Below the pieces are notes generated by a model. It was not told where the DNA came from and did not search any database. It saw only the letters and a list, made by a program, of their open reading frames with translations. A stretch of 64,000 nt of DNA from Marinicauda salina (GTDB lineage Bacteria; Pseudomonadota; Alphaproteobacteria; Caulobacterales; Maricaulaceae). The DNA lies in NCBI RefSeq assembly GCF_003122085.1, contig NZ_QEXV01000002.1, positions 1 through 64,000 on the forward strand, read 5' to 3'. A program made the translations under genes and the position numbers. How positions within the stretch are numbered: the stretch's first letter is position 1; each line of letters begins with the position of its first letter. Shown here one piece after another: positions 1 through 64,000 of this stretch.

Positions 1-14
1 GGTCCTTCGGACCA

Positions 15-36
15 CCTCCCCCGTGAACGGGGGAGG
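15..36. repeat. Short intergenic palindrome (CCTCCCCC...GGGGGAGG type)
   Basis: A perfect 10-bp inverted repeat, CCTCCCCCGT and ACGGGGGAGG, is separated by two bases. It lies just past the stop codon of the oxygenase gene on the minus strand. It resembles the four palindromes at 27.03-27.34 kb, so it is probably a single copy of the same dispersed family. It could also act as a transcription terminator hairpin, although no T-run follows on either strand. Confidence 0.6.
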
Positions 37-62
37 AAACCCCTCGGCGCTTGCGGTCGGGC

Positions 63-1010
63 CTATTTCAGCCCGATCTCGCGTAGGCGCTGCTGCAGGT
101 AGGCGTCGGCCGTGATCGGTTCCGGATACCGGTCGGGATTGTCCGGCGTCGCGCAGCCTTCGAGCGTGCGGATCTCGAAATCCGGATTGAAGTGCAGGAA
201 GAAGGGCGTCGAGTAGCGCGACCGCCCCATCCGCTCGGCCGGCGGATTGACCACGCGGTGCGTCGTCGAGGGCAGGACGTGATTGGTCAGCCGCTGCAGC
301 ATGTCGCCGATATTGACCACGAGCGCGCCCGCCGGCGGCTGGATCGGCAGCCACTCGCCCGACCGCGTCTTCACCTGCAGGCCGGCCTCCTCGGCACCGA
401 GCAGAAGCGTGATGACATTGATGTCCTCGTGGGCCTCGGCGCGCACGCCGGCCGGCTCGCCCTCGATGGGCGGGTAGTGGAGCAGACGCAGGATCGAATT
501 GCCCTCGTCGACCGAGGGCTCGAACCAGTCGTCGGCGAGCCCGAGATCGCGCGCGATGGCGCGCAGCAGCACCCGGCCCATCTCGTCGAGCGCCTCGAAC
601 AGCGCCTTCGTGGAGGCGTCGAAGCCCGGGACCTCGGCGACGGGGAGGTTCGGCGGCATGAAGCGCTCGAGACGGTGGCCGGCCGGCAGGTCGCGGCCGC
701 GATGCCAGAATTCCTTGAGATCCTTCTCGGTCGCGCCCTTGGCGACCTCCGTGGCGAAGGGGGTGTAGCCGCGCGCGCCGCCGAGGCCGTCCTGGTGATA
801 GGCGCGCTTGGTCGTCTCGGGCAGGGCGAAGAAGGCGCGCGCGTCGGCCAGCGCGGCGTCGATGACGGCGGGATCGATCCCGTGATCGGAAATGACGGCG
901 AAGCCGTATTCACGGAAGGAGCGTCCGAGCGCGTCGGCGAACGCGTCGGCGTCCTCGTTTGCCAGGCGGTAGGAGACGGGCGCGATGCGGTCCGGCGAGA
1001 TGACGGTCAT
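63..1010 (-). CDS. 2-oxoglutarate/Fe(II)-dependent oxygenase, isopenicillin N synthase family
   Basis: The 315-residue protein has the full architecture of the isopenicillin N synthase-like dioxygenases. An N-terminal DIOX_N region (about residues 5-115) is followed by a double-stranded beta-helix core. The iron ligands are visible as HED (His194, Asp196) and His251, and the 2-oxoglutarate-binding RxS is Arg265-Tyr-Ser267. The family oxidises small molecules using O2 and 2-oxoglutarate in the cytoplasm; the substrate cannot be read from sequence. The length is normal for the family. The gene is divergent from the glutathione transferase gene at 1124, with about 110 bp between them, and nothing suggests an operon. 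Confidence 0.88.
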   Translation of the reverse strand: MTVISPDRIAPVSYRLANEDADAFADALGRSFREYGFAVISDHGIDPAVIDAALADARAFFALPETTKRAYHQDGLGGARGYTPFATEVAKGATEKDLKEFWHRGRDLPAGHRLERFMPPNLPVAEVPGFDASTKALFEALDEMGRVLLRAIARDLGLADDWFEPSVDEGNSILRLLHYPPIEGEPAGVRAEAHEDINVITLLLGAEEAGLQVKTRSGEWLPIQPPAGALVVNIGDMLQRLTNHVLPSTTHRVVNPPAERMGRSRYSTPFFLHFNPDFEIRTLEGCATPDNPDRYPEPITADAYLQQRLREIGLK

Positions 1011-1123
1011 GAGGGCTGTCTATCGCCGGCTCTCGATTCCGTGAAGCATCGTCTGCTTGAACCCGCGCCCGACCCGAACGAATTGGTAGGGCGATGGCAG
1101 ACCCGCGCAAGGAAAGGCCCGAC

Positions 1124-1855
1124 ATGACCCAGCCCCCCATCGAAGTGCATTTCTGGCCCACGCCGAACGGCTGGAAGATCACCATCGCGCTCGAGGAGAT
1201 GGGGCTGCCCTACGAGATCCATCCGGTGAATATCGGGGCGGGCGAGCAGTTCGAGCCGGAATTCCTGGCCATCAGCCCCAACAACCGCATGCCCGCGATC
1301 GTCGATCCGCAAGGTCCCGACGGCGAGCGCGTGTCGGTCTTCGAGAGCGGGGCGATCCTGCAATATCTCGCGCGCAAGACCGGCAAGTTCTACGGAGCGG
1401 ACGCGCGCGAGCGCATCCAGGTCGAGGAGTGGCTGTTCTGGCAGATGGCCGGGCTGGGTCCCATGGCCGGCCAGGCGCACCATTTCCTGAACTACGCGCC
1501 GAAGATCGAGACCGACGCGAGCCGGCTCGAATACGGCCAGCGGCGCTACGCCGACGAGGTGAACCGGCTCTACGGCGTGCTGGATGCGCGGCTCGAGGGC
1601 CGCGACTATGTCGCCGGCGAATACTCCATCGCCGACATGGCGATCTGGCCGTGGATCATCCCGAAGAACCAGGGCCAGGATCTCGACGCGTTTCCCAACC
1701 TCAAGGCCTGGCGCGCCCGCGTCGGCGAACGGCCCGCCGTGATCCGGGGCCGCGATGTCGGCAAGGAGCTGCGCCTGGCCCTCGCCGAGGACAGCGAGGA
1801 GGCGAAGAGGGCCCGCGACGTGCTGTTCGGCCAGAAGGCGCGGCGCAGCGGCTGA
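1124..1855 (+). CDS. Glutathione S-transferase, Nu-class (YghU/YfcG-like)
   Basis: The 243-residue protein has an N-terminal thioredoxin-like domain with the segment WPTPNGWK (residues 11-18), typical of the Nu-class YfcG/YghU enzymes. The cis-proline motif RMPAIVD and an ESGAIL glutathione-binding segment follow, then an all-helical C-terminal domain. Family members use glutathione or its disulfide for disulfide-bond reduction or peroxide reduction rather than classical conjugation. An upstream in-frame ATG at 1094 would add ten residues. I prefer 1124 because AAGGAAAGG lies at ribosome-binding distance and the protein then begins as its relatives do. Confidence 0.85.
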   Translation: MTQPPIEVHFWPTPNGWKITIALEEMGLPYEIHPVNIGAGEQFEPEFLAISPNNRMPAIVDPQGPDGERVSVFESGAILQYLARKTGKFYGADARERIQVEEWLFWQMAGLGPMAGQAHHFLNYAPKIETDASRLEYGQRRYADEVNRLYGVLDARLEGRDYVAGEYSIADMAIWPWIIPKNQGQDLDAFPNLKAWRARVGERPAVIRGRDVGKELRLALAEDSEEAKRARDVLFGQKARRSG

Positions 1856-1879
1856 GCTGCGGCAGGGTAAATGCGTTGG

Positions 1880-1891
1880 TAGGAATTCCTA
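1880..1891. promoter_or_regulatory. 12-bp palindrome upstream of the Sel1 gene
   Basis: TAGGAATTCCTA is a perfect palindrome in the only AT-rich stretch of this neighbourhood (about 1865-1945), between the glutathione transferase stop and the Sel1-type gene. Such a site in a likely promoter region is compatible with a repressor or activator operator. No cognate regulator is visible nearby. Confidence 0.3.
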
Positions 1892-2067
1892 ACGAAAATA
1901 AAGGCTTAAAATCGATTATTCCTGATTCTCCTTAACCGTATGGATACCGTCCGCCCCGATCATCCTCCCTGCATGACGGCTCCCGGAAGGGCTTGAGTGC
2001 ATGGTGGGAAGGGCGCTCCGAGACACGGCCAAGCCGGCCGGAGCGCCGAGAAAACGGGGAAGACGAA

Positions 2068-2343
2068 ATGGCGTTCACCGACGTCGAAACCGCCGAGGCG
2101 CACGCCGCCGCGGACAGCAACGATCCGACCGGCGAGGATCTGTGCAAGCTGGGCCTTCTGTACTCGACCGGCCAGTGCGGCGTGGTCGACTATGTCGAGG
2201 CCCACAAGTGGTTCAACCTCGCCGCCCTGATGGGCTCCGAGCCGGCCAAGCACTATCGCCGCGAGCTTTCGGGCGAAATGGATGGCGAGCAGATCGCCGC
2301 CGCCCAGCGCGCCGCGCGCGAGTGGCTGTCGACCCGGCACTGA
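2068..2343 (+). CDS. Small Sel1-repeat protein
   Basis: The 91-residue protein contains a Sel1-like motif around residues 28-65 (LCKLGLLYSTG, then YVEAHKWFNLAALMGSEPA), the alanine/glycine-rich TPR-like repeat that mediates protein contacts. It has no signal peptide, so it is probably cytoplasmic. The start at 2068 has GGGGAAGACG at ribosome-binding distance. A longer reading from 1993 would add arginine-rich residues with no family support. The gene ends 10 bp from the convergent polysaccharide-export gene. Its role is unknown. Confidence 0.8.
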   Translation: MAFTDVETAEAHAAADSNDPTGEDLCKLGLLYSTGQCGVVDYVEAHKWFNLAALMGSEPAKHYRRELSGEMDGEQIAAAQRAAREWLSTRH

Positions 2344-2353
2344 TCGCGGGGCG

Positions 2354-2731
2354 TCAGTCGCGCGGAGCGAAGCGCGCGGGCCGGACCTCGATCCGCGGCT
2401 CGCGCAGCGTTCCCGCATAGGCTTCGGCGATCGCGTCGGCGGCGGCGTCGGGCGTCAGCCCGGCGATCTCCACGCGGCCGGCGAGCGGGGGACGGACCGA
2501 TCCGTCCGGGGCGATCTCCACGACGCGGGTGAGTTCGGGCGCGGTCAGCACCGCGATCTCGACGGAGTCGCCCGGCGCAAGGCGCAGCTCCGTTCGCCGG
2601 GCCGGTTCGTGCGAGGGGGCCGAGCTGATCGCCGGTTCCGGAACGGGCGCCGGGGACGCGCACGCCGAGAGCGCCGCCGCGAGCACCACGAGCGGCGCGA
2701 GACGGGGAAACGCGCGCGAGACCTTGATCAT
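2354..2731 (-). CDS. Wza/HfsD-like polysaccharide export lipoprotein, short form
   Basis: The 125-residue protein starts with a lipoprotein signal (LSAC, lipidated Cys24). It then shows the Poly_export pattern: LRLAPGDSVEIAVL, an ELTR segment, then IAPDGSVRPPLAGRVEIAGL and a helix. This matches the N-terminal domain of outer-membrane polysaccharide export proteins. Full-length family members continue with one or more SLBB domains and an amphipathic helix; here the protein stops after the first domain. The gene is divergent, at about 40-60 bp, from the Wzz/GumC-like gene, which supports a polysaccharide role. Either it is a minimal exporter or it needs a partner encoded elsewhere. Confidence 0.75.
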   Translation of the reverse strand: MIKVSRAFPRLAPLVVLAAALSACASPAPVPEPAISSAPSHEPARRTELRLAPGDSVEIAVLTAPELTRVVEIAPDGSVRPPLAGRVEIAGLTPDAAADAIAEAYAGTLREPRIEVRPARFAPRD

Positions 2732-2792
2732 GCGGCGACGATCCGGCCGCAAACCTAATGAAAAATTAAGCATGCGCAGCCGAGATGGGGCC

Positions 2793-3923
2793 ATGAACGG
2801 CGAGGGCGGCGAGTACGGCGTCGGAGCCGGGCGGGACGGGTCTCGCCCGGACAGTCCGCTCGGCCGGTTCGTCGACGGCGCGCTGTCGCAGGCCTCGCTG
2901 CTCGTTCTCGTGTTCCTGGTGCTGGCGGCCCCGCTGTGCGCGGGCGCCTGGTTCCTGTTCAAGCCCGGGCCGGACGCGGTCGTCGCGGAGCCCGGCCGCG
3001 CCTTCGGCGAGGGAAGGGGCCGCCTTGCGGCCGCCGAATCCGCGCTCGACGACGCCGAGGCGGCGCTCCGGACGTTCCTCGACGAGGAAGGCGTGGCGGA
3101 TTTCACGACCGAGCGGCGCCTTGCGCTCGAACACGCCGCCCGTCTCGAGACGCGGCTCGCGGAGGCGCGGTCCGATCGCGCCGCCGCGCACGCGCTGCGC
3201 GACGCGCTGGACGCCCGGATCGCCGAGCTTCCCGAGGAGATCACCCTGTCGACGGAGAACGCGCTCGGCGAGCGCCTGCTAGCGCTTGAAGCCCGGCGCG
3301 CCGAGCTGCTCTCGCGCTACGAGGACGATGCGGCCCCCGTCGGCGTGGTCGATCGCGAGATCGCGGCCTTGCGCGCCTTCATCGAGGCCGGGGCGGGCGA
3401 GCGCGCCGGCCGGCGCCGCACGGGGCCGAACCCGGTCCGGCAGGAGCTCGTCGCCGAGGTCGCGCGCACGCGCTCCCGGCTCGCCGGTATGGAGAGCCAA
3501 ATCAACCGGCTGGAGCAGGAAGTCGAGGCTGCGCGCGAGGCTGTCGACCGCTTCGTCGCGAAGAGCGCCGAACACGAGCGCCTGGCGCGCGCCGTGGCCC
3601 GTCGTCGCGCGGCGCTGGCCGCGGCGCAAGCAGCGGCCCCCGGCCGGGCTGGCGGTTCCGGCGGCCGGCCGGTCGAGCCGGACCTGTCGGCCTATGCCGG
3701 CGTCGCCTCCGGCGCGGCCGCGGCCCTGTTCGCGTCCGGGCTCGTCGCGTTCGTCGTCGCTGGCCTGGTCGGGCGCGAGCCGCCGCCCGAGCCGCCGCGA
3801 ACGCCGTCGCCGTCGCCGCGGCCGCCGGCGGCGTCGCAGCGCGGGCGCTCTCGCCGGACGCCCGGCGACGAGCCGGAGCTTTCGGCGCCGGTGCTGGCGC
3901 GCCTTCCCGAGCAGCCCGCGTGA
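2793..3923 (+). CDS. Wzz/GumC-like chain-length or co-polymerase protein
   Basis: The 376-residue protein has a transmembrane segment near residues 35-60 and a long alanine/glutamate/arginine-rich coiled coil (about 75-290). A second transmembrane segment lies near 305-330, followed by a proline/serine-rich cytoplasmic tail. This is the shape of polysaccharide co-polymerases (Wzz, GumC, HfsA), inner-membrane proteins that control polymer length and contact the export lipoprotein. No kinase domain is fused; the separate P-loop protein at 3980 probably plays that part. GATGGGG precedes the ATG at 2793; an in-frame ATG at 2772 is an alternative start. Confidence 0.7.
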   Translation: MNGEGGEYGVGAGRDGSRPDSPLGRFVDGALSQASLLVLVFLVLAAPLCAGAWFLFKPGPDAVVAEPGRAFGEGRGRLAAAESALDDAEAALRTFLDEEGVADFTTERRLALEHAARLETRLAEARSDRAAAHALRDALDARIAELPEEITLSTENALGERLLALEARRAELLSRYEDDAAPVGVVDREIAALRAFIEAGAGERAGRRRTGPNPVRQELVAEVARTRSRLAGMESQINRLEQEVEAAREAVDRFVAKSAEHERLARAVARRRAALAAAQAAAPGRAGGSGGRPVEPDLSAYAGVASGAAAALFASGLVAFVVAGLVGREPPPEPPRTPSPSPRPPAASQRGRSRRTPGDEPELSAPVLARLPEQPA

Positions 3924-3979
3924 GCATGCTGTTAACCGGGTCGGCCTAGCGTTCCGGGAATCAGGGAGCGCAGCGGACC

Positions 3980-4588
3980 ATGGAATTCGCCGAGCAGCTG
4001 GGAGGCTTGGCCGCGGGCCTCGTCGCCGCGGACGGCCCGGCGCGCGCGGTGATGGTCGTCCCGGCCTCTCCGGGGGCGGGCGCCTCGACCGTGGCGCGAA
4101 GCCTTGCACGTCTCGTCTGCGCCGAGGTCGGCCGACCGGTCTGGCTGTTCGACCTCGACTTCCGCCGCAATCCGCAGAGCCGCGTCGGCCGGTTTCGCGA
4201 CCAGCGTTTCGAGGCCGCGCTCGGCGATGCACGCTTCTGGACCGCCGAGCCCGAGGGCTGCGGCCGCCTCGTCTTCCGACGCATGGAGGACCTGCCCGTC
4301 TTCGTGAGCCGTTTCGAACGCCGCCCCGGCGCGGTCAAGCGCGTCTCGATGCGATCCGCGCCGGTGTACTGGGACCGGGTGCGCAAGTCGTGCGCCCTGG
4401 CGCTGGTCGACGCGCCCTTCGGCGCGGCCGGCGTGAAGTCGGTCGCGCCCGACATGGACGGGGTGATCGTCGTCGCGGATGCGCGGGATCATCCCGACCT
4501 GCGCGCCGAGGCGCACGCCGCCCGGCTGGACCGCTGCGGCGCGCCGGTGCTCGGCGTCGTGATCAATCGCGAGACGGCGGCCGCCTGA
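3980..4588 (+). CDS. BY-kinase-like P-loop protein with degenerate Walker A
   Basis: The 202-residue protein resembles the cytoplasmic domain of bacterial tyrosine kinases (Wzc, CpsD, HfsB). The Walker A segment is SPGAGASTVAR (30-40), Walker A' is WLFDLDFRR (55-63), and the Walker B-like segment is LVDAPFG. The usual sequence is PGEGKST; here the catalytic lysine is Ala35. There is no tyrosine-rich C-terminal tail. It may bind the preceding Wzz-like protein as a non-catalytic partner, as separate P-loop proteins do in CapA/CapB-type systems. It follows the co-polymerase gene by 56 bp. Confidence 0.75.
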   Translation: MEFAEQLGGLAAGLVAADGPARAVMVVPASPGAGASTVARSLARLVCAEVGRPVWLFDLDFRRNPQSRVGRFRDQRFEAALGDARFWTAEPEGCGRLVFRRMEDLPVFVSRFERRPGAVKRVSMRSAPVYWDRVRKSCALALVDAPFGAAGVKSVAPDMDGVIVVADARDHPDLRAEAHAARLDRCGAPVLGVVINRETAAA

Positions 4589-4679
4589 TCCCGCCTCTCA
4601 GGCGCGTTATCCCGTGGCGTCGCGATCCGGTTCGCGCTAGGAAGTCCGCCGACCGCCCGCCGCAACGGAACCCGCCTCG

Positions 4680-5429
4680 ATGCCCGCGCCGCGACTGTCC
4701 GTCGTCATTCCCGCCTTTAATGAAGCCGAGAGCATCGAGACCGTGGTGCGCGAGGCGCTCGACGTGCTTTCGGGCGGAGCCGAGTCGTTCGAGATCGTCG
4801 TCGTCGACGACGGCAGCGCCGACGACACCGCCGGGGCGCTCGCAGACCTCGCGGGATCGGACGACCGCGTGCGCGTGATCCGCCATCCCCGGCGGTCGGG
4901 CAAGAGCGCCGCGCTGCGCACGGGCGTGCTCGCCGCGCGCGCCGACTGGGTCGCGACCATGGACGGAGACGGTCAGGACGATCCGCGATCGGTGCTCGCC
5001 ATGGCCGAGGCCGTCGATTTCGACGCGCCCGGCGCGGTCGGCCTCGTCGCGGGGATCCGGAGCAACCGCACCGACGGGGAGAGCCGGCGCTTGGCCTCGC
5101 GCTTCGCCAACGGGCTCAGGCGCGCCGCGCTGAACGACGACTGTCCCGACACGGCCTGCGGGCTCAAGCTCTTTCCGCGCGACGTCTTTCTCGCGCTGCC
5201 GTTTTTCGACGCGCTGCATCGCTATCTCCCCGCGCTGATCAGGCATCTCGGCTTCGAGACGCGCAACGTCACGGTGGAGAACCGGCCGCGGGCCGCCGGC
5301 GAGTCCAAGTATTCCAATATCGGCCGGGCGTTCGCCGGCCTTTTCGACCTGATGGGCGTGATGTGGCTGATGCGTCGCACGCACGTGCCCTCGACCGAGC
5401 TGCTCGCCTGTCGGGATCGCGAGGGGTGA
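4680..5429 (+). CDS. Family 2 glycosyltransferase, dolichol-phosphate mannosyltransferase-like
   Basis: The 249-residue GT-A enzyme has LSVVIPAFNEAESI at its start, the nucleotide-binding VVDDGSADDT, and the Dpm1/ArnC-type acceptor motif MDGDGQDDP. It lacks the two C-terminal membrane segments of ArnC, so it resembles the soluble Dpm1 form. Such enzymes transfer a sugar from a nucleotide donor to a polyprenyl phosphate. The next gene, one base downstream, encodes an ArnT-like transferase that uses polyprenyl-phosphate sugars. The pair therefore probably makes and then spends a lipid-linked sugar. Confidence 0.85.
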   Translation: MPAPRLSVVIPAFNEAESIETVVREALDVLSGGAESFEIVVVDDGSADDTAGALADLAGSDDRVRVIRHPRRSGKSAALRTGVLAARADWVATMDGDGQDDPRSVLAMAEAVDFDAPGAVGLVAGIRSNRTDGESRRLASRFANGLRRAALNDDCPDTACGLKLFPRDVFLALPFFDALHRYLPALIRHLGFETRNVTVENRPRAAGESKYSNIGRAFAGLFDLMGVMWLMRRTHVPSTELLACRDREG

Positions 5430-5430
5430 G

Positions 5431-7140
5431 ATGACGCCGCCGCCGTTTCCTTCCGCGCCCGGCGCGCCGGACGAGATCCGGCTCAGCCCGCGCGCCTGGC
5501 TGGTGCTCATCGCGCTCGCCTTCGTCGCATTGGCGCCGGGGGTGTTCTCCGTTCCGCCGATGGATCGCGACGAGGCCCGCTACGCCCAGGCGACCAGCCA
5601 AATGTGGGAGAGCGGCGACTTCATCGACATCCGCTTCCAGGACGAGCCGCGCTACGTCAAACCGGTCGGGATCTACTGGATGCAGGTGGTCACGACCGCG
5701 CCCTGGGGCGCGGACGCGCCGATCGGCGCCCACCGCCTGCCCAGCCTGTTCGGCGCGCTCCTCGCCGTCGCCGCGACGGCCTGGCTGACGGCGCGCTTCT
5801 ACGGGAGCTCGGCCGGGTTCGCGGCCGGCCTCATCCTCGCGCTCTGCTTCGCGATGCAGATCGAGTCCCGGACCGCGAAGACCGATGCGGCCCTCCTGGC
5901 GGCGGGCGTGTTCGCCCAGGGCGCGCTGATGATGCTGATGACGCGGGTGAGGGAGGCCCGGCCCGCCTTCATCGGCTGGCCCGCCGTGTTCTGGGCCGCC
6001 CACGGCGCGGCGCTTCTCATCAAGGGGCCGATCATCCTGATGGTGTCGGTGCTCACGCTCGTCGGCTACGTGGCCTGGACGCGGGACTGGCGCGCGCTCG
6101 GCCGCCTGCGGCCGCTGCCCGGCGTCGGGCTGGCGCTCGCTATCTTCCTGCCCTGGGTGATCGCGATCACCGCGGCGACCGGCGGCGACTTCCTGCAGGA
6201 GTCCGTTGGCCACGCCCTGCTGGGCAAGGTCGGCGAAGCCGACGACTCCCATGGCGGGCCGTTCGGCTATCACACCCTGCTGTCGCCGGTGACGCTGTGG
6301 CCTGGCGCGGCTCTGCTGGGGCTCGCCGGTCTCTATGCGTGGAGCCGGCGCGGAGAGAACGAGACGCGCTTCCTGATCGCCTGGATCCTGCCGACCTGGC
6401 TCGTCTTCGAGCTGGTCCAGACCAAGCTGCCCCATTACGTGCTGCCGACTTTCCCGGCGATCGCCATGCTGGCGGCATTGGCCATGGTCGAGGCCCCGGC
6501 GCTGCTTGAGCGCCTTCGCGCGAAACTCCTGCACGGAGTCATCGCCGCCCTGGTCGTGCTCGTCGGCCTGGTGCTGTCGGCGCTGCCGGTCGCGGGCGCC
6601 TGGTATTTCGACCAGCCCATCGGGGCTGCAAGCTGGATCGCCTCGATCCTGGGGCTCACCGCGACCGTGTCGGCGGGGCTGCTCGCCGTGCGTCCGTCCC
6701 CCGATCAGCTGCTGGCGACTGGCGTCGCGACGGCGGCGTTCTATGCGGCGCTGTTTGGCGTCGCGATCCCGGGCATCGACGCGATGTGGCCGTCCGACCG
6801 CGTCGCCGATCTCGTCGACCGGCTCGAAGGCTGCGAGACGGTTTCGGTCGCGACGGCAGGCTATCGCGAGCCGAGCAATGTCTTCCATTTCGGCTCGGAG
6901 ACCGCGCTCACAGACGGGCCGGGCGCGGCGGCTCATCTGCTGGCCGATCCCGCGTGCGGGATCGCCGTGGTGGATATCGAGGAGGCCGACGCCTTCTTCG
7001 CCGTGCTGCGCGAAGCGGGCGCGGGGGTGCGCACGCTCGGCCGCGTCGACGGGCACAACATGGTCAAGGGCGCGGAGCTGTCGCTGACCGTGTTCGTGCT
7101 GGAGGGCTCGAGGCTGAGGCTCGCCGGGGAGGGCGGTTAG
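5431..7140 (+). CDS. ArnT-like membrane glycosyltransferase (GT83/PMT superfamily)
   Basis: The 569-residue membrane protein has about ten or more hydrophobic helices in its first 430 residues and a soluble C-terminal domain. Its first periplasmic loop carries MDRDEARYAQAT, the DE-containing signature of ArnT/PMT glycosyltransferases. YVKPVGIYW is the second conserved stretch of the family. These enzymes move a sugar from a polyprenyl phosphate to lipid A or another envelope acceptor on the periplasmic face. It is translationally close to the GT2 gene (1-bp gap). The last four bases overlap the convergent typA gene. The acceptor is unknown. Confidence 0.85.
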   Translation: MTPPPFPSAPGAPDEIRLSPRAWLVLIALAFVALAPGVFSVPPMDRDEARYAQATSQMWESGDFIDIRFQDEPRYVKPVGIYWMQVVTTAPWGADAPIGAHRLPSLFGALLAVAATAWLTARFYGSSAGFAAGLILALCFAMQIESRTAKTDAALLAAGVFAQGALMMLMTRVREARPAFIGWPAVFWAAHGAALLIKGPIILMVSVLTLVGYVAWTRDWRALGRLRPLPGVGLALAIFLPWVIAITAATGGDFLQESVGHALLGKVGEADDSHGGPFGYHTLLSPVTLWPGAALLGLAGLYAWSRRGENETRFLIAWILPTWLVFELVQTKLPHYVLPTFPAIAMLAALAMVEAPALLERLRAKLLHGVIAALVVLVGLVLSALPVAGAWYFDQPIGAASWIASILGLTATVSAGLLAVRPSPDQLLATGVATAAFYAALFGVAIPGIDAMWPSDRVADLVDRLEGCETVSVATAGYREPSNVFHFGSETALTDGPGAAAHLLADPACGIAVVDIEEADAFFAVLREAGAGVRTLGRVDGHNMVKGAELSLTVFVLEGSRLRLAGEGG

Positions 7141-8969
7141 CCCGCCGCCGCCGTGCGCTGGGCCTTCTTGCGCTCGTGCTCGAGCAGCAGCTTCTTGCGG
7201 ATGCGGATGGCGGCGGGCGTGACCTCGACGAGCTCGTCGTCATTGATGAATTCGAGCGCGTATTCCAGCGTCAGCCGGATCGGCGGGGTGAGGATGACGT
7301 TCTCGTCGGAGCCCGCCGCGCGGATATTGGTGAGCTTCTTGCCCTTGAGCGGATTGACGATCATGTCCTCGGCGCGCGCGTTCACGCCGATGATCATGCC
7401 CTCGTAGACCTCCGCGCCCGGCTCGATGAAGAGCTGGCCGCGCTCCTGGATGTTCCACAGCGCGAAGGCCAGGGCCTTGCCGGTCTCCATGGAGATGATC
7501 GCGCCCTTGCGGCGCTGGCCGATTTCGCCGGTCGCGCGCGGGGCGTAGTGATCGAAGGTGTGGAACAACAGGCCCGAGCCCTGGGTCAGGGTCAGGAATT
7601 CCGAGCGGAAGCCGATCAGGCCGCGGGTCGGGATCATGTAGTCGACGCGCACCCGGCCCGCGCCGTCGGGGACCATGTCGGTCATCTCGGCCTTGCGCGC
7701 GCCGAGGCGCTCCATCACCGCGCCCTGGTGATCCTCTTCGACGTCGACCGTCAGCGTTTCGAAGGGTTCGCAGACGGTTCCGTCGATTTCCTTGAGCACG
7801 ACCTGAGGCCGGCCGACGGCGATCTCGTAGCCCTCGCGGCGCATCGTCTCGATCAGGATGGACAGATGCAGCTCGCCGCGGCCGGAGACCTTGAACTTGT
7901 CGGCGTCGTCGAGCTGCTCCACGCGCAGCGCCACGTTCGACAGCAGCTCGCGCTCGAGGCGCTCCTTGATCTGGCGCGAGGTGACGTACTGGCCGTCCCG
8001 GCCGGCGAAGGGGGAGTCGTTGACCTGGAAGGTCATCGAGACCGTCGGCTCGTCGACGGTGAGCGCCGGCATCGCCTCGACATGCTCGGGCGCGCACAGC
8101 GTGTCGGAGATGTTGAGCGGCTCGAGGCCGGAAAAGGTGACGATGTCGCCCGCCGAGGCGCTCTCGCGTTCGACCTTGTCCAGGCCGCGAAAGCCGAAGA
8201 CCTGCTGGACCTTGCCCTTCCGCGTCGAGCCGTCGGCGGCGACGACGGTCACGGGCTGGCCGCGCCGGATCTCGCCGCGCCGCACGCGTCCCAGGCCGAT
8301 CACGCCGGTATAGCTCGAATAGTCGAGCGCGGAGACCTGCAGCTGGAGCGGCGCGTCGGGATCGACGCTCGGCGGCGAGACGTGGTCGACGATCGCCTGG
8401 AACAGCGCGGTCATGTCGGCGGGACGATCGTCGACATCGCGGCTCGCCCAGCCCTCAAGCGCGGAGGCGTAGACGACGGGGAAGTCGAGCTGGTCGTCGT
8501 CGGCGCCGAGCCGGTCGAACAGGTCGAAGGTCTGGTCGACGACCCAGTCGGGCCGTGCGCCGGGGCGGTCGACCTTGTTGACCACGACGATCGGCTTGAG
8601 CCCCAGCGCCAGCGCCTTCTTGGTGACGAAGGCGGTCTGGGGCATCGGCCCGTCGACGGCGTCGACCAGCAGTAGAACGGAGTCGACCATCGACAGCACG
8701 CGCTCGACCTCGCCGCCGAAATCGGCGTGGCCGGGCGTGTCGACGATGTTGATGTGATAGTCGTTCCAGTCGACCGCGGTGTTCTTGGCCAGGATCGTGA
8801 TCCCGCGCTCCTTCTCCAGGTCGTTGGAGTCCATCACGCGCTCGGGCTCGTCGGCGCGTTCGCCGAGCGTGCCGGACTGCTTGAGGAGCTTGTCGACGAG
8901 CGTCGTCTTGCCGTGATCGACGTGGGCGACGATGGCGATATTGCGCAGGTTATCGACCGGGGCGGTCAT
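7137..8969 (-). CDS. typA: Ribosome-associated GTPase TypA/BipA
   Basis: The 610-residue translational GTPase has all G motifs: AHVDHGKTT (15-23), the switch region [17 protein letters not shown] (77-88) and NKVD (131-134). EF-G-like domains III and V follow, then the BipA-specific C-terminal domain containing [10 protein letters not shown] and [15 protein letters not shown]. The protein binds ribosomes and helps assembly of the large subunit under stress and cold. Length and motif order are normal. It is divergent from the exported carboxypeptidase at 9105. Confidence 0.97.
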
Positions 8970-9104
8970 CGGGAGCCTCGAGACGCGGGGGAGAAGTCCG
9001 GCGCGCTATACAGCCGCTCCGCGGCGGTGGCTAGCTCTGGCGATCAGCGTCCGGCTTCACTAGAGTCGCCGTCAACCATTCCAACACGCCAATCGGGGAA
9101 ACAC

Positions 9105-11705
9105 ATGCTGCGCATATTCTGCGGTCTGGCCGCCGCGGCCGCTCTTGCGGCGACCGGCGCGCCGGCGAACGCCGAGCCCATCGAATTCTTCCAGGTCGAG
9201 GGCGTCTCCTATGACGAGACCGTGCCGACGCCGGAAGAGTCCTTCGGCTACGAGATCGGCGAACGCCCGATCCGACACGATCTCATGGTGGCCTATCTGC
9301 GCGATCTCGCCGCGCGCTCCGACCGCATCGCGGTGGAGACGATCGGCTACACGCACGAGCATCGCCCGATCCTGTTCTTCACGGTGACCTCGCCGGAGAA
9401 CCACGCCGACCTCGATTCCATCCGCGAGGCGCACCTGCAGCGTCGTCTCGGCGAAGCCCCCGCCGACGCCGCGCCGATGCCGCTGTGGATCAATTACGGC
9501 GTCCACGGCGCGGAGAGCGCGGGCATGGATGCGGCCGTGCCGGTCCTCTACCACTTCGCCGCCGCGCAGGGCGCGGAAGTCGAGCAGACGCTCGACGAGT
9601 CGGTGCTGCTGATCACGGCGATCTTCAACCCCGACGGCCACACCCGCCGGATCGACCACGTCAACACCTTCTGGTCCTACACCGACGTGACCGATCCCGC
9701 CCACGCCCAGCACGACCTGTGGACCGCCGCGCGGACCAATCACTACTGGTTCGATCTCAACCGGCAGTGGCTGCTGCTCACCCAGCCCGAGCCGCAGGCC
9801 TGGATCGCCAAGTGGCACGAGTGGAAGCCGATGGTGACCACCGACTACCACGAGATGGGCTCGGACTCGCCGTTCTACTTCCATCCCGGCGAGGAGAACC
9901 GCCGGAACCCGCTGATCCCCGAGCGTGCGCGCGAGCTGACCTTCGAGATCGGCCGGCGCCATGTCGAGTTCCTGGATCGCGAGGCCCGCCTGTTCACGAC
10001 CCAGGAGAATTTCGACAATTTCTACATCGGCAAGGGCTCGACCTATCCCCAGGTCAACGGCTCGCTGGGCATCCTGTTCGAGATCGGCGCGGCCCGCGGC
10101 GGCGCGATCGAGACCGAGCGCGGCCTCGTCACCCACGCCGACAATGTGCGCACGCATTTCCGCACGACGCTGACCACGATCCGGGGCTCGCTCGACCTGC
10201 GCGACGAGATCACGGCGTATCAGCGCGACTTCTTCGCCGACGCGCCCGGCCTCGCGGGACGGGACGACCGGCGCTACTTCGTCTTCTCCGCAACCGGCGA
10301 CGATGAACGCGCCGCGCGCTTCATCCGGCTTCTGCACAGCCACGACATCGATGTCTACGAGCTCGCTCGAGACGTCAGCGCCGGGGGCGAACGGTTTCGC
10401 GCCGGCGAGGCGTTCGTGGTGCCGCTGGAGCAGGACCAGTACCGGATGATCCGCGGCGTGTTCGATCAGCCCACCGAGTTCGAGGAGAACATCTTCTACG
10501 ACGTCTCGGGCTGGACGCTGCCGCTGGCCTACGACCTGAACTTCGCCGCGCTGCCCGGCGGGCTGTTCACGTCCAATCTCCTCGGCGACGAGGCCGAGGG
10601 GGACTCGGCGAACCCGCCGGCGCCGCCGGAAGCGTCCTACGGCTACGTCTTCTCGTGGAGCGAGACCTACGCTCCGCGGGCGCTGCATCGCGTGCTCGAC
10701 GCCGGCGCGCTTGTGCGCATCGGCCGCGAACCGTTCTCGGTGCTCACCACCGAGGGCGAGGCGGAGTTCGGCCGCGGCGCGGTTTTCGTGCCGCTGGCCC
10801 GCCAGGAGGTCGATCGCAGCGCGCTGCATGACGTCATGACGGCGGTCGCCGAAGAAGACGGCGTGCGCGTGCACGCCGTCACCTCCGGTCTGACCCCGAC
10901 GACGGGACGCGATCTCGGCGCCTGGAACGTGTTCTCCGCAGTGCGCCAGCCGAAGGTCGTCGTGCTGTTCGACGACGGGCTGGCCCGTTACGACGCCGGC
11001 GAGGTGTGGTGGACGCTCGACTACCGCATGCGCATGCCGGTCACGCTGATCCAGAAGGACGATGCGGGCGATCTGGACTGGAGCGAGTACACCCATCTCG
11101 TTGTCGTCGGCGGCGACGCGGAGATGCCCGAAGACACGGTCGGGCGCATTCGCCAGTGGCTCACCGAGGAGGGCGGAACGCTGGTCGCCATGCGCCAGAG
11201 CGCGGCCTGGGCGCAGTCGACCTTCTTCGGCGATGACGAGGACGGCGCCGGCGAGGCCGACGCCGAGGGCGAGGAGGGCGACGCCCCCGAGCGGCTCGAC
11301 TTCGCCGACATGCAGATCCGCGACGCCGAGCACATCATCGGCGGCGCCATCTTCGAAGGCGATGTCGACACCACCCATCCGCTGGCCTTCGGCTACGCCG
11401 ACCGCGTGCTGCCGCTCCATCGCAACACGACGCTGACGCTCGAGCGGCCGGAGGGCGATCCGTTCGCCGTCGTCGTCGAGTACGCCGACGATCCGCTGCT
11501 GGCGGGCTATGCGTCCGAGCGTCGTCAGGAGGAGATCGGCGGCACGCCGGCGGTTATCGCCCAGCGTCTGGGTCGCGGATCGGTCGTGATGATGGCGGAC
11601 AACCCGGTGTTCCGGGGCACCTTCCCGGGTACGGAAAGGCTGCTCATGAACGCGATCTTCCTCTCCCAGCTCATCGACCGGCCCTACGGCGACTACGAGG
11701 AGTGA
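9105..11705 (+). CDS. Exported M14-family zinc carboxypeptidase, large form
   Basis: The 866-residue protein begins with a signal peptide (hydrophobic to about residue 22, ANAEP cleavage region). The M14 catalytic domain shows the zinc motif HGAE (His134, Glu137), Asn-Arg for substrate binding (219-220), His249 in TTDYHEMG, and a late Glu in ILFEIGAARG as general base. After about residue 390 comes a long C-terminal region ending in an amidotransferase-like fold (HLVVVGGDAEMP and surroundings) with an acidic insert near 710-725. It probably trims peptides in the periplasm or outside. The start at 9105 gives a clean signal peptide; the longer upstream reading is antisense to typA. Confidence 0.9.
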   Translation: MLRIFCGLAAAAALAATGAPANAEPIEFFQVEGVSYDETVPTPEESFGYEIGERPIRHDLMVAYLRDLAARSDRIAVETIGYTHEHRPILFFTVTSPENHADLDSIREAHLQRRLGEAPADAAPMPLWINYGVHGAESAGMDAAVPVLYHFAAAQGAEVEQTLDESVLLITAIFNPDGHTRRIDHVNTFWSYTDVTDPAHAQHDLWTAARTNHYWFDLNRQWLLLTQPEPQAWIAKWHEWKPMVTTDYHEMGSDSPFYFHPGEENRRNPLIPERARELTFEIGRRHVEFLDREARLFTTQENFDNFYIGKGSTYPQVNGSLGILFEIGAARGGAIETERGLVTHADNVRTHFRTTLTTIRGSLDLRDEITAYQRDFFADAPGLAGRDDRRYFVFSATGDDERAARFIRLLHSHDIDVYELARDVSAGGERFRAGEAFVVPLEQDQYRMIRGVFDQPTEFEENIFYDVSGWTLPLAYDLNFAALPGGLFTSNLLGDEAEGDSANPPAPPEASYGYVFSWSETYAPRALHRVLDAGALVRIGREPFSVLTTEGEAEFGRGAVFVPLARQEVDRSALHDVMTAVAEEDGVRVHAVTSGLTPTTGRDLGAWNVFSAVRQPKVVVLFDDGLARYDAGEVWWTLDYRMRMPVTLIQKDDAGDLDWSEYTHLVVVGGDAEMPEDTVGRIRQWLTEEGGTLVAMRQSAAWAQSTFFGDDEDGAGEADAEGEEGDAPERLDFADMQIRDAEHIIGGAIFEGDVDTTHPLAFGYADRVLPLHRNTTLTLERPEGDPFAVVVEYADDPLLAGYASERRQEEIGGTPAVIAQRLGRGSVVMMADNPVFRGTFPGTERLLMNAIFLSQLIDRPYGDYEE

Positions 11706-11713
11706 GGCGACGG

Positions 11714-11740
11714 GACGCCGGCGCGTGACGCGCCGGCGTC
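11714..11740. terminator. Hairpin after the M14 peptidase gene
   Basis: Twelve-base arms GACGCCGGCGCG and CGCGCCGGCGTC flank a TGA loop, 9 bp after the stop codon. There is no T-run, so it is either a weak or factor-assisted terminator, or a stabilising 3-prime hairpin. Confidence 0.5.
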
Positions 11741-11748
11741 ACCCGAAC

Positions 11749-11793
11749 GTGATCCCGGCTCATCGGATCGCTGATCGCATGTGATCCCGGCTC
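11749..11793. repeat. 13-bp direct repeat, 32-bp period
   Basis: GTGATCCCGGCTC occurs at 11749-11761 and again at 11781-11793, so the copies lie on nearly the same face of the helix (about three turns apart). They lie between the peptidase hairpin and the DoxX start and could be tandem operator half-sites. This is a direct observation; the function is a guess. Confidence 0.35.
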
Positions 11794-11867
11794 CGGGCAT
11801 GTCTGGACGGAGAGGCGGCGGCGCTCCCGGGCGTCGCCGCGTCCCCTCGACCAGACGGAGCCCGCCG

Positions 11868-12389
11868 ATGATCAACGCCGTTCTCAGCGCCCTGCCGGGC
11901 GACATCTCGATCGCGATCCACGAGGCGCTGCGCGCTTACGCCCCGCACGCGCTCGGCCTCGGCGCGCCGGAATCGCTGCTCGGTCTGGGCGCGCGCTTCG
12001 TCGTCGGCTTCATGTTCTTCTGGTCGGGCTACACGAAGCTGTTCCGGCCGGAGCGTCGGGAGATCATGCACCAGACGCTGGTCGAGGCGCGCATCCCGCT
12101 GCCGCGTCTGAACACCTGGTTCGTCTCGGCCAACGAGTTCGTCTTCGGGTTTCTGTTCATGCTCGGCGCGGCGACGCTGGCCTCGGGGGCGATCCTGGCG
12201 GCGATCACGCTGGTCGCCTTCGTCACTGTCGGGCGGAAGAAGATCGAGCCGGGCGGCCCGCTCTTCGTGCTCTCGGGGCTGCTCTACAACAACGAGGTGA
12301 TGATCCTCGTTTTCATCGGGCTGGTGGCCGTCTACGGGCCGGGGCCGCTCAGCATCGACGCGCTGGTCTGGCCGAACCTGCCGTTCTGA
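11868..12389 (+). CDS. DoxX-like membrane protein
   Basis: The 173-residue protein has four likely transmembrane helices. A DoxX/YphA-type motif follows the first helix (ARFVVGFMFFWSGYTKLF), and LNTWFVSANEFVFGFLFML spans the second. The family is found in the inner membrane and has been linked loosely to quinone or thiosulfate redox chemistry and stress; no specific role can be read here. ACGGAG precedes the ATG at 11868. The gene ends two bases from the convergent crotonase gene. Confidence 0.8.
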   Translation: MINAVLSALPGDISIAIHEALRAYAPHALGLGAPESLLGLGARFVVGFMFFWSGYTKLFRPERREIMHQTLVEARIPLPRLNTWFVSANEFVFGFLFMLGAATLASGAILAAITLVAFVTVGRKKIEPGGPLFVLSGLLYNNEVMILVFIGLVAVYGPGPLSIDALVWPNLPF

Positions 12390-12391
12390 GT

Positions 12392-13153
12392 TCAGAACGC
12401 GCCGTGGCGGCCTTCGCCGCCGGAAAACCGCGCCGCGCCCTCGGCGGTCTCGCCGCTGGACAGGGTGTCGAGGCCGCGCCGGGTTTCGTTGAGCAGCGCG
12501 CCGGATTCGGGCATCGACCATTGCTCGAGCGCCGAGCGGCGGTCATTGCGCAGGCAGGCCTGGGGGAAGGCGGCGACTCGCTCGGCGAGTTCCACGGCGG
12601 CTTCGAGCGCCTCGCCGGGCTCGCAGACCCGGTTGGCCAGGCCGATGCGATGGGCCTCATCGGCTTCGACCGGCCGGCCGGTGACGATCATGTCCATGGC
12701 GTGGGACTGGCCGATCAGACGGGGCAGGCGCACGGTCCCGCCGTCGACCAGCGGGACGCCGAAGCGGCGGCAAAAGACGCCGAACACGGCCGAGCGCGCC
12801 GCTACCCTGAGATCACACCACAGCGCCAGCTCCAGCCCGCCGGCGACCGCGTAGCCCTCGATCGCGGCGATCACGGGCTTTGTGAGACGCATCCGGGTTG
12901 GACCCATCGGCCCGTCGCCGGTCTCGGCGACCGTGTTGCCGCCGCCTTCGCCGAGCGCCTTGAGATCCGCGCCGGCGCAGAAATTCCCGCCGGCGCCGGC
13001 GAGCACCGCGACGCTGGCGGTCTCGTCGGCGTCGAAATCGCGGAAGGCGGCGGCGAGCGCGGCCGCCGTCGCGCCGTCGACGGCGTTGCGCCGCTCCGGC
13101 CGGTCGATCGTGATCACGGTGACGTCGTCGAGGGCTTCGCGGGTGACGCTCAT
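12392..13153 (-). CDS. Crotonase (enoyl-CoA hydratase/isomerase) family protein lacking both hydratase glutamates
   Basis: The 253-residue protein has the crotonase fold: ITIDRPERRNAVDG at the start, an oxyanion-hole loop around FCAGADLKAL, and AVAGGLELALWCDLRV. At the position of hydratase Glu144 it has Cys in FGVFCRRFGVPL. At Glu164 it has Asp in HAMDMIVTG. Such members act as isomerases, hydrolases or unknown acyl-CoA enzymes rather than classical hydratases. GGGAGG precedes the ATG. It is followed upstream on the same strand by an alpha/beta hydrolase gene 50 bp away, so the two may be cotranscribed. Confidence 0.85.
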   Translation of the reverse strand: MSVTREALDDVTVITIDRPERRNAVDGATAAALAAAFRDFDADETASVAVLAGAGGNFCAGADLKALGEGGGNTVAETGDGPMGPTRMRLTKPVIAAIEGYAVAGGLELALWCDLRVAARSAVFGVFCRRFGVPLVDGGTVRLPRLIGQSHAMDMIVTGRPVEADEAHRIGLANRVCEPGEALEAAVELAERVAAFPQACLRNDRRSALEQWSMPESGALLNETRRGLDTLSSGETAEGAARFSGGEGRHGAF

Positions 13154-13203
13154 GCCGGCCTCCCTGGCTGATCGGCGCATCGGAGCCGATCGCGGGACCG
13201 GCT

Positions 13204-14091
13204 TCAAGCTGCGGAGAACGCCTGCGCCAGCCTGTGTTCGAGCCAGGCGGCGGTCTCCTGCGGCCGCTCCATCGCCATGAGATGGCCGGCGCCGGGCGCA
13301 GCGTCGATCCAAGCGCCGGCGCGTGCGAGCGCAGCGGCGCGGCGCACGGTCGAGCCGTGTTCGGCCTTGAGAACATGAAGCGGCGCGCCGGCATTGCGGG
13401 CGGCCCGGACCGGATCGTGGCCCTGTGCGGCGAAATTGGCCGCCTCCCAGGCGGGCGCGCAGGCGAGCCGGACGCCGCCGTCTTCGGTCTCGACGAGCCC
13501 GTCGGCGAGATAGTCCTCCAGCACGCCCGGCGCCCAGGCGGCGAACAGCGCCTTGCTTCGATAACGCTCCAGCACCGCTCCGCGGTCGGGCCAACCGTCC
13601 GTGCGCGTCAGCGCGCCCCGGACGAGCCCCATCCGGTTGGCGATCAGCGGCCAGACCGGCGTACGCGCCAGCAGGCGCATCAGCGGCGGCATCACGATGA
13701 CCGGCTCGACGAGCGCCAGCACGGCGGGCTTCCGGTCCATGCGCGCCGCCGCCAGCAGCAGACTCGTTCCGCCCAGCGAGTGGCCCGAAAACGCAAGGGG
13801 ACGGTCGGCGAGCTGTTCCGCCACGCCAACGAGATCGCGCGCGTGGATGCGCCAGTCGCGGTGGCCGCCCGGATCGGCGGGGAGCGTCGATCGCCCGTGG
13901 CCGCGCAGATCGACCGCCACGATCTCGAATCGCTCGGCCAGCGGCGCCAGCGCCTGGCGATAGGTTCCCGCATTGAAGCCGTTGGCGTGGGCGAACAGCA
14001 CGCGCGGCGCGTCGGGCCGCGGCCAGACAAGGGCGGCCATCGCGCCGTCGGGCAGGGCGAACTCGCGGCGTTCCGGCTCGGCGTGGGACAT
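13204..14091 (-). CDS. Alpha/beta hydrolase
   Basis: The 295-residue cytoplasmic hydrolase has an oxyanion-side HANGFN segment, the nucleophile elbow GHSLGG, an acid residue in the region before AGAWIDAAP, and a catalytic histidine in GAGHLMAME. The same organisation occurs in small-ester hydrolases and lipases of the MhpC type. It probably forms a short operon with the crotonase gene downstream, which would suit acyl or ester degradation. The substrate is unknown. Confidence 0.85.
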   Translation of the reverse strand: MSHAEPERREFALPDGAMAALVWPRPDAPRVLFAHANGFNAGTYRQALAPLAERFEIVAVDLRGHGRSTLPADPGGHRDWRIHARDLVGVAEQLADRPLAFSGHSLGGTSLLLAAARMDRKPAVLALVEPVIVMPPLMRLLARTPVWPLIANRMGLVRGALTRTDGWPDRGAVLERYRSKALFAAWAPGVLEDYLADGLVETEDGGVRLACAPAWEAANFAAQGHDPVRAARNAGAPLHVLKAEHGSTVRRAAALARAGAWIDAAPGAGHLMAMERPQETAAWLEHRLAQAFSAA

Positions 14092-14141
14092 GACAGGAAT
14101 CGATCCGACGGGAGCGGGCGGGCGGCGGCGTCCCGGCGTTT

Positions 14142-14177
14142 TTGGACGGCGCGGACGAACGCCCTAGTCTTAGGACC
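14142..14177 (+). promoter_or_regulatory. Candidate promoter for mltF with little or no leader
   Basis: TTGGAC (14142-14147) and TAGTCT (14165-14170) are spaced by 17 bp. Transcription would begin about seven bases further on, at or next to the ATG at 14178. The only Shine-Dalgarno-like bases, AGGA, sit two bases from the ATG, which is too close. The mRNA may therefore be leaderless. Both hexamers are imperfect matches to the sigma-70 consensus. Confidence 0.35.
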
Positions 14178-15572
14178 ATGATCTTTGCGCGCAAAGTATG
14201 GATCGCCGCCGCCGGGGCGCTCCTGGCGGCCTGCGGCGGCGAGAACGAAATAGCCGGAAGCCTCGAGGCGATCCGCGAACGCGGCGAGCTCGTGGTGCTG
14301 ACCGCGCCGAGTCCCACCACGTGGTCGATGGTCGAGGGCGAGCCCGTCGGATACGAGGTCGATCTCGTCGAGGCGATGGCCGCCGATCTCGGCGTCGACG
14401 TGCGCTACGAGGTCCGCGCCGATCTCGCCGGCGTGCTGGAGGCGATCCGCAACGGCGAGGCCCATATCGCCGCGGCCGGCATCACCGACACCGCCGAGCG
14501 GCGGGAGACGCTCGACTTCTCGCCGGCCTACAAGGCGGTTCGCCAGCAGCTGGCCTGCCGCCGCGGCGGGCCCGCGCCGCGTTCGGTCGACGAGATGCCC
14601 GAAGTCGAGATCGCCGTCGTCGCGCGATCGAGCTATGTCGAGACGCTCGAGTTCCTGTCGGAAGACCGGCCCGCGCTCGCCTGGGAGGTGCGCGACGCGC
14701 CGTCGGCGATGCCGCTTCTCGCGGCCGTCCAGGACGAGCGCCTCGACTGCACTGTCGCCGACTCCAACCTCGTCGCCTTCGCCCGGCTGCAGTATCCCGA
14801 GCTCATCACGCCGCTGAACCTGACCGGCGAGCAGACGCTTGCCTGGGCGCTCGCGCCCGGCGTCGACGGGCTGGACGCCTGGCTCGACGACTGGTTCGCC
14901 GACGCGCACGAGTCGGGTTTGCTCGAGGAGCTCGACCAGCGCTGGTACGGCCATGTCCGGGAATTCGACTATGTCGATGCGGCGCGCTTCATCCGCCGAC
15001 TGGAGGAGCGTCTTCCGCCCTTGAGGCCGCATTTCGTCGCCGCCGCTGACGGCGAGCGCTTCGAATGGCCCTTGCTCGCCGCGCAGGCCTACCAGGAATC
15101 CCACTGGAACCCGGCCGCCGAAAGTCCGACGGGCGTGCGCGGGGTGATGATGCTCACCCTGCCCACGGCGAACCGGGTGGGCGTGTCCGATCGGACGGAT
15201 CCGCGCCAGTCGATCCGCGGCGGGGCGGACTATCTCGCCGAGCTGTACGATCGGCTGCCTGAAGCGGTGACCGGGGAGGACCGGCTCTACATGGCGTTGG
15301 CGGCCTACAATATCGGCATGGGTCATCTCTACGACGCCCGCGCGCTCGCCGAACGCCTCGGCCGCGACAAGAACGAATGGGACGACATGCGCGAGGTTCT
15401 GCCCCTGCTCACGCAGGAGGAACATTACTCGACGACCCGCTACGGCTATGCGCGCGGTCACGAGCCGGTGCGCTATGTGCGCCGGATCCGGCGCTACCAG
15501 GCGCTGCTCGAGGCCAATCTCGAGCCGCCGCCTTCGCCTCAGCCGAACAGCAGCGCGATCGAACCCAGATAG
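14178..15572 (+). CDS. mltF: Membrane-bound lytic murein transglycosylase F
   Basis: The 464-residue lipoprotein (LAAC, Cys19) has the two-domain MltF architecture. A periplasmic solute-binding (SBP_bac_3) domain covers about 30-260, with GYEVDLVEAMAADLGV and DTAERRETLDFSPAY. A C-terminal SLT domain covers about 285-450. The catalytic glutamate lies in AAQAYQESHWNP and the SLT motif in ALAAYNIGMGH. The enzyme cleaves peptidoglycan strands at the outer membrane, and the binding domain regulates it. The 3-prime end overlaps the convergent antiporter gene by 34 bp. Confidence 0.93.
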   Translation: MIFARKVWIAAAGALLAACGGENEIAGSLEAIRERGELVVLTAPSPTTWSMVEGEPVGYEVDLVEAMAADLGVDVRYEVRADLAGVLEAIRNGEAHIAAAGITDTAERRETLDFSPAYKAVRQQLACRRGGPAPRSVDEMPEVEIAVVARSSYVETLEFLSEDRPALAWEVRDAPSAMPLLAAVQDERLDCTVADSNLVAFARLQYPELITPLNLTGEQTLAWALAPGVDGLDAWLDDWFADAHESGLLEELDQRWYGHVREFDYVDAARFIRRLEERLPPLRPHFVAAADGERFEWPLLAAQAYQESHWNPAAESPTGVRGVMMLTLPTANRVGVSDRTDPRQSIRGGADYLAELYDRLPEAVTGEDRLYMALAAYNIGMGHLYDARALAERLGRDKNEWDDMREVLPLLTQEEHYSTTRYGYARGHEPVRYVRRIRRYQALLEANLEPPPSPQPNSSAIEPR

Positions 15573-16591
15573 AGCGCGATGATCAGCGTGCTCTCGAAGC
15601 CGATGCCCGCGAAGCCGAGCTTCTCGCGTCGCAGCAGGCCCAGCAGCAGCGCGCCCGTCATCAGGATGGTCAGCGCGACCACGAAGACGTTCTGATCGTT
15701 GAAGCGGTGATAGAGCGAGCCGTCCCGCCAGGCGATGTCGGAAAACGCTAGGAAAAGCGTGTCGAAGGCGTTGCCGCCGATTATGCCGCTCACCGCAAGC
15801 GTCAGCGCGCCGCGCCGCACCGCGGCCAGCGCCATGACAAGCTCGGGCAGGGAGGTGGCGACCGCGGTGAACAGCCCGCCGACGGCGGTCTCGGTGAGCG
15901 CCGTTCGATCGGCGAGCGTGATGCCGAACTGGCTCACCGCATAGCCCGCGACGGCCGTGATTGTGGCGAATATCGCGAATTCGAGCTGCAGCCGCGTCCC
16001 GTTCTTTTCGCCGCGCCGGGCCGGTTCGGGCGGCTTCGACGCCGTCTCGTCGGTCTGCGTCTCCCGCGTCAGGCGCGGCCGCCACATCGGGGCGACTTTC
16101 GCGGCGTTGATGAGGTGCACGCCGTAGAGATAGCCGCCGATGAGCAGCGGCGTGGCGGGATGCACGCCCAGCACCGACCACTCCGGGGCGGACATCGCCA
16201 GCAGCGGGATCGCGAGCAGCGTGACCAGCAGCGCGCCCTGGGTGAGGTTCGCCGGCGAGGCGGCGGCGTGCTCGAGATTGGCGCGGCGATAGGTGATGTC
16301 GGCGACGGCGAGAAACGCGGTCTGCACCGCGATGCCGCCGATGGCGTTGGAGATCGCCAAGGAGGGATGGTCCTGCGCGGCCGCGGCGACCGAGGTGACG
16401 ATGCCGGGCAGCGAGGTCGCCCCGCCGAGCAGCACCGCGCCGACGGCGGCCTCGCCCCAGCCGGTCCGGTCGGCGATCTCGTCGGCGCGGCCGGTGAGCA
16501 GCGTGCCCGCTCCGGCGATGATGAGCGCCGAGACGAACAGGCCGAACGCCAGCGCGGCGACGGGCCATTGGGCAAGCTCGAGCAGGGGCAT
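15539..16591 (-). CDS. CaCA-family sodium/calcium antiporter-like protein
   Basis: The 350-residue protein has about ten membrane helices and two alpha repeats. These are [16 protein letters not shown] (57-72) and [15 protein letters not shown] (243-257), each followed by an IGG segment. A hydrophilic loop near 175-200 separates the halves. The family exchanges Na+ or H+ for Ca2+ in the inner membrane using one glutamate in each repeat. Here the second repeat keeps Glu250, but the first has Gly63, so classical Ca2+ exchange is uncertain. Confidence 0.8.
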
Positions 16592-16657
16592 GGTCCAAGA
16601 ACGGGCGTTGAAGGGCGGCGTTCCGCTTGCTTCCGCAGCCGGCTGGCCGGCCCGCTA

Positions 16658-18613
16658 TCAGAGACCGGCGTCGCGACCCGGCGCGCCGTCGGCGACCGCG
16701 CGCGCCTCGGTTTCGCAGTCATAGGGCAGGTCGGGCTCGTCGCAGAAGTCCGGCCACTCGTCGGTTTCGAGCCAGTACTCGACCAGGCCGAACCGGCGCG
16801 CGAGCGGCCAGAAGCGCGGATCGCGGCGGAATTCGCGCATCTCGGGATAGAAGAACATGAGCGCGGTGTGGGGAAGGCCCCGTTCGGCCATCTCTTCAAC
16901 CACGGCGTACGCCTCGTCGATCGCGCCGACCGAGGCGAGTATGCGGGCGCGATAGTCGGGTTGCGTGTCAGCGCAGGCCTCGACGATGGCGTCGACGTCC
17001 GATCGGGCCTCTTCGCGCAGGCGTCCGGCCGCAATAAAACAATTGATCTCGCTGGTCGGGGGCGTGGTCCCGTCTCCGGGCGCGCCTGCGCGAAGGGCGG
17101 CCAGCGCGCGGTCCGCGTCGCCATAGAAGAGTTCTGAAATCACCTGATACCACACGGTCGCGCTAGGGGTCGGGTTCGCTGACGCCGCCCTCGCGAACTC
17201 GGCGCGCGCCGCAGACATGTCGCCGTTCATCGCCAGCATCAGCGCCAGCGTGGCGCGCGAGACGCTTCGGGAGGGGTGGATAGCGGACGCTTGGGCCAGC
17301 AATCGCCGCGCTTCGGCCAGGCGTCCCACTTCCCGAAGCAGCGCTGCGTATGCGGTGACGTAGATCGGCGGCGGCCAGCCGCGCGAGAAAACCTCGCTGA
17401 GAACCCGGTCGACCTCGATGCGGTATCGGTCGGTTGTTTGAGCATACGCAATCGCCAGCCGCGCCATTCCGTTGTCGGGATCGACCTCCAGCGCGCTGTG
17501 CGCGAGCTCGCGAGCCGCACGCAGGCTGGTTGTGCGGTCGGCGGGCGAGTGAATCTCGTAGCGGGCGTAATAGGCGAGCACGACCGCGTGCAGCGCGCGG
17601 GCGTGAGTATTGTCCGGATCGCTTTCCAGTATGCGGCGCGTGAAGGCGTGGATCGCGACGAACGCATCCTGATTGAACCCGGCCTCGCAAAGCTGCAGAT
17701 ACCACCGCAAGGTCTCGAGAGGCGGCGCTCCATGGGCGCGTCGAAATTCCAGACCGCAGGCGATCACCTCCGCGATCTTCGTCGCGAGCGGGGCGAGGGT
17801 GTCTCGGTCGGCGTCACGCGCGAGATCGCTGGCGAGAGTCCACAGCACGGCGCCGCTGGCTTGCTCGACCAGCTCCACCCGCGCCGCCATGCCCTCGGAT
17901 TCGGATTCCAGGACCGGCTGCAGCGCGAATTCCGGCGTCGGCCTGTTCGACGCTTCGTGTCCGGCGCGGACGAAATCCAGCGCCGCTTCGGCGAAACTGT
18001 CGGCGATCATCGCTTCGAGGCGGTCGGCCGTGTTCACCAGGGTCTCGTCCCGGCCAGGGGTGCGGACTGCGCCGAGCTCGATCCTGTCGATGATCGTGAC
18101 GCGCGCGTCGACGGCATCCTCGGAGCCCGGAGCTTCCAGATCGAGCCGCAGCGCTGCGACTGCAATCGCGACGCCTGCGGTCGCCGCGATTGCGGCCATG
18201 GCCGCGCGGCGCGCGAAGCGGGCCGGAGCTTGCATCGCCGGTGGCGGGGCGGGGGCCGCCGGCGGTCGCTCCGGGGCGTTCAGACTCTCGACCGGCGCCT
18301 TGAGCCGATAACCCCGCTTCGGAACCGTCTCGATGCAGCTCGCTTCGCCTAGAACGCGCAGGGCGGCGCGCAGGCGGGACACCGAGCGGGTCAGGCTCTC
18401 GTCGCCGCCGTGCTCGACCTTCCAGATCGCGTCGACGAGCGCCTCGCGGCTCCAGACCTCGCCGGGACGGGAGGCGAGAAGGCAGAGGACGTCCATCACG
18501 CGCGGCTGAACGTGCACCCCGTCGCGGCCGCGCTTAAGGAGGTCGCGGTCCGGCAGCACGTCGACATCGCCGATCCTGAAGCGAGTCCGGGGTATCTCGG
18601 GGGGCGCGGTCAT
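16658..18613 (-). CDS. CadC-like winged-helix membrane regulator with TPR sensor domain
   Basis: The 651-residue protein has an OmpR/CadC-type winged helix at residues 10-105 (recognition region [15 protein letters not shown], wing [11 protein letters not shown]). A proline/alanine linker and one transmembrane helix near 130-155 follow, then a periplasmic part of about 490 residues with TPR-like helices. It ends with [17 protein letters not shown], then a WPDFC and PYDC pair common in TPR-type one-component regulators. It should bind DNA directly and sense something outside the inner membrane. It is divergent from the UrcA gene at 18931, a likely target. Confidence 0.85.
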
Positions 18614-18830
18614 CGCTCAGCCTGCCTTGCGGACCTGTCGCGGCCGTCGTCGACAGCGTCGCGCTTAGGTTGATCCTAGCCCAATGCGGGCTTCGTCGCC
18701 ATCGGCGGCCGCGACGCGCACGCGGACTTGTGACGAACGCCTCCCGGCGGGCTGATGAAAAGCTCCCCTCAAGCGCTCCGTCATCGCCGATTGCCGGCGT
18801 TTCACGCGATTTGCTCGTGCGTTGAGTGGA

Positions 18831-18883
18831 TTCGCGAAAAGTCCGGAAACGAGGATCCCGGCGTCAGGACCCCGCTTCGCGAA
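18831..18883. promoter_or_regulatory. Two TTCGCGAA palindromes upstream of the first UrcA gene
   Basis: The 8-bp palindrome TTCGCGAA occurs at 18831-18838 and at 18876-18883, with starts 45 bp apart, inside the 317-bp divergent region between the TPR regulator (start 18613) and the UrcA gene (start 18931). Paired sites are what a dimerising winged-helix protein would use. The rest of this interval shows nothing I can identify. Confidence 0.35.
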
Positions 18884-18930
18884 GGCGCGATGCTCTGCTC
18901 GTCGTCAACGAACGAAGAAGGAGCAGAGCC

Positions 18931-19266
18931 ATGACCCGCAGAATCCTCCCCGTCCTCCCGTTCGCCGCCCTGGCGTTCGCTGTCGCTGCGCCGGCGCACG
19001 CCGAGGACCTCAGCTTCTCCTACCGCGCCTACGAACTCGAGAGCGAGGATGGACGCCAGGTCGTCCTGGAGCGCCTCGAACGCGAGGCGGCGCGGCACTG
19101 CGACTACGTCCCGGCCAAGCGCCCGCTCTGGGAGCTCCGGGCCGCCGTCGAGTGCCACGAGTCGATCATGACCGACGTCGTGAACCGGATCGGCGACGTG
19201 CGCCTGACCGCGCAGTTCGACGAGCGCGGCATCCGGCTCGCCGAAGCCGACCAGGCCGAGCGCTGA
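18931..19266 (+). CDS. UrcA-family exported protein, copy 1
   Basis: The 111-residue protein has a signal peptide (FAALAFAVAAPAHAE, cleavage near residue 24). The mature part shows a valine/leucine-rich strand, a helix (RQVVLERLEREAARHCDY) and a second cysteine in AVECHESIM, spaced as in the UrcA family, where the two cysteines probably form a disulfide. The ending DVRLTAQFDERG is also typical. UrcA proteins are periplasmic and of unknown function. GAAGAAGGAGCAGAG precedes the ATG. A strong terminator follows. It is the likely target of the divergent winged-helix regulator. Confidence 0.8.
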   Translation: MTRRILPVLPFAALAFAVAAPAHAEDLSFSYRAYELESEDGRQVVLERLEREAARHCDYVPAKRPLWELRAAVECHESIMTDVVNRIGDVRLTAQFDERGIRLAEADQAER

Positions 19267-19312
19267 GGCGCGCCTCCCCCCCTGGCTCCGCCCCCGCCGG
19301 AGCCTGCGCGCC

Positions 19313-19360
19313 GCCCGTCCCGTGAGGATCGCGTCAGCGATCCCCGGGGCGGGCCTTTTC
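19313..19360 (+). terminator. Rho-independent terminator after UrcA copy 1
   Basis: A long hairpin has outer arms GCCCGtCCCG and CGGGGCGGGC around the perfect inner inverted repeat GGATCGC-GTCA-GCGATCC. It is followed by CTTTTC. It lies 47 bp after the UrcA stop codon. Confidence 0.8.
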
Positions 19361-19414
19361 GCGTCGCGGGCGCGCATGCGCAGGCCTGCAATGGAGGGCA
19401 AGCGGCCACAAGGC

Positions 19415-19882
19415 TCAAAATCCGCCGATCAGCTTCACGGTCAGGACGCTTGTTATCGCGACCAGGGATATGGAAAGCGCAAAGATCGCGGCGGTCCGTC
19501 GGCTGTTTCCCCAGGGCAGATAAGCGCGCCATCCGGACGGAGGGCCGAGCGGGCCTTCCTCGGGGGTCGCCACTGTCGCGACCGCCGCGGTGAGCAGGTA
19601 GCCGCGTTTGGGAACGGTTTCGATGTAGCCGTCGCATCCGAGCTGCCGGAATGCGCGCCTGAGCATCGAGACCGTCCGCGTCAGACACTCGTCCGACGCA
19701 TAAGCGTCGCGCCAGACCAGGTTGAGCAGGGAGTCCCTGGAAATGACCTCGTTCGGCGCGTCGGCGAGGACGCAAAGGACCTCCATCACCTTCGGTTCCA
19801 GGTGCATCTGGTTCGAACCGCACTGCAGGACGTTGCGGTCGGGATGAACGAGCACGCAGCCGATTTTCAGGTGATGTCTCAT
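19415..19882 (-). CDS. Winged-helix membrane regulator without sensor domain
   Basis: The 155-residue protein carries a complete CadC/OmpR-type winged helix (5-98: ECLTRTVSMLRRAFRQLG, then [11 protein letters not shown]), closely similar to that of the 651-residue regulator at 16658. A linker and one transmembrane helix near 130-150 (IFALSISLVAITSVLTV) follow. It then ends after a few residues, so no periplasmic sensor is present. It may need a partner to sense, may respond to membrane state, or may be a truncated duplicate. It is divergent from the second UrcA gene. No frameshift is visible after the stop. Confidence 0.82.
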   Translation of the reverse strand: MRHHLKIGCVLVHPDRNVLQCGSNQMHLEPKVMEVLCVLADAPNEVISRDSLLNLVWRDAYASDECLTRTVSMLRRAFRQLGCDGYIETVPKRGYLLTAAVATVATPEEGPLGPPSGWRAYLPWGNSRRTAAIFALSISLVAITSVLTVKLIGGF

Positions 19883-20434
19883 CGATCCGAGAGGGCTTCA
19901 ATTCCCGAGCCGTCGACGCATCCGGAAGGGTTCATGGCGGTCGGCGGAAGCTGACGACATTAGCACAGCATCCTGAAAGGGCGCCTATGCGTGAAACCGC
20001 TGGCAAGGCGCTCGCCGGGGGTGGCGCGTCGGCGGTTACAGGTGTGATTTCCGGAGGCTCGCCGTTCCCGCAGGGCGCGGGCGGTCACTGCAAAATCAAT
20101 TATTCATCCACGATTGGATGAGCAGCGCGCGTTCGGGGCCTGGTCGCAAAGCCGACGACCGGGCGAAACCCGCCGCGCCTGCGTGTTTCGCACGCTGGAG
20201 CGCTCTGGCGGCGGTCTTTCAGGCGCGGTGGCGGATTCGGTCGGGAAAGCCGACGAAAACCTTCGCCAGTTTCCGCGCCCGATTAAAACCCGTTTCAAAT
20301 CAATTTTCTGGATGGCGATGTAAAACGCACTGAAACCGCATCTCTTCCTCAGGACGCGCCGGCGGGAATGCGCAAGATCGCGGGCTCGACCCGACGCTCC
20401 GACCGGGACCATGACGGAGCCGATGGAGAGTGAG
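19883..20434. other. 552-bp divergent intergenic region
   Basis: This long gap separates the sensor-less regulator from UrcA copy 2. It contains an AT-rich stretch at 20090-20104 followed by the small hairpin CATCCA-CGAT-TGGATG (20105-20120). A separated inverted pair GTTTCA (20292-20297) and TGAAAC (20331-20336) lies nearer the UrcA start. Short open frames in it look like noise: arginine-rich, with no ribosome site or recognisable family. A small RNA or a long regulated leader is possible but not shown. Confidence 0.4.
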
Positions 20435-20782
20435 ATGTTCTGGAAAAAGTTCCTGCTTGCATGTCCGGTTGCAGTGGTGAGCCTGACGTTTTCCGCGGTG
20501 CAAGCAGAAGACATCGTCGGCAAGGCGGCCGAAGTGGAAGTCGAAGTGATGGATGCGCGTGGGGCGACGCTGGCGCGGCTCCATCAGCGGGTGACCCGCT
20601 TCTGCGACCTCAACCAGGTCGCGGCGGGATTGACCGAACGCCGGGCCGCAGCGGCGTGCCGCGCGGATCTGATCAACGAGCTGACCGTCAAGCCAGGCGA
20701 TGTTCAGCTCATCGGCGGTGCGCCGCGATTTGTTCCTGCGGCCCGCACAACGATCGTCGCAGCGCTCAAGCCCGCGTCGTGA
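20435..20782 (+). CDS. UrcA-like exported protein, copy 2
   Basis: The 115-residue protein has a signal peptide (KKFLLACPVAVVSLTFSAVQAE). The mature part matches the UrcA layout: the helix RLHQRVTRFCDLN, a second cysteine in RRAAAACRADLINEL, and a final strand DVQLIG. It is diverged from copy 1 but keeps the cysteine spacing. GGAGAG precedes the ATG at 20435; an upstream ATG at 20411 is less likely. It stands head-to-head with the sensor-less winged-helix regulator. Function unknown; periplasmic. Confidence 0.7.
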   Translation: MFWKKFLLACPVAVVSLTFSAVQAEDIVGKAAEVEVEVMDARGATLARLHQRVTRFCDLNQVAAGLTERRAAAACRADLINELTVKPGDVQLIGGAPRFVPAARTTIVAALKPAS

Positions 20783-20845
20783 TGTGATGGTTCGCGTCGC
20801 CGGCTCGAAAGTCCCGCCGGTCGCCGAAGACCGCCGACTGTGAAA

Positions 20846-20872
20846 AAGGGGCGGCCGACCGGCCGCCCCTTC
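20846..20872. terminator. Bidirectional terminator between UrcA copy 2 and the M3 peptidase
   Basis: Arms AAGGGGCGGCC and GGCCGCCCCTT surround a short centre, with A-rich sequence before and TTCC after. It sits between two convergent genes and can serve both. Confidence 0.75.
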
Positions 20873-20897
20873 CTCGTTCGTGCGATGACGGGCCGGT

Positions 20898-23114
20898 CTA
20901 CTCCTCCGAGCCGGTCTCGGCGGAACCGCCCTCGTCGCCGCCGTCCGTCTCGCCGGGAACCGGGAAGCCGCGATCACGCATCAGCGCGTCGACCTCGGCG
21001 TCGCGGCCGCGGAAGGCGCGATAGGCCTCCGCCGGATCCACCGAGTTTCTCGGCGCGAACAGGTGGGTGACCATGCGCTCGGCCATCTCGGCGTCGTAGA
21101 ATCCGCCCGGGGCCTCCCGGAAAGCCTCGGCGGCGTCGGCGGTCAGGACCTCGGCCCAGATATAGCCGTAATAGCCCGCCGAATAACCTTCACCCGAGAA
21201 GATGTGCCCGAAATGCGGGCTGCGATGGCGCATCGGGATCTCGTCGGGCATGCCCAGCTCCTCGAGCGTGGCGCGCTCGAAAGCGTCCGGGTCGATGCCG
21301 TCGGGATCGGTCGTGTGGTAGCGCATGTCGACCAGCGCCGAGGCGAGATACTCGGTCGTCGCGAAGCCCTGGTTGAAGGTCCGCGAGGCCTCGAGCTTCT
21401 CGACGAGCTCGTCGGGGATCGGCTCGCCGGTGTCGACATGGACGAGATAGTTCTCGATCACCGGCTCGGTGAGCAGCCAGCGCTCGAGAAGCTGCGACTG
21501 GAACTCGGTGAAGTCGCGCACCCCGCCATTGAGCGTCGGATAGGCGACGTTCGAGGACAGGAAGTGCAGGGCGTGTCCGAACTCGTGGAACAGGGTCTCG
21601 GCGTCGTCGAAGGAGATCAGGACCGGTTCGCCTTCCGCGCCCTCGATGAAGTTCGAGTTGTTCGAGGCGAGCACGGTTTCGAGCCCGTCGAACGTCGTGT
21701 GGCTGCGGTAGGTCGTCGCCCAGGCGCCCGAGCGCTTGCCGGTGCGCGCATAGGGATCGAGATACCAGAGCCCGACATGATCGCCGGTCTCGCGATCGGT
21801 GACCTCGAAGACGGTGACGTCCTCGTGGAAGACCGGCACCGAGCCGTCGGTGATCTCGGAGAATTCGAAGCCGAACAGCTCGCCGGCGACGTAGAACATC
21901 GCCTCGCGCAGATTGCCGAGCTGGAGGTATTGCTTCACCTCGTCGGAATCGAAGGCGTAGCGCCGCTGGCGCACCTTCTCCATGTAATAGCGATAGTCCC
22001 AGGGCTCGATCGTGATGTCGTGGCCGAGCTCGTCGGCGAGCGCCTGCATCTCGGCGACTTCCTCCTCGACGCGCGCGGTCGCGGCCGGCCAGACGGCCTC
22101 CATCAGCTCGAGCGCGTTCTCGGGGTTCTGCGCCATGCGGTTCTCGAGGCGCCACTGGGCGTAGTTGTCATAGCCCAGCAGTTCGACCCGCTCGTCGCGC
22201 AGCTGCAGGATCTCGGCGATGATGGCGTTGTTGTCGTGCTCGTCGCCGTTGTCGCCGCGATTGTAATAGGTCCGCCAGACCTGTTCGCGCAGGTCGCGCT
22301 CGTCGGAATAGGTCAGGAAGGGATCCATCGAGGAACGCGTGTTCAGCACGGCGTACTCGCCCTCGTGGTCGCGCTCGGCCGCGGCCGAGGCGGCGGCGTC
22401 GACGAAGCTCTCGGGCAGGCCCGACAGCTGGTCCTCGCTGAGATAGAGGACATAGCCCTCCTCGTCGGCGAGCACGTTGTTGGAGAATTCCGTGTGCAGC
22501 TCGGCCAGGCGCTGCTGGATCGCCGCGTAGCGCTCGGCGTCTTCGCCCTCGAGTGTCGCGCCGTTGCGCGCGAACTGGTCGTAGGTGAGCTGGACCAGGC
22601 GCTGCTGGTCGGGACGCAGCGTGTCGACCTCATCGCTCTCGTAGACCGCCTGCACGCGCTCGAACAGCGCGCGGTTCTGCGTGATCTCGGAGAAGAACGC
22701 CGACAGCCGCGGCGCCATCTCGCGCTGGATCTCGCGGAATTCCGGCGAGGAGAGGTTCGACGACCACAGCCCGTAGAAGGTGAAGACGCGATTGAGCTCG
22801 TCGCCCGTGCGCTCAAGCGCGACGATCGTGTTCTCGAAGGTCGGCGGCTCGGGATTGTTCGCGATCGCCTCGATCTCCTCGAGCTGGCGGGCCATGCCCG
22901 TCTCCAGCGCGGGGCGCAGATGCTGAAGATCCATCGCGTCGAAGTCCGGCACGCCTCCGTAGGGGCCTGTCCATTCGGCGAGCAGCGGATTGGTCTGTTC
23001 GGCCTCGGTCATCGATTCGGCGGTCGCGCCTTCCTCCTGGGCGGCGGCGATGGTCGCCGGCGCGGCCGTCAGAATGGCGGCGAGTCCGGCGGTGGCGAGA
23101 AGCGTGCGGCGCAT
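20898..23114 (-). CDS. Exported M3-family metallopeptidase (Dcp/OpdA-like)
   Basis: The 738-residue protein has a signal peptide (LLATAGLAAILTAAPATIAAAQ). The M3 catalytic domain contains the zinc signature FHEFGHALH and, about 25 residues later, the third ligand region FTEFQSQLLE. Further M3 motifs are GEGYSAGYYGYIWAEV near the C terminus and WYLDPYARTGKRSGAW. The family cuts dipeptides or short oligopeptides from peptides, here in the periplasm. The start at 23114 is preceded by AGGGGGAA; an in-frame ATG six codons upstream is an alternative. The C-terminal tail is acidic. Confidence 0.92.
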   Translation of the reverse strand: MRRTLLATAGLAAILTAAPATIAAAQEEGATAESMTEAEQTNPLLAEWTGPYGGVPDFDAMDLQHLRPALETGMARQLEEIEAIANNPEPPTFENTIVALERTGDELNRVFTFYGLWSSNLSSPEFREIQREMAPRLSAFFSEITQNRALFERVQAVYESDEVDTLRPDQQRLVQLTYDQFARNGATLEGEDAERYAAIQQRLAELHTEFSNNVLADEEGYVLYLSEDQLSGLPESFVDAAASAAAERDHEGEYAVLNTRSSMDPFLTYSDERDLREQVWRTYYNRGDNGDEHDNNAIIAEILQLRDERVELLGYDNYAQWRLENRMAQNPENALELMEAVWPAATARVEEEVAEMQALADELGHDITIEPWDYRYYMEKVRQRRYAFDSDEVKQYLQLGNLREAMFYVAGELFGFEFSEITDGSVPVFHEDVTVFEVTDRETGDHVGLWYLDPYARTGKRSGAWATTYRSHTTFDGLETVLASNNSNFIEGAEGEPVLISFDDAETLFHEFGHALHFLSSNVAYPTLNGGVRDFTEFQSQLLERWLLTEPVIENYLVHVDTGEPIPDELVEKLEASRTFNQGFATTEYLASALVDMRYHTTDPDGIDPDAFERATLEELGMPDEIPMRHRSPHFGHIFSGEGYSAGYYGYIWAEVLTADAAEAFREAPGGFYDAEMAERMVTHLFAPRNSVDPAEAYRAFRGRDAEVDALMRDRGFPVPGETDGGDEGGSAETGSEE

Positions 23115-23261
23115 GGGCCGTTCCCCCTTCATGTGATGTGCAAACCGCGGAACACTAGACGGACGGAGCCTGCGCCGGAAATGAAAGATCAGTCAGGAAG
23201 GACTCTTGCGGCGCCGGGGCGCAGCGCGAGAGGCTGACGCAAGCAGCGGGCGGAGGACGCG

Positions 23262-24620
23262 ATGGCAGTACCGGATTGCGAGGTGATGATCATCGGCGCC
23301 GGGCTGTCGGGGCTGCAGGCCGCGCGCCGGCTCGCCGACCGTCACGACGTCGTGGTTCTCGAGGCGCGCGAGCGCGTCGGCGGCCGCGCATTCGCCCATC
23401 GCTTCGCAAACGGCGACACCGTCGATCTGGGCGGACAGTGGGTCGGGCCCGGCCAGCGCCGGCTCGTGGGCCTGATCGAGGAGTTGGGCGCGACGACCTA
23501 TCCGCTGTGGAACGAGGGCGAGCACCTCGTCGCCGCGGGCGGACGGCTCAAGCGCTACACCGGCACGATCCCGAGCCTGCCGGTTCATGTCCTGCTCGAT
23601 CTCAACCGCATGCTGTCCAAGTTCGAGAAGATGGCCGCCGAAATCGACGTCGCCGAGCCGTGGGCGCACGCCCGGGCGAAGGAATGGGACCGGCGGACGG
23701 TCGCCGATTTCATGGACAAGACCGGCTTCACCGCGGCGGCGAAGCAGATGTTCGCCATCGGGATCGGCGCGGTGTTCTGCGCCGAGCCGCACGAGCTGTC
23801 GCTGCTTCATGCGCTGTTCTACGCGAAGGCCGGCGGGTCGCTGGATGCGCTGCTCTCGGTCGAGGACGGCGCCCAGCAGGACCGCGTCCACGGCGACATG
23901 GCCGGCCTCGCCGAGGCCATGACCGGAGAGCTGGGCGATCGCGTCCGCCTCGGCGCGCCGGCGCGCGTCATCCGCTGGAGTGGCGACGGGGTCCGGGTGG
24001 AGACCGACGACGGCGCCTATACCGCGAAGCGGCTGGTCCTCGCCCTGCCGCCGAACCAGGCGTTGGGCATCCGGTTCGACCCGGCGCTGCCGTCGAGCCG
24101 CGACGCGCTGTGGCGGCGCATGCCCGCCGGCGCCTGCATCAAGTGCGTGGCGCAATACGAGCGGCCCTTCTGGCGCGACGAGGGCCTGTCGGGCCAGGCT
24201 GTCGGCGGCGCCGGGCCGGTCCATGTCGCCTTCGACAACTCCGAGGCCGGCCGCGAGGCGGGCCTGCTGCTCGGCTTCATCGAGGGCGACCAGGCGCGCG
24301 TCTGGTCGAACCGGGACCCGGACGACCGCCGCGCGGCCGTGCTCGACAGTTTCGCGGTCTTTTTCGGCGACCAGGCGCGCGAGCCGATCGACTACGCCGA
24401 CCGGGACTGGACGGCCGAGGAGTTCACCCGCGGCTGCTACGCCGCCTTCATGGGGCCGGGCGTGTGGACGACGCTCGGGCCGGAGCTCAGACAGCCCATG
24501 GGTCCGATCCACGTCGCCGGCACGGAGACGGCGCGCGAAGGCTACGGCTATTTCGAGGGCGCGCTCGAGGCCGCCGAGCGCGCCGCGCGCGAGGTGAAGG
24601 CCGCTCTGGCGACCAGCTAG
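23262..24620 (+). CDS. Flavin-containing monoamine oxidase family protein
   Basis: The 452-residue protein begins with the FAD-binding IIGAGLSGLQAARRL (10-24), followed by the family motif LEARERVGGRA and then DLGGQWVGPGQ, and ends with the FAD-contacting region HVAGTETAREGYGYFEGA. These are the features of amine oxidases that oxidise amines with O2 and release ammonia and peroxide. There is no signal peptide, so it is cytoplasmic. The specific amine is unknown. It overlaps the stop of the convergent nitrilase-fold gene by 4 bp. Confidence 0.9.
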   Translation: MAVPDCEVMIIGAGLSGLQAARRLADRHDVVVLEARERVGGRAFAHRFANGDTVDLGGQWVGPGQRRLVGLIEELGATTYPLWNEGEHLVAAGGRLKRYTGTIPSLPVHVLLDLNRMLSKFEKMAAEIDVAEPWAHARAKEWDRRTVADFMDKTGFTAAAKQMFAIGIGAVFCAEPHELSLLHALFYAKAGGSLDALLSVEDGAQQDRVHGDMAGLAEAMTGELGDRVRLGAPARVIRWSGDGVRVETDDGAYTAKRLVLALPPNQALGIRFDPALPSSRDALWRRMPAGACIKCVAQYERPFWRDEGLSGQAVGGAGPVHVAFDNSEAGREAGLLLGFIEGDQARVWSNRDPDDRRAAVLDSFAVFFGDQAREPIDYADRDWTAEEFTRGCYAAFMGPGVWTTLGPELRQPMGPIHVAGTETAREGYGYFEGALEAAERAAREVKAALATS

Positions 24621-25753
24621 GTTTCGTCGGGCAGGAAAAGCGCGGTGATCGCGCCGCCTTCGACGTCGCCGCCCAGGCGCGTTTCGCCATTCGCCGACAC
24701 GATCGCCCGGCCGTCCGAGCCGAGATCCCACAGCCCGCCGCGCAGGAAGGTCGTGAGCCCCGCCGCGGCCGAAGTATCCGCGATGCGCCCGGCCAGCGCA
24801 TGCGTCGTCCAGGCCTCGCCCTCGGTGAGCCGGCCTGCGTCGGAGCGGGGAGCGTCGCCCGGCCACGGCGTGGTGTAGCCGCCCCAGGGCTCGTCCCAGA
24901 CATCGTCGCCCTGCAGGAAGGCTGGTACGGCGAGCACCTCCGCGCCGCCGTCCTCCAGCGCGGCGTAGACGTCGGGATGCCAGGAATCCGCGCACACCAG
25001 CACGCCGAGCCGGCCGAGCGGCGTGTCGAAGACGGGCATGTCGGCCGCTGATGCGCTCGCCGTGAAGGGGCGTTCGCTGGGGATCGGATAGGCCTTGCGG
25101 ACGAGGTCCGGCCGGATCGCGCCGTCGGGATCGAACACGGCGGCGGTATTATAGAGATCGCCATTCCGGTTCACGCGCAGCACGCCGTCCTCGACATAAG
25201 GCTCGGGCAGAACGACCGAACCCGCCACGATGGTGACGCCGTATTCCTGGGCAAGCGCCGAGAAGACCGCCTGATAGTCGCGCGCCATGCGCGCCGCGTT
25301 CATGCGGAAGACGCCGGCCGCGGCGCGGTCTTCCTCCCCGGATCCGATCCAGTTCGAGGTGAAGGCGAGGGGGCGCGCGGCGATCAACGCCGTCATCGCG
25401 CCCGTCACCGTCTCGGCGGCGTAGACCGCGCGCGGGCCGTCGGCGGCGACCAGCCATGTCCCGACATGCTCGGGGAAGACGACGACGGTGTCTTCGGCGA
25501 TGAGGCTCTCGGCCGCGGCGCGTTCCAGATAGTCGCCGAGCCGGTCGCCCAGCGCCTCGGCGCTGCGATAGTCGGTCTCCTCGAGCCAGGGCTGCACCCC
25601 GATCAGGCTGCGCGCGGACGCCTCGCCGACGACCGTGAGGTCGGCGATGTCCGTCTCGCGCGGCTCGGGCGCCCAGGGCTGGAAGCGGAACGCCAGCCAC
25701 GCGCCGAGCGCGATGACGACGATCAGGGCGAGGGCGGAGCCGAAAACCTTCAT
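24617..25753 (-). CDS. Membrane-anchored carbon-nitrogen hydrolase (nitrilase superfamily)
   Basis: The 378-residue protein has one N-terminal membrane helix (ALALIVVIALGAWLAF) and then a nitrilase-fold domain. The catalytic triad is visible as Glu in VVFPEHVG, Lys in LVRKAYPIPSE and Cys in LGVLVCADSW. The family hydrolyses amides or transfers acyl groups; apolipoprotein N-acyltransferase is a membrane relative, but this protein has only one membrane segment and resembles free amidases. The catalytic domain probably faces the periplasm. The ATG at 25753 gives the membrane anchor; a longer reading runs into repeat DNA. Confidence 0.82.
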   Translation of the reverse strand: MKVFGSALALIVVIALGAWLAFRFQPWAPEPRETDIADLTVVGEASARSLIGVQPWLEETDYRSAEALGDRLGDYLERAAAESLIAEDTVVVFPEHVGTWLVAADGPRAVYAAETVTGAMTALIAARPLAFTSNWIGSGEEDRAAAGVFRMNAARMARDYQAVFSALAQEYGVTIVAGSVVLPEPYVEDGVLRVNRNGDLYNTAAVFDPDGAIRPDLVRKAYPIPSERPFTASASAADMPVFDTPLGRLGVLVCADSWHPDVYAALEDGGAEVLAVPAFLQGDDVWDEPWGGYTTPWPGDAPRSDAGRLTEGEAWTTHALAGRIADTSAAAGLTTFLRGGLWDLGSDGRAIVSANGETRLGGDVEGGAITALFLPDET

Positions 25754-25852
25754 GGCCCGGAGTGTTTCCGGGCGGGCGCGCAGCGTCAATTCATCGCTCC
25801 GCCGCCGGGGCGCCCAGTCTGATCCAATTGGTTGCAGCGAGTCTCTCCCGGC

Positions 25853-25938
25853 TGTCATGGCCGGACTTGTTCCGGCCATCCAGACGCATCCGCATGCGGC
25901 GTCGAGACTGGATCGCCGGGACGAGCCCGGCGATGACA
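25853..25938. repeat. 86-bp composite palindromic repeat
   Basis: The element begins TGTCATGGCCGG and ends CCGGCGATGACA, a near-perfect outer inverted repeat. Inside are three smaller hairpins: GGCCGGA-CTTGT-TCCGGCC, a GACGC/GCGTC middle stem flanked by CCAG and CTGG, and CGCCGGG-ACGAG-CCCGGCG. This GTCATGGCCGG...CCGG.GATGAC design matches dispersed repeats I know from several alphaproteobacterial genomes. It occupies much of the 340-bp gap between the nitrilase-fold gene and the lipoprotein gene. Confidence 0.7.
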
Positions 25939-26093
25939 TTCCGGTTGCCGCCGCCGAAGACGACATCTCAGGGACTCAGGCCTCCCGCCTTCGCGGCAAG
26001 CCCGGTGGGTGAGCGCGCCGCCGAGACATACGCAGAAGTTGCGCATGTCTCATCCAAAACGCATGCTCGCCTATGCAAACGGGGAGGGGCGAG

Positions 26094-26969
26094 ATGCGCG
26101 TTTGGAGAGCCGCCTGTCTGGCGGTGATGCTCGCGGGGTGCGGCGAGGCCGGTCTGGCGCGGTCTGGCGACCCGGATGACGCCTGCATCGAGATCGATCG
26201 CGTTTACACGCCGGGCGTACAGCCCGGCGAGAGCGGTCGTGTGCGGGTGATCCGCCGGCGCGTGCCCTGCACCGAAACCACCGAAGCGCTCGATACGCCG
26301 CCGTTCGACAACGAGATCCGAGCGCTCCGCCATCTCGCCAGACAGAGCTTTCCCGTGGAGGTGACGCTGTTCACCAATCCGGACTGGGACCCCTCGGAAA
26401 CGGTCGTGGCGCGCTACATCGTGCCCTCGGAATATTTCGACCCAGGGAACCCGCCCCTGATGGCGGAGATCGCGGATGGCGAGATTCGCACGTTCCGCAC
26501 GAGCTTCTTCGTGACATTCCAGGACGGCCGCTATCAGAGCCAGGTTCAAGCAGTGAACGAGGTCGTCCAGTCGGTGCACCAGATCGGGATCACCGGCGAG
26601 CACACGCTCGATAGCCTCCGGACTCAGATCGACCGGCTGTTGACCAGCGACGATGACGGATACGAAATCTCAGGCGAGCGTGCGATCGGCCTCACTCTGC
26701 TCGAGGCGGAGAGTCGGTTCGACGCCAACGACCAGCGCTGGGTTGGCTACACAGGCGACGGCGAAGCCATCATGATCGGTTGTCCGGCGCGCCGCGCCGA
26801 TCGTACCGAGCCTGACGGCGAGTCTCGTCATTATGGTCTCTGCACATTGAGCTTCATGGCGGAGCCGCATGTTCGGACGGCGCTGTCATTCCCGCATGAC
26901 CAGCTTGATCAGTGGCGCACCCACCGGGCCGAGGCGCTTGCGCTCCTGGAAGCGTGGCGGGTGGATTGA
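26094..26969 (+). CDS. Hypothetical lipoprotein
   Basis: The 291-residue protein starts with a lipoprotein signal (MLAGC, Cys16). The mature protein has no motif I recognise. It has beta-rich segments (VEVTLFTNPDWDPSE, FRTSFFVTFQDGRYQ), two pairs of cysteines and a helical C terminus. GGGGAGGGGCGAG precedes the ATG at 26094. The GC content is slightly lower than its neighbours by eye. It stands alone between two repeat-bearing gaps, so context gives no clue to function. Confidence 0.75.
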   Translation: MRVWRAACLAVMLAGCGEAGLARSGDPDDACIEIDRVYTPGVQPGESGRVRVIRRRVPCTETTEALDTPPFDNEIRALRHLARQSFPVEVTLFTNPDWDPSETVVARYIVPSEYFDPGNPPLMAEIADGEIRTFRTSFFVTFQDGRYQSQVQAVNEVVQSVHQIGITGEHTLDSLRTQIDRLLTSDDDGYEISGERAIGLTLLEAESRFDANDQRWVGYTGDGEAIMIGCPARRADRTEPDGESRHYGLCTLSFMAEPHVRTALSFPHDQLDQWRTHRAEALALLEAWRVD

Positions 26970-27033
26970 TCGGGACCTCCCGCCCATGCGCGGGCCTCCG
27001 GGGCTCCCGCCTTCGCTCGCCCCCTCACCCCGA

Positions 27034-27337
27034 CCCTCTCCCCCGAGTCGGGGGAGAGGGGGCGCTGGGGCGATGGGGAATACAGGCTTCCGGGATCCGC
27101 GCCTGGCGCCGACGTTGAAGAACGAGGCGCGCCGTCAGCGTCCCTTCTCCCCTCCTTGAGGGGAGAAGTGAGATGAGGGGAGGGGGCGGGCCGTCTGATC
27201 GGCGAACACGCACCCTCTCACCTTCGCCTCTCCCCCTTCAAGGGGGAGAGGAATCCGGTCGCGTGCGTTGAGAGACCGGGCGATTGCTCGCACACGGCCG
27301 CGCCGCCGCCCCTCTCCCCGCGGGAGGAGAGAGGGGC
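27034..27337. repeat. Cluster of four CTCTCCCC/GGGGAGAG palindromes
   Basis: Four related palindromes lie in the 390-bp gap before the amidohydrolase gene. They are at 27034-27060 (13-bp arms, CCCTCTCCCCCGA), 27144-27168 (11-bp arms, CTTCTCCCCTC), 27227-27251 (12-bp arms, CCTCTCCCCCTT) and 27308-27337 (CCCCTCTC arms, longer loop). Spacings are 110, 83 and 81 bp, and loop and flanking sequences vary. They look like copies of a dispersed REP-like element. Terminator activity for the minus-strand gene ending at 27360 is possible. Confidence 0.65.
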
Positions 27338-27359
27338 GGGGCGAGGGGAGGCGTCCGCC

Positions 27360-30644
<3,285 letters not shown>

Positions 30645-30787
30645 ATGGAATTCCCCTCCCGGGTCGTGATGGCGGTCCCCGGAGCGGAGCCTAGGGCCGG
30701 GCGCGGCGCAGCACAATCGGGCCGGCGACCTTGCGGACGCCGGCCCGGGCGGAGCCGTGAAGGGGAGAGATTGCGGCCCCGAAGCGC

Positions 30788-31138
30788 CTAACGCCCGCGC
30801 CGCTCGACCCAGCGTCCGTGCTGACGGTACCAGCCGCGATGGGTGTGGACCCAACCGCCGGGGGCCCAGACGCGGCCCGGCGGCGGATTGCGTTCCCAGT
30901 AGCCGTCGACCCAGATGAAGCGCACGCCCGTCCAGTTCCAGTATCCGTCGATCCAGATAGCCGTGGTGGAGGGTCGGGACGGGCGCGTATAGCTCCGCGG
31001 CGGCGGCGGCTCCCGGTCAATGTAGACCACGCTCGCATGCCCGGCGGGGCCGGGCCCGTAGCCATAGTGATTGCACGCGCTCACCAGAACGAGCGCCGCG
31101 GCGGCCGTCCCGAGGATCGTCAGGCTCTTCAGTCTCAT
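30788..31138 (-). CDS. Lipoprotein with WXXGXW-type repeats
   Basis: The 116-residue protein has a lipoprotein signal (LVSAC, Cys22). After a proline-rich linker come tryptophan/glycine repeats such as WIDGYW, WVDGYW, WAPGGW and RWVERRGR. These match the YXWGXW/WXXGXW repeat proteins found as small envelope lipoproteins in proteobacteria; their role is unknown. It lies 74 bp after the minus-strand gene for the Gly/Gln-rich secreted protein, separated by two GC-rich hairpins. Confidence 0.8.
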   Translation of the reverse strand: MRLKSLTILGTAAAALVLVSACNHYGYGPGPAGHASVVYIDREPPPPRSYTRPSRPSTTAIWIDGYWNWTGVRFIWVDGYWERNPPPGRVWAPGGWVHTHRGWYRQHGRWVERRGR

Positions 31139-31155
31139 TGCGGACCTCCCTTGGG

Positions 31156-31197
31156 CGGACCGCCGGCCGGTCCGGGACGCCGCCGTCGCCGGCGGCG
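31156..31197. terminator. Two adjacent GC-rich hairpins
   Basis: CGGACCG-CCGGC-CGGTCCG (31156-31174) is followed by CGCCGCC-GTCGCC-GGCGGCG (31178-31197). They lie just after the minus-strand gene ending at 31213 and before the lipoprotein start at 31138. No T-run is present, so they may attenuate or process the transcript rather than stop it. Confidence 0.4.
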
Positions 31198-31212
31198 CCC
31201 CATCTCGATCGG

Positions 31213-32472
31213 CTAGTTCGTGGCCTCGCCGAGCGTGCTGACCGGCACCTCGTACTCGTGCAGGAAGTTGATGACGGCGCGCGCGTCGTCGGCCGCCTGC
31301 GTGTAGGCGTCGAGCGTGCCCGCGGCTTCAGCGTCCACGTCGCCGAACACCGTCTCGTAGATGTCGACGCTCTCGACCGTCCACGTGCCGTCGTCCTGCT
31401 GGACGAGGACGTTGACCTCGACGCCCTCATAGGCGTCGGAGCGGTCGTACGTGAAGTTCGAGTAGTCGATCACCGAGTAGGTGACGTTGTCGCCTTCGGT
31501 CACCGTGTTGATGTCGAGGAAGGCGTTGATGTAGGCGACTTCGTCGCTGGTGAACGCGCCCGTCTTGTCCGTCGCGGCGGCGAGGAAGGACGCGCTTGCG
31601 GCGAGGTCTTCCGCGGTGAGGACGCCGTCCGTGAGATAGTCGAACGCGTCGCCGGGAAGGTCGCCGACGCCGGTGATCGAGCCCTGGGTGAGCAGGGCGA
31701 CATAGATCGCCAGGTTCTCCAGCGGCGAATCGATGGTGTGCGCTTCACCGTCGCTATCGGTGATCACCAGCCTTCCGGCGGCGTCGGTGCTGAGCTCGGT
31801 CGCATCCTGAAGAAGGTTGATGACCTCCTCGGCCCGGCGGTCGAGCACCGAGTTCGGCGCCCGGCCGACATTGAGCCGGCCCATCTCGACTTCCTGCGTC
31901 AGGGTCTCGTCGACGGGATGGCCTTCCTCGTCGAGCGCGATGAGCTCGCCTTCGGAGTCGATCGGCTGAACCCAGCCCTCGTCGGTCAGGATCGGCACGC
32001 CGTTCTCGTCGCGCAGGATGATCCAGAGATCGCCGAACAGGTCGCCCTGGCCCGACGATCCGGCGCCGCCGGGCTGTCCGCCGCCGGGGTTCTCCGGCTG
32101 CCCGCCGCGGCCTTCCGGCTGTCCGCCGCCCGAGCCGGACTGCCCGCCGGGCTGACCGGCCCAGTCCGGCCGGTCGGAATCCTCGTCGGCGCCGGTGACG
32201 TCGCGGAAGATCGATTCGAGCGAACGTCCGCCCTGTCCGCCTTGCGGGCCGCCTGCGCCGGGCCGCTCGTCCCGGCCGCCTTGCTGACCCTGACCGCCGG
32301 ACTGATGATCGTCGCCGTCGGCGTGGTCGGTATGATCGGTTTCATGGCCGCCGGACTGGCCGCCCTCGTGGCCTTGGAAGGCCGAGGCGGCGGGGGCGGC
32401 GAGGCTGAACGCCCCGAAGGCGAGGCCGATGGCTGCGCCGCCGCTAAGCAAGACGGAACGAAGTGAGGTCAT
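31213..32472 (-). CDS. Secreted Gly/Gln-rich protein of unknown function
   Basis: The 419-residue protein has a signal peptide (FSLAAPAASAFQ). A low-complexity region of histidine, aspartate, glycine, glutamine and proline (about 35-145) follows, then an acidic, mostly alpha/beta-looking domain (about 145-419) without a motif I know. The sequence DENGVPILTDEGWV and several similar acidic turns might bind Ca2+. GGAGG precedes the ATG at 32472. It follows the outer-membrane barrel gene on the same strand by about 190 bp, so an envelope or surface role is plausible but unproven. Confidence 0.7.
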   Translation of the reverse strand: MTSLRSVLLSGGAAIGLAFGAFSLAAPAASAFQGHEGGQSGGHETDHTDHADGDDHQSGGQGQQGGRDERPGAGGPQGGQGGRSLESIFRDVTGADEDSDRPDWAGQPGGQSGSGGGQPEGRGGQPENPGGGQPGGAGSSGQGDLFGDLWIILRDENGVPILTDEGWVQPIDSEGELIALDEEGHPVDETLTQEVEMGRLNVGRAPNSVLDRRAEEVINLLQDATELSTDAAGRLVITDSDGEAHTIDSPLENLAIYVALLTQGSITGVGDLPGDAFDYLTDGVLTAEDLAASASFLAAATDKTGAFTSDEVAYINAFLDINTVTEGDNVTYSVIDYSNFTYDRSDAYEGVEVNVLVQQDDGTWTVESVDIYETVFGDVDAEAAGTLDAYTQAADDARAVINFLHEYEVPVSTLGEATN

Positions 32473-32664
32473 GATGGTATCCTCCAAAACAGACCCGAAG
32501 GGCGTGGAGTCCGTTCCCTGCCGGCGCCTATGCGCACGCGAAGGGGACGCCACGTTCATGAAACTCCTGACACGGAGAAGGGAGATGCGAATTGAGCAGG
32601 ATCAATTTCCTGCAACCGGTTGCAGCTTGGCGCGGGCGACATAACGCCGCTGCCTGCGCCCTGA

Positions 32665-35073
32665 TTAGAAACGGTAGCCGAGCCCGAACCGGAACAGGTT
32701 CGCGCGGTTCTCGAAGCTGTCGGACTTCTCTCCCGGCGTGACGACATAGGTTCCGTAATCGGTGCGCGTGTATTCCGCGCGCAGCCGCCAGGCGCCGCCG
32801 AGCGAGGTCTCCACGCCGGCGCCGAGCCTGAGGCCGGTCTCGCGGTCATCCTGGGCGACGGTGGCGGCGTCGGTTTCGAAGTCGGTCCGGAATTGCGTCT
32901 CGACGGCGTCGGCGCGGAGATAGGCGAGCACGCCGGGATGGATGACCGCGCCGGCCCGAACGCCTGCGGCGAGAGTCTCGCCGGCCTGGACCGAGTAGAT
33001 CCTTCCTTGGGGATCGCGCTCGATATTCCAGCTGGCCGACGCCGCGCCGGCCTCGATCTCGGCGCCCAGGTAAACCGGCCCGAACGTGCGCCCGTATCCC
33101 GCATAGGCGCCGGCCGACGCCCCGTGGCCGGCGCGCTCGACGCTGAGATCGAAGGTTCGGCGCGGACCCTCGTTGTCGCTGATCACCGTTCCGTGGCCGG
33201 CGTAGAGGCCGAGATACGGGCCGCCGAATTCCACCGGCTCGGCGTCGCTGGCGTGCGGCGCGCCGAAACGGTAGCCGAGCCCCACCCGGGCCAGCGTGCG
33301 CGTGTTGGCGAAATTGTCGTCGGTGTCGTCGAAGACGATCGAGTAGTCCTCGAAGGTCGCGTAGCTGTAGTCGAGCCGACCGAACATCCGGCCGGAGACG
33401 GGGAATTCCAGGCCGCCGCCATAGACCAGGCCCGTGTCGCGCTCTTCCCTGAGGACCGTCGTGTCGTTGCGGTTGTAGGGCGTGCGGATGCTGGCGTTGA
33501 TCACGCCGAAGCGGCCATAGGCCAGCGCTCCATTCCCGGCGGCGTGGCCGAGCCGGACCGACGCGGCGACCGCGTCGTCCATGCGCACCCCGAACGTCCG
33601 TCCGCCCAGATGGTCCCAGGCGATATCGCCGTCCTCGACGTCGACCTCCACGCCCGCATAGAGCGCTTCGCCGATGCGTGCCCCGTAGCCGGCGAAGGCG
33701 CCGTAGACCGCGCCTTCGGCGCCGAAATCGGCGGTGTTCGTGCCTGTGCCCCGCGGACCGGTGAGGTTGGTGACCAGATCGCCGCTTCCCGCTTGCAGGC
33801 CGAGATAGGCGCCCGCGGGTTCTGCGACGCCCCCGGCGGGCGCCTCGGCGCGATCGAAGGCGGGGCCGGTCTGGGCGCCGATCCGCGCCAGGATCCGGTT
33901 CTCGGTGAAGTCCGCGCCGGCCGTGTTCGAGTTGCGCTGAACGAAGCTGTAGCCGGCGCCGACGAAGACGCGCGGCGTGGCGAAATAACGCGCCCCGACG
34001 CCCGAGTTGAGCAGCCGGTCGGTGCGCGCGCTCTGCTGGTAGTCGTTCTCGGTGTGCCGGAGATGAGCTGTCAGCGTCAGCCGGTCGACCACGCGCCGGC
34101 TGAAACTCGCGCCGACATGGGTGCTGAGATATCCGGGGGCGCCGGGCAGGGTGGTCTCTTGCAGGCTACGGCCGGCCGAGGCGGAGATGAGGCCGTTGGG
34201 GGCGTAGCGCCAGTCGATGTCGACGCCGAAATCGAGCGCCTCGACGTCGTCGAAGGCCGGGTCGTCGTAGTTCTGGGCGATCATCCCGACAAAGACCTCG
34301 GCGGTCAGCGCCTGAGCGAGCTGCGCCTCGACGCCTGCAGCGGCGTGAAACCCCGCGGAGTCGCGATGGAACCCGAAGTCGTCGACCGGCGAGTCGTAGG
34401 CGCGCTCGTCATAGGTCGCCTGCACGAACGGCCGGATCTCGCCCGAACCGCTGCGGCCGACGCGCAGACCGACCTCAAGCCGGGATCCGTCTCGGTCGTC
34501 ATTGTTGATCAGGCCGCCGCCCGCCGCGGCGACGTCGTCGAAGTCGGTCTCGATGTAGTTCACGCCGGCGCGCGCCGCGTAACCGTCGATGCGCGCCAGC
34601 ACGCCGCCGAACAGGTTCGCGCGCGTGTACTCTGTGGGCGTCTCGCCATTGACGTCCTCGGGCGACTGGCGGTTCTCGTGGCTCCAGACATGCTCGGCCC
34701 CGCCGAACGCGATCAGCCGGTCGCTGGCGGCGAAACGCCCGTCGAGGGCCAGGCGGTAGTCGTCGTAATCCTCGTCGGGATTATCGCGATACCGGGCGAT
34801 GTCGGCGCCGGCGGTCAGCGACGCCTCGTGGCGCGCGCCCCGAAAGCGGAGCTCTGCGGAGGGTTCGACCACGGTCACCAGGTCGTCGATGCGCTGGTTC
34901 GTCGTGATGAAAACGTTATCCGTGTAGGTCTCGCTGACGGCGAGGGCGGCGTCGAAGCGCCACGGCGCGGCGCGGTCGGATTCGCTCGTTTCGTCTGCGG
35001 CCTGCTGCGCCTCGGCCGCGCTCGACAAGCCGAGAACCAACGCGAAGCCGAGCGTTGTCCTGCTTTTCATCAT
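32665..35073 (-). CDS. Predicted three-barrel outer-membrane fusion protein
   Basis: The 802-residue protein has a signal peptide (LGFALVLGLSSAAEAQ). Residues 35-400 resemble the outer-membrane beta-barrel family seen next to polysaccharide loci (ETYTDNVF near the start, alternating strands throughout). Residues 421-603 and 617-802 are two related OmpA/opacity-type barrels. Each opens with a YLGL-AG segment and a GP-RGT or GPRRT turn, contains FAGYG or YAGYG and an AGVEVDVE or GAEIEAG strand, and ends with GLGYRF. No such triple arrangement is familiar to me. The protein ends in Phe, as outer-membrane barrels do. Start codons at 35070, 35073 and 35118 are all possible. Confidence 0.75.
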   Translation of the reverse strand: MMKSRTTLGFALVLGLSSAAEAQQAADETSESDRAAPWRFDAALAVSETYTDNVFITTNQRIDDLVTVVEPSAELRFRGARHEASLTAGADIARYRDNPDEDYDDYRLALDGRFAASDRLIAFGGAEHVWSHENRQSPEDVNGETPTEYTRANLFGGVLARIDGYAARAGVNYIETDFDDVAAAGGGLINNDDRDGSRLEVGLRVGRSGSGEIRPFVQATYDERAYDSPVDDFGFHRDSAGFHAAAGVEAQLAQALTAEVFVGMIAQNYDDPAFDDVEALDFGVDIDWRYAPNGLISASAGRSLQETTLPGAPGYLSTHVGASFSRRVVDRLTLTAHLRHTENDYQQSARTDRLLNSGVGARYFATPRVFVGAGYSFVQRNSNTAGADFTENRILARIGAQTGPAFDRAEAPAGGVAEPAGAYLGLQAGSGDLVTNLTGPRGTGTNTADFGAEGAVYGAFAGYGARIGEALYAGVEVDVEDGDIAWDHLGGRTFGVRMDDAVAASVRLGHAAGNGALAYGRFGVINASIRTPYNRNDTTVLREERDTGLVYGGGLEFPVSGRMFGRLDYSYATFEDYSIVFDDTDDNFANTRTLARVGLGYRFGAPHASDAEPVEFGGPYLGLYAGHGTVISDNEGPRRTFDLSVERAGHGASAGAYAGYGRTFGPVYLGAEIEAGAASASWNIERDPQGRIYSVQAGETLAAGVRAGAVIHPGVLAYLRADAVETQFRTDFETDAATVAQDDRETGLRLGAGVETSLGGAWRLRAEYTRTDYGTYVVTPGEKSDSFENRANLFRFGLGYRF

Positions 35074-35319
35074 TCCGATTGACCCCTCGGGAGCGCGGAC
35101 TGCATCGCGAATCTTCATGACGCTCCGTTGAGGCGGACGGTAACGACAGCACGGAGAGCGGTTTTTGATCTCGATCAAAACCTGGCTGCGACATTCCGGA
35201 CTGCGCTTCGCGCCGCCGGGTTGAGGCGGATCAATGCGGATCTCTTCCCAAGGGTGATCTCTTGCAAGCCGCAACGACGCTCGGAAGCGCGGCGATGCGA
35301 GCAGCACTGGAGAGAAGAG

Positions 35320-35973
35320 ATGCGACAGCTTGTCGGGTTCAGGATACTCGCCGGCGCGGCCCTGGCCGCGCTGATGGTCGGCGTCGGCGCGTCGGACGCG
35401 CTCGCGCAGCGCGGCGGCGGCAGCGGGCAGCGCCCGCCGACGCAGACCACGCCCCAGCCCCCCGCCTCCGTCCCCGACCGCGACCGCACGCAGGATCGTG
35501 ATGTCGATCCCGACATGGATCGCGACCGGGACATGGATCGGGATCGCGACCGCGATCAGGCTGGAGACCAGGAGCGGGATCGCGACCGCGATCGCATTCA
35601 TGTGGAGTCCGTCCAGCAGCAGCTCAGCGGTCTCGGGCTTCTCACCGCGCAGGAGCGCCAGGCTTTCCGCCAGCAGATGAACCAGGCCGGATCGGCCGAG
35701 GATCGCGCGCAGGTCCGGGCGGAGCATCAGGCGCTGATCCTGCAGCGCACCCGCGACTTCGGCGTCGGCGGCGCGTTCGGCCCGGACGGCGATTCCCAGC
35801 AGGCGCGCACCCGCTACATGCTTATGCAGCTCACGACCGAGCAGGATCGGCTCGCCTTCCACCAGCGCATGCGGGACGCAGCGACGGAGCAGGAGCGGGA
35901 TCGCATCCGCGAGGAATTTCACGAGCAGCTGCGCGACCGCGCCCGCGAAATGGGCGTCGACTTCGACGGCTGA
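35320..35973 (+). CDS. Secreted protein with Asp-Arg repeat region
   Basis: The 217-residue protein has a signal peptide (ALMVGVGASDALAQ). A glycine/proline/threonine linker leads to a run of Asp-Arg dipeptides (about 55-93), such as DRDRDMDRDRDRDQ. A helical, glutamine- and arginine-rich domain of about 120 residues follows, containing two similar segments (LTAQERQAFRQQMNQAGSAE and LTTEQDRLAFHQRMRDAATE). The internal similarity suggests a duplicated helical hairpin. GGAGAGAAG precedes the ATG at 35320. It is divergent from the three-barrel gene and might be a periplasmic partner. Function unknown. Confidence 0.75.
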   Translation: MRQLVGFRILAGAALAALMVGVGASDALAQRGGGSGQRPPTQTTPQPPASVPDRDRTQDRDVDPDMDRDRDMDRDRDRDQAGDQERDRDRDRIHVESVQQQLSGLGLLTAQERQAFRQQMNQAGSAEDRAQVRAEHQALILQRTRDFGVGGAFGPDGDSQQARTRYMLMQLTTEQDRLAFHQRMRDAATEQERDRIREEFHEQLRDRAREMGVDFDG

Positions 35974-36057
35974 TCGTCGCCGCGCCGAGGCCTCGGAATC
36001 GCGACGCGCCTGTGGTCAGCTTGAGGCTCGAAATCCGCTCCGAGTCTCGAGCCGCCC

Positions 36058-36660
36058 ATGCCGGACTGGCTGCGATATCCCGTCGAGCTGATCGACCTGG
36101 CGCTGGCCGCCGCCGCGCTCGACCCGGCGGCGTTCGAGCGCGCCTCGGCGAACCGGGCCGCGGCGCTCACCGTGCTGGCGCTGCCCTTCCTGGCCGGCGC
36201 CTCCGAACTGCTCGGCCAGGCCTATGTGCTCGCCGCCCGCCGGGTGAGCCGGGCCCAGGCCGCCGCCAGTCTCGTCACGACCGGGCTCGTCTATGTGGCC
36301 GGCGCGGTGGTTTGGGGCGCGGCGACCTATGCGCTGCTGGCTGCGGCCCGGCCCGGCCCGCCGCCGGACGCGGCGATCCTCGGCGTGGTGGCGGTTAGCT
36401 ACGCCCCGCGCGTGCTGAGCCTGCTCACCATCGCGCCCTATTACGGGGAATTCGTGAACCGCGCGCTCGACGCCTGGATGATGACGTGCGTGGCGCTCGG
36501 GCTGTGGGTCGTCGTCGACGGCGCGCTCTGGGCGGTGCTCGCCTGTGCGGCGGCCGGCTGGGCCGTGAGCCTGTCGACGCGTCGCGTCGCGGGGCTGGTG
36601 CTGGGGCCGGCGGCGCGCCGCCTCGGCGTGATCACGGCGCGGAGGCGGCCCCATGTTTGA
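36058..36660 (+). CDS. Multi-pass membrane protein of unknown function
   Basis: The 200-residue protein has about five hydrophobic helices and conserved-looking polar points (YAPRVLSLLTIAPYYG between helices 3 and 4), somewhat like Yip1-type membrane proteins. There is no signal peptide or enzymatic motif. It overlaps the next gene by 8 bp (36653-36660), which strongly suggests cotranslation with the membrane-anchored hydrolase-like protein. The two probably work together. Confidence 0.7.
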   Translation: MPDWLRYPVELIDLALAAAALDPAAFERASANRAAALTVLALPFLAGASELLGQAYVLAARRVSRAQAAASLVTTGLVYVAGAVVWGAATYALLAAARPGPPPDAAILGVVAVSYAPRVLSLLTIAPYYGEFVNRALDAWMMTCVALGLWVVVDGALWAVLACAAAGWAVSLSTRRVAGLVLGPAARRLGVITARRRPHV

Positions 36661-37636
36661 CGGCGCGCTCGGCTGGATCCTCGTTGCGGGGCTCGCGGCC
36701 TTCCTGATCGCGAGCGTGACCGCGCCGCTGGCGACGCTGGCCTGGTGGGCGGGCCGGCCCGAGGACGACCGGCCCTGGCGGGTGCGGCCTGTCCACAAGA
36801 GGGGCGAGCCGCCGGCGCCGACGCGGCCGGGCGCGCCGCGCTTCATCGTCTATCTCGGCGGGGTGAACACGCTCGACGGCGACAGCCACACCGATCGCGA
36901 GCGGCGCTTCCTCGACGCGCTCGGCGAGACCTGCGGCGAGGCGGTGCTTGTGCGCGATCTCTTTCCCTACGCGGTGACCGGCGAGCCGCTGCTGCACAAT
37001 CCGGGCGTCTTCCGCTGGATGTGGCGCGCGCTCCGCGCCGCGCCGGAGGCCGCCCGGCCGCTCCTGCTCGATCATCTCGTCAATGCGCGCAATTTCTTCC
37101 AGATGCTGGTCTCGGCCGACCGCCGCTACGGCCCGGTCTTCAACACGGCCGTCGCCGAGGTGATCCTCGACGCGCTGCACGGCGCGGGATGGGAGCCCGG
37201 CTCCGGCGCGGCGGTGACCCTGATCGGCTATAGCGGCGGGGCCCAGATGGCCGCCGGGGCGGCGGACTATCTCGACGCGCAGCTCGACGGACCGATCGAC
37301 CTCATCGCGCTCGGCGGGGTGATGGCCTCGCCCGACGGGCTCGCCCGGCTCCGGCGCATCGATCACATCGTTGGCGCGCGCGACGGCCTGCCGCGCATGG
37401 CCGCCGCCGGCTGTCCGGGGCGCTGGCCGAGCGCGGTCGGCTCGGCCTGGAACGAGGCGCGCCGGTCGGGCCGGCTCCGGCGGATCGTCTTCGACGGCGT
37501 CCGTCACGCCGGGGCGTCGGGCTATCTCGGCGAAGCGGGCGCGCCGGCCAACTGGGAACGCACGCTCGACGCGGTCTGCGAGGCCTTGCGCGACGCGCCC
37601 GGGTCCCGCGAAGAAAAGCCGGGTCTGAACGAATGA
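36653..37636 (+). CDS. Membrane-anchored alpha/beta-hydrolase-like protein
   Basis: The 327-residue protein has an N-terminal membrane helix (WILVAGLAAFLIASV). A soluble domain follows with a strand-turn start (FIVYLGGVNTLDGDSHTDRE) and a nucleophile-elbow-like GYSGGAQ near residue 190. Possible acid and histidine partners are DHIVGARDG and DGVRHAG. The fold resembles lipase-like hydrolases, but the family is not recognised and activity is inferred only from these motifs. It forms an overlapping pair with the preceding membrane protein. Confidence 0.65.
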   Translation: MFDGALGWILVAGLAAFLIASVTAPLATLAWWAGRPEDDRPWRVRPVHKRGEPPAPTRPGAPRFIVYLGGVNTLDGDSHTDRERRFLDALGETCGEAVLVRDLFPYAVTGEPLLHNPGVFRWMWRALRAAPEAARPLLLDHLVNARNFFQMLVSADRRYGPVFNTAVAEVILDALHGAGWEPGSGAAVTLIGYSGGAQMAAGAADYLDAQLDGPIDLIALGGVMASPDGLARLRRIDHIVGARDGLPRMAAAGCPGRWPSAVGSAWNEARRSGRLRRIVFDGVRHAGASGYLGEAGAPANWERTLDAVCEALRDAPGSREEKPGLNE

Positions 37637-37726
37637 CATAAAGTATACAGCAGAGGCGGCCAAACACGTGGGCAGTCCCTGCTCATGCATCCATAGAAAA
37701 ACGCAAGAGAACCCCAGCCCGAAACA

Positions 37727-37756
37727 TTGACACTGATGGTGAGGCTCGCGCTAGGG
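37727..37756 (+). promoter_or_regulatory. Candidate sigma-70 promoter
   Basis: TTGACA at 37727-37732 is a perfect -35 hexamer. An 18-bp spacer leads to CTAGGG (37751-37756), a weak -10 element. It lies about 50 bp upstream of the secreted protein gene at 37806, whose ATG has GGAGG nearby. Confidence 0.4.
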
Positions 37757-37805
37757 TGCCGGCGATTCTCGTCCTTTTTCATCGTTTCTGTATCGGAGGT
37801 CCTGT

Positions 37806-39401
37806 ATGCGCGCGTCGATCTTCATGATTACGTCCGCCCTGCTCGGCGGCGCCAGCGTCGCCTGCGCCCAGCCGGAAGCCGGGGACGACGCCGGCGAGGC
37901 GACGGAGAGTGCGGCCGCACAAGGCGGCGCCGGATCCGCCTCGACCTCCGCCCCGGCCCCGGCCTCGGCCTCGGCCTCAACCTCGGCCTCATCGCAGAGC
38001 GCCGACGCCGAAGCGCCGACCTCCACCGCCGAACCTGCGATGGCGCAGTCGGTCGCCTATCGCTTCGACACGCCGTTCCGGAACCTGGCCGTGACGGTGC
38101 GTCACAACGCCGAGGGTCTGTCGGCGGCCCATCAGCACGATGCGAGCGAGGAGTCGCCTCTGGCGCCGGATTCGGACGCGCGGCTCAGCATCAGCGTTCA
38201 GAGATACCGGTTCGCCGGTCCGCGCACGCAGGGACGCCTGTCGAAGCATAATCTGGACATGCTTGAGGTGATGACGCCGGACCCGCTCGAGCGCGGCGCC
38301 CGCTATGTCGACGATTATCCCGCCGCCGAACGCTACGACCCGGCCGACCATGGCGGGCAGGAAAGCTGGGCGGCGAGCGACATCTCAGCCGAGATCACGC
38401 GCGGCGATCGCGACATGACCGTGGCCGGCCTCGAGGCCGATCACTATGTCGTCGAAGCGCAGTATACGCTGACCACGTTCGACGCCGACGGCGCGGAGAC
38501 CGGATCGCGGACCGTCGAGCACGCGCAGGACGTCTGGTTCTCCGATGAACTGCCGTACTCGCCGCTGCAGCTCTATCCCGGCCTGCCGTTCGGCTACGCC
38601 CTGTCGGGCAGCGGCAAGAGCCTGATCGATCGCGCCGTGATCGCCGAGCTCGAGCCGCGCATGGGCGAACTCGGCGCGGTGGTGCGCACCGAACAGCCCG
38701 CGCCTGACGGCTTCGGCGATCCGCCCGACCCGGTCGTGATAGAGCTTTCCGATCTTCAGGAGACCGAGCCGTTCGCCCTGGAGTCGCTGGACGACGCGCC
38801 GGTCGTGCCGGAGCCGCTGTTCAACGCGGTCGCCGGTCCCCTCTTCATCGCCGAAATGCTCTCCGATGACGACGCCATTTCGGACGAAGGCGGCGCGAGT
38901 CTCGGTTTCGGCGCGCCGGCCGACATCGAATTCGACGCCGGCCGCGCGGGCTACAAGACCACCGGCGCCGGCGATTTCGCCGCAGCGATCGCCGGCGGCG
39001 GCCCCGGCGAGGATCACGGCCTTGTCGTCGTCATGCGTCCGGTCAATGGCGCGCCCGAGCCGGGCGACTACGATGTCGCGCCGGCGGTGCGCGACTCGGC
39101 GGAGCTGGAGGCGATGGACGCGCAGGCGCTCGCCGAGCGCGCGGAGCGGTTCCAGGCGTTCGGCGTCGTCGAACGGGACGGCGTCACGTATGTCGTGATG
39201 GGCTTCGTCGACGGCGGCGTGACGATCGAATCCGGCGCGGACGATCGCGTTTCGGGGCGGATCGACGCCGATGTCCGCGCGCTGCGCACGGATACCGGCG
39301 AGGTCGTCGACGCGCTGCCGATTGAAGCCAGCTTCGAGGCGGTGGAAGGTCTCGAGGCCCTCCATTTCCGCAGCCCGGAAAGCCGCTTCATCGAGAACTG
39401 A
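37806..39401 (+). CDS. Secreted protein with Ala/Ser-rich linker, unknown function
   Basis: The 531-residue protein has a signal peptide (SALLGGASVACAQ; the cysteine is also compatible with a lipoprotein). A long alanine/serine/proline linker (about 30-80) is followed by a large acidic domain without recognised motifs. Beta-strand-like segments alternate with Asp/Glu-rich turns. GGAGGTCCTGT precedes the ATG. The gene stands alone, followed by 359 bp of non-coding DNA. I cannot assign a family. Confidence 0.75.
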   Translation: MRASIFMITSALLGGASVACAQPEAGDDAGEATESAAAQGGAGSASTSAPAPASASASTSASSQSADAEAPTSTAEPAMAQSVAYRFDTPFRNLAVTVRHNAEGLSAAHQHDASEESPLAPDSDARLSISVQRYRFAGPRTQGRLSKHNLDMLEVMTPDPLERGARYVDDYPAAERYDPADHGGQESWAASDISAEITRGDRDMTVAGLEADHYVVEAQYTLTTFDADGAETGSRTVEHAQDVWFSDELPYSPLQLYPGLPFGYALSGSGKSLIDRAVIAELEPRMGELGAVVRTEQPAPDGFGDPPDPVVIELSDLQETEPFALESLDDAPVVPEPLFNAVAGPLFIAEMLSDDDAISDEGGASLGFGAPADIEFDAGRAGYKTTGAGDFAAAIAGGGPGEDHGLVVVMRPVNGAPEPGDYDVAPAVRDSAELEAMDAQALAERAERFQAFGVVERDGVTYVVMGFVDGGVTIESGADDRVSGRIDADVRALRTDTGEVVDALPIEASFEAVEGLEALHFRSPESRFIEN

Positions 39402-39760
39402 AGGCGGCCGCGAGTCATCGCCCGGGTGCGTTCACGGCCTGCGGGCCCGGACGCGACGGCGAGGCCCCGGGAGGCGCCGAACAGCCGGCGCCGCGCGTCA
39501 TTGACGCGGGCGCAGGGGCGGGTCGGTCTCCCGCGCCGCAGCCGGAGACGCCGCGCCTCCTGCCGGCGGGCGACGCGTCCGAGGCGTTGCACGCGCGCCT
39601 CGCCTGTTTCCAAAAGGTTAATATCGGGTCGCGTTCATCGCCGTATGCGGTAATGTTCCAGGCAGGGGGACAAGCGGCGTACAGGGGGTTCGCCGCAGGC
39701 GTTCCGGGCGGCGAGGGGCCGGCCGGAGGGCCGACAGCGCCCGGAGAGGGGCGAGACATC
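39402..39760. other. 359-bp non-coding interval
   Basis: Only a short AT-richer stretch (39609-39660, around AAAAGGTTAATATCGGG) stands out; it could be the promoter of the RlpA-like gene. The rest is GC-rich with no gene, repeat or hairpin I can support. Confidence 0.4.
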
Positions 39761-40384
39761 ATGCGTGGATTCATCCTGCTTCTGGTCGTGGCCTTCGGGT
39801 CGGCGGCGGGCGGCTACGTGTTCGCCAAGCACGAGGACGGCGAGCCGGTCGAGCCGATCCGCCTGATGCGGCAGGCCGCGGCCTTCATCCAGGACGTCGC
39901 CGGCGACGGCGCGGACGGAACCGAGGAAGGCTCCGAGGCAGCGACGCCCGCCGGGGAGGGCGGCGCGCCGCCCGACGCCGCGAGTGCGGAGTCCGAGGCG
40001 ACGGCGGCTGACGATGCCGCGCCCGACGAGGCGATCGGCGGGACCGAGGCCTCCGACGCGGCCGGCGCGGAGGACGCCGCCTCCGTCGACGGCGCCGAGG
40101 GACTGGCGGCCTGGTACGGTCCGGGCCTGGAAGGCGAAGAGACCGCCAGCGGCGAGATCTTCGACCCGTCGCAGATGACGGCGGCGCATCGCACGTTGCC
40201 GTTCGGGACCGAGGTGCGGGTGACGCGTCTTGATACCGGCGACAGCGTCGTGGTCCGCATCAATGATCGCGGCCCGCACACCGAAGGCCGGATCATAGAC
40301 GTCAGCCGCGCCGCCGCCGAAGCGCTCGGCATGATCGAGGCCGGCGAGGCCGAGGTCCGGCTCGAGGTGCTCGGCGACGCCTGA
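39761..40384 (+). CDS. RlpA-like double-psi beta-barrel protein
   Basis: The 207-residue protein has an N-terminal membrane segment (FILLLVVAFGSAAGGYVFA) that may act as signal or anchor. An acidic alanine/glutamate linker (about 45-115) precedes a RlpA double-psi beta-barrel. The core residues are visible in ASGEIFDPSQMTAAHRTLPF (His near 147) and VVRINDRGPH (Asp near 173). RlpA proteins cleave naked glycan strands at the septum or bind peptidoglycan. There is no SPOR domain. GGAGAGGGGCGAG precedes the ATG. A GC-rich hairpin follows the gene. Confidence 0.85.
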   Translation: MRGFILLLVVAFGSAAGGYVFAKHEDGEPVEPIRLMRQAAAFIQDVAGDGADGTEEGSEAATPAGEGGAPPDAASAESEATAADDAAPDEAIGGTEASDAAGAEDAASVDGAEGLAAWYGPGLEGEETASGEIFDPSQMTAAHRTLPFGTEVRVTRLDTGDSVVVRINDRGPHTEGRIIDVSRAAAEALGMIEAGEAEVRLEVLGDA

Positions 40385-40436
40385 CGCCGCGCCGGGGCGA
40401 CGACCGCCCGGGCGACGAGCCTTGACCGATTGATGG

Positions 40437-40464
40437 CGCCGCCGGCCCGACCCGGCCGGCGGCG
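40437..40464. terminator. GC-rich hairpin after the RlpA-like gene
   Basis: The arms CGCCGCCGGCC and GGCCGGCGGCG (11 bp) surround a six-base loop, about 50 bp past the stop codon. There is no T-run, so factor-assisted termination is more likely than intrinsic. Confidence 0.5.
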
Positions 40465-40523
40465 ATCATGCGCGGCCGCTTGCGGCGGGGCGTCGCAGGC
40501 GCGCGAATTTTCTTCGCTCCACC

Positions 40524-40560
40524 ATAGAGATCGCTTATTGCTTCTATAGAAGCAATTGCT
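40524..40560 (+). promoter_or_regulatory. Candidate OxyR site upstream of katG
   Basis: ATAG (40524), TTAT (40535), ATAG (40546) and TGCT (40557) follow one another with 7-bp spacers. The OxyR tetramer site is ATAG-N7-CTAT-N7-ATAG-N7-CTAT, so elements one and three match fully, two matches in three bases, and four matches poorly. A perfect 20-bp palindrome (40537-40556) overlaps it. The site is 179 bp before the katG start, in AT-rich DNA unlike its surroundings. Confidence 0.5.
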
Positions 40561-40711
40561 TGGACCAATGACTCGGCATCGGTGACGATGCTGTGGAGTC
40601 GCAGGCGGGCTGAGACGTGAGCACAACGCGAACGTTCCGGAATTCACGGCCCCGCACCGCATCGGGCCGCCGGCCCTTGCGCGCGACGAGCCCTTGTCTC
40701 CGAAAGCGTGA

Positions 40712-43072
<2,361 letters not shown>

Positions 43073-43110
43073 CGGGGCGGGGCTTCGGCCCCGACCGCGA
43101 CCGACCGGGG

Positions 43111-43146
43111 AAGGGGACCGCGTCGTATGGCGCGGTCCCCTTTTCT
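43111..43146. terminator. Rho-independent terminator after katG
   Basis: Twelve-base arms AAGGGGACCGCG and CGCGGTCCCCTT flank an eight-base loop and end in TTTTCTT. On the minus strand the complementary arm also ends in an A/T pair, so it may serve the convergent astacin gene as well. Confidence 0.9.
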
Positions 43147-43166
43147 TGTGCGCCGATCCTTCGGTG

Positions 43167-46100
43167 TCAGTTCGAGATAATCACCTCGAAGCGCGTCCGG
43201 CCCTGGATCTCCTCGCGGCGCGTCACGGCGAGATCGGCGTCGCCGTCGCCGTCGCCGTCGCCCAAGGCGATGTCGGTCGCGCCGACGCCCTGGGGCCAGA
43301 TCTTGCCGCTGGGCGTTATGGGCGCGAAATCGGCGTCGGCGCCGTCGCGAAGGAAATACCGGCCGTGCTCGCCGGCGTTGCGGGCGATGGCCAGCTCGCC
43401 GACGCCGTCGCCGTCGAAATCGGCGATCGCCACGCCGACCGTGTGGTAGCCGGAGCCCCACGCGTCGCCGCCCCGGCTCAACGGCTCGAAACCCGTCGAC
43501 CGGTCGTCGAACACGAAATAGCGCGCGTTTTCGCTCGCCCGCCGGCCGACGATCATCTCCTCGGCCGGGTCCCCGTCGATGTCGCCGAACGCGATCGAGG
43601 TCGCGTAGTACGAGTCGCCCCAGCGCTCGCCGCCCTGATTGATCCGGTTGAGCGAGCCCCCGTTGTAGTCGAGGACGTAATAGCGCCCGTTGGAGCCGGC
43701 GCGGCGCGCGACGCCCAGCTCGGCGTCGCCGTCGCCGTCGACGTCGCCGAACGCGACGTCGGTGGCGTAATTGCCGCCGCCCCACTGGTCGCCGCCTCCG
43801 GCGATCTTGCGGAAGGGGCGGGATGCGGCGGCGTCGTCGAACACGAAGAAGCGGTCATTGGAGCCGGCGCGGCGGCCGATCGCGATTTCGTCGCGGCCGT
43901 CGCCGTCGATGTCGCCGAGCGCGGCGGACGTCGCGTAATTGCCCGATCCCCACTGATCGCCGCCCTGGTGCAGCAGGGTGAAGCCCGCGTTCGCGTCGTC
44001 ATAGACAAAGTAGCGGGCGTTCACGCTCGAGTGTCGGGTGACGACCAGCTCGTCGCGTCCGTCTCCGTCGATATCGCCGAAGTCGAGATCCGTGACATAG
44101 CCGCCGGAGCCCCACGAATCGCCGCCCGAGAACAGGGCGTCGAAATTCTGCCGGGTCGGCGAATCCAGGACCCAGAATCGATTGTTCGTCCCGGCGCGGC
44201 GACCGACGCCGAGCTCGTCGCGGCCGTCGCCGTCGACATCGCCGAAGGCTACGGCCGTGGCGTAGTTCTGATCGCCCCACTGGGCGCCGAATTCCGGGCC
44301 CGGCTGAATCGGGTAGAGCAGGTTGATGCCTTCGATGTCCTGGGCGCTTAGGCCGCTGCGCTGGCCGATGCTGACTCCCGCGGGCGCGTCGATTGTGACG
44401 CACTCGTCTCCGCTGCAGCCGTCTTTTGAGAAGAATTGGGAGCCATAGTGCATGATGGAACCGTAGTCATACGGGCCGAGCGCCTGGCTGTCCCTCGCGA
44501 TCCGGAAATTGCTGCGCTTGCCGCTTTCGACATTGCCGAGGTTCACGTCGACATATTCGTCCCGGTCGCTCCGGCTCTGTTCGTGAAACACGCCGGCCGC
44601 ATGAAGGAATTCATGCATGATATTGCCGACGCTGCAGGAGTTGGACACGCGGAGGAGCTGGCGTCCGCCGCCCATGCCGATCCGCGACGAGCAGCCCCCT
44701 GCGGGCCGTATCCGCACGAAGTCGTCGTCGCCGTTCTGTCGGCGGCGGACCGTGAGGTTCGTCTGGCTCGTCAGATTTTGGGCGGCGGTGTCGGCCCTGT
44801 TGCGCATGGTCGCTGAAAGGTTTCGATGGAACTCATACGGAATGACCCCGTCGGGCCAGAGCTTGTCGAGGTTGGACACCACGGTCAGCGGCTGGCCGCG
44901 CGTGACGACATCGCCCTCCCGGCGCGTGGTCGACGCCTGCTCTGACCAGCTCCATTCGTCCAGCTGGTCGGCCCGGCCCAGGATGATGTCGCCCTCGACA
45001 ACGGCCAGGCCGTCGACGACCTCGTAGAAGACCTCGGTCGGCGCAGAGTCCCCCGGCAGAACCAGGTCGACGGTCCTGAGCTCGCCCTGGCGATCCGGCG
45101 AGTAAATTTCCGCTTGTCGGATGGCGATGTCGCCGTCGAGCCCGAAATCGTCGCGCAGCCGGGACGCGAGCCCCGCGGGAACGCCGGCGCCGCGGAAGCG
45201 GTCCCGCCCGACGATCAGCCAGCGCGAGCCTTCGTCGAAGAAGGCGATGGCCTGGGGGTCGTGGTCCCCGTCATGGAGCTCTGTGAGCACGCCGTAATAG
45301 TCGCCGCCGACATTGCGGGTCCAGTGGCCGCGGCTCGTGACGAAGCTCCAGCCGCCGTCGGCGGTGAAGGCCACGTCGTACACGTCGTCGCCCCGGCCGT
45401 GGAAATTTCGCAGACGGGTCACGAGTTCGTCGGGGACGTTCTCCGCGACGACGCCGCCGTCGTGGACGATCACGAAGCCGCGCCGGTCCGCCCAGTCGAC
45501 GGGGTTGAACGCGACGGCCTGGATTTCGTGACCGGCCTCCATGAGCCGGGTCAACGCATCGAAATAGCCGCCGCCGACATTGCGGGTCCAGTTCTTGCGG
45601 CCGGCGACGAGAGTCCAGCCGCCGGTCGGCGTGAAGGCGATCACGTCGACGGCGGTGCCGTCGGCGGTGAAATTCGCCAGCTTGTCGACCATCTCGTCGG
45701 AGATGCCGGCCGCCCAGCTCGTCGCGCCGTGGGCGACCGCCCAGCCCGTCGCGCCGCCTCCGCGGAGACTGGCCGCCACGTAATGCTCCGCGCCGTCGTC
45801 CGATGCGCCGGGCGTCGCCAGCACGCCCTCCACGCCGGGAAGTCTCGGCGTCTGCGGAAGCGCCTCCACGACGGACGGGTCCACGGGGCGCGCGATCGCG
45901 CCCGAGACTTCAGCGAGATACGCGTCGCTCGCATAGGCCTCGCCGTCCACCCGGATCCGGGCGCCGGAGCCGTCGACGATCTCGATCGACTCGATCGACC
46001 CGTAGACGCGGTAGCCGTCCGCCCCGTTGCTGACCAGGCCGGAGGCTTCGCCGCCGTCGATCCGGTCGTTGTCGTTGATCGTGACGCGCACGCCGTCGAG

Positions 46101-46301
46101 CCGGCCGTCGACCTTCTCGAGCCGGCCGTCCGTCTGGATCACGTATTCGGCGCGCGGCCCCGTGCCCTCGATGACGATGGTATGGTCCGCGGCGAGCTCC
46201 CGGTCGACGGTCGGCCGAGGGATCCTCATGTCCGGAAGCTGCAATTGCGGCGGCGCGGCCGCGAGCGACTGAGCCGCGGCCAGTATGGCTATCGTGATCA
46301 T
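43167..46301 (-). CDS. Secreted astacin-family (M12A) metalloprotease with seven FG-GAP repeats
   Basis: The 1044-residue protein has a short hydrophobic N terminus (IAILAAAQSLAAA) that can serve as a signal peptide. Residues 200-365 contain repeated segments around TGGWTLVAGRKNWTRNVGG and DGGWSFVTSRGHWTRNVGG. The astacin domain (about 480-665) has the full zinc motif HEFLHAAGVFHEQSRSDRD (563-581) and the Met-turn SIMHYG. After residue 675 come seven repeats with calcium-binding D-x-DGD turns (FGDVDGDGRDE, FGDIDGDGRDE and similar), as in seven-bladed integrin-type propellers. It probably degrades extracellular protein. GGGGAC lies nine bases before the ATG at 46301. Confidence 0.92.
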   Translation of the reverse strand: MITIAILAAAQSLAAAPPQLQLPDMRIPRPTVDRELAADHTIVIEGTGPRAEYVIQTDGRLEKVDGRLDGVRVTINDNDRIDGGEASGLVSNGADGYRVYGSIESIEIVDGSGARIRVDGEAYASDAYLAEVSGAIARPVDPSVVEALPQTPRLPGVEGVLATPGASDDGAEHYVAASLRGGGATGWAVAHGATSWAAGISDEMVDKLANFTADGTAVDVIAFTPTGGWTLVAGRKNWTRNVGGGYFDALTRLMEAGHEIQAVAFNPVDWADRRGFVIVHDGGVVAENVPDELVTRLRNFHGRGDDVYDVAFTADGGWSFVTSRGHWTRNVGGDYYGVLTELHDGDHDPQAIAFFDEGSRWLIVGRDRFRGAGVPAGLASRLRDDFGLDGDIAIRQAEIYSPDRQGELRTVDLVLPGDSAPTEVFYEVVDGLAVVEGDIILGRADQLDEWSWSEQASTTRREGDVVTRGQPLTVVSNLDKLWPDGVIPYEFHRNLSATMRNRADTAAQNLTSQTNLTVRRRQNGDDDFVRIRPAGGCSSRIGMGGGRQLLRVSNSCSVGNIMHEFLHAAGVFHEQSRSDRDEYVDVNLGNVESGKRSNFRIARDSQALGPYDYGSIMHYGSQFFSKDGCSGDECVTIDAPAGVSIGQRSGLSAQDIEGINLLYPIQPGPEFGAQWGDQNYATAVAFGDVDGDGRDELGVGRRAGTNNRFWVLDSPTRQNFDALFSGGDSWGSGGYVTDLDFGDIDGDGRDELVVTRHSSVNARYFVYDDANAGFTLLHQGGDQWGSGNYATSAALGDIDGDGRDEIAIGRRAGSNDRFFVFDDAAASRPFRKIAGGGDQWGGGNYATDVAFGDVDGDGDAELGVARRAGSNGRYYVLDYNGGSLNRINQGGERWGDSYYATSIAFGDIDGDPAEEMIVGRRASENARYFVFDDRSTGFEPLSRGGDAWGSGYHTVGVAIADFDGDGVGELAIARNAGEHGRYFLRDGADADFAPITPSGKIWPQGVGATDIALGDGDGDGDADLAVTRREEIQGRTRFEVIISN

Positions 46302-46625
46302 TTCGGCGTCCCCGGGTTGCTTCACCTGCCCGCCTGACATGCGAGCAGACCGCGCTTGACCATGCAAGCGAGGGGAGGCCGCTCCTTCCGGAGCCGGGAA
46401 AGGAAGGGAGGTTGACGCGGCTCGCCAGGGAATCCGTATTCGTCGGTCCGGGGGAGCGCCGCATCGCCGTCCGACGCCGTGCAGCGCGATGCGACAACTG
46501 ATGCCGTCAGCCGCGATGGAGCTTCGGGCCACAGGCCGACCGCCTCAAATCGCCGCATTCGCGTCACGGGGTTGACCTCTTGGCGGGTACAACTCCGGGC
46601 GGCCCGATTAGCGAGGGAGGCGCGC
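46302..46625. other. 324-bp non-coding interval
   Basis: The interval lies between the divergent astacin gene and the tiny membrane ORF at 46626. I see no hairpin, repeat or convincing gene. TTGACC at 46571 has no well-spaced -10 partner. Confidence 0.4.
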
Positions 46626-46718
46626 ATGGCGGCTTCGACCATTCTTCTTGGTCTCGTGCTCATCGTCGGAGTCGCACTGGCGGCCCTGACTCTGGTTCTG
46701 GGAGCGAGTCAGGAATGA
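46626..46718 (+). CDS. Possible 30-residue single-pass membrane protein
   Basis: The reading frame encodes a hydrophobic helix (residues 5-26) between a short polar start and the charged end ASQE, which is the shape of genuine small membrane proteins. GAGGGAGG lies at ribosome-binding distance. It sits between the astacin gene and the tRNA. The evidence is compositional only, and chance cannot be excluded. Confidence 0.35.
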   Translation: MAASTILLGLVLIVGVALAALTLVLGASQE

Positions 46719-46804
46719 GGATCGCCGGACGGAGGGGGTAATCGTTCGCGGGTGCGTCGGCGTCGGCCGAGCCCTCGGCATAGCTCGACGAAAGCCGGGC
46801 CGAA

Positions 46805-46895
46805 TGGCGGAGAGGAGGGGATTCGAACCCCCGATACGGTTTTGCCGTATACTCCCTTAGCAGGGGAGCGCCTTCGACCACTCGGCCACCTCTCC
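46805..46895 (-). tRNA. tRNA-Ser (anticodon GCU)
   Basis: Reading the minus strand, the acceptor stem GGAGAGG pairs with CCTCTCC. The D-arm is GCCGAGTGGTCGAAGGC, the anticodon stem CTCCC-GGGAG encloses CTGCTAA with anticodon GCT, and a long variable arm (TACGG/CCGTA) is typical of serine tRNA. The T-arm contains GGTTCGAATCC. The discriminator is G, and CCA is encoded in the DNA. It reads AGC/AGU codons. Confidence 0.96.
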
Positions 46896-46975
46896 GCGGA
46901 GGGGTTTAGCCGCGAACGGTTCGCCCGATCAAGGCGTAAGGCGCGCCGTCTGCACGCGCGCCCCCGCCGACCGGA

Positions 46976-47983
46976 TCACTGGGAGTCCGGATGCACCCCG
47001 GTCACCGGTTCGTCGACGCCGTCATAGGCCTCGATGGCGGCCGCGGCGCGGGCGTCGAATCCGGCCCGGTCCTCCTCGGCGTGATACGAGGTCTCGATGA
47101 TGCGGGTTTCGGCGTCGAGCACGTGGGCCTGGACGATGTTGCGGCCCGCGCCGGGCGGGCTGCGGAAGGTCAGGCGCAGCATGCGGACCGCCTCGGGCAG
47201 CTCGTCCTCGGCGGTGGAGCAGACCGACGATCCGGGCTGATCGACGCGGATGCGTCCCGAGCGGGAGCCCTCCGACGTCACCGGCAGGAGCCGCCCGGAG
47301 GCGTCGAGCAACATGTTCGCCTCGACCGACCGCCACGTCGCGTCGGGCCCGCCGTCATTCATCCGCGTGCGGGCGATGTGGGTGGGGATATGAATGTAGC
47401 GCGAGGCTTCTTCGCGCGGGACGCCCACGAGGCGCGCCACGATCGTGAGCACCTCGTCGCGCAGCTCGGAATCGATCTCCACGCGCTCGGGCGCCTCGCC
47501 GCAGCCGATGTCCTCGGGCTGGGCGCCGCCGACGAATTCGAGATGGGTCGGCCGGTCGACGCGCAGGCGCGGATCCTGGGCGACGACCTCGCCGCTCATG
47601 GACTGGGGATCGTTGAGGACGAAGCGGAAGGTCCGGTGCACGCCGCCGGCGTCGAGCTCGGCCTCGTAGGTCACCGGGTCGACCGAGGTGCGCTCCAGCT
47701 CCATCGTGCGGCCCTGCGTGACGCGGATGACGCGGCCGCAATCGTCGACCTCCACGGTGACGTTCCCCTCGTCGCGGCCGCCGCGCATGCGCCGGTATTG
47801 TCCGCCCGAACGCCCGTCGACATAGTCCGAGACCGTCCGCCAGGTCCCCACGCACGGAACCGGCGTCGGACCCGACTGCGCCGCCGCGTTGAACGGCAGC
47901 GCCGCGCAGGACAGCGCCAGCGCGGCGGCGAGGCTTTGCTTCGCGACGACGGCGGCGCCGGGACGCGTTCGGATATCGGACAT
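46976..47983 (-). CDS. Exported protein of unknown function
   Basis: The 335-residue protein has a signal peptide (LAAALALSCAALPFNAAAQ). The mature part begins CVGTWRTVSDYVDG and has a beta-rich first half, a helical middle (ELRDEVLTIVARLVGVPREE) and further strands. Cysteines at four positions may pair. I recognise no enzymatic motif or family. It sits between the tRNA gene and the divergent apbC gene about 200 bp away. Confidence 0.75.
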   Translation of the reverse strand: MSDIRTRPGAAVVAKQSLAAALALSCAALPFNAAAQSGPTPVPCVGTWRTVSDYVDGRSGGQYRRMRGGRDEGNVTVEVDDCGRVIRVTQGRTMELERTSVDPVTYEAELDAGGVHRTFRFVLNDPQSMSGEVVAQDPRLRVDRPTHLEFVGGAQPEDIGCGEAPERVEIDSELRDEVLTIVARLVGVPREEASRYIHIPTHIARTRMNDGGPDATWRSVEANMLLDASGRLLPVTSEGSRSGRIRVDQPGSSVCSTAEDELPEAVRMLRLTFRSPPGAGRNIVQAHVLDAETRIIETSYHAEEDRAGFDARAAAAIEAYDGVDEPVTGVHPDSQ

Positions 47984-48190
47984 GATTGGATTTCCCCCGC
48001 ATATGATTGAAAAAAGGCCTTATTCATACCTACCGACAATCGTCGCGGCGTCAAAGGGGGCGCGGGCGTCGGAGAATAGATTTCATTCAGGCTCGACGAG
48101 GGACGCGCAGCGCCACCCCGCCCGATGAGCGCGCAGTTCTCGGCGCCCGGCCTCTTCTGTTGAGCGCGCCGACGGGGTAGACGGGCGGGT

Positions 48191-49267
48191 ATGAGCACAG
48201 ACCTGAACGAGACCCTGAACGGCGTCGCCGACCCCGCCTCCGGTCGCCCGCTGCACGCCAGCGGCCGCGTCTCGGGCGTCGATCTGCGCGACGGAATCGC
48301 CACCGTGATTCTCGCCCCCGGCGACAAGGACGAGGACGCCGCCGGACTCCGCGCCGCGATCGAGGCCGCGCTCACCGCCCGGTCCGACGTCGAGCGGGTC
48401 CGCGTCATCTTCGAGGCGCCCCGCGAGGCGAAGCCGCAGCAAGCCAAGACGCGCCCGGCGCAGGAGGCGCAGCCCGAACCGCCGGCGAAGCTCGTCATCG
48501 CCGTGGCCTCGGGCAAGGGCGGCGTCGGCAAGTCGACCGTGGCGGCCAATCTCGCCGGCGCCTGCGCGCGGGCGGGGCTGAAGACCGGGCTCATGGACGC
48601 CGATGTCTACGGGCCGTCGGCGCCGCGCCTTTTCGGCCTGTCCGACGCGCCGGGCCTGCAGAAATCCGACGCTGGCATCGAGCCCTTGGAGGCGCACGGG
48701 GTGAAGCTGGTCTCGATGGGGTTCCTCGTCGGCGAGCGCGATCCCGTCGTCTGGCGCGGGCCGATGGTCACCGGTGCCATCCGGCAGTTCATGCAGGAGG
48801 TGAACTGGGGCGATCTCGACGTGCTGATCATCGACATGCCCCCGGGCACGGGCGATCCCCAGCTCGCCATCGCCCAGGGCGCGCCGATCACGGGCGTGGT
48901 GATCGTCTCGACGCCGCAGAGCCTCGCCCTCGACGACGCCAAGAAGGCGATCGCGCTGTTCGACCGCACCGCCATTCCCGTGCTGGGCGTTGTTGAAAAT
49001 ATGAGCTATTTCCTGTGCCCGCATTGCGGGGAGGGAACCGAGATCTTCGGGCGCGGCGGCGCCCGCGCCGAAGCCGAGACGCTGGGCGCGCCGTTCCTGG
49101 GCGAGATCCCGCTTCATCCCGAGCTGCGCGAGGCCTCCGACGCGGGCCGGCTGATCGCGCTCGGGGAGGGGCCGGTCGCGTCGGCTTTCCGCCGCGCCGC
49201 CGAGGCGATGGTCGACGCCGCGCGCGAGGCCGACCGCCCCGCGCCCGAAATCGTGTTCGAGGACTAG
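48191..49267 (+). CDS. apbC: Iron-sulfur cluster carrier ApbC/Mrp
   Basis: The 358-residue protein has an N-terminal FeS-assembly (DUF59/MIP18-like) region (about 5-75), reduced in conservation, then the MinD-type P-loop GKGGVGKS (108-115). Further Mrp motifs are DADVYGPS, WRGPM and DMPPGTGD. The cluster-ligating CPHC is at 276-279. The protein carries [4Fe-4S] clusters to apo-enzymes in an ATP-dependent way as a dimer. The rhodanese gene begins 3 bp downstream, probably in the same operon and perhaps involved in sulfur supply. Confidence 0.95.
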   Translation: MSTDLNETLNGVADPASGRPLHASGRVSGVDLRDGIATVILAPGDKDEDAAGLRAAIEAALTARSDVERVRVIFEAPREAKPQQAKTRPAQEAQPEPPAKLVIAVASGKGGVGKSTVAANLAGACARAGLKTGLMDADVYGPSAPRLFGLSDAPGLQKSDAGIEPLEAHGVKLVSMGFLVGERDPVVWRGPMVTGAIRQFMQEVNWGDLDVLIIDMPPGTGDPQLAIAQGAPITGVVIVSTPQSLALDDAKKAIALFDRTAIPVLGVVENMSYFLCPHCGEGTEIFGRGGARAEAETLGAPFLGEIPLHPELREASDAGRLIALGEGPVASAFRRAAEAMVDAAREADRPAPEIVFED

Positions 49268-49270
49268 AGA

Positions 49271-49621
49271 ATGACGAGCCTGATCGAATTGACGCCCGAG
49301 GAGGTGGCCGAGGGCCTGGCCGCCGGCGAGATCCTGCTGATCGACGTGCGCGAGCCCTACGAGTTCGCCTGCGAGCGCATCCCGGGCGCCTTCCTCTATC
49401 CGCTGTCGACCTTCGAGCCGGCCGCGATGCCGGCCGGCGACGGGCGCCGCGTCGTCCTTTCGTGCTGCGCCGGCCGACGCTCCTTCATGGCCGCGCAGCT
49501 TTGTCATGCCGCGGGCATGCCGGTGAACACGCATCTCGAGGGCGGTCTCAAGGCCTGGAAGGCCGCCGGGCTGAAGACGGTGCGGATCGATCCGGCCAGC
49601 GGCCGGGTGATGGCCGACTAG
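49271..49621 (+). CDS. Single-domain rhodanese-like sulfurtransferase
   Basis: The 116-residue protein has one rhodanese domain. IDVREPYEF and the active loop CCAGRRS (catalytic Cys65) are intact, as is the C-terminal EGGLKAWKAAGL. Rhodaneses move sulfane sulfur to acceptors. It starts 3 bp after apbC ends, so coupled expression and a role in iron-sulfur or sulfur metabolism are likely. Its stop codon overlaps by 4 bp with the convergent hydrolase gene. Confidence 0.9.
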   Translation: MTSLIELTPEEVAEGLAAGEILLIDVREPYEFACERIPGAFLYPLSTFEPAAMPAGDGRRVVLSCCAGRRSFMAAQLCHAAGMPVNTHLEGGLKAWKAAGLKTVRIDPASGRVMAD

Positions 49622-50553
49622 TCTCCCGCCGACGCCGCCTCGAGGAATTCGCGGACCCGCGCCGCCGTGGCGTCGGGCCGCTCCTCCATCGCGACATGGC
49701 CGGCGTCGTCGAACACGACCAGCTCGGCGTTCGGCATGGCGGCTTCGAAGCGCGCGCCATGCTCGACGGGGACCATGGCGTCCTGTTCGCCCCAGAGGAT
49801 CAGAGTCGGCGTCTCGATCTCGCTGAGGACCGGCTCGGGATCGGGCAGCGTGAAGACCTCCAGGCGCGCAATCAGCGCCTCGGCGGCTCCTTCGCCCCGC
49901 ATCATTGCGCGGATACGCTCGACATCGGCGTCGCCGAGCCGGGACGGATCCGCGTAGAGCTGCTCGGTCATGGCGCGCACGCCGGGCTCCGGAGCGGTGC
50001 GCAGCAGCATCGCCACCGGCGGCGGCACGGCGACCGGCTCCTCGGTCACGCCGTTGATCGAATAGCCGCCGGGGCTGACCAAGACGAGCCCGGAGACGCG
50101 CTCCGGATGCGCCGCCGCGTAGCGCCAGGCGACCAATCCGCCAAGTGAGTTTCCTCCAAGAAAGAACTGCTCTGGAGCGATTTCCTCGAGCAACGCGGAA
50201 ACCTGATCGACCGTGGCCTCGTTTGAATAGGCCTCGTCGGGCGCGGGATCGGTGAGCCCGTGGCCGGGCAGCTCGAAGCGGATGACGCGGTAGTCGTTAT
50301 CAAGCCGCTCGGCCCAGGGCTCGAACGCTTCGAGCGAGTGGCTGAAGCCGTGGATCAGGACCAGCGCGGGCGCGTCGGCGGGCCCGCTCTCGCGCACGCG
50401 CCATTCGAAGCCGGCGGCCTCGACATAGCGGTCCTCGTCAGTGAAGTAGCGGGCCTCGAGCGTCGCGTCGTCGACCGGCCGCGACAGCCAGACGAGGACG
50501 GCGACGACGATGACGGCGAGCAGGAGGAGCGCGCCGAGAATGCGGAGCCACAT
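49618..50553 (-). CDS. Membrane-anchored alpha/beta hydrolase
   Basis: The 311-residue protein has an N-terminal membrane helix (LGALLLLAVIVVAVLVWL), then an alpha/beta hydrolase domain. The oxyanion HGFSHS, nucleophile elbow GNSLGG, acid residue in LWGEQDAMV, and catalytic His in FDDAGHVAME are all present. It probably faces the periplasm and cleaves an ester or related bond. Its ATG follows the stop of the next hydrolase gene without a gap (50554/50553), so the two form an operon with the TetR gene upstream. Confidence 0.88.
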   Translation of the reverse strand: MWLRILGALLLLAVIVVAVLVWLSRPVDDATLEARYFTDEDRYVEAAGFEWRVRESGPADAPALVLIHGFSHSLEAFEPWAERLDNDYRVIRFELPGHGLTDPAPDEAYSNEATVDQVSALLEEIAPEQFFLGGNSLGGLVAWRYAAAHPERVSGLVLVSPGGYSINGVTEEPVAVPPPVAMLLRTAPEPGVRAMTEQLYADPSRLGDADVERIRAMMRGEGAAEALIARLEVFTLPDPEPVLSEIETPTLILWGEQDAMVPVEHGARFEAAMPNAELVVFDDAGHVAMEERPDATAARVREFLEAASAGD

Positions 50554-51420
50554 CTAGTCCACCCTTTCGAGAAAGGCCGCGATGGCCGACCAGGCCTCGG
50601 GCTCGGTGAGCAGCGGCGCGTGTCCGACTTCGGGCACGTCGACGCGCTCCATGTCCGGCCGGCGGCGCTGCATCTCGGCGACCGTATCCTCGGACAGGAG
50701 GTCGGTGATCGCGCCGCGGATCAGCAGCAGCGGCGCGTCGGCCATGGCGTCGAACAGCGGCCAGAGATCCGGCGGCGCGGCGTCGCCTTCCTGGACCGGC
50801 TTGGCGATGGCGGGATCGTAGTCGAGCACGATCTCGCCGGTTTCGGTTTCGCGGCAGATCCGCTTGGCGAAGGCGATCCAGAAGGCCTCGCCGGTCTCAT
50901 TCGGGAAGGCCACCCCGTTGATCGCGCGGACCGCCTCGGCGGCCTCCGACCAGCTCGAGAAGGAACTCGCGCCGCCGACATAGCCCTGGATGCGCGCCAT
51001 GCCCTCCGGGGCGAGCTCCGGGCCGATGTCGTTGAGCGCGACGCCGCGGAGAAAGCCCGGACGCTCGGCGGCGAGGATCATCGTCATCAGCCCGCCCATC
51101 GAGGTTCCGATGGAGACGACGCGGTCGATCCCCTCGGCGTCGAGCAGGCCAAGGACGTCCTTCACGTAGACGCCCGGATAGTAGGTCGACGGATCGGGCG
51201 CCCGGTCGGACCGGCCGCGGCCGCGCACGTCGACGGCGATGACCCGCCGGCCCTTCGCCGCGATCCGCGGCGCGATCTCCTCGAAATCGCGGGAATTGCG
51301 CGTCAGCCCGTGGAGGCAGACGACCGGCGCCTTGCCGGACGCGGCGTCCGGCTCGTAGCGGCGGTAGTAGGTGCGCACGCCGTCCCCGGCGGTGAAGAAG
51401 TGCTCGGTGAAGTCGTTCAA
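50554..51420 (-). CDS. Cytoplasmic alpha/beta hydrolase with TTG start
   Basis: The 288-residue hydrolase has HGLTRN, the nucleophile elbow GTSMGG (Ser107) and a catalytic His in VPEVGHAPLL. No signal peptide is present. A TTG start at 51420 lies inside the TetR stop (TTGA), so translation is coupled. A longer ATG reading exists but merely re-reads the TetR gene in another frame. It is the middle gene of tetR-hydrolase-hydrolase and probably processes the substrate imported by the receptor encoded divergently. Confidence 0.88.
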   Translation of the reverse strand: MNDFTEHFFTAGDGVRTYYRRYEPDAASGKAPVVCLHGLTRNSRDFEEIAPRIAAKGRRVIAVDVRGRGRSDRAPDPSTYYPGVYVKDVLGLLDAEGIDRVVSIGTSMGGLMTMILAAERPGFLRGVALNDIGPELAPEGMARIQGYVGGASSFSSWSEAAEAVRAINGVAFPNETGEAFWIAFAKRICRETETGEIVLDYDPAIAKPVQEGDAAPPDLWPLFDAMADAPLLLIRGAITDLLSEDTVAEMQRRRPDMERVDVPEVGHAPLLTEPEAWSAIAAFLERVD

Positions 51421-52124
51421 GCCTGCGGCTCCATGGCGTCGGATGCGTCGAGGTGGGATGTCGCGCCGGCGCGCTCCTGGAGGCGCCGGAAGCCCGCCGC
51501 GATGAAGACCGGCAGGCGCTCGTGGACGCTGGCGATGTCGCTCGACCGGCACAGGCCGCCCGACAGGTTGTCGATCCGGCCCGTCTCGGCGAAGGTCAGC
51601 ACCAGCGCCCCCGACAGGAAGTGGTAGCTCCAGTACAGGTCCTCGTCGTTCCAGTCGGGGAAGTGCCGCTTCAGCGCTCCCAGGAATTGCGTCGCGATCG
51701 GGTCGAAGAACTTGGTCATCACCGCGCCGCCCCACTCCGGCGAGTTCGTGATCTGCGCGACGAGGCCGAAATAGCTCTTCCATCCCGGCCCGCCCTTCGC
51801 CGAACGGTCGAGCAGGGGATGGGTGAAGGCGGAGATGATGTCCTCGATGGACGGATGGTCCGGCGCGGCTCGGCGTTCGACCGATTCGAGCTCGGCGACC
51901 CGTATCTCGTTGAGCTCCACGGCGCGGCGCAGCAGCACCGCGTCGAACAGTTCGCGCTTGCCGCCGAAATAGTAGGCGACCAGCGCCGGATCGGCGTCGG
52001 CGGCGCGGGCGATGGCCCGCACGGTGACGCCGTGGAAGCCCTTCTCCGCGAACAGCCTTTCGGCCGCGTCGAGGAGGCGTTCGCGGGTCTTCTCGCCGCG
52101 CCGGCTGGCGGGTGCGTCTGCCAT
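51417..52124 (-). CDS. TetR/AcrR-family transcriptional regulator
   Basis: The 235-residue protein has an N-terminal TetR helix-turn-helix (about 10-55: TRERLLDAAERLFAEKGF, then VTVRAIARAADADPALVAYY). A larger ligand-binding domain follows. The start at 52124 has GGGAGAG upstream; an upstream start would add an unrelated leader. It is head-to-head with the TonB-receptor gene and begins the operon of two hydrolases. It probably represses the divergent promoter by binding the palindrome at 52215. Confidence 0.92.
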   Translation of the reverse strand: MADAPASRRGEKTRERLLDAAERLFAEKGFHGVTVRAIARAADADPALVAYYFGGKRELFDAVLLRRAVELNEIRVAELESVERRAAPDHPSIEDIISAFTHPLLDRSAKGGPGWKSYFGLVAQITNSPEWGGAVMTKFFDPIATQFLGALKRHFPDWNDEDLYWSYHFLSGALVLTFAETGRIDNLSGGLCRSSDIASVHERLPVFIAAGFRRLQERAGATSHLDASDAMEPQA

Positions 52125-52203
52125 TTTCTCTCCCTGGTCGACGAGGCGTCGCGCCGGTCTAGCATCCGCGCGGCCGCATCGGATCATGCGAGCCTAATTT
52201 TCA

Positions 52204-52232
52204 TTGACATTTCATTCAACGTTGAAAAAACT
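52204..52232 (+). promoter_or_regulatory. Candidate promoter with TetR operator for the TonB-receptor gene
   Basis: TTGACA (52204-52209) is a perfect -35 hexamer; a 17-bp spacer leads to AAAACT (52227-52232), a weak -10. The spacer contains the perfect palindrome TTCAACGTTGAA (52215-52226). A repressor bound there would block RNA polymerase. The site lies between the divergent tetR and receptor genes. Confidence 0.55.
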
Positions 52233-52285
52233 TTGCCTCACGTAAAACGCGAACGATGCGTCCGTATCTCAGGGAGGGGGTACCC

Positions 52286-54610
52286 ATGTCATTCCGTAAA
52301 CGCCTGCTCGGGGCGACCGCGATTCTCGCCGGTCTGTCCGCCGCTCCGCTCGCCGCGCCGGCGATCGCCCAGGAGGCCGAGGCTTCCGATTCGTCCCAGG
52401 GCGAGGTGATTCTCGTCACCGCCCGTCGCCGCGAGGAAAGCCTGCAGGACGTTCCGCTGTCCGTGTCGGCCTTCTCCGGCGAGGACCTGCTCGAGCTCGG
52501 CGCCCAGGACATCACCTATGTCGGCAATGTGTCGCCGAACGTGACGCTCGAGGTGTCGCGCGGCACGAACACGACGCTCACCGCCTTCATCCGCGGCATC
52601 GGCCAGCAGGACCCCGTCGCCGGTTTCGAGGCCGGAGTCGGCATCTATCTCGACGACGTCTATCTCAACCGGCCCCAGGCCGCCGTGCTCGACATCTACG
52701 ACGTCGAGCGGGTCGAGGTGCTGCGCGGACCGCAGGGCACGCTGTACGGACGCAATACGGTCGGCGGCGCGGTGAAATACGTCACCGCCGGGCTGTCCGA
52801 CGAGCCCGAGCTGACCACCCGGCTCAATTTCGGCACCTACAACCAGTTCGACGCGATCGTGCACGGCTCCATCCCGCTCGACGACCGGTTCCGCGTCGGC
52901 GGCGCCATTGCGCGCTTCTCGCGCGACGGCTTCGGCCAGAACTTCACGCTCGGGCGCGAGAACTACAACAAGGATGTCTGGGCGGGCCGCCTCTCGGCGG
53001 AACTCGACGTGACGCCGGATTTCCAGATCCGGGTCTCGGGCGACTACACGCAGGACAACTCGAACGCCCGGCAGGGCCACCGGCTCATCCCCGACCAGTT
53101 CCCGCCGTTCGAGTATCCGGTCCTCGACGACGTCTACCACACGCTCGCCGGGCTGAACTTCCCCGAGCAGGAGGTCGAGGCCTACGGCGGCCAGATGACG
53201 GCCGAGTGGACGATCAACGAGAACGTCACGCTCAAGAACATCGTCGCCTATCGCGAGGATGAGAGCACGACGCCGATCGACTTCGACAGCCTGCCCGAAG
53301 CGGATCTCGACGTGCCCGCCATCTACGAGAACGACCAGTTCTCCGAGGAGCTTCAGCTGCTCTACAACGGCGAGCGCACCAGCGGCGTGGTCGGCTTCTA
53401 CTACCTCGACGCCAACGCCTCGACGGCCTTCGACGTCATCCTCGACACGACCGGCGACATCATCAGCCTGCCGGGCCTCACCGCGCAGACCTTCGGCGAC
53501 GTCGCGACCGAGACCTGGTCGATCTTCGGCGACTTCACCTACTCGCTGACGCCCGAGATCGAGGTCTCGCTCGGCGGCCGCTACACCGAGGACGAGCGCT
53601 CTTCGCGCGTGCTGCGCACGACCTTCATCAACGGGCCCAGCGACTTCTTCGGGGGCGGCGCGATCCCGATCGCGATCACGTCGGACTTCGAGGGCAGCGA
53701 AAGCTGGACCGACTTCTCGCCGCGCGCGTCGATCTCGTGGGCGCCGAACGACACGCACAATTTCTACTTCACCTACTCGCAGGGCTTCAAAGGCGGCAGC
53801 TTCGACCCGCGGGGCCAGACCAGCGCTGCGCCGGATTTTGACGGCGACGGCACGGTCAGCGAGGACGAGATCTTCGAGTTCATGCGGTTCGATCCCGAAG
53901 AGGTCGACAGCTACGAGATCGGCTGGAAGGTCGATGTCGGCCGCTACCGTCACTCGCTGGCCTATTTCTACACCGACTACACCGACGTTCAGGTGCCCGG
54001 CTCGGTGGGCGTGGACACCGATGACGACGGCGTCGCCGACACCTTCACCGGCGTGACCACCAACGCGGGCGAAGCCGAGATCTCCGGCATCGAATATGAA
54101 GGCTACGCCCTGATCGGCGAGGACGCCCTCAGGCGCGGAGACACCTTCACGGCGAACTGGTCGCTCGGCTTCCTGGACGGCGAATACAAAGAGTTCATCG
54201 ACGCCTTCGGCGATGACATCTCCGACGAGGTGGGCATCCAGAACACGCCGGACATCACCGGCAGCGCGACGCTGAACTACACCGTGCCGGTTCGCGGCGG
54301 CGACCTGTCGATCATCAACACGGTGATCTATCGCGGCGACACGCAGCAGTTCGAGCTGCCCAGCCCGATCGATCAGGAAGCCTACACGCTCTGGAACCTG
54401 AGCGCGGTCTGGACGAACGACGACGGCCGCTGGCAGGTCGGCGTGCATGGCCGCAACCTCACCGACGAGCGCTACCGCGTCGCGGGCTACGACTTTGTCG
54501 ATGAAGGACCCGGCGGAACCTTCACGCCGACTCTCGGCCTTGAAGGCACTTTGACGGGATTCTACGGCGACCCCCGTACGGTGACGGCGACGATCTCCTA
54601 CCGTTACTGA
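52286..54610 (+). CDS. TonB-dependent outer-membrane receptor
   Basis: The 774-residue protein has a signal peptide (AAPLAAPAIAQE), a TonB box (VILVTA, 41-46), a plug domain (DVPLSVSAFSG through RGPQGTLYGRN and VGGAVKYVT), and a 22-stranded barrel ending in YRY. Two calcium-type acidic loops are present: DFDGDGTVSEDE (517-528), a canonical EF-hand loop, and DTDDDGVADTF (from 577). It belongs to the family used for complex organic substrates in Caulobacter- and Sphingomonas-type bacteria. AGGGAGGGGG precedes the ATG. A strong terminator follows. Confidence 0.95.
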   Translation: MSFRKRLLGATAILAGLSAAPLAAPAIAQEAEASDSSQGEVILVTARRREESLQDVPLSVSAFSGEDLLELGAQDITYVGNVSPNVTLEVSRGTNTTLTAFIRGIGQQDPVAGFEAGVGIYLDDVYLNRPQAAVLDIYDVERVEVLRGPQGTLYGRNTVGGAVKYVTAGLSDEPELTTRLNFGTYNQFDAIVHGSIPLDDRFRVGGAIARFSRDGFGQNFTLGRENYNKDVWAGRLSAELDVTPDFQIRVSGDYTQDNSNARQGHRLIPDQFPPFEYPVLDDVYHTLAGLNFPEQEVEAYGGQMTAEWTINENVTLKNIVAYREDESTTPIDFDSLPEADLDVPAIYENDQFSEELQLLYNGERTSGVVGFYYLDANASTAFDVILDTTGDIISLPGLTAQTFGDVATETWSIFGDFTYSLTPEIEVSLGGRYTEDERSSRVLRTTFINGPSDFFGGGAIPIAITSDFEGSESWTDFSPRASISWAPNDTHNFYFTYSQGFKGGSFDPRGQTSAAPDFDGDGTVSEDEIFEFMRFDPEEVDSYEIGWKVDVGRYRHSLAYFYTDYTDVQVPGSVGVDTDDDGVADTFTGVTTNAGEAEISGIEYEGYALIGEDALRRGDTFTANWSLGFLDGEYKEFIDAFGDDISDEVGIQNTPDITGSATLNYTVPVRGGDLSIINTVIYRGDTQQFELPSPIDQEAYTLWNLSAVWTNDDGRWQVGVHGRNLTDERYRVAGYDFVDEGPGGTFTPTLGLEGTLTGFYGDPRTVTATISYRY

Positions 54611-54625
54611 TCGTCGCGAGACATG

Positions 54626-54666
54626 CGCCGCCGGCTCCGTCTCCCCGGGCCGGCGGCGTTTTTCTT
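54626..54666 (+). terminator. Rho-independent terminator after the TonB receptor
   Basis: The arms CGCCGCCGGC and GCCGGCGGCG (10 bp) enclose a 13-base loop and are followed by TTTTTCTTT. The MFS gene downstream must therefore have its own promoter or depend on read-through. Confidence 0.9.
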
Positions 54667-54754
54667 TGCCATTGCAGGCGTCTCGCCTCCAAGATGCCGG
54701 CGAGGCGCTGCGATCGCCGGCGCATGACAAGAACAAGAATCCGGGGGAGGACCC

Positions 54755-56119
54755 ATGACCGTGAGCGCTTCGCAGACGGCCGCGCACGCCGCCAAACCGC
54801 CCAGCGCGGGCTACCGGGTCTGGGCGCTGGCGATGCTCTTCATCGTCTATGCGTTCAACTTCCTGGACCGGCAGATCATCTCGATCCTCGCCGTGCCGAT
54901 CCAGGAAGAGCTCGGCCTTTCCGATCGCCAGCTCGGCCTGCTGATGGGCATGGCGTTCGCCGTGCTCTACTCGACGCTCGGCGTGCCGATCGCCTGGCTG
55001 GCGGACCGGACGAACCGGACCTGGATCATCACCGTTTCGCTGACGCTCTGGTCGGGCTTCACCGCGGTGTGCGGCGTGGCGCAGAATTTCTGGCAGCTCG
55101 CGCTCGCCCGGGTCGGGGTCGGCATCGGCGAGGCGGGGGGCGTCGCGCCGTCCTATTCGCTCATCTCGGATTATTTCCCGCCCAACAGCCGCGCCCGCGC
55201 GCTCGCGATCTACTCGCTGGGAATTCCGGTCGGGTCGGCCTTCGGCGTCATCGCCGGCTCGCAGATCGCCGGGGGTAATCTCAACGAGAATCTCGACTGG
55301 CGCGCGGCCTTCATCATCGTCGGGCTCGCGGGCGTGATCATCGCGCCCATCTTCAAGCTGACGCTGCGCGAACCCAAGCGCGGCGGGCTGGACGCGCTCG
55401 CGGCCGATCCCGGCGACGGCGTCGCCGCGGAAGCCGAAGCGACCGGCGGCGAGCCGACCGAGGCGCCGGCCAAGCCGGGATTCGGCGAGGTCCTGAAGGT
55501 GCTCGCGAAGAAGCCGAGCTTCTGGCTGCTGGTGCTGGGCGCGTCGTGTTCGTCGATGATGGGCTACGGCACGTTCGCCTGGCTCCCGACCTTCTTCCGG
55601 CGCAGCTATGAGATGGGGATCATCGAGACCGGCTGGCTCTTCGGCGGCGTGGTCTTCGTCGGCGGCAGCCTCGGCATCATCATGGGCGGCGTGCTCGGCG
55701 ACCTGATGGGCAAGGCCTCGAAACGCATGTATGCGATCGTGCCCGCGGCCGCGTTCCTGCTCGCCTTCCCCATGTACGTCGCGGGCACGCTCGCGCCCAC
55801 GCCGCTCATAGCGTCCATCATCTTCCTGATCCCGACGGGTCTCGGCCTGGCGTGGCTTGGGCCGACGCTGTCGGCCTTCCAGCACCTGGCCCCGCCGAAC
55901 ATGCGCGCCATGGCGTCGTCGGTGTTCCTGCTGATCAACAATCTGCTGGGCATCGGCGTGGGGATCTACGTGCTGGGCGAGATGTCGACCCTGCTGACGC
56001 CGGCCTTCGGCAACGAGGCCCTGCGCTATTCGATCGTGATCGGCGCCGGCCTGTACCTGGTCGCGGGGCTGCTGTTCCTGCTCGCGTCCCGCACGATCGA
56101 TCGCGACTGGGAGAGATAG
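54755..56119 (+). CDS. MFS transporter, spinster-like family
   Basis: The 454-residue protein has about 12 membrane helices. MFS motifs include NFLDRQIISI in helix 1, the helix 2-3 loop GVPIAWLADRTNR, and RVGVGIGEAGGVAPS in helix 4. A loop of about 30 residues (glutamate- and alanine-rich) separates the halves. It moves a small organic solute across the inner membrane with protons. Its place between the TonB receptor and the acyl-CoA synthetase suggests import of the island's substrate. Confidence 0.92.
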   Translation: MTVSASQTAAHAAKPPSAGYRVWALAMLFIVYAFNFLDRQIISILAVPIQEELGLSDRQLGLLMGMAFAVLYSTLGVPIAWLADRTNRTWIITVSLTLWSGFTAVCGVAQNFWQLALARVGVGIGEAGGVAPSYSLISDYFPPNSRARALAIYSLGIPVGSAFGVIAGSQIAGGNLNENLDWRAAFIIVGLAGVIIAPIFKLTLREPKRGGLDALAADPGDGVAAEAEATGGEPTEAPAKPGFGEVLKVLAKKPSFWLLVLGASCSSMMGYGTFAWLPTFFRRSYEMGIIETGWLFGGVVFVGGSLGIIMGGVLGDLMGKASKRMYAIVPAAAFLLAFPMYVAGTLAPTPLIASIIFLIPTGLGLAWLGPTLSAFQHLAPPNMRAMASSVFLLINNLLGIGVGIYVLGEMSTLLTPAFGNEALRYSIVIGAGLYLVAGLLFLLASRTIDRDWER

Positions 56120-56130
56120 GAAGGACGTCG

Positions 56131-57954
56131 ATGGGCGGCGGCTTCGATCCGTTCCGGCGCCTCGCCGATCTCGAGGCGATCGAGCAGACGCCGCTCGCCG
56201 ACCGTCTCGATGCGCCGGACGTCCACGGATGCCTGAAGACCGCGGCCGCGCGGCATGGCGATCGCACGGCGATCATCGACTTGGCCGATCCGGCCGATCC
56301 CGAGGCGGCGCGGTGCTGGACCTACGCCGAGGCCTTCGAGGCGATCATGCGGACGGCCAATGCGCTGTGGGCGATCGGCGGCGGCCGGCCCGTCGCCTAC
56401 ATGCTCCCCAACCTGGCCGAGACGCATTTCACGCTATGGGGCGCGGCCGCCGGCGCCGGCGCGGCGCCTGTCAATCCGATGCTTTCGGCCGAGGTGGTCG
56501 CCGAAATCGTCGAGGCCGCCGGGGCCGGCGCGCTGGTCACGACCGCGCCGGGGACCGAGCTCTACGACAAGGCCCAGGCGGTCCGCCGCCATCTCTCGTC
56601 GCCGATGGCGATCATTCCGCTGTCGGGTGATGACGACGCCCTCGACGCGCTGGCGGCCTCCGCGCCGGGCGAGGCGCTGCAGTTCGACCCCGGCGCCGAT
56701 CCCGACCGGCCGGCGGCCTATTTCCACACCGGCGGCACGACGGGCGCGCCGAAGCTGGCCTGCCAGACGCAGATGAACCAGGCGGCCATGAGCTGGATGC
56801 TGCGGTTCGCGCTGGACCTGGGGGCCGACGACGTCGCGCTGACGGGTCTGCCGCTCTTCCACGCCAACGCCGCCCATCTCACCGGTCTGGCGCCGCTGAC
56901 CGCCGGATCGACGCTCCTGCTCGCGGGACCGGACGGGTTCCGGAACAAGGCGCTGCTGGCGAATTTCTGGCGGATCGTCGAGCGCTACGGCGTGACGATG
57001 TTCTCCGGCGTGCCGACGATCTATGCGAGCTTGCTCGATCATCCCGTCGGCGAGGCGGACGTCTCGTCGCTGCGCTACGGCGTTGTCGGCGCCGCGCCCA
57101 TGCCGGTGAGCGTGTTCAAGGCGTTCGAGGAACGCACGGGGATCACCATTCTCGAACTCTACGGCATGACGGAATCGACCTGCGTGTCGACCTGCAACCC
57201 GCGCGACGGCGAGCGCCGCGTGGGTTCGATCGGGCTCAGGATGCCGTATCACGATGTGAAGGTCGCCGTCGTCGACGAGGCGGGCGCGTTCGAACGGGAT
57301 GCGGAGCCCGGCGAAACCGGCGTGCTGGCGCTGAAGGGCGTCACGGTCATCTCCGGCTACAAGCAGGCCGAGCGGAACGCGGGGCTTTTCCTGCCCGACG
57401 GCTGGCTCAATTCCGGCGATCTCGCGCGCCAGGACGCGGACGGCTATTTCTGGCTCACTGGCCGGGCGAAGGACCTCATCATCCGGGGCGGCCACAATAT
57501 CGATCCCGGCATGATCGAGGACGCGCTCCACGCCCATCCCGACGTGGAGCTCGCCGCGGCGATCGGCCAGCCCGACGCCTATGCCGGCGAAGTCCCCGTC
57601 GCCTATGTCGTGCTGCGCGACGGCGCGACGGTCGACGAGGCGGCGCTGCTGGAGCATGCGCGCGCCCATGTCGCCGAGCGCCCGGCCGCGCCGAAGGCGG
57701 TGCGCGTGATCGAGACCATGCCGGTCACCGCCGTGGGAAAGATCTTCAAGCCGGCCCTGCGCGAGGACGCCGCGATCCGCGCCGCCCGCGCCGTGCTGGA
57801 GAACGCAGGGATCCGCGACGTCGAGCTGTCGGCGCATACCGAAAAGGCGAGGGGGCTGGTGGTCACGGCCCGCCTTCCGGACAAAGAAAACGAGCGCGCC
57901 GTTTCCGACGCGCTCGCTGAATTCAGTTTCCAGGTTGAGATCGCCGCCGATTAG
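56131..57954 (+). CDS. Acyl-CoA synthetase (AMP-dependent ligase)
   Basis: The 607-residue enzyme has the ANL-superfamily motifs: the P-loop HTGGTTGAPK (199-208), the A5 motif YGMTEST, LNSGDLARQD, WLTGRAKDLIIRGGHNIDP, and the A10 catalytic lysine in VTAVGKIF. It activates a carboxylic acid with ATP and joins it to CoA. AAGGA precedes the ATG at 56131, 11 bp after the MFS gene, so the two are cotranscribed. The chain length preference is unknown. The final stop overlaps the convergent PfpI-like gene. Confidence 0.92.
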   Translation: MGGGFDPFRRLADLEAIEQTPLADRLDAPDVHGCLKTAAARHGDRTAIIDLADPADPEAARCWTYAEAFEAIMRTANALWAIGGGRPVAYMLPNLAETHFTLWGAAAGAGAAPVNPMLSAEVVAEIVEAAGAGALVTTAPGTELYDKAQAVRRHLSSPMAIIPLSGDDDALDALAASAPGEALQFDPGADPDRPAAYFHTGGTTGAPKLACQTQMNQAAMSWMLRFALDLGADDVALTGLPLFHANAAHLTGLAPLTAGSTLLLAGPDGFRNKALLANFWRIVERYGVTMFSGVPTIYASLLDHPVGEADVSSLRYGVVGAAPMPVSVFKAFEERTGITILELYGMTESTCVSTCNPRDGERRVGSIGLRMPYHDVKVAVVDEAGAFERDAEPGETGVLALKGVTVISGYKQAERNAGLFLPDGWLNSGDLARQDADGYFWLTGRAKDLIIRGGHNIDPGMIEDALHAHPDVELAAAIGQPDAYAGEVPVAYVVLRDGATVDEAALLEHARAHVAERPAAPKAVRVIETMPVTAVGKIFKPALREDAAIRAARAVLENAGIRDVELSAHTEKARGLVVTARLPDKENERAVSDALAEFSFQVEIAAD

Positions 57955-58496
57955 GCCGCGTCGTCGGCCTTGACCGTCAGGGCGTCGACGAAGGCGCTCG
58001 CGGCGTCTTCCTGGGCGGTCTCGCCGTCGCCGGCGAAGATCTCGCCGTTGAGCGCGAGCGCGGCGACGCCGGCGACGCCTTCCTTCTCGGAGACCTCGGC
58101 GAGCAGCTCGACGGCGTCGCCGAGCGCGAAGACCGGCTTGTTGGCCTTGATGTAGTCGAGCACGAGGAGGCGGGCGTCCTGGTCCTTCATCAGCGCTTTC
58201 ACGCTGGTCACGCCGCCGGGCACGAGCAGGCCGTCATAGGTGCTCGGTCCGACATCCCCGGGATGCTTGTCGACGACGAAATTCATCTCCTCGCGCTGAC
58301 CGGAGCGGCCGGAAACCAGCGAACGCTGCGGGCTCACGATCATGGTGCGGAAGCCGCCGCGCTCGGCGGCGTGGGCGACGAGATTGAAATGGTCGACATC
58401 GAATCCTTCGGCGACCAGCGCGGCGATCTCGCCGGACTCGCCGACCTGTTCGAGATCGATGCGCTTCTGTCGGGGGTGTCGGTTCTGTACGGCCAC
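57951..58496 (-). CDS. DJ-1/PfpI-family protein without the catalytic cysteine
   Basis: The 181-residue protein has the PfpI layout: a central acidic loop, YDGLLVPGG, and the segment KPVFALGDAVELLAE. In active PfpI/DJ-1 proteins this segment reads about AICHGPWLL. Here Cys is Gly and the following His is Asp, so the usual peptidase or glyoxalase chemistry is unlikely. The start is GTG (58496), with GGAGGA just upstream. It is divergent from the NAGGN operon and shares its upstream region. Confidence 0.78.
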   Translation of the reverse strand: MAVQNRHPRQKRIDLEQVGESGEIAALVAEGFDVDHFNLVAHAAERGGFRTMIVSPQRSLVSGRSGQREEMNFVVDKHPGDVGPSTYDGLLVPGGVTSVKALMKDQDARLLVLDYIKANKPVFALGDAVELLAEVSEKEGVAGVAALALNGEIFAGDGETAQEDAASAFVDALTVKADDAA

Positions 58497-58536
58497 TGCT
58501 CCTCCATTCGCCCGGCCGGGCGGCTGAAATTGACGT

Positions 58537-58555
58537 TTGTTGCGATGCGCAACAA
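58537..58555. promoter_or_regulatory. Inverted repeat between the PfpI-like gene and the NAGGN operon
   Basis: TTGTTGCG-ATG-CGCAACAA has perfect 8-bp arms. It lies next to TTGACG (58530-58535), which could be a -35 element for the plus-strand operon. Its place in the divergent region makes it a strong operator candidate for an unknown regulator, possibly responding to osmotic stress. Confidence 0.5.
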
Positions 58556-58746
58556 CCTAGGAAACCGCGCTGTCCAGTCAACCGTTCCCAAGTTTTTTCG
58601 CAGCAAAACGCGCCGAATCCATTGGACGAATCCATCGGTTGAACTTGATTTTTGGCGCTGTGCGACCGACTTTCCCGAATGGTTCGCCGGCGCCCTGCGG
58701 GCGAATTTCCCAGGATCGCAAGGCCTTCGCCAGAAAGGACAATCGC

Positions 58747-60519
58747 ATGTGCGGCATAGCGGGTGAAATCCGCTTTGACGGCCGATCGCCGGACCTCGGC
58801 GCGCTCGACGCCGTCGCCGGAACGATGGTGCGCCGCGGGCCGGATGCGGCCGGGCTGCACGCGCAGGGCGCGGCCGCGCTCGCCCATCGGCGTCTGAAGA
58901 TCATCGATCTTTCCGACGCCGCCCAGCAGCCGATGGTCGACGCCGAGCTCGGCCTGTCGCTGGTGTTCAACGGCTGCATCTATAATCACAAGGAGCTGCG
59001 CGCCGAGCTGGAGGCGAAGGGATACCGCTTCTTCTCGCACGGCGACAGCGAGGTGATCCTCAAGGCCTATCACTGCTGGGGCGAGGATTTCGTCCAGCGC
59101 CTCAACGGCATGTTCGTCTTCGCCATCGTCGAGCGCGACAGCGGCCGGGTGCTGATCGGCCGCGACCGGCTGGGCATCAAGCCCTTCTATTACGCCGCCG
59201 ACGGGAACGCCTTCCGCTTCGCGTCGACCCTGCCGGCGCTGCTGGCCTTTTCCGACGTCGATCGCAGCCTCGACGCGGACGCGCTCGCATTCTACTTCAC
59301 CTTCCATGCGGTCGTCCCGCCGCCCTGGACGCTGGTGAAGGGCGTGCGAAAGCTGCCGCCGGCCACGCTGATGCGCATCGAGCCCGACGGGCGGACGCAG
59401 GCGCGGCGCTACTGGGACGTCGCGTTCGGCCCGCGTGACGACGAGCAGGGCCTGTCGGCCGACGACTGGAAAGAGCGCGTCGCCGACAGCCTGCGCCTGG
59501 CGGTCAAGCGCCGCCTCGTCGCGGACGTGCCGGTGGGCGTCCTGCTGTCGGGCGGGCTGGATTCCTCGCTGATCGTGGGCCTGCTCGCCGAGGCGGGACA
59601 GACGGGGCTCAAGACCTTCTCGATCGGTTTCGAGAGCGTCGGCGAGGAGCGCGGCGACGAGTTCCAGTACTCCGACATCGTCGCCGAACGCTTCGCCACG
59701 GATCACCACAAGATCGAGATCGACACCGCCCGCGCGCTGCCCGCGCTCGAGGACGCCGTCGCGGCGATGTCCGAGCCGATGACGAGCCATGACTGCGTCG
59801 GCTTCTACCTGCTGTCGGCGGAGGTCTCGAAGCAGGTGAAGGTCGTCCAGTCCGGCCAGGGCGCCGACGAGATCTTCGCGGGGTATCACTGGTATCCGCC
59901 GATGCTGGACGCCAACGATCCGCTGGCGGCGTACGCTCAGGCCTTCTTCGATCGCGATCGCGCCGAGATGGGCGAGCTTCTCCAGGAACGCTGGCTGGAC
60001 GGCGACCTGCCGCGCGAGTTCGTCGCCGAGCATTTCGGCCGGCCCGGGGCCGAGCGGCCCATCGACAAGGCGCTCCGCCTCGACACCGAGGTCATGCTCG
60101 TCGATGATCCGGTCAAGCGCGTCGACAACATGACCATGGCCTGGGGGCTTGAGGCGCGGGTGCCCTTCCTCGACCATGAGGTCGTCGAGACGGCGGCGCG
60201 CGTGCCCGCCGAGCTGAAGACCGCCGAGGGCGGAAAGGGCATACTCAAGCAGGTGGCCCGCGATGTGATCCCGCACGAGGTGATCGACCGGCCGAAGGGA
60301 TACTTCCCGGTGCCGGCGCTGAAATATCTTCGCGGGCCGTATCTCGAGCGGGTGCGCGACGCGGTTACCTCGAAGCGGTTCTCCGAGAAGGGGATCGTCC
60401 AGCCGGACTATCTTGAGCGGCTGTTCGAGGATCCCGGGGCGCACATCACGCCGCTGCGCGGCTCGAAGCTCTACCAGATCGGATTGCTGGCGATGTGGAT
60501 GGAAGCTCACGGCGTTTGA
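58747..60519 (+). CDS. N-acetylglutaminylglutamine amidotransferase (asparagine synthase family)
   Basis: The 590-residue protein has the Ntn amidotransferase domain beginning MCGIAGE (Cys2 nucleophile after Met removal) and the ATP-pyrophosphatase domain with SGGLDSS (268-274). The family member beside an ATP-grasp synthetase and an M42 peptidase makes the osmolyte N-acetylglutaminylglutamine amide: it converts the terminal carboxylate to an amide with glutamine. AAAGGA precedes the ATG. It is the first gene of a three-gene operon. Confidence 0.93.
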   Translation: MCGIAGEIRFDGRSPDLGALDAVAGTMVRRGPDAAGLHAQGAAALAHRRLKIIDLSDAAQQPMVDAELGLSLVFNGCIYNHKELRAELEAKGYRFFSHGDSEVILKAYHCWGEDFVQRLNGMFVFAIVERDSGRVLIGRDRLGIKPFYYAADGNAFRFASTLPALLAFSDVDRSLDADALAFYFTFHAVVPPPWTLVKGVRKLPPATLMRIEPDGRTQARRYWDVAFGPRDDEQGLSADDWKERVADSLRLAVKRRLVADVPVGVLLSGGLDSSLIVGLLAEAGQTGLKTFSIGFESVGEERGDEFQYSDIVAERFATDHHKIEIDTARALPALEDAVAAMSEPMTSHDCVGFYLLSAEVSKQVKVVQSGQGADEIFAGYHWYPPMLDANDPLAAYAQAFFDRDRAEMGELLQERWLDGDLPREFVAEHFGRPGAERPIDKALRLDTEVMLVDDPVKRVDNMTMAWGLEARVPFLDHEVVETAARVPAELKTAEGGKGILKQVARDVIPHEVIDRPKGYFPVPALKYLRGPYLERVRDAVTSKRFSEKGIVQPDYLERLFEDPGAHITPLRGSKLYQIGLLAMWMEAHGV

Positions 60520-60532
60520 GAAGGCGAACGGA

Positions 60533-62308
60533 TTGAAGAGCAGCGACCAACCGCGCAAGGCGCTCCGCCACCGGCTGAAGCGACTGCGCGACGAGGGCCT
60601 CAAGGACCCGATCGACGATCGGGACGGCGGGGACGCGCCCAGGAAGAACGCCTGGATCGATGTCGGCTGGGGCCGGCTGATCTTCGCCCAGACGTTCGAG
60701 AACGCGGACGATCTCGTCGAGGTTTTGCAGAACGAGGAGTCCGAAAAGCGCGACATCGCCTTCTATGTCCGCGACCCGCACGTCGTCCTCGCCGCAGGAC
60801 CGCAGGAAGTCTTTCTCGACCCGTCGCACACCTATCGCATCGACCTGGCGACCTACCGGGCGTCGCGGCAGCGCCAGACCGGCTATTTCGTCCGCCGTCT
60901 CTGCTCCGAGGCTGACGCGGTCGCGGTCAATGCGATCTACGCCGCGCGCGGCATGGTTCAGGTCGATCCCTCCTTCTTCTGGCGGCAGCGCGACAATCGC
61001 ACGCTGACCTTTCTCGTCTGCGAGGACGAGCAGACCGGGGAGATTCTGGGCTCGGTCACCGGGGTCGATCACGAGCGCGCCTTCGGCGATCCCCAGCACG
61101 GCTCCTCGCTCTGGTGTCTCGCCGTTTCGCCGACGGCGGCCCATCCGGGCATCGGCGAAGCGCTGGTGCGCCGCCTGATCGAGTTGTTCAAGGCGCGCGG
61201 TTGCTCGTTCATGGACCTGTCGGTGCTGCACGACAACGAGTCCGCCATCGCGCTCTACGAGAAGCTGGGTTTCAAGCGGCTGCCCTTCTTCACGCTCAAG
61301 CGGAAGAACGTCATCAATGAACCGCTCTTCATCGGCCCGCCGCCGGAGGAGCAGCTCAATGCCTACGCCCGGATCATCGTCGACGAGGCGCGCCGTCGCG
61401 GGATCGGCTGCCAGGTGATCGACGCCGAGGGCGGCTTCTTCAAGCTCACCTACGGGGGGCGCTCGATCGTGTGCCGGGAGTCGCTGAGCGAACTGACGAG
61501 CGCGGTGGCGATGAGCTGGTGCGACGACAAGGCCGCCACGCGCCGCCTGATCGAGAACGCCGGCGTGGCCGCGCCGCGGCAGACCTCGCTGACGCAGGGC
61601 GACGCTGCGCCGGTCGAATTTCTCGAGGCGTGCGGGACGGTCGTGGTCAAGCCGGCCCGAGGCGAGCAGGGCCGCGGCGTCGTGGTCGGCGTCGAGACCG
61701 AGGACGAACTGCGAGAAGCCATCGAGGCGGCTTTCGAGCTCGACTCCCAGGTGATCGTCGAGGAGTTCGTCGAAGGCGAGGACCTGCGCGTCGTGGTGAT
61801 CAACAACGAGGTCGTCGCCGCGGCGCTGCGAAAGCCGCCGGTGGTCACCGGCGACGGCCGGCGCTCGCTGAAGGAGCTGGTCGAAAGCCTGAGCCGGCGC
61901 CGAGCGGCTGCGACCCAGGGCGAGTCCGTCATCCCGCTCGACGCCGAGACCGAGCGCTGCCTCACCGCGGCCGGCTGGAGCTGGGAGGACGTGCCGAAGA
62001 AGGGCGAGCGCATCCGCGTGCGCAAGACCGCCAATCTCCACACGGGCGGCGCGCTCCACGACGTCACCGACACGCTGCACCCCGAGATCGCGACAAGCGC
62101 GGTGGCCGTCGCGCGCGCGATCGACATTCCCGTCGTCGGGGTGGATTTCATCGTCGACGCGCCCGATCGTCCCGACCATGTCTTCATCGAGGCGAACGAG
62201 CGGCCGGGGCTGGCCAATCACGAGCCGCAGCCGACCGCCGAGCGCTTCATCGACCTTCTGTTTCCGCTTTCCGCCATTCGCCACGACGCTTCAGAGGCCA
62301 CTGCTTGA
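60533..62308 (+). CDS. ngg: N-acetylglutaminylglutamine synthetase (GNAT plus ATP-grasp)
   Basis: The 591-residue protein combines an N-terminal part with an acetyltransferase (GNAT) domain (about 120-260, LAVSPTAAHPGIGEALVRRL and LHDNESAIALYEKLGF) and a C-terminal ATP-grasp domain (about 320-580, with VVVKPARGEQGRGV and EANERPGLANHEPQ). It acetylates glutamine and joins it to another glutamine in making NAGGN. The start is a TTG at 60533; the first gene's stop is 13 bp before it. A longer ATG reading overlaps the first gene in another frame. Confidence 0.92.
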   Translation: MKSSDQPRKALRHRLKRLRDEGLKDPIDDRDGGDAPRKNAWIDVGWGRLIFAQTFENADDLVEVLQNEESEKRDIAFYVRDPHVVLAAGPQEVFLDPSHTYRIDLATYRASRQRQTGYFVRRLCSEADAVAVNAIYAARGMVQVDPSFFWRQRDNRTLTFLVCEDEQTGEILGSVTGVDHERAFGDPQHGSSLWCLAVSPTAAHPGIGEALVRRLIELFKARGCSFMDLSVLHDNESAIALYEKLGFKRLPFFTLKRKNVINEPLFIGPPPEEQLNAYARIIVDEARRRGIGCQVIDAEGGFFKLTYGGRSIVCRESLSELTSAVAMSWCDDKAATRRLIENAGVAAPRQTSLTQGDAAPVEFLEACGTVVVKPARGEQGRGVVVGVETEDELREAIEAAFELDSQVIVEEFVEGEDLRVVVINNEVVAAALRKPPVVTGDGRRSLKELVESLSRRRAAATQGESVIPLDAETERCLTAAGWSWEDVPKKGERIRVRKTANLHTGGALHDVTDTLHPEIATSAVAVARAIDIPVVGVDFIVDAPDRPDHVFIEANERPGLANHEPQPTAERFIDLLFPLSAIRHDASEATA

Positions 62309-63474
62309 CCGTGATCGACGACCGATATCTCAAGGACATTCTCCAGCGCTTGCTCGAGACGCCGAGCCCGACCGGGTATACCGACGAAATCGTACGCCTG
62401 TGCTGCAAGGAGCTGGCCGATCTCGGCGTCGAGTACGAATTGACCCGCCGGGGCGCCATCCGGGCGCGCATCCCCGGCGAGGAGCAGATGCCCGCGCGCG
62501 CGGTCATCGCCCATGTCGACACGCTTGGCGCGCAGGTGAAGGCGCTCAAGGAGAACGGGCGACTCGAGGTCGTTCCGATCGGGCACTGGTCGGCGCGCTT
62601 CGCCGAGGGCGCGCGCTGCACGGTGTTCAGCATCGATCACGGCGCGTTTCGCGGGACGATCCTGCCGCTGAAGGCGTCGGGACACACCTTCAACGAGGAA
62701 ATCGACACCCAGCCGGTCGCCTGGACCAATCTCGAGGTGCGGCCCGACGTGGTGGCGGAAAGCAAGGCCGACCTGGAGGCGCTCGGGTTTCACATCGGCG
62801 ACTTCGTCGCGATCGATCCGCAGCCGGAGATGCTCGACAACGGGTTCGTCGTCTCCCGCCACCTGGACGACAAGGGCGGCGTGGCGGCGATGTTCGCCGC
62901 GCTCAAGGCGCTCGTCGAAGGCGATGGCAAGGTCCCGGTCGACACCTATTTCCTGCTGACGATCTCCGAGGAGATCGGCCACGGCGCGAGCGGCATCCTC
63001 ACCAAGGACATCACCGCGATGGTGACCATCGACAACGGCACCCAGGCGCCGGGGCAGAACAGCCGCGAGTTCGGCGCCACGATCGCCATGGCCGACCAGA
63101 CCGGCCCGTTCGACTATCACCTGACCCAGAAGCTGCTGCGCCTGTGCGAGGACGAGAATATCGACCACCAGCGCGACATCTTCCGCTACTACCGCTCGGA
63201 TTCGGCGAGCGCCATCGAGTCCGGCGAGGATGTCCGAACCGCGCTGCTGACCTTCGGCATCGACGCCTCGCATGGCTATGAGCGCATCCACATGCATGCG
63301 CTGCATTCGGTGGCGCGGCTCATCCACGCCTACGCCCATTCCGACGTCGAAATCCCGCGCGACAAGGAGGAGCTCTCCTCGATCAGCGGCTTCACCGACC
63401 AGCCCATGGAGCCCGCCGAGGAGACCAGCTGGGACGGCCGCGACGAGCCGCCGGAGCCGCCCCAGGCTGAATAG
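62305..63474 (+). CDS. M42-family peptidase of the NAGGN system
   Basis: The 389-residue protein has the dinuclear metallopeptidase pattern: AHVDTLG, SRHLDDKGG, SEEIGHGASG, VTIDNG and the late HMHALHS. It is the third member of the conserved NAGGN trio and probably degrades or recycles the osmolyte or its precursors. The TTG start (62305) lies in the TGA stop of the preceding gene (TTGA overlap); a GTG at 62311 is an alternative. The acidic and proline-rich C-terminal tail is loose. Confidence 0.9.
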   Translation: MTVIDDRYLKDILQRLLETPSPTGYTDEIVRLCCKELADLGVEYELTRRGAIRARIPGEEQMPARAVIAHVDTLGAQVKALKENGRLEVVPIGHWSARFAEGARCTVFSIDHGAFRGTILPLKASGHTFNEEIDTQPVAWTNLEVRPDVVAESKADLEALGFHIGDFVAIDPQPEMLDNGFVVSRHLDDKGGVAAMFAALKALVEGDGKVPVDTYFLLTISEEIGHGASGILTKDITAMVTIDNGTQAPGQNSREFGATIAMADQTGPFDYHLTQKLLRLCEDENIDHQRDIFRYYRSDSASAIESGEDVRTALLTFGIDASHGYERIHMHALHSVARLIHAYAHSDVEIPRDKEELSSISGFTDQPMEPAEETSWDGRDEPPEPPQAE

Positions 63475-63487
63475 GCCGGGCGTCGGC

Positions 63488-64000
63488 TCAGGCCGCTTTC
63501 ACGCCCTTGGTGAACTTCTCGACTTCCTCGCTCAGCTCGTTCGAATGCTGCGCGAGGCCCTTGGCGGCGGCGAGGACCTGTTCGGCCGCCGCGCCTGTCT
63601 TGCCCGCGCCTTTTTCGACATCGACGATGCTGCCGGTCACCTGTTCGGTGCCCTGGGCGGCCTCGTGGACATTCCGAGAGATTTCGTTGGTCGTCGCGTC
63701 CTGCTCCTCCATGGCGCCGGCGATGGCGCTGGCGATGCCGGCCATCTCCTCGATGACCTTCGAGATTTCGTCGATCGCCGAGACGGCTTCGGTGGTCGAA
63801 TCCTGGATCCCGTTGATCTGGGAGGCGATCTCTTCGGTCGCCTTGGTGGTCTGCTCGGCCAGCGACTTCACCTCGCTGGCGACGACGGCGAAGCCCTTGC
63901 CGGCTTCGCCGGCGCGGGCGGCCTCGATGGTGGCGTTGAGCGCGAGCAGGTTGGTCTGTTCGGCCACCTGCTCGATCAGGGTGACGATTTCGCCGATCCG
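63488..64000 (-). CDS. Methyl-accepting chemotaxis protein, C-terminal part
   Basis: The gene continues past the right edge of the window. The visible C-terminal 170 residues contain the conserved signalling hairpin ([19 protein letters not shown]) and long heptad coiled-coil segments. The sensor part is outside the window. It signals to CheA and controls motility. It is convergent with the NAGGN operon (13-bp gap). Confidence 0.95.

What the first reader, a model, noticed from the sequence alone, without database searches (positions are those of the whole stretch)
16658..20872. Two tandem head-to-head modules of winged-helix membrane regulator and UrcA protein
A 651-residue winged-helix/TPR regulator is divergent from one UrcA protein. 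Immediately downstream a 155-residue regulator with a closely similar winged helix but no periplasmic sensor is divergent from a second UrcA-like protein. UrcA proteins have no known function. The repeated layout suggests duplication of a complete envelope-sensing module, in which periplasmic UrcA could be the effector or a signal partner of a membrane-bound DNA-binding protein. Function is inferred only from layout.
Basis: partly seen in the sequence, partly recalled or inferred. Interest (0 to 1): 0.7.

Follow-up and report, generated by a model that had tools for sequence, protein, structure and literature searches.

The report
Membrane regulators paired with UrcA genes
A bacterium carries pairs of back-to-back genes, a membrane-anchored DNA-binding protein and a small secreted protein called UrcA, and related pairs in other bacteria share a spaced DNA repeat between them, which suggests that the regulator switches UrcA on; one of the regulators has no sensing part at all.

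Summary
The layout is real: a 651-aa CadC-like regulator diverges from UrcA1, and a 155-aa regulator diverges from a second protein that the official UrcA model misses and a wider profile recovers only marginally. A third pair lies elsewhere in the genome; the three clearly CadC-like winged helices found there all face an UrcA-type gene. Pairs recur in several genera and families of the order: 12 of 36 fetched related winged helices in the family sample face an UrcA-like gene. Most UrcA genes are unlinked (5 of 80 family loci have an adjacent CadC-like gene). Linked gaps carry TCAG repeats phased at 11, 22 or 33 bp on the strand facing UrcA (10 of 22; shuffles 0.38), not seen before unlinked UrcA genes (2 of 129; 1.2) and seen again in a hold-out set (5 of 10; 0.18). 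This resembles a PhoB-type direct-repeat operator, so control of UrcA by the regulator is the best reading; the window's own two gaps hold only degraded versions. What UrcA does, and what is sensed, remain unknown.

The parts
16658..18613 (-). Regulator 1: 651-aa CadC/ToxR-like protein: N-terminal winged helix, one hydrophobic stretch, about 500 residues after it with TPR repeats, C-terminal PDFC-x8-C stretch
18302..18517 (-). Winged-helix (Trans_reg_C) domain of regulator 1
18614..18930 (.). Divergent intergenic region 1 (317 bp)
18842..18869 (+). TCCGGA (18842-18847) and TCAGGA (18864-18869) 22 bp apart: degraded version of the phased repeat; the pairing was read by eye and not tested; the tandem profile scores this region negative
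18931..19266 (+). UrcA1: 111 aa, signal-peptide-like N-terminus, two Cys; over the TIGR04433 cut-off
19415..19882 (-). Regulator 2: 155-aa winged helix with a hydrophobic stretch 6 residues before the stop, no periplasmic sensor
19883..20434 (.). Divergent intergenic region 2 (552 bp)
20336..20361 (+). Degenerate 11-bp direct repeat before UrcA2 (tandem profile score 11.6; the profile was trained on a set that includes this region); TCAGGA at 20349-20354
20435..20782 (+). UrcA2: 115 aa, signal-peptide-like N-terminus, two Cys; no NCBIfam hit; marginal in the wider profile (E 2.4e-4 with its own rows left out), 30% identical to UrcA1

Best explanation
Each pair is a small regulatory unit. The CadC/ToxR-like protein sits in the inner membrane with its winged helix in the cytoplasm, binds tandem 11-bp repeats (TCAG-type half-sites) in the shared intergenic region, and activates the divergent gene, which makes a small secreted two-cysteine protein of the UrcA superfamily. 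Regulator 1 can sense through its periplasmic TPR part. Regulator 2 has only winged helix plus anchor, so it probably acts through its level, through proteolysis, or by pairing with a sensor-bearing paralogue at similar operators. Shown by computation: recurrent gene pairing, the phased repeat on the strand facing UrcA, and paired sensorless members in three genomes. Inferred: DNA binding, activation, topology, secretion, any signal.
For: Recurrent pairing. Own genome: three regulators score 96-106 bits in a profile made only from 75 unlinked named regulators (two response-regulator-like ones: 34 and 41), and all three face an UrcA-type gene. Family sample: 12 of 36 distinct winged helices fetched from the 70 places (the window's two included), 9 of the 15 best-scoring, though that ranking uses a profile built from linked regulators. 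Order, picked by sensor similarity: 4 of 10 with a detectable winged helix. Named genomes: 6 of 83 regulator genes in 80 loci, two of the six already in the family sample. All 28 paired UrcA-like proteins reach E<1e-3 with their own and near-identical rows left out, 27 of them 4.5e-7 or better. Operator: TCAGGA in 17 of 23 linked gaps (shuffles about 2), 11 of 159 before unlinked UrcA genes (9.4 expected). TCAG pairs at 11/22/33 bp in 10 of 22 non-redundant linked gaps (shuffle mean 0.38, max 2), off-register lag sets 0-2; unlinked UrcA 2 of 129 (1.22); CadC-like genes without UrcA 12 of 91 (1.22); reverse strand 2, 0, 0. Hold-out: 5 of 10 (2 of 4 with UrcA, 3 of 6 without) against 0.18. Regulator and UrcA trees correlate (Mantel 0.317, 1 of 5000 permutations as high).
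Against: The window's own two gaps have no in-register TCA[GT] pair; gap 1 scores negative in the tandem profile, gap 2 holds a degenerate repeat. Only the third pair of this genome has an exact TCAG-N7-TCAG, and that pattern is not clearly enriched genome-wide (15 sites, control 11). The repeat also precedes CadC-like genes without UrcA, so it belongs to the regulator family and could serve autoregulation. Most UrcA genes are unlinked. UrcA2 is a marginal family member. One paired regulator (L213) stops 8 residues after the winged helix, without an anchor. No binding or expression data exist here.
Confidence: 0.66

Rival explanations
1. Co-component reading: secreted UrcA is a periplasmic partner or ligand of the regulator (as ToxS for ToxR or VtrC for VtrA) and feeds back on it.
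For: Small secreted-looking protein encoded beside a membrane winged-helix regulator; the trees of the two correlate; both UrcA1 and regulator 1 carry a cysteine pair. Known co-components have this logic (PMC9214523, passages).
Against: The ToxR/ToxS and VtrA/VtrC partners lie in one operon; here the genes are divergent. Regulator 2 and two other paired regulators have only 4-9 residues beyond the membrane helix. The regulator's Cys stretch also occurs in proteins with cyclase-like and TIR-like N-termini, so it is not UrcA-specific.
Confidence: 0.2
2. The repeat is an autoregulatory operator for the regulator's own gene; the UrcA neighbour is incidental.
For: The same phased repeat precedes CadC-like genes without UrcA (12 of 91; 3 of 6 hold-out).
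Against: The repeat reads on the strand facing the divergent gene: TCAGGA 17 forward against 3 reverse in 23 linked gaps, 22 against 4 in 102 unlinked. Divergent neighbours are UrcA-like in 12 of 36 fetched regulators, far above what a family of a few genes per genome would give.
Confidence: 0.15
3. Regulator 2 is a decaying truncated copy and UrcA2 a degenerate paralogue.
For: Regulator 2 lacks the sensor; UrcA2 has no hit to the family model and is the weakest paired member of the wider family; gap 2 is long (552 bp).
Against: The reading frame with its membrane helix is intact, and the same architecture with a divergent UrcA occurs in two further genomes on distant branches of the regulator tree (L197/L222 and L336). 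UrcA2 keeps the signal-like N-terminus and both cysteines.
Confidence: 0.14
4. The linkage is only shared descent of one ancestral locus, without functional coupling.
For: Co-inheritance fits the Mantel result; linked loci are concentrated in one order.
Against: Two different regulator subtypes (PKRGY and HGRGYRF wings) face UrcA; several unconnected modules occur in one genome; unlinked UrcA genes lack the operator signal.
Confidence: 0.08

Closest known systems
CadC/ToxR-like transmembrane transcription regulators (TTRs; PMC10269533, PMC5430869, PMC9214523, passages of each)
   Same: N-terminal winged helix, a membrane helix, in regulator 1 a large C-terminal part with TPR repeats like CadC's second periplasmic subdomain; DNA-binding domain of the type related to PhoB's
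   Different: Inferred operator is an 11-bp-phased TCAG direct repeat; CadC is modelled head-to-head on TTAxxxxT. Inferred target is a secreted UrcA protein. Some members have no sensor.
Co-component systems ToxR/ToxS, VtrA/VtrC, PsaE/PsaF (PMC9214523, passages)
   Same: Membrane winged-helix regulator with a neighbouring gene for a small envelope protein
   Different: Divergent genes, not an overlapping operon; the UrcA1 model is all-helical, not lipocalin-like, and matched no solved structure at E<=0.001
Caulobacter urcA (CC3302) under the UzcRS two-component system (PMC8963506, passages)
   Same: UrcA family, secreted, function unknown, transcription controlled by a specific regulator
   Different: There the regulator is a U/Zn/Cu-responsive two-component system with a CATTAC-N6-TTAA site; here a membrane one-component regulator is encoded next to the gene and no signal is known
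PhoB box (tandem recognition; Blanco 2002, seen only as a reference in PMC5430869; the 11-bp spacing is recalled)
   Same: Direct repeats with 11-bp spacing for a related winged helix
   Different: Half-site TCAG-type instead of the PhoB half-site

Membership tests
CadC/ToxR-like transmembrane regulators | N-terminal winged helix of the Trans_reg_C type | tested here: met
   55.9 and 54.8 bits over a cut-off of 26.2; the two best NCBIfam hits are the CadC and HilA/EilA models, far below their equivalog cut-offs
CadC/ToxR-like transmembrane regulators | Single membrane helix after the winged helix | tested here: met
   Hydropathy only: one stretch over 1.4 (19-residue mean) in each, peaks 2.2 and 2.3; no topology predictor was run
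CadC/ToxR-like transmembrane regulators | C-terminal periplasmic sensor | tested here: not met
   Met by regulator 1 (about 496 residues after the helix, TPR hits) but NOT by regulator 2 (6 residues)
UrcA family (TIGR04433) | Score over the family cut-off | tested here: not met
   UrcA1 meets it (47.3 against 25), UrcA2 does not (no hit at E<=1); UrcA2 joins only through a wider profile (2.4e-4 with its own rows left out) and 30% identity to UrcA1
UrcA family (TIGR04433) | Secreted small protein | not tested
   Signal-peptide-like N-termini seen in the sequences; no predictor run
UrcA family (TIGR04433) | Response to uranium, zinc or copper | not testable with these tools
   Reported for Caulobacter urcA (PMC8963506, passages)
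Co-component systems (ToxR/ToxS, VtrA/VtrC) | Partner gene downstream in the same operon | tested here: not met
   Divergent in the window and in the linked loci counted; same-strand arrangements with a winged helix seen only in L226 and L328
Co-component systems (ToxR/ToxS, VtrA/VtrC) | Partner with lipocalin-like fold | tested here: inconclusive
   UrcA1 model is helical (mean pLDDT 73, pTM 0.58), no structural match at E<=0.001
Co-component systems (ToxR/ToxS, VtrA/VtrC) | Periplasmic heterodimer with the regulator | not testable with these tools
   No complex prediction available

The most novel reading that the evidence does not exclude
CadC-like regulators of one large branch, found from Caulobacterales relatives to Acidobacteria, read a common operator code (11-bp-phased TCAG repeats on the strand facing the divergent gene), and secreted UrcA-superfamily proteins are recurrent clients of it. 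Sensorless winged-helix-plus-anchor regulators arose repeatedly in these units and act as sensor-free membrane tethers that tune or heterodimerise with the sensing paralogue, while UrcA feeds envelope state back.
Probability: 0.25. Interest if true: 0.72.

Novelty: new variant of a known kind. Interest (0 to 1): 0.52.

Why it matters
UrcA proteins are common in this order (186 of 249 genomes) and have no known function; a conserved regulator next door and a candidate operator give a direct handle on when they are made. The wider UrcA superfamily is larger than the official model shows. Sensorless membrane regulators raise the question of what anchoring to the membrane is for when there is nothing outside to sense. 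The operator, if confirmed, would allow the targets of many uncharacterised CadC-like regulators to be predicted.

Tried and rejected
Specific cysteine pairing between regulator and UrcA: the C-terminal PDFC-x-C stretch occurred in 6 of 16 linked and 0 of 72 unlinked full-length regulators, but an order-wide search found the same stretch in proteins whose N-terminus looks like a cyclase domain or a TIR domain, read by eye, and in winged-helix regulators without a detected UrcA (for example L372, L373, L376, L378, L384); the contrast reflects which taxa were sampled, so I dropped it as UrcA-specific.

RNA control: the UrcA1 leader has a 9-bp inverted repeat around its ribosome-binding site, but folding is not exceptional (z -1.35; +0.27 and -1.11 for the other two leaders).

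Genome-wide regulon: TCAG-N7-TCAGR gives 15 sites against 11 for the control; no regulon claim is made.

Fold of UrcA1: AlphaFold2 on ten sequences, pLDDT 73, 39 weak Foldseek matches, none at E<=0.001; no profile match to any PDB sequence at E<=10.

Other Trans_reg_C genes of the genome: of the eight others, the two with long open frames (L337, L338) score like response regulators; the remaining six (frames 229-310 aa) were not fetched.

Recent tandem duplication: rejected.

Checks made on the finished report: the E-value first given for UrcA2 (1.3e-9) came from a profile that contained it; without its own rows it is 2.4e-4, and a profile from the nine seed proteins alone does not list it at E<=10 (UrcA1: 0.027).

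Rows set aside and biases: near-duplicate or shorter versions of the same locus were left out of the operator set and the tree by hand list; L037 (UrcA 2.2 kb away) was left out of the operator set. The unlinked-regulator control excludes hand-listed linked loci. The family regulator sample is the 30 loci that fetched plus places that I chose, not a random draw. Eight of its 12 UrcA-like partners were themselves seeds of the wider profile, picked by eye; the leave-one-out test covers them. Five UrcA places of the family search were not fetched (80 of 85 that I listed; that list also left out places tandem to loci already fetched). Loci with 1.5-kb flanks can miss regulators that are not divergent. 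The TCAG word was chosen after seeing the linked set; the unlinked regulators and the hold-out are the independent tests. Relatedness is not removed from the shuffle comparisons beyond a k-mer filter (22 of 23 kept). The rough binomial is not used, because it rests on an estimate by eye and treats relatives as independent.
Full report
OBSERVATION. Both regulators and both UrcA-type ORFs are present at the stated places. Regulator 1 (16658-18613, -) has a Trans_reg_C winged helix and TPR hits; regulator 2 (19415-19882, -) has the winged helix alone. UrcA1 (18931-19266, +) passes the NCBI model TIGR04433; the second ORF (20435-20782, +) has no family hit but aligns with UrcA1 at 30% identity. 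The genome (2.89 Mb, 7 contigs) has four TIGR04433 places and eleven Trans_reg_C places. One of the latter, on contig C5, is a 707-aa CadC-like gene divergent from an UrcA gene. In a profile made only from 75 named regulators without UrcA, the three score 96-106 bits and two others checked 34 and 41; six more Trans_reg_C genes, with frames of 229-310 aa, were not fetched. All three high-scoring ones are divergent from an UrcA-type gene.

THE UrcA SUPERFAMILY IS WIDER THAN ITS MODEL. Listing small secreted-looking ORFs divergent from related regulators gave nine proteins, none of whose places is in the TIGR04433 list; a profile built from those nine found 88 ORFs in the first round and 216 in the third, merging with the loci fetched for UrcA. 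Those loci had largely been fetched for UrcA, so the counts are not a survey. With their own and near-identical rows left out, all 28 paired UrcA-like proteins reach E<1e-3 and 27 of them 4.5e-7 or better; the weakest is the window's UrcA2 (2.4e-4), so its membership is the least certain. Two cysteines are invariant in ten aligned members, UrcA1 and UrcA2 included; 7 of these 10 match TIGR04433 at E<=1.

LINKAGE. Forward: 80 UrcA places of the family, most with about 4 kb on each side, hold a related winged helix in 6 loci; all 6 are divergent and 5 adjacent (285-316 bp between domains; the sixth is 2232 bp away). Forty places from other families of the order hold five winged helices in four loci: three divergent (213-377 bp), one on the same strand, and one convergent that looks like a response regulator. 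Loci with only 1.5-kb flanks gave 0 of 30 (family), 1 of 23 (order) and 0 of 25 (class). So linkage is a minority trait of UrcA genes, but the position is nearly constant. Reverse: of the 70 places that one search lists in the family I fetched loci with 36 distinct winged helices (the window's two included); 12 face an UrcA-like gene within 700 bp, 9 of the 15 best-scoring, a ranking made with a profile built from linked regulators. Among the 80 best named loci (83 regulator genes; Proteobacteria, Acidobacteria and others) 6 do: Hyphomonas oceanitis, a Caulobacterales MAG, a Hyphomonadaceae MAG, a Ponticaulis MAG, a Pseudomonadales MAG and an uncultured Sphingomonadaceae; the second and third are loci of the family sample again (L221 = L200, L222 = L197). 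One more has UrcA downstream on the same strand. Order-wide, by similarity to regulator 1's C-terminal part, I fetched 20 stretches; 10 had a detectable winged helix and 4 of those face an UrcA-like gene. Two regulator subtypes, with PKRGY-type and HGRGYRF-type wings, are both involved.

OPERATOR. In 23 linked intergenic regions TCAGGA occurs in 17 (shuffles about 2) and TCAGGAC in 12 (about 0.2), towards the UrcA gene. Laid out, the units repeat every 11 bp, for example CATCATATTTC-CATCATAAAAA-AATCAGGCACT-TTTTAGGCGGC-CATCAGGACGG in L199. Counting loci with a TCAG pair at 11, 22 or 33 bp: 10 of 22 linked (shuffle mean 0.38, maximum 2), 2 of 129 unlinked UrcA upstream regions (1.22), 12 of 91 upstream regions of CadC-like genes without UrcA (1.22, maximum 5). 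Lag sets moved off register give 0-2 in the linked set; the reverse strand gives 2, 0 and 0. A hold-out set fetched afterwards gives 2 of 4 linked and 3 of 6 unlinked regulators against 0.09 and 0.09 expected; TCAGGA itself is not enriched there (1 of 4 and 0 of 6). A two-unit profile scores over 7 in 19 of 23 linked regions (its training set), 0 of 159 unlinked UrcA and 16 of 102 unlinked regulators. Direct repeats at 11 bp are the spacing known for PhoB (recalled), whose DNA-bound domain is the closest structural match of CadC's (PMC5430869, passages). The signal therefore belongs to the regulator family and lies on the strand of the divergent gene.

WHAT SPEAKS AGAINST IT IN THE WINDOW. Neither window gap contains an in-register TCA[GT] pair. 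Gap 2 has a degenerate repeat at 20336-20361 (score 11.6); gap 1 scores negative and shows, by eye, only TCCGGA and TCAGGA 22 bp apart (18842-18869). The third pair of the genome has an exact TCAG-N7-TCAG, though its tandem-profile score is also negative. The operator claim is strong for the group and weak for these two gaps.

SENSORLESS REGULATORS. Regulator 2 ends 6 residues after its hydrophobic stretch. The same build with a divergent UrcA-like gene occurs in a Hyphomonadaceae MAG (L197/L222, 4 residues) and in a genome of another family of the order (L336, 9 residues); a fourth case in Marinicaulis (L239, 3 residues) has no UrcA detected. The three paired ones lie on different branches of the regulator tree. 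In the Hyphomonadaceae MAG the short regulator lies between two UrcA-like genes, one divergent and one convergent, as in the window. The part after the membrane helix in the paired regulators runs from almost nothing through roughly 160-220 to about 550 residues, so winged helix, anchor and divergent UrcA are the usual constant parts; one exception, L213, stops 8 residues after the winged helix.

EVOLUTION. Distances in trees of 28 paired winged helices and UrcA-like domains correlate (Mantel rank correlation 0.317; 1 of 5000 permutations as high). The window's two regulators and the third of the genome form one group with L053; regulator 1 is nearest the third copy.

MECHANISM. Most likely the regulator activates the divergent UrcA gene from tandem repeats, as PhoB and CadC activate theirs; regulator 1 may take its signal in the periplasm. 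Regulator 2 cannot do so by a domain of its own. A model of UrcA1 is a helical protein of middling confidence without a structural match in the PDB at E<=0.001, so its action stays unknown.

LITERATURE. Full-text searches of the held library for UrcA phrases found one paper using the family name, a secretome list from Asaia (passages), and a review of uranium resistance that describes Caulobacter urcA as a periplasmic protein of unknown function controlled by UzcRS (passages). No paper linking UrcA to CadC-like regulators turned up in those searches or (listings; one search showed 25 of 969 papers holding the word); subscription papers are mostly not in the library. Co-component systems were read in passages (PMC9214523), as were the survey of transmembrane regulators (PMC10269533) and the CadC DNA-binding study (PMC5430869).

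VERDICT. Real, recurrent, testable; a new variant of the CadC/ToxR kind with a new client family and sensorless members. Control of UrcA by its neighbour is likely; function and signal are unknown.

Noticed in passing
18892-18929: Inverted repeat GCTCTGCTC/GAGCAGAGC encloses the ribosome-binding site of UrcA1; folding energy is not unusual against shuffles (z -1.35).
   Followed up: partly
L374, L379-L383, L385-L387: The C-terminal TPR part with the PDFC-x-C stretch of regulator 1 is also attached to N-termini that look, by eye, like adenylate/guanylate cyclase or TIR domains: a reused module.
   Followed up: partly
L389 (with L148), and L159: In two genomes of another genus an UrcA gene lies near a gene with a regulator-1-like C-terminus on the same strand; no winged helix was detected in the stretches held.
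   Followed up: no
L149, L151, L153, L144: Single open frames with two UrcA-like domain matches in tandem.
   Followed up: no
L336:3405-5277: Sensorless winged-helix gene, UrcA-like gene and a convergent response-regulator gene that resembles CtrA (by eye) lie together.
   Followed up: no
L239:910-1449: Sensorless winged-helix regulator in a Marinicaulis MAG with a strong phased repeat upstream but no UrcA detected beside it; only about 0.9 kb upstream is held.
   Followed up: partly
L253, L220, L219, L215: The phased repeat also precedes CadC-like genes without UrcA, including one from Acidobacteriaceae: a possible general operator of this regulator branch.
   Followed up: partly
L198:5405-6198: Two UrcA-like genes in tandem, both divergent from one regulator of 474-aa frame.
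   Followed up: no
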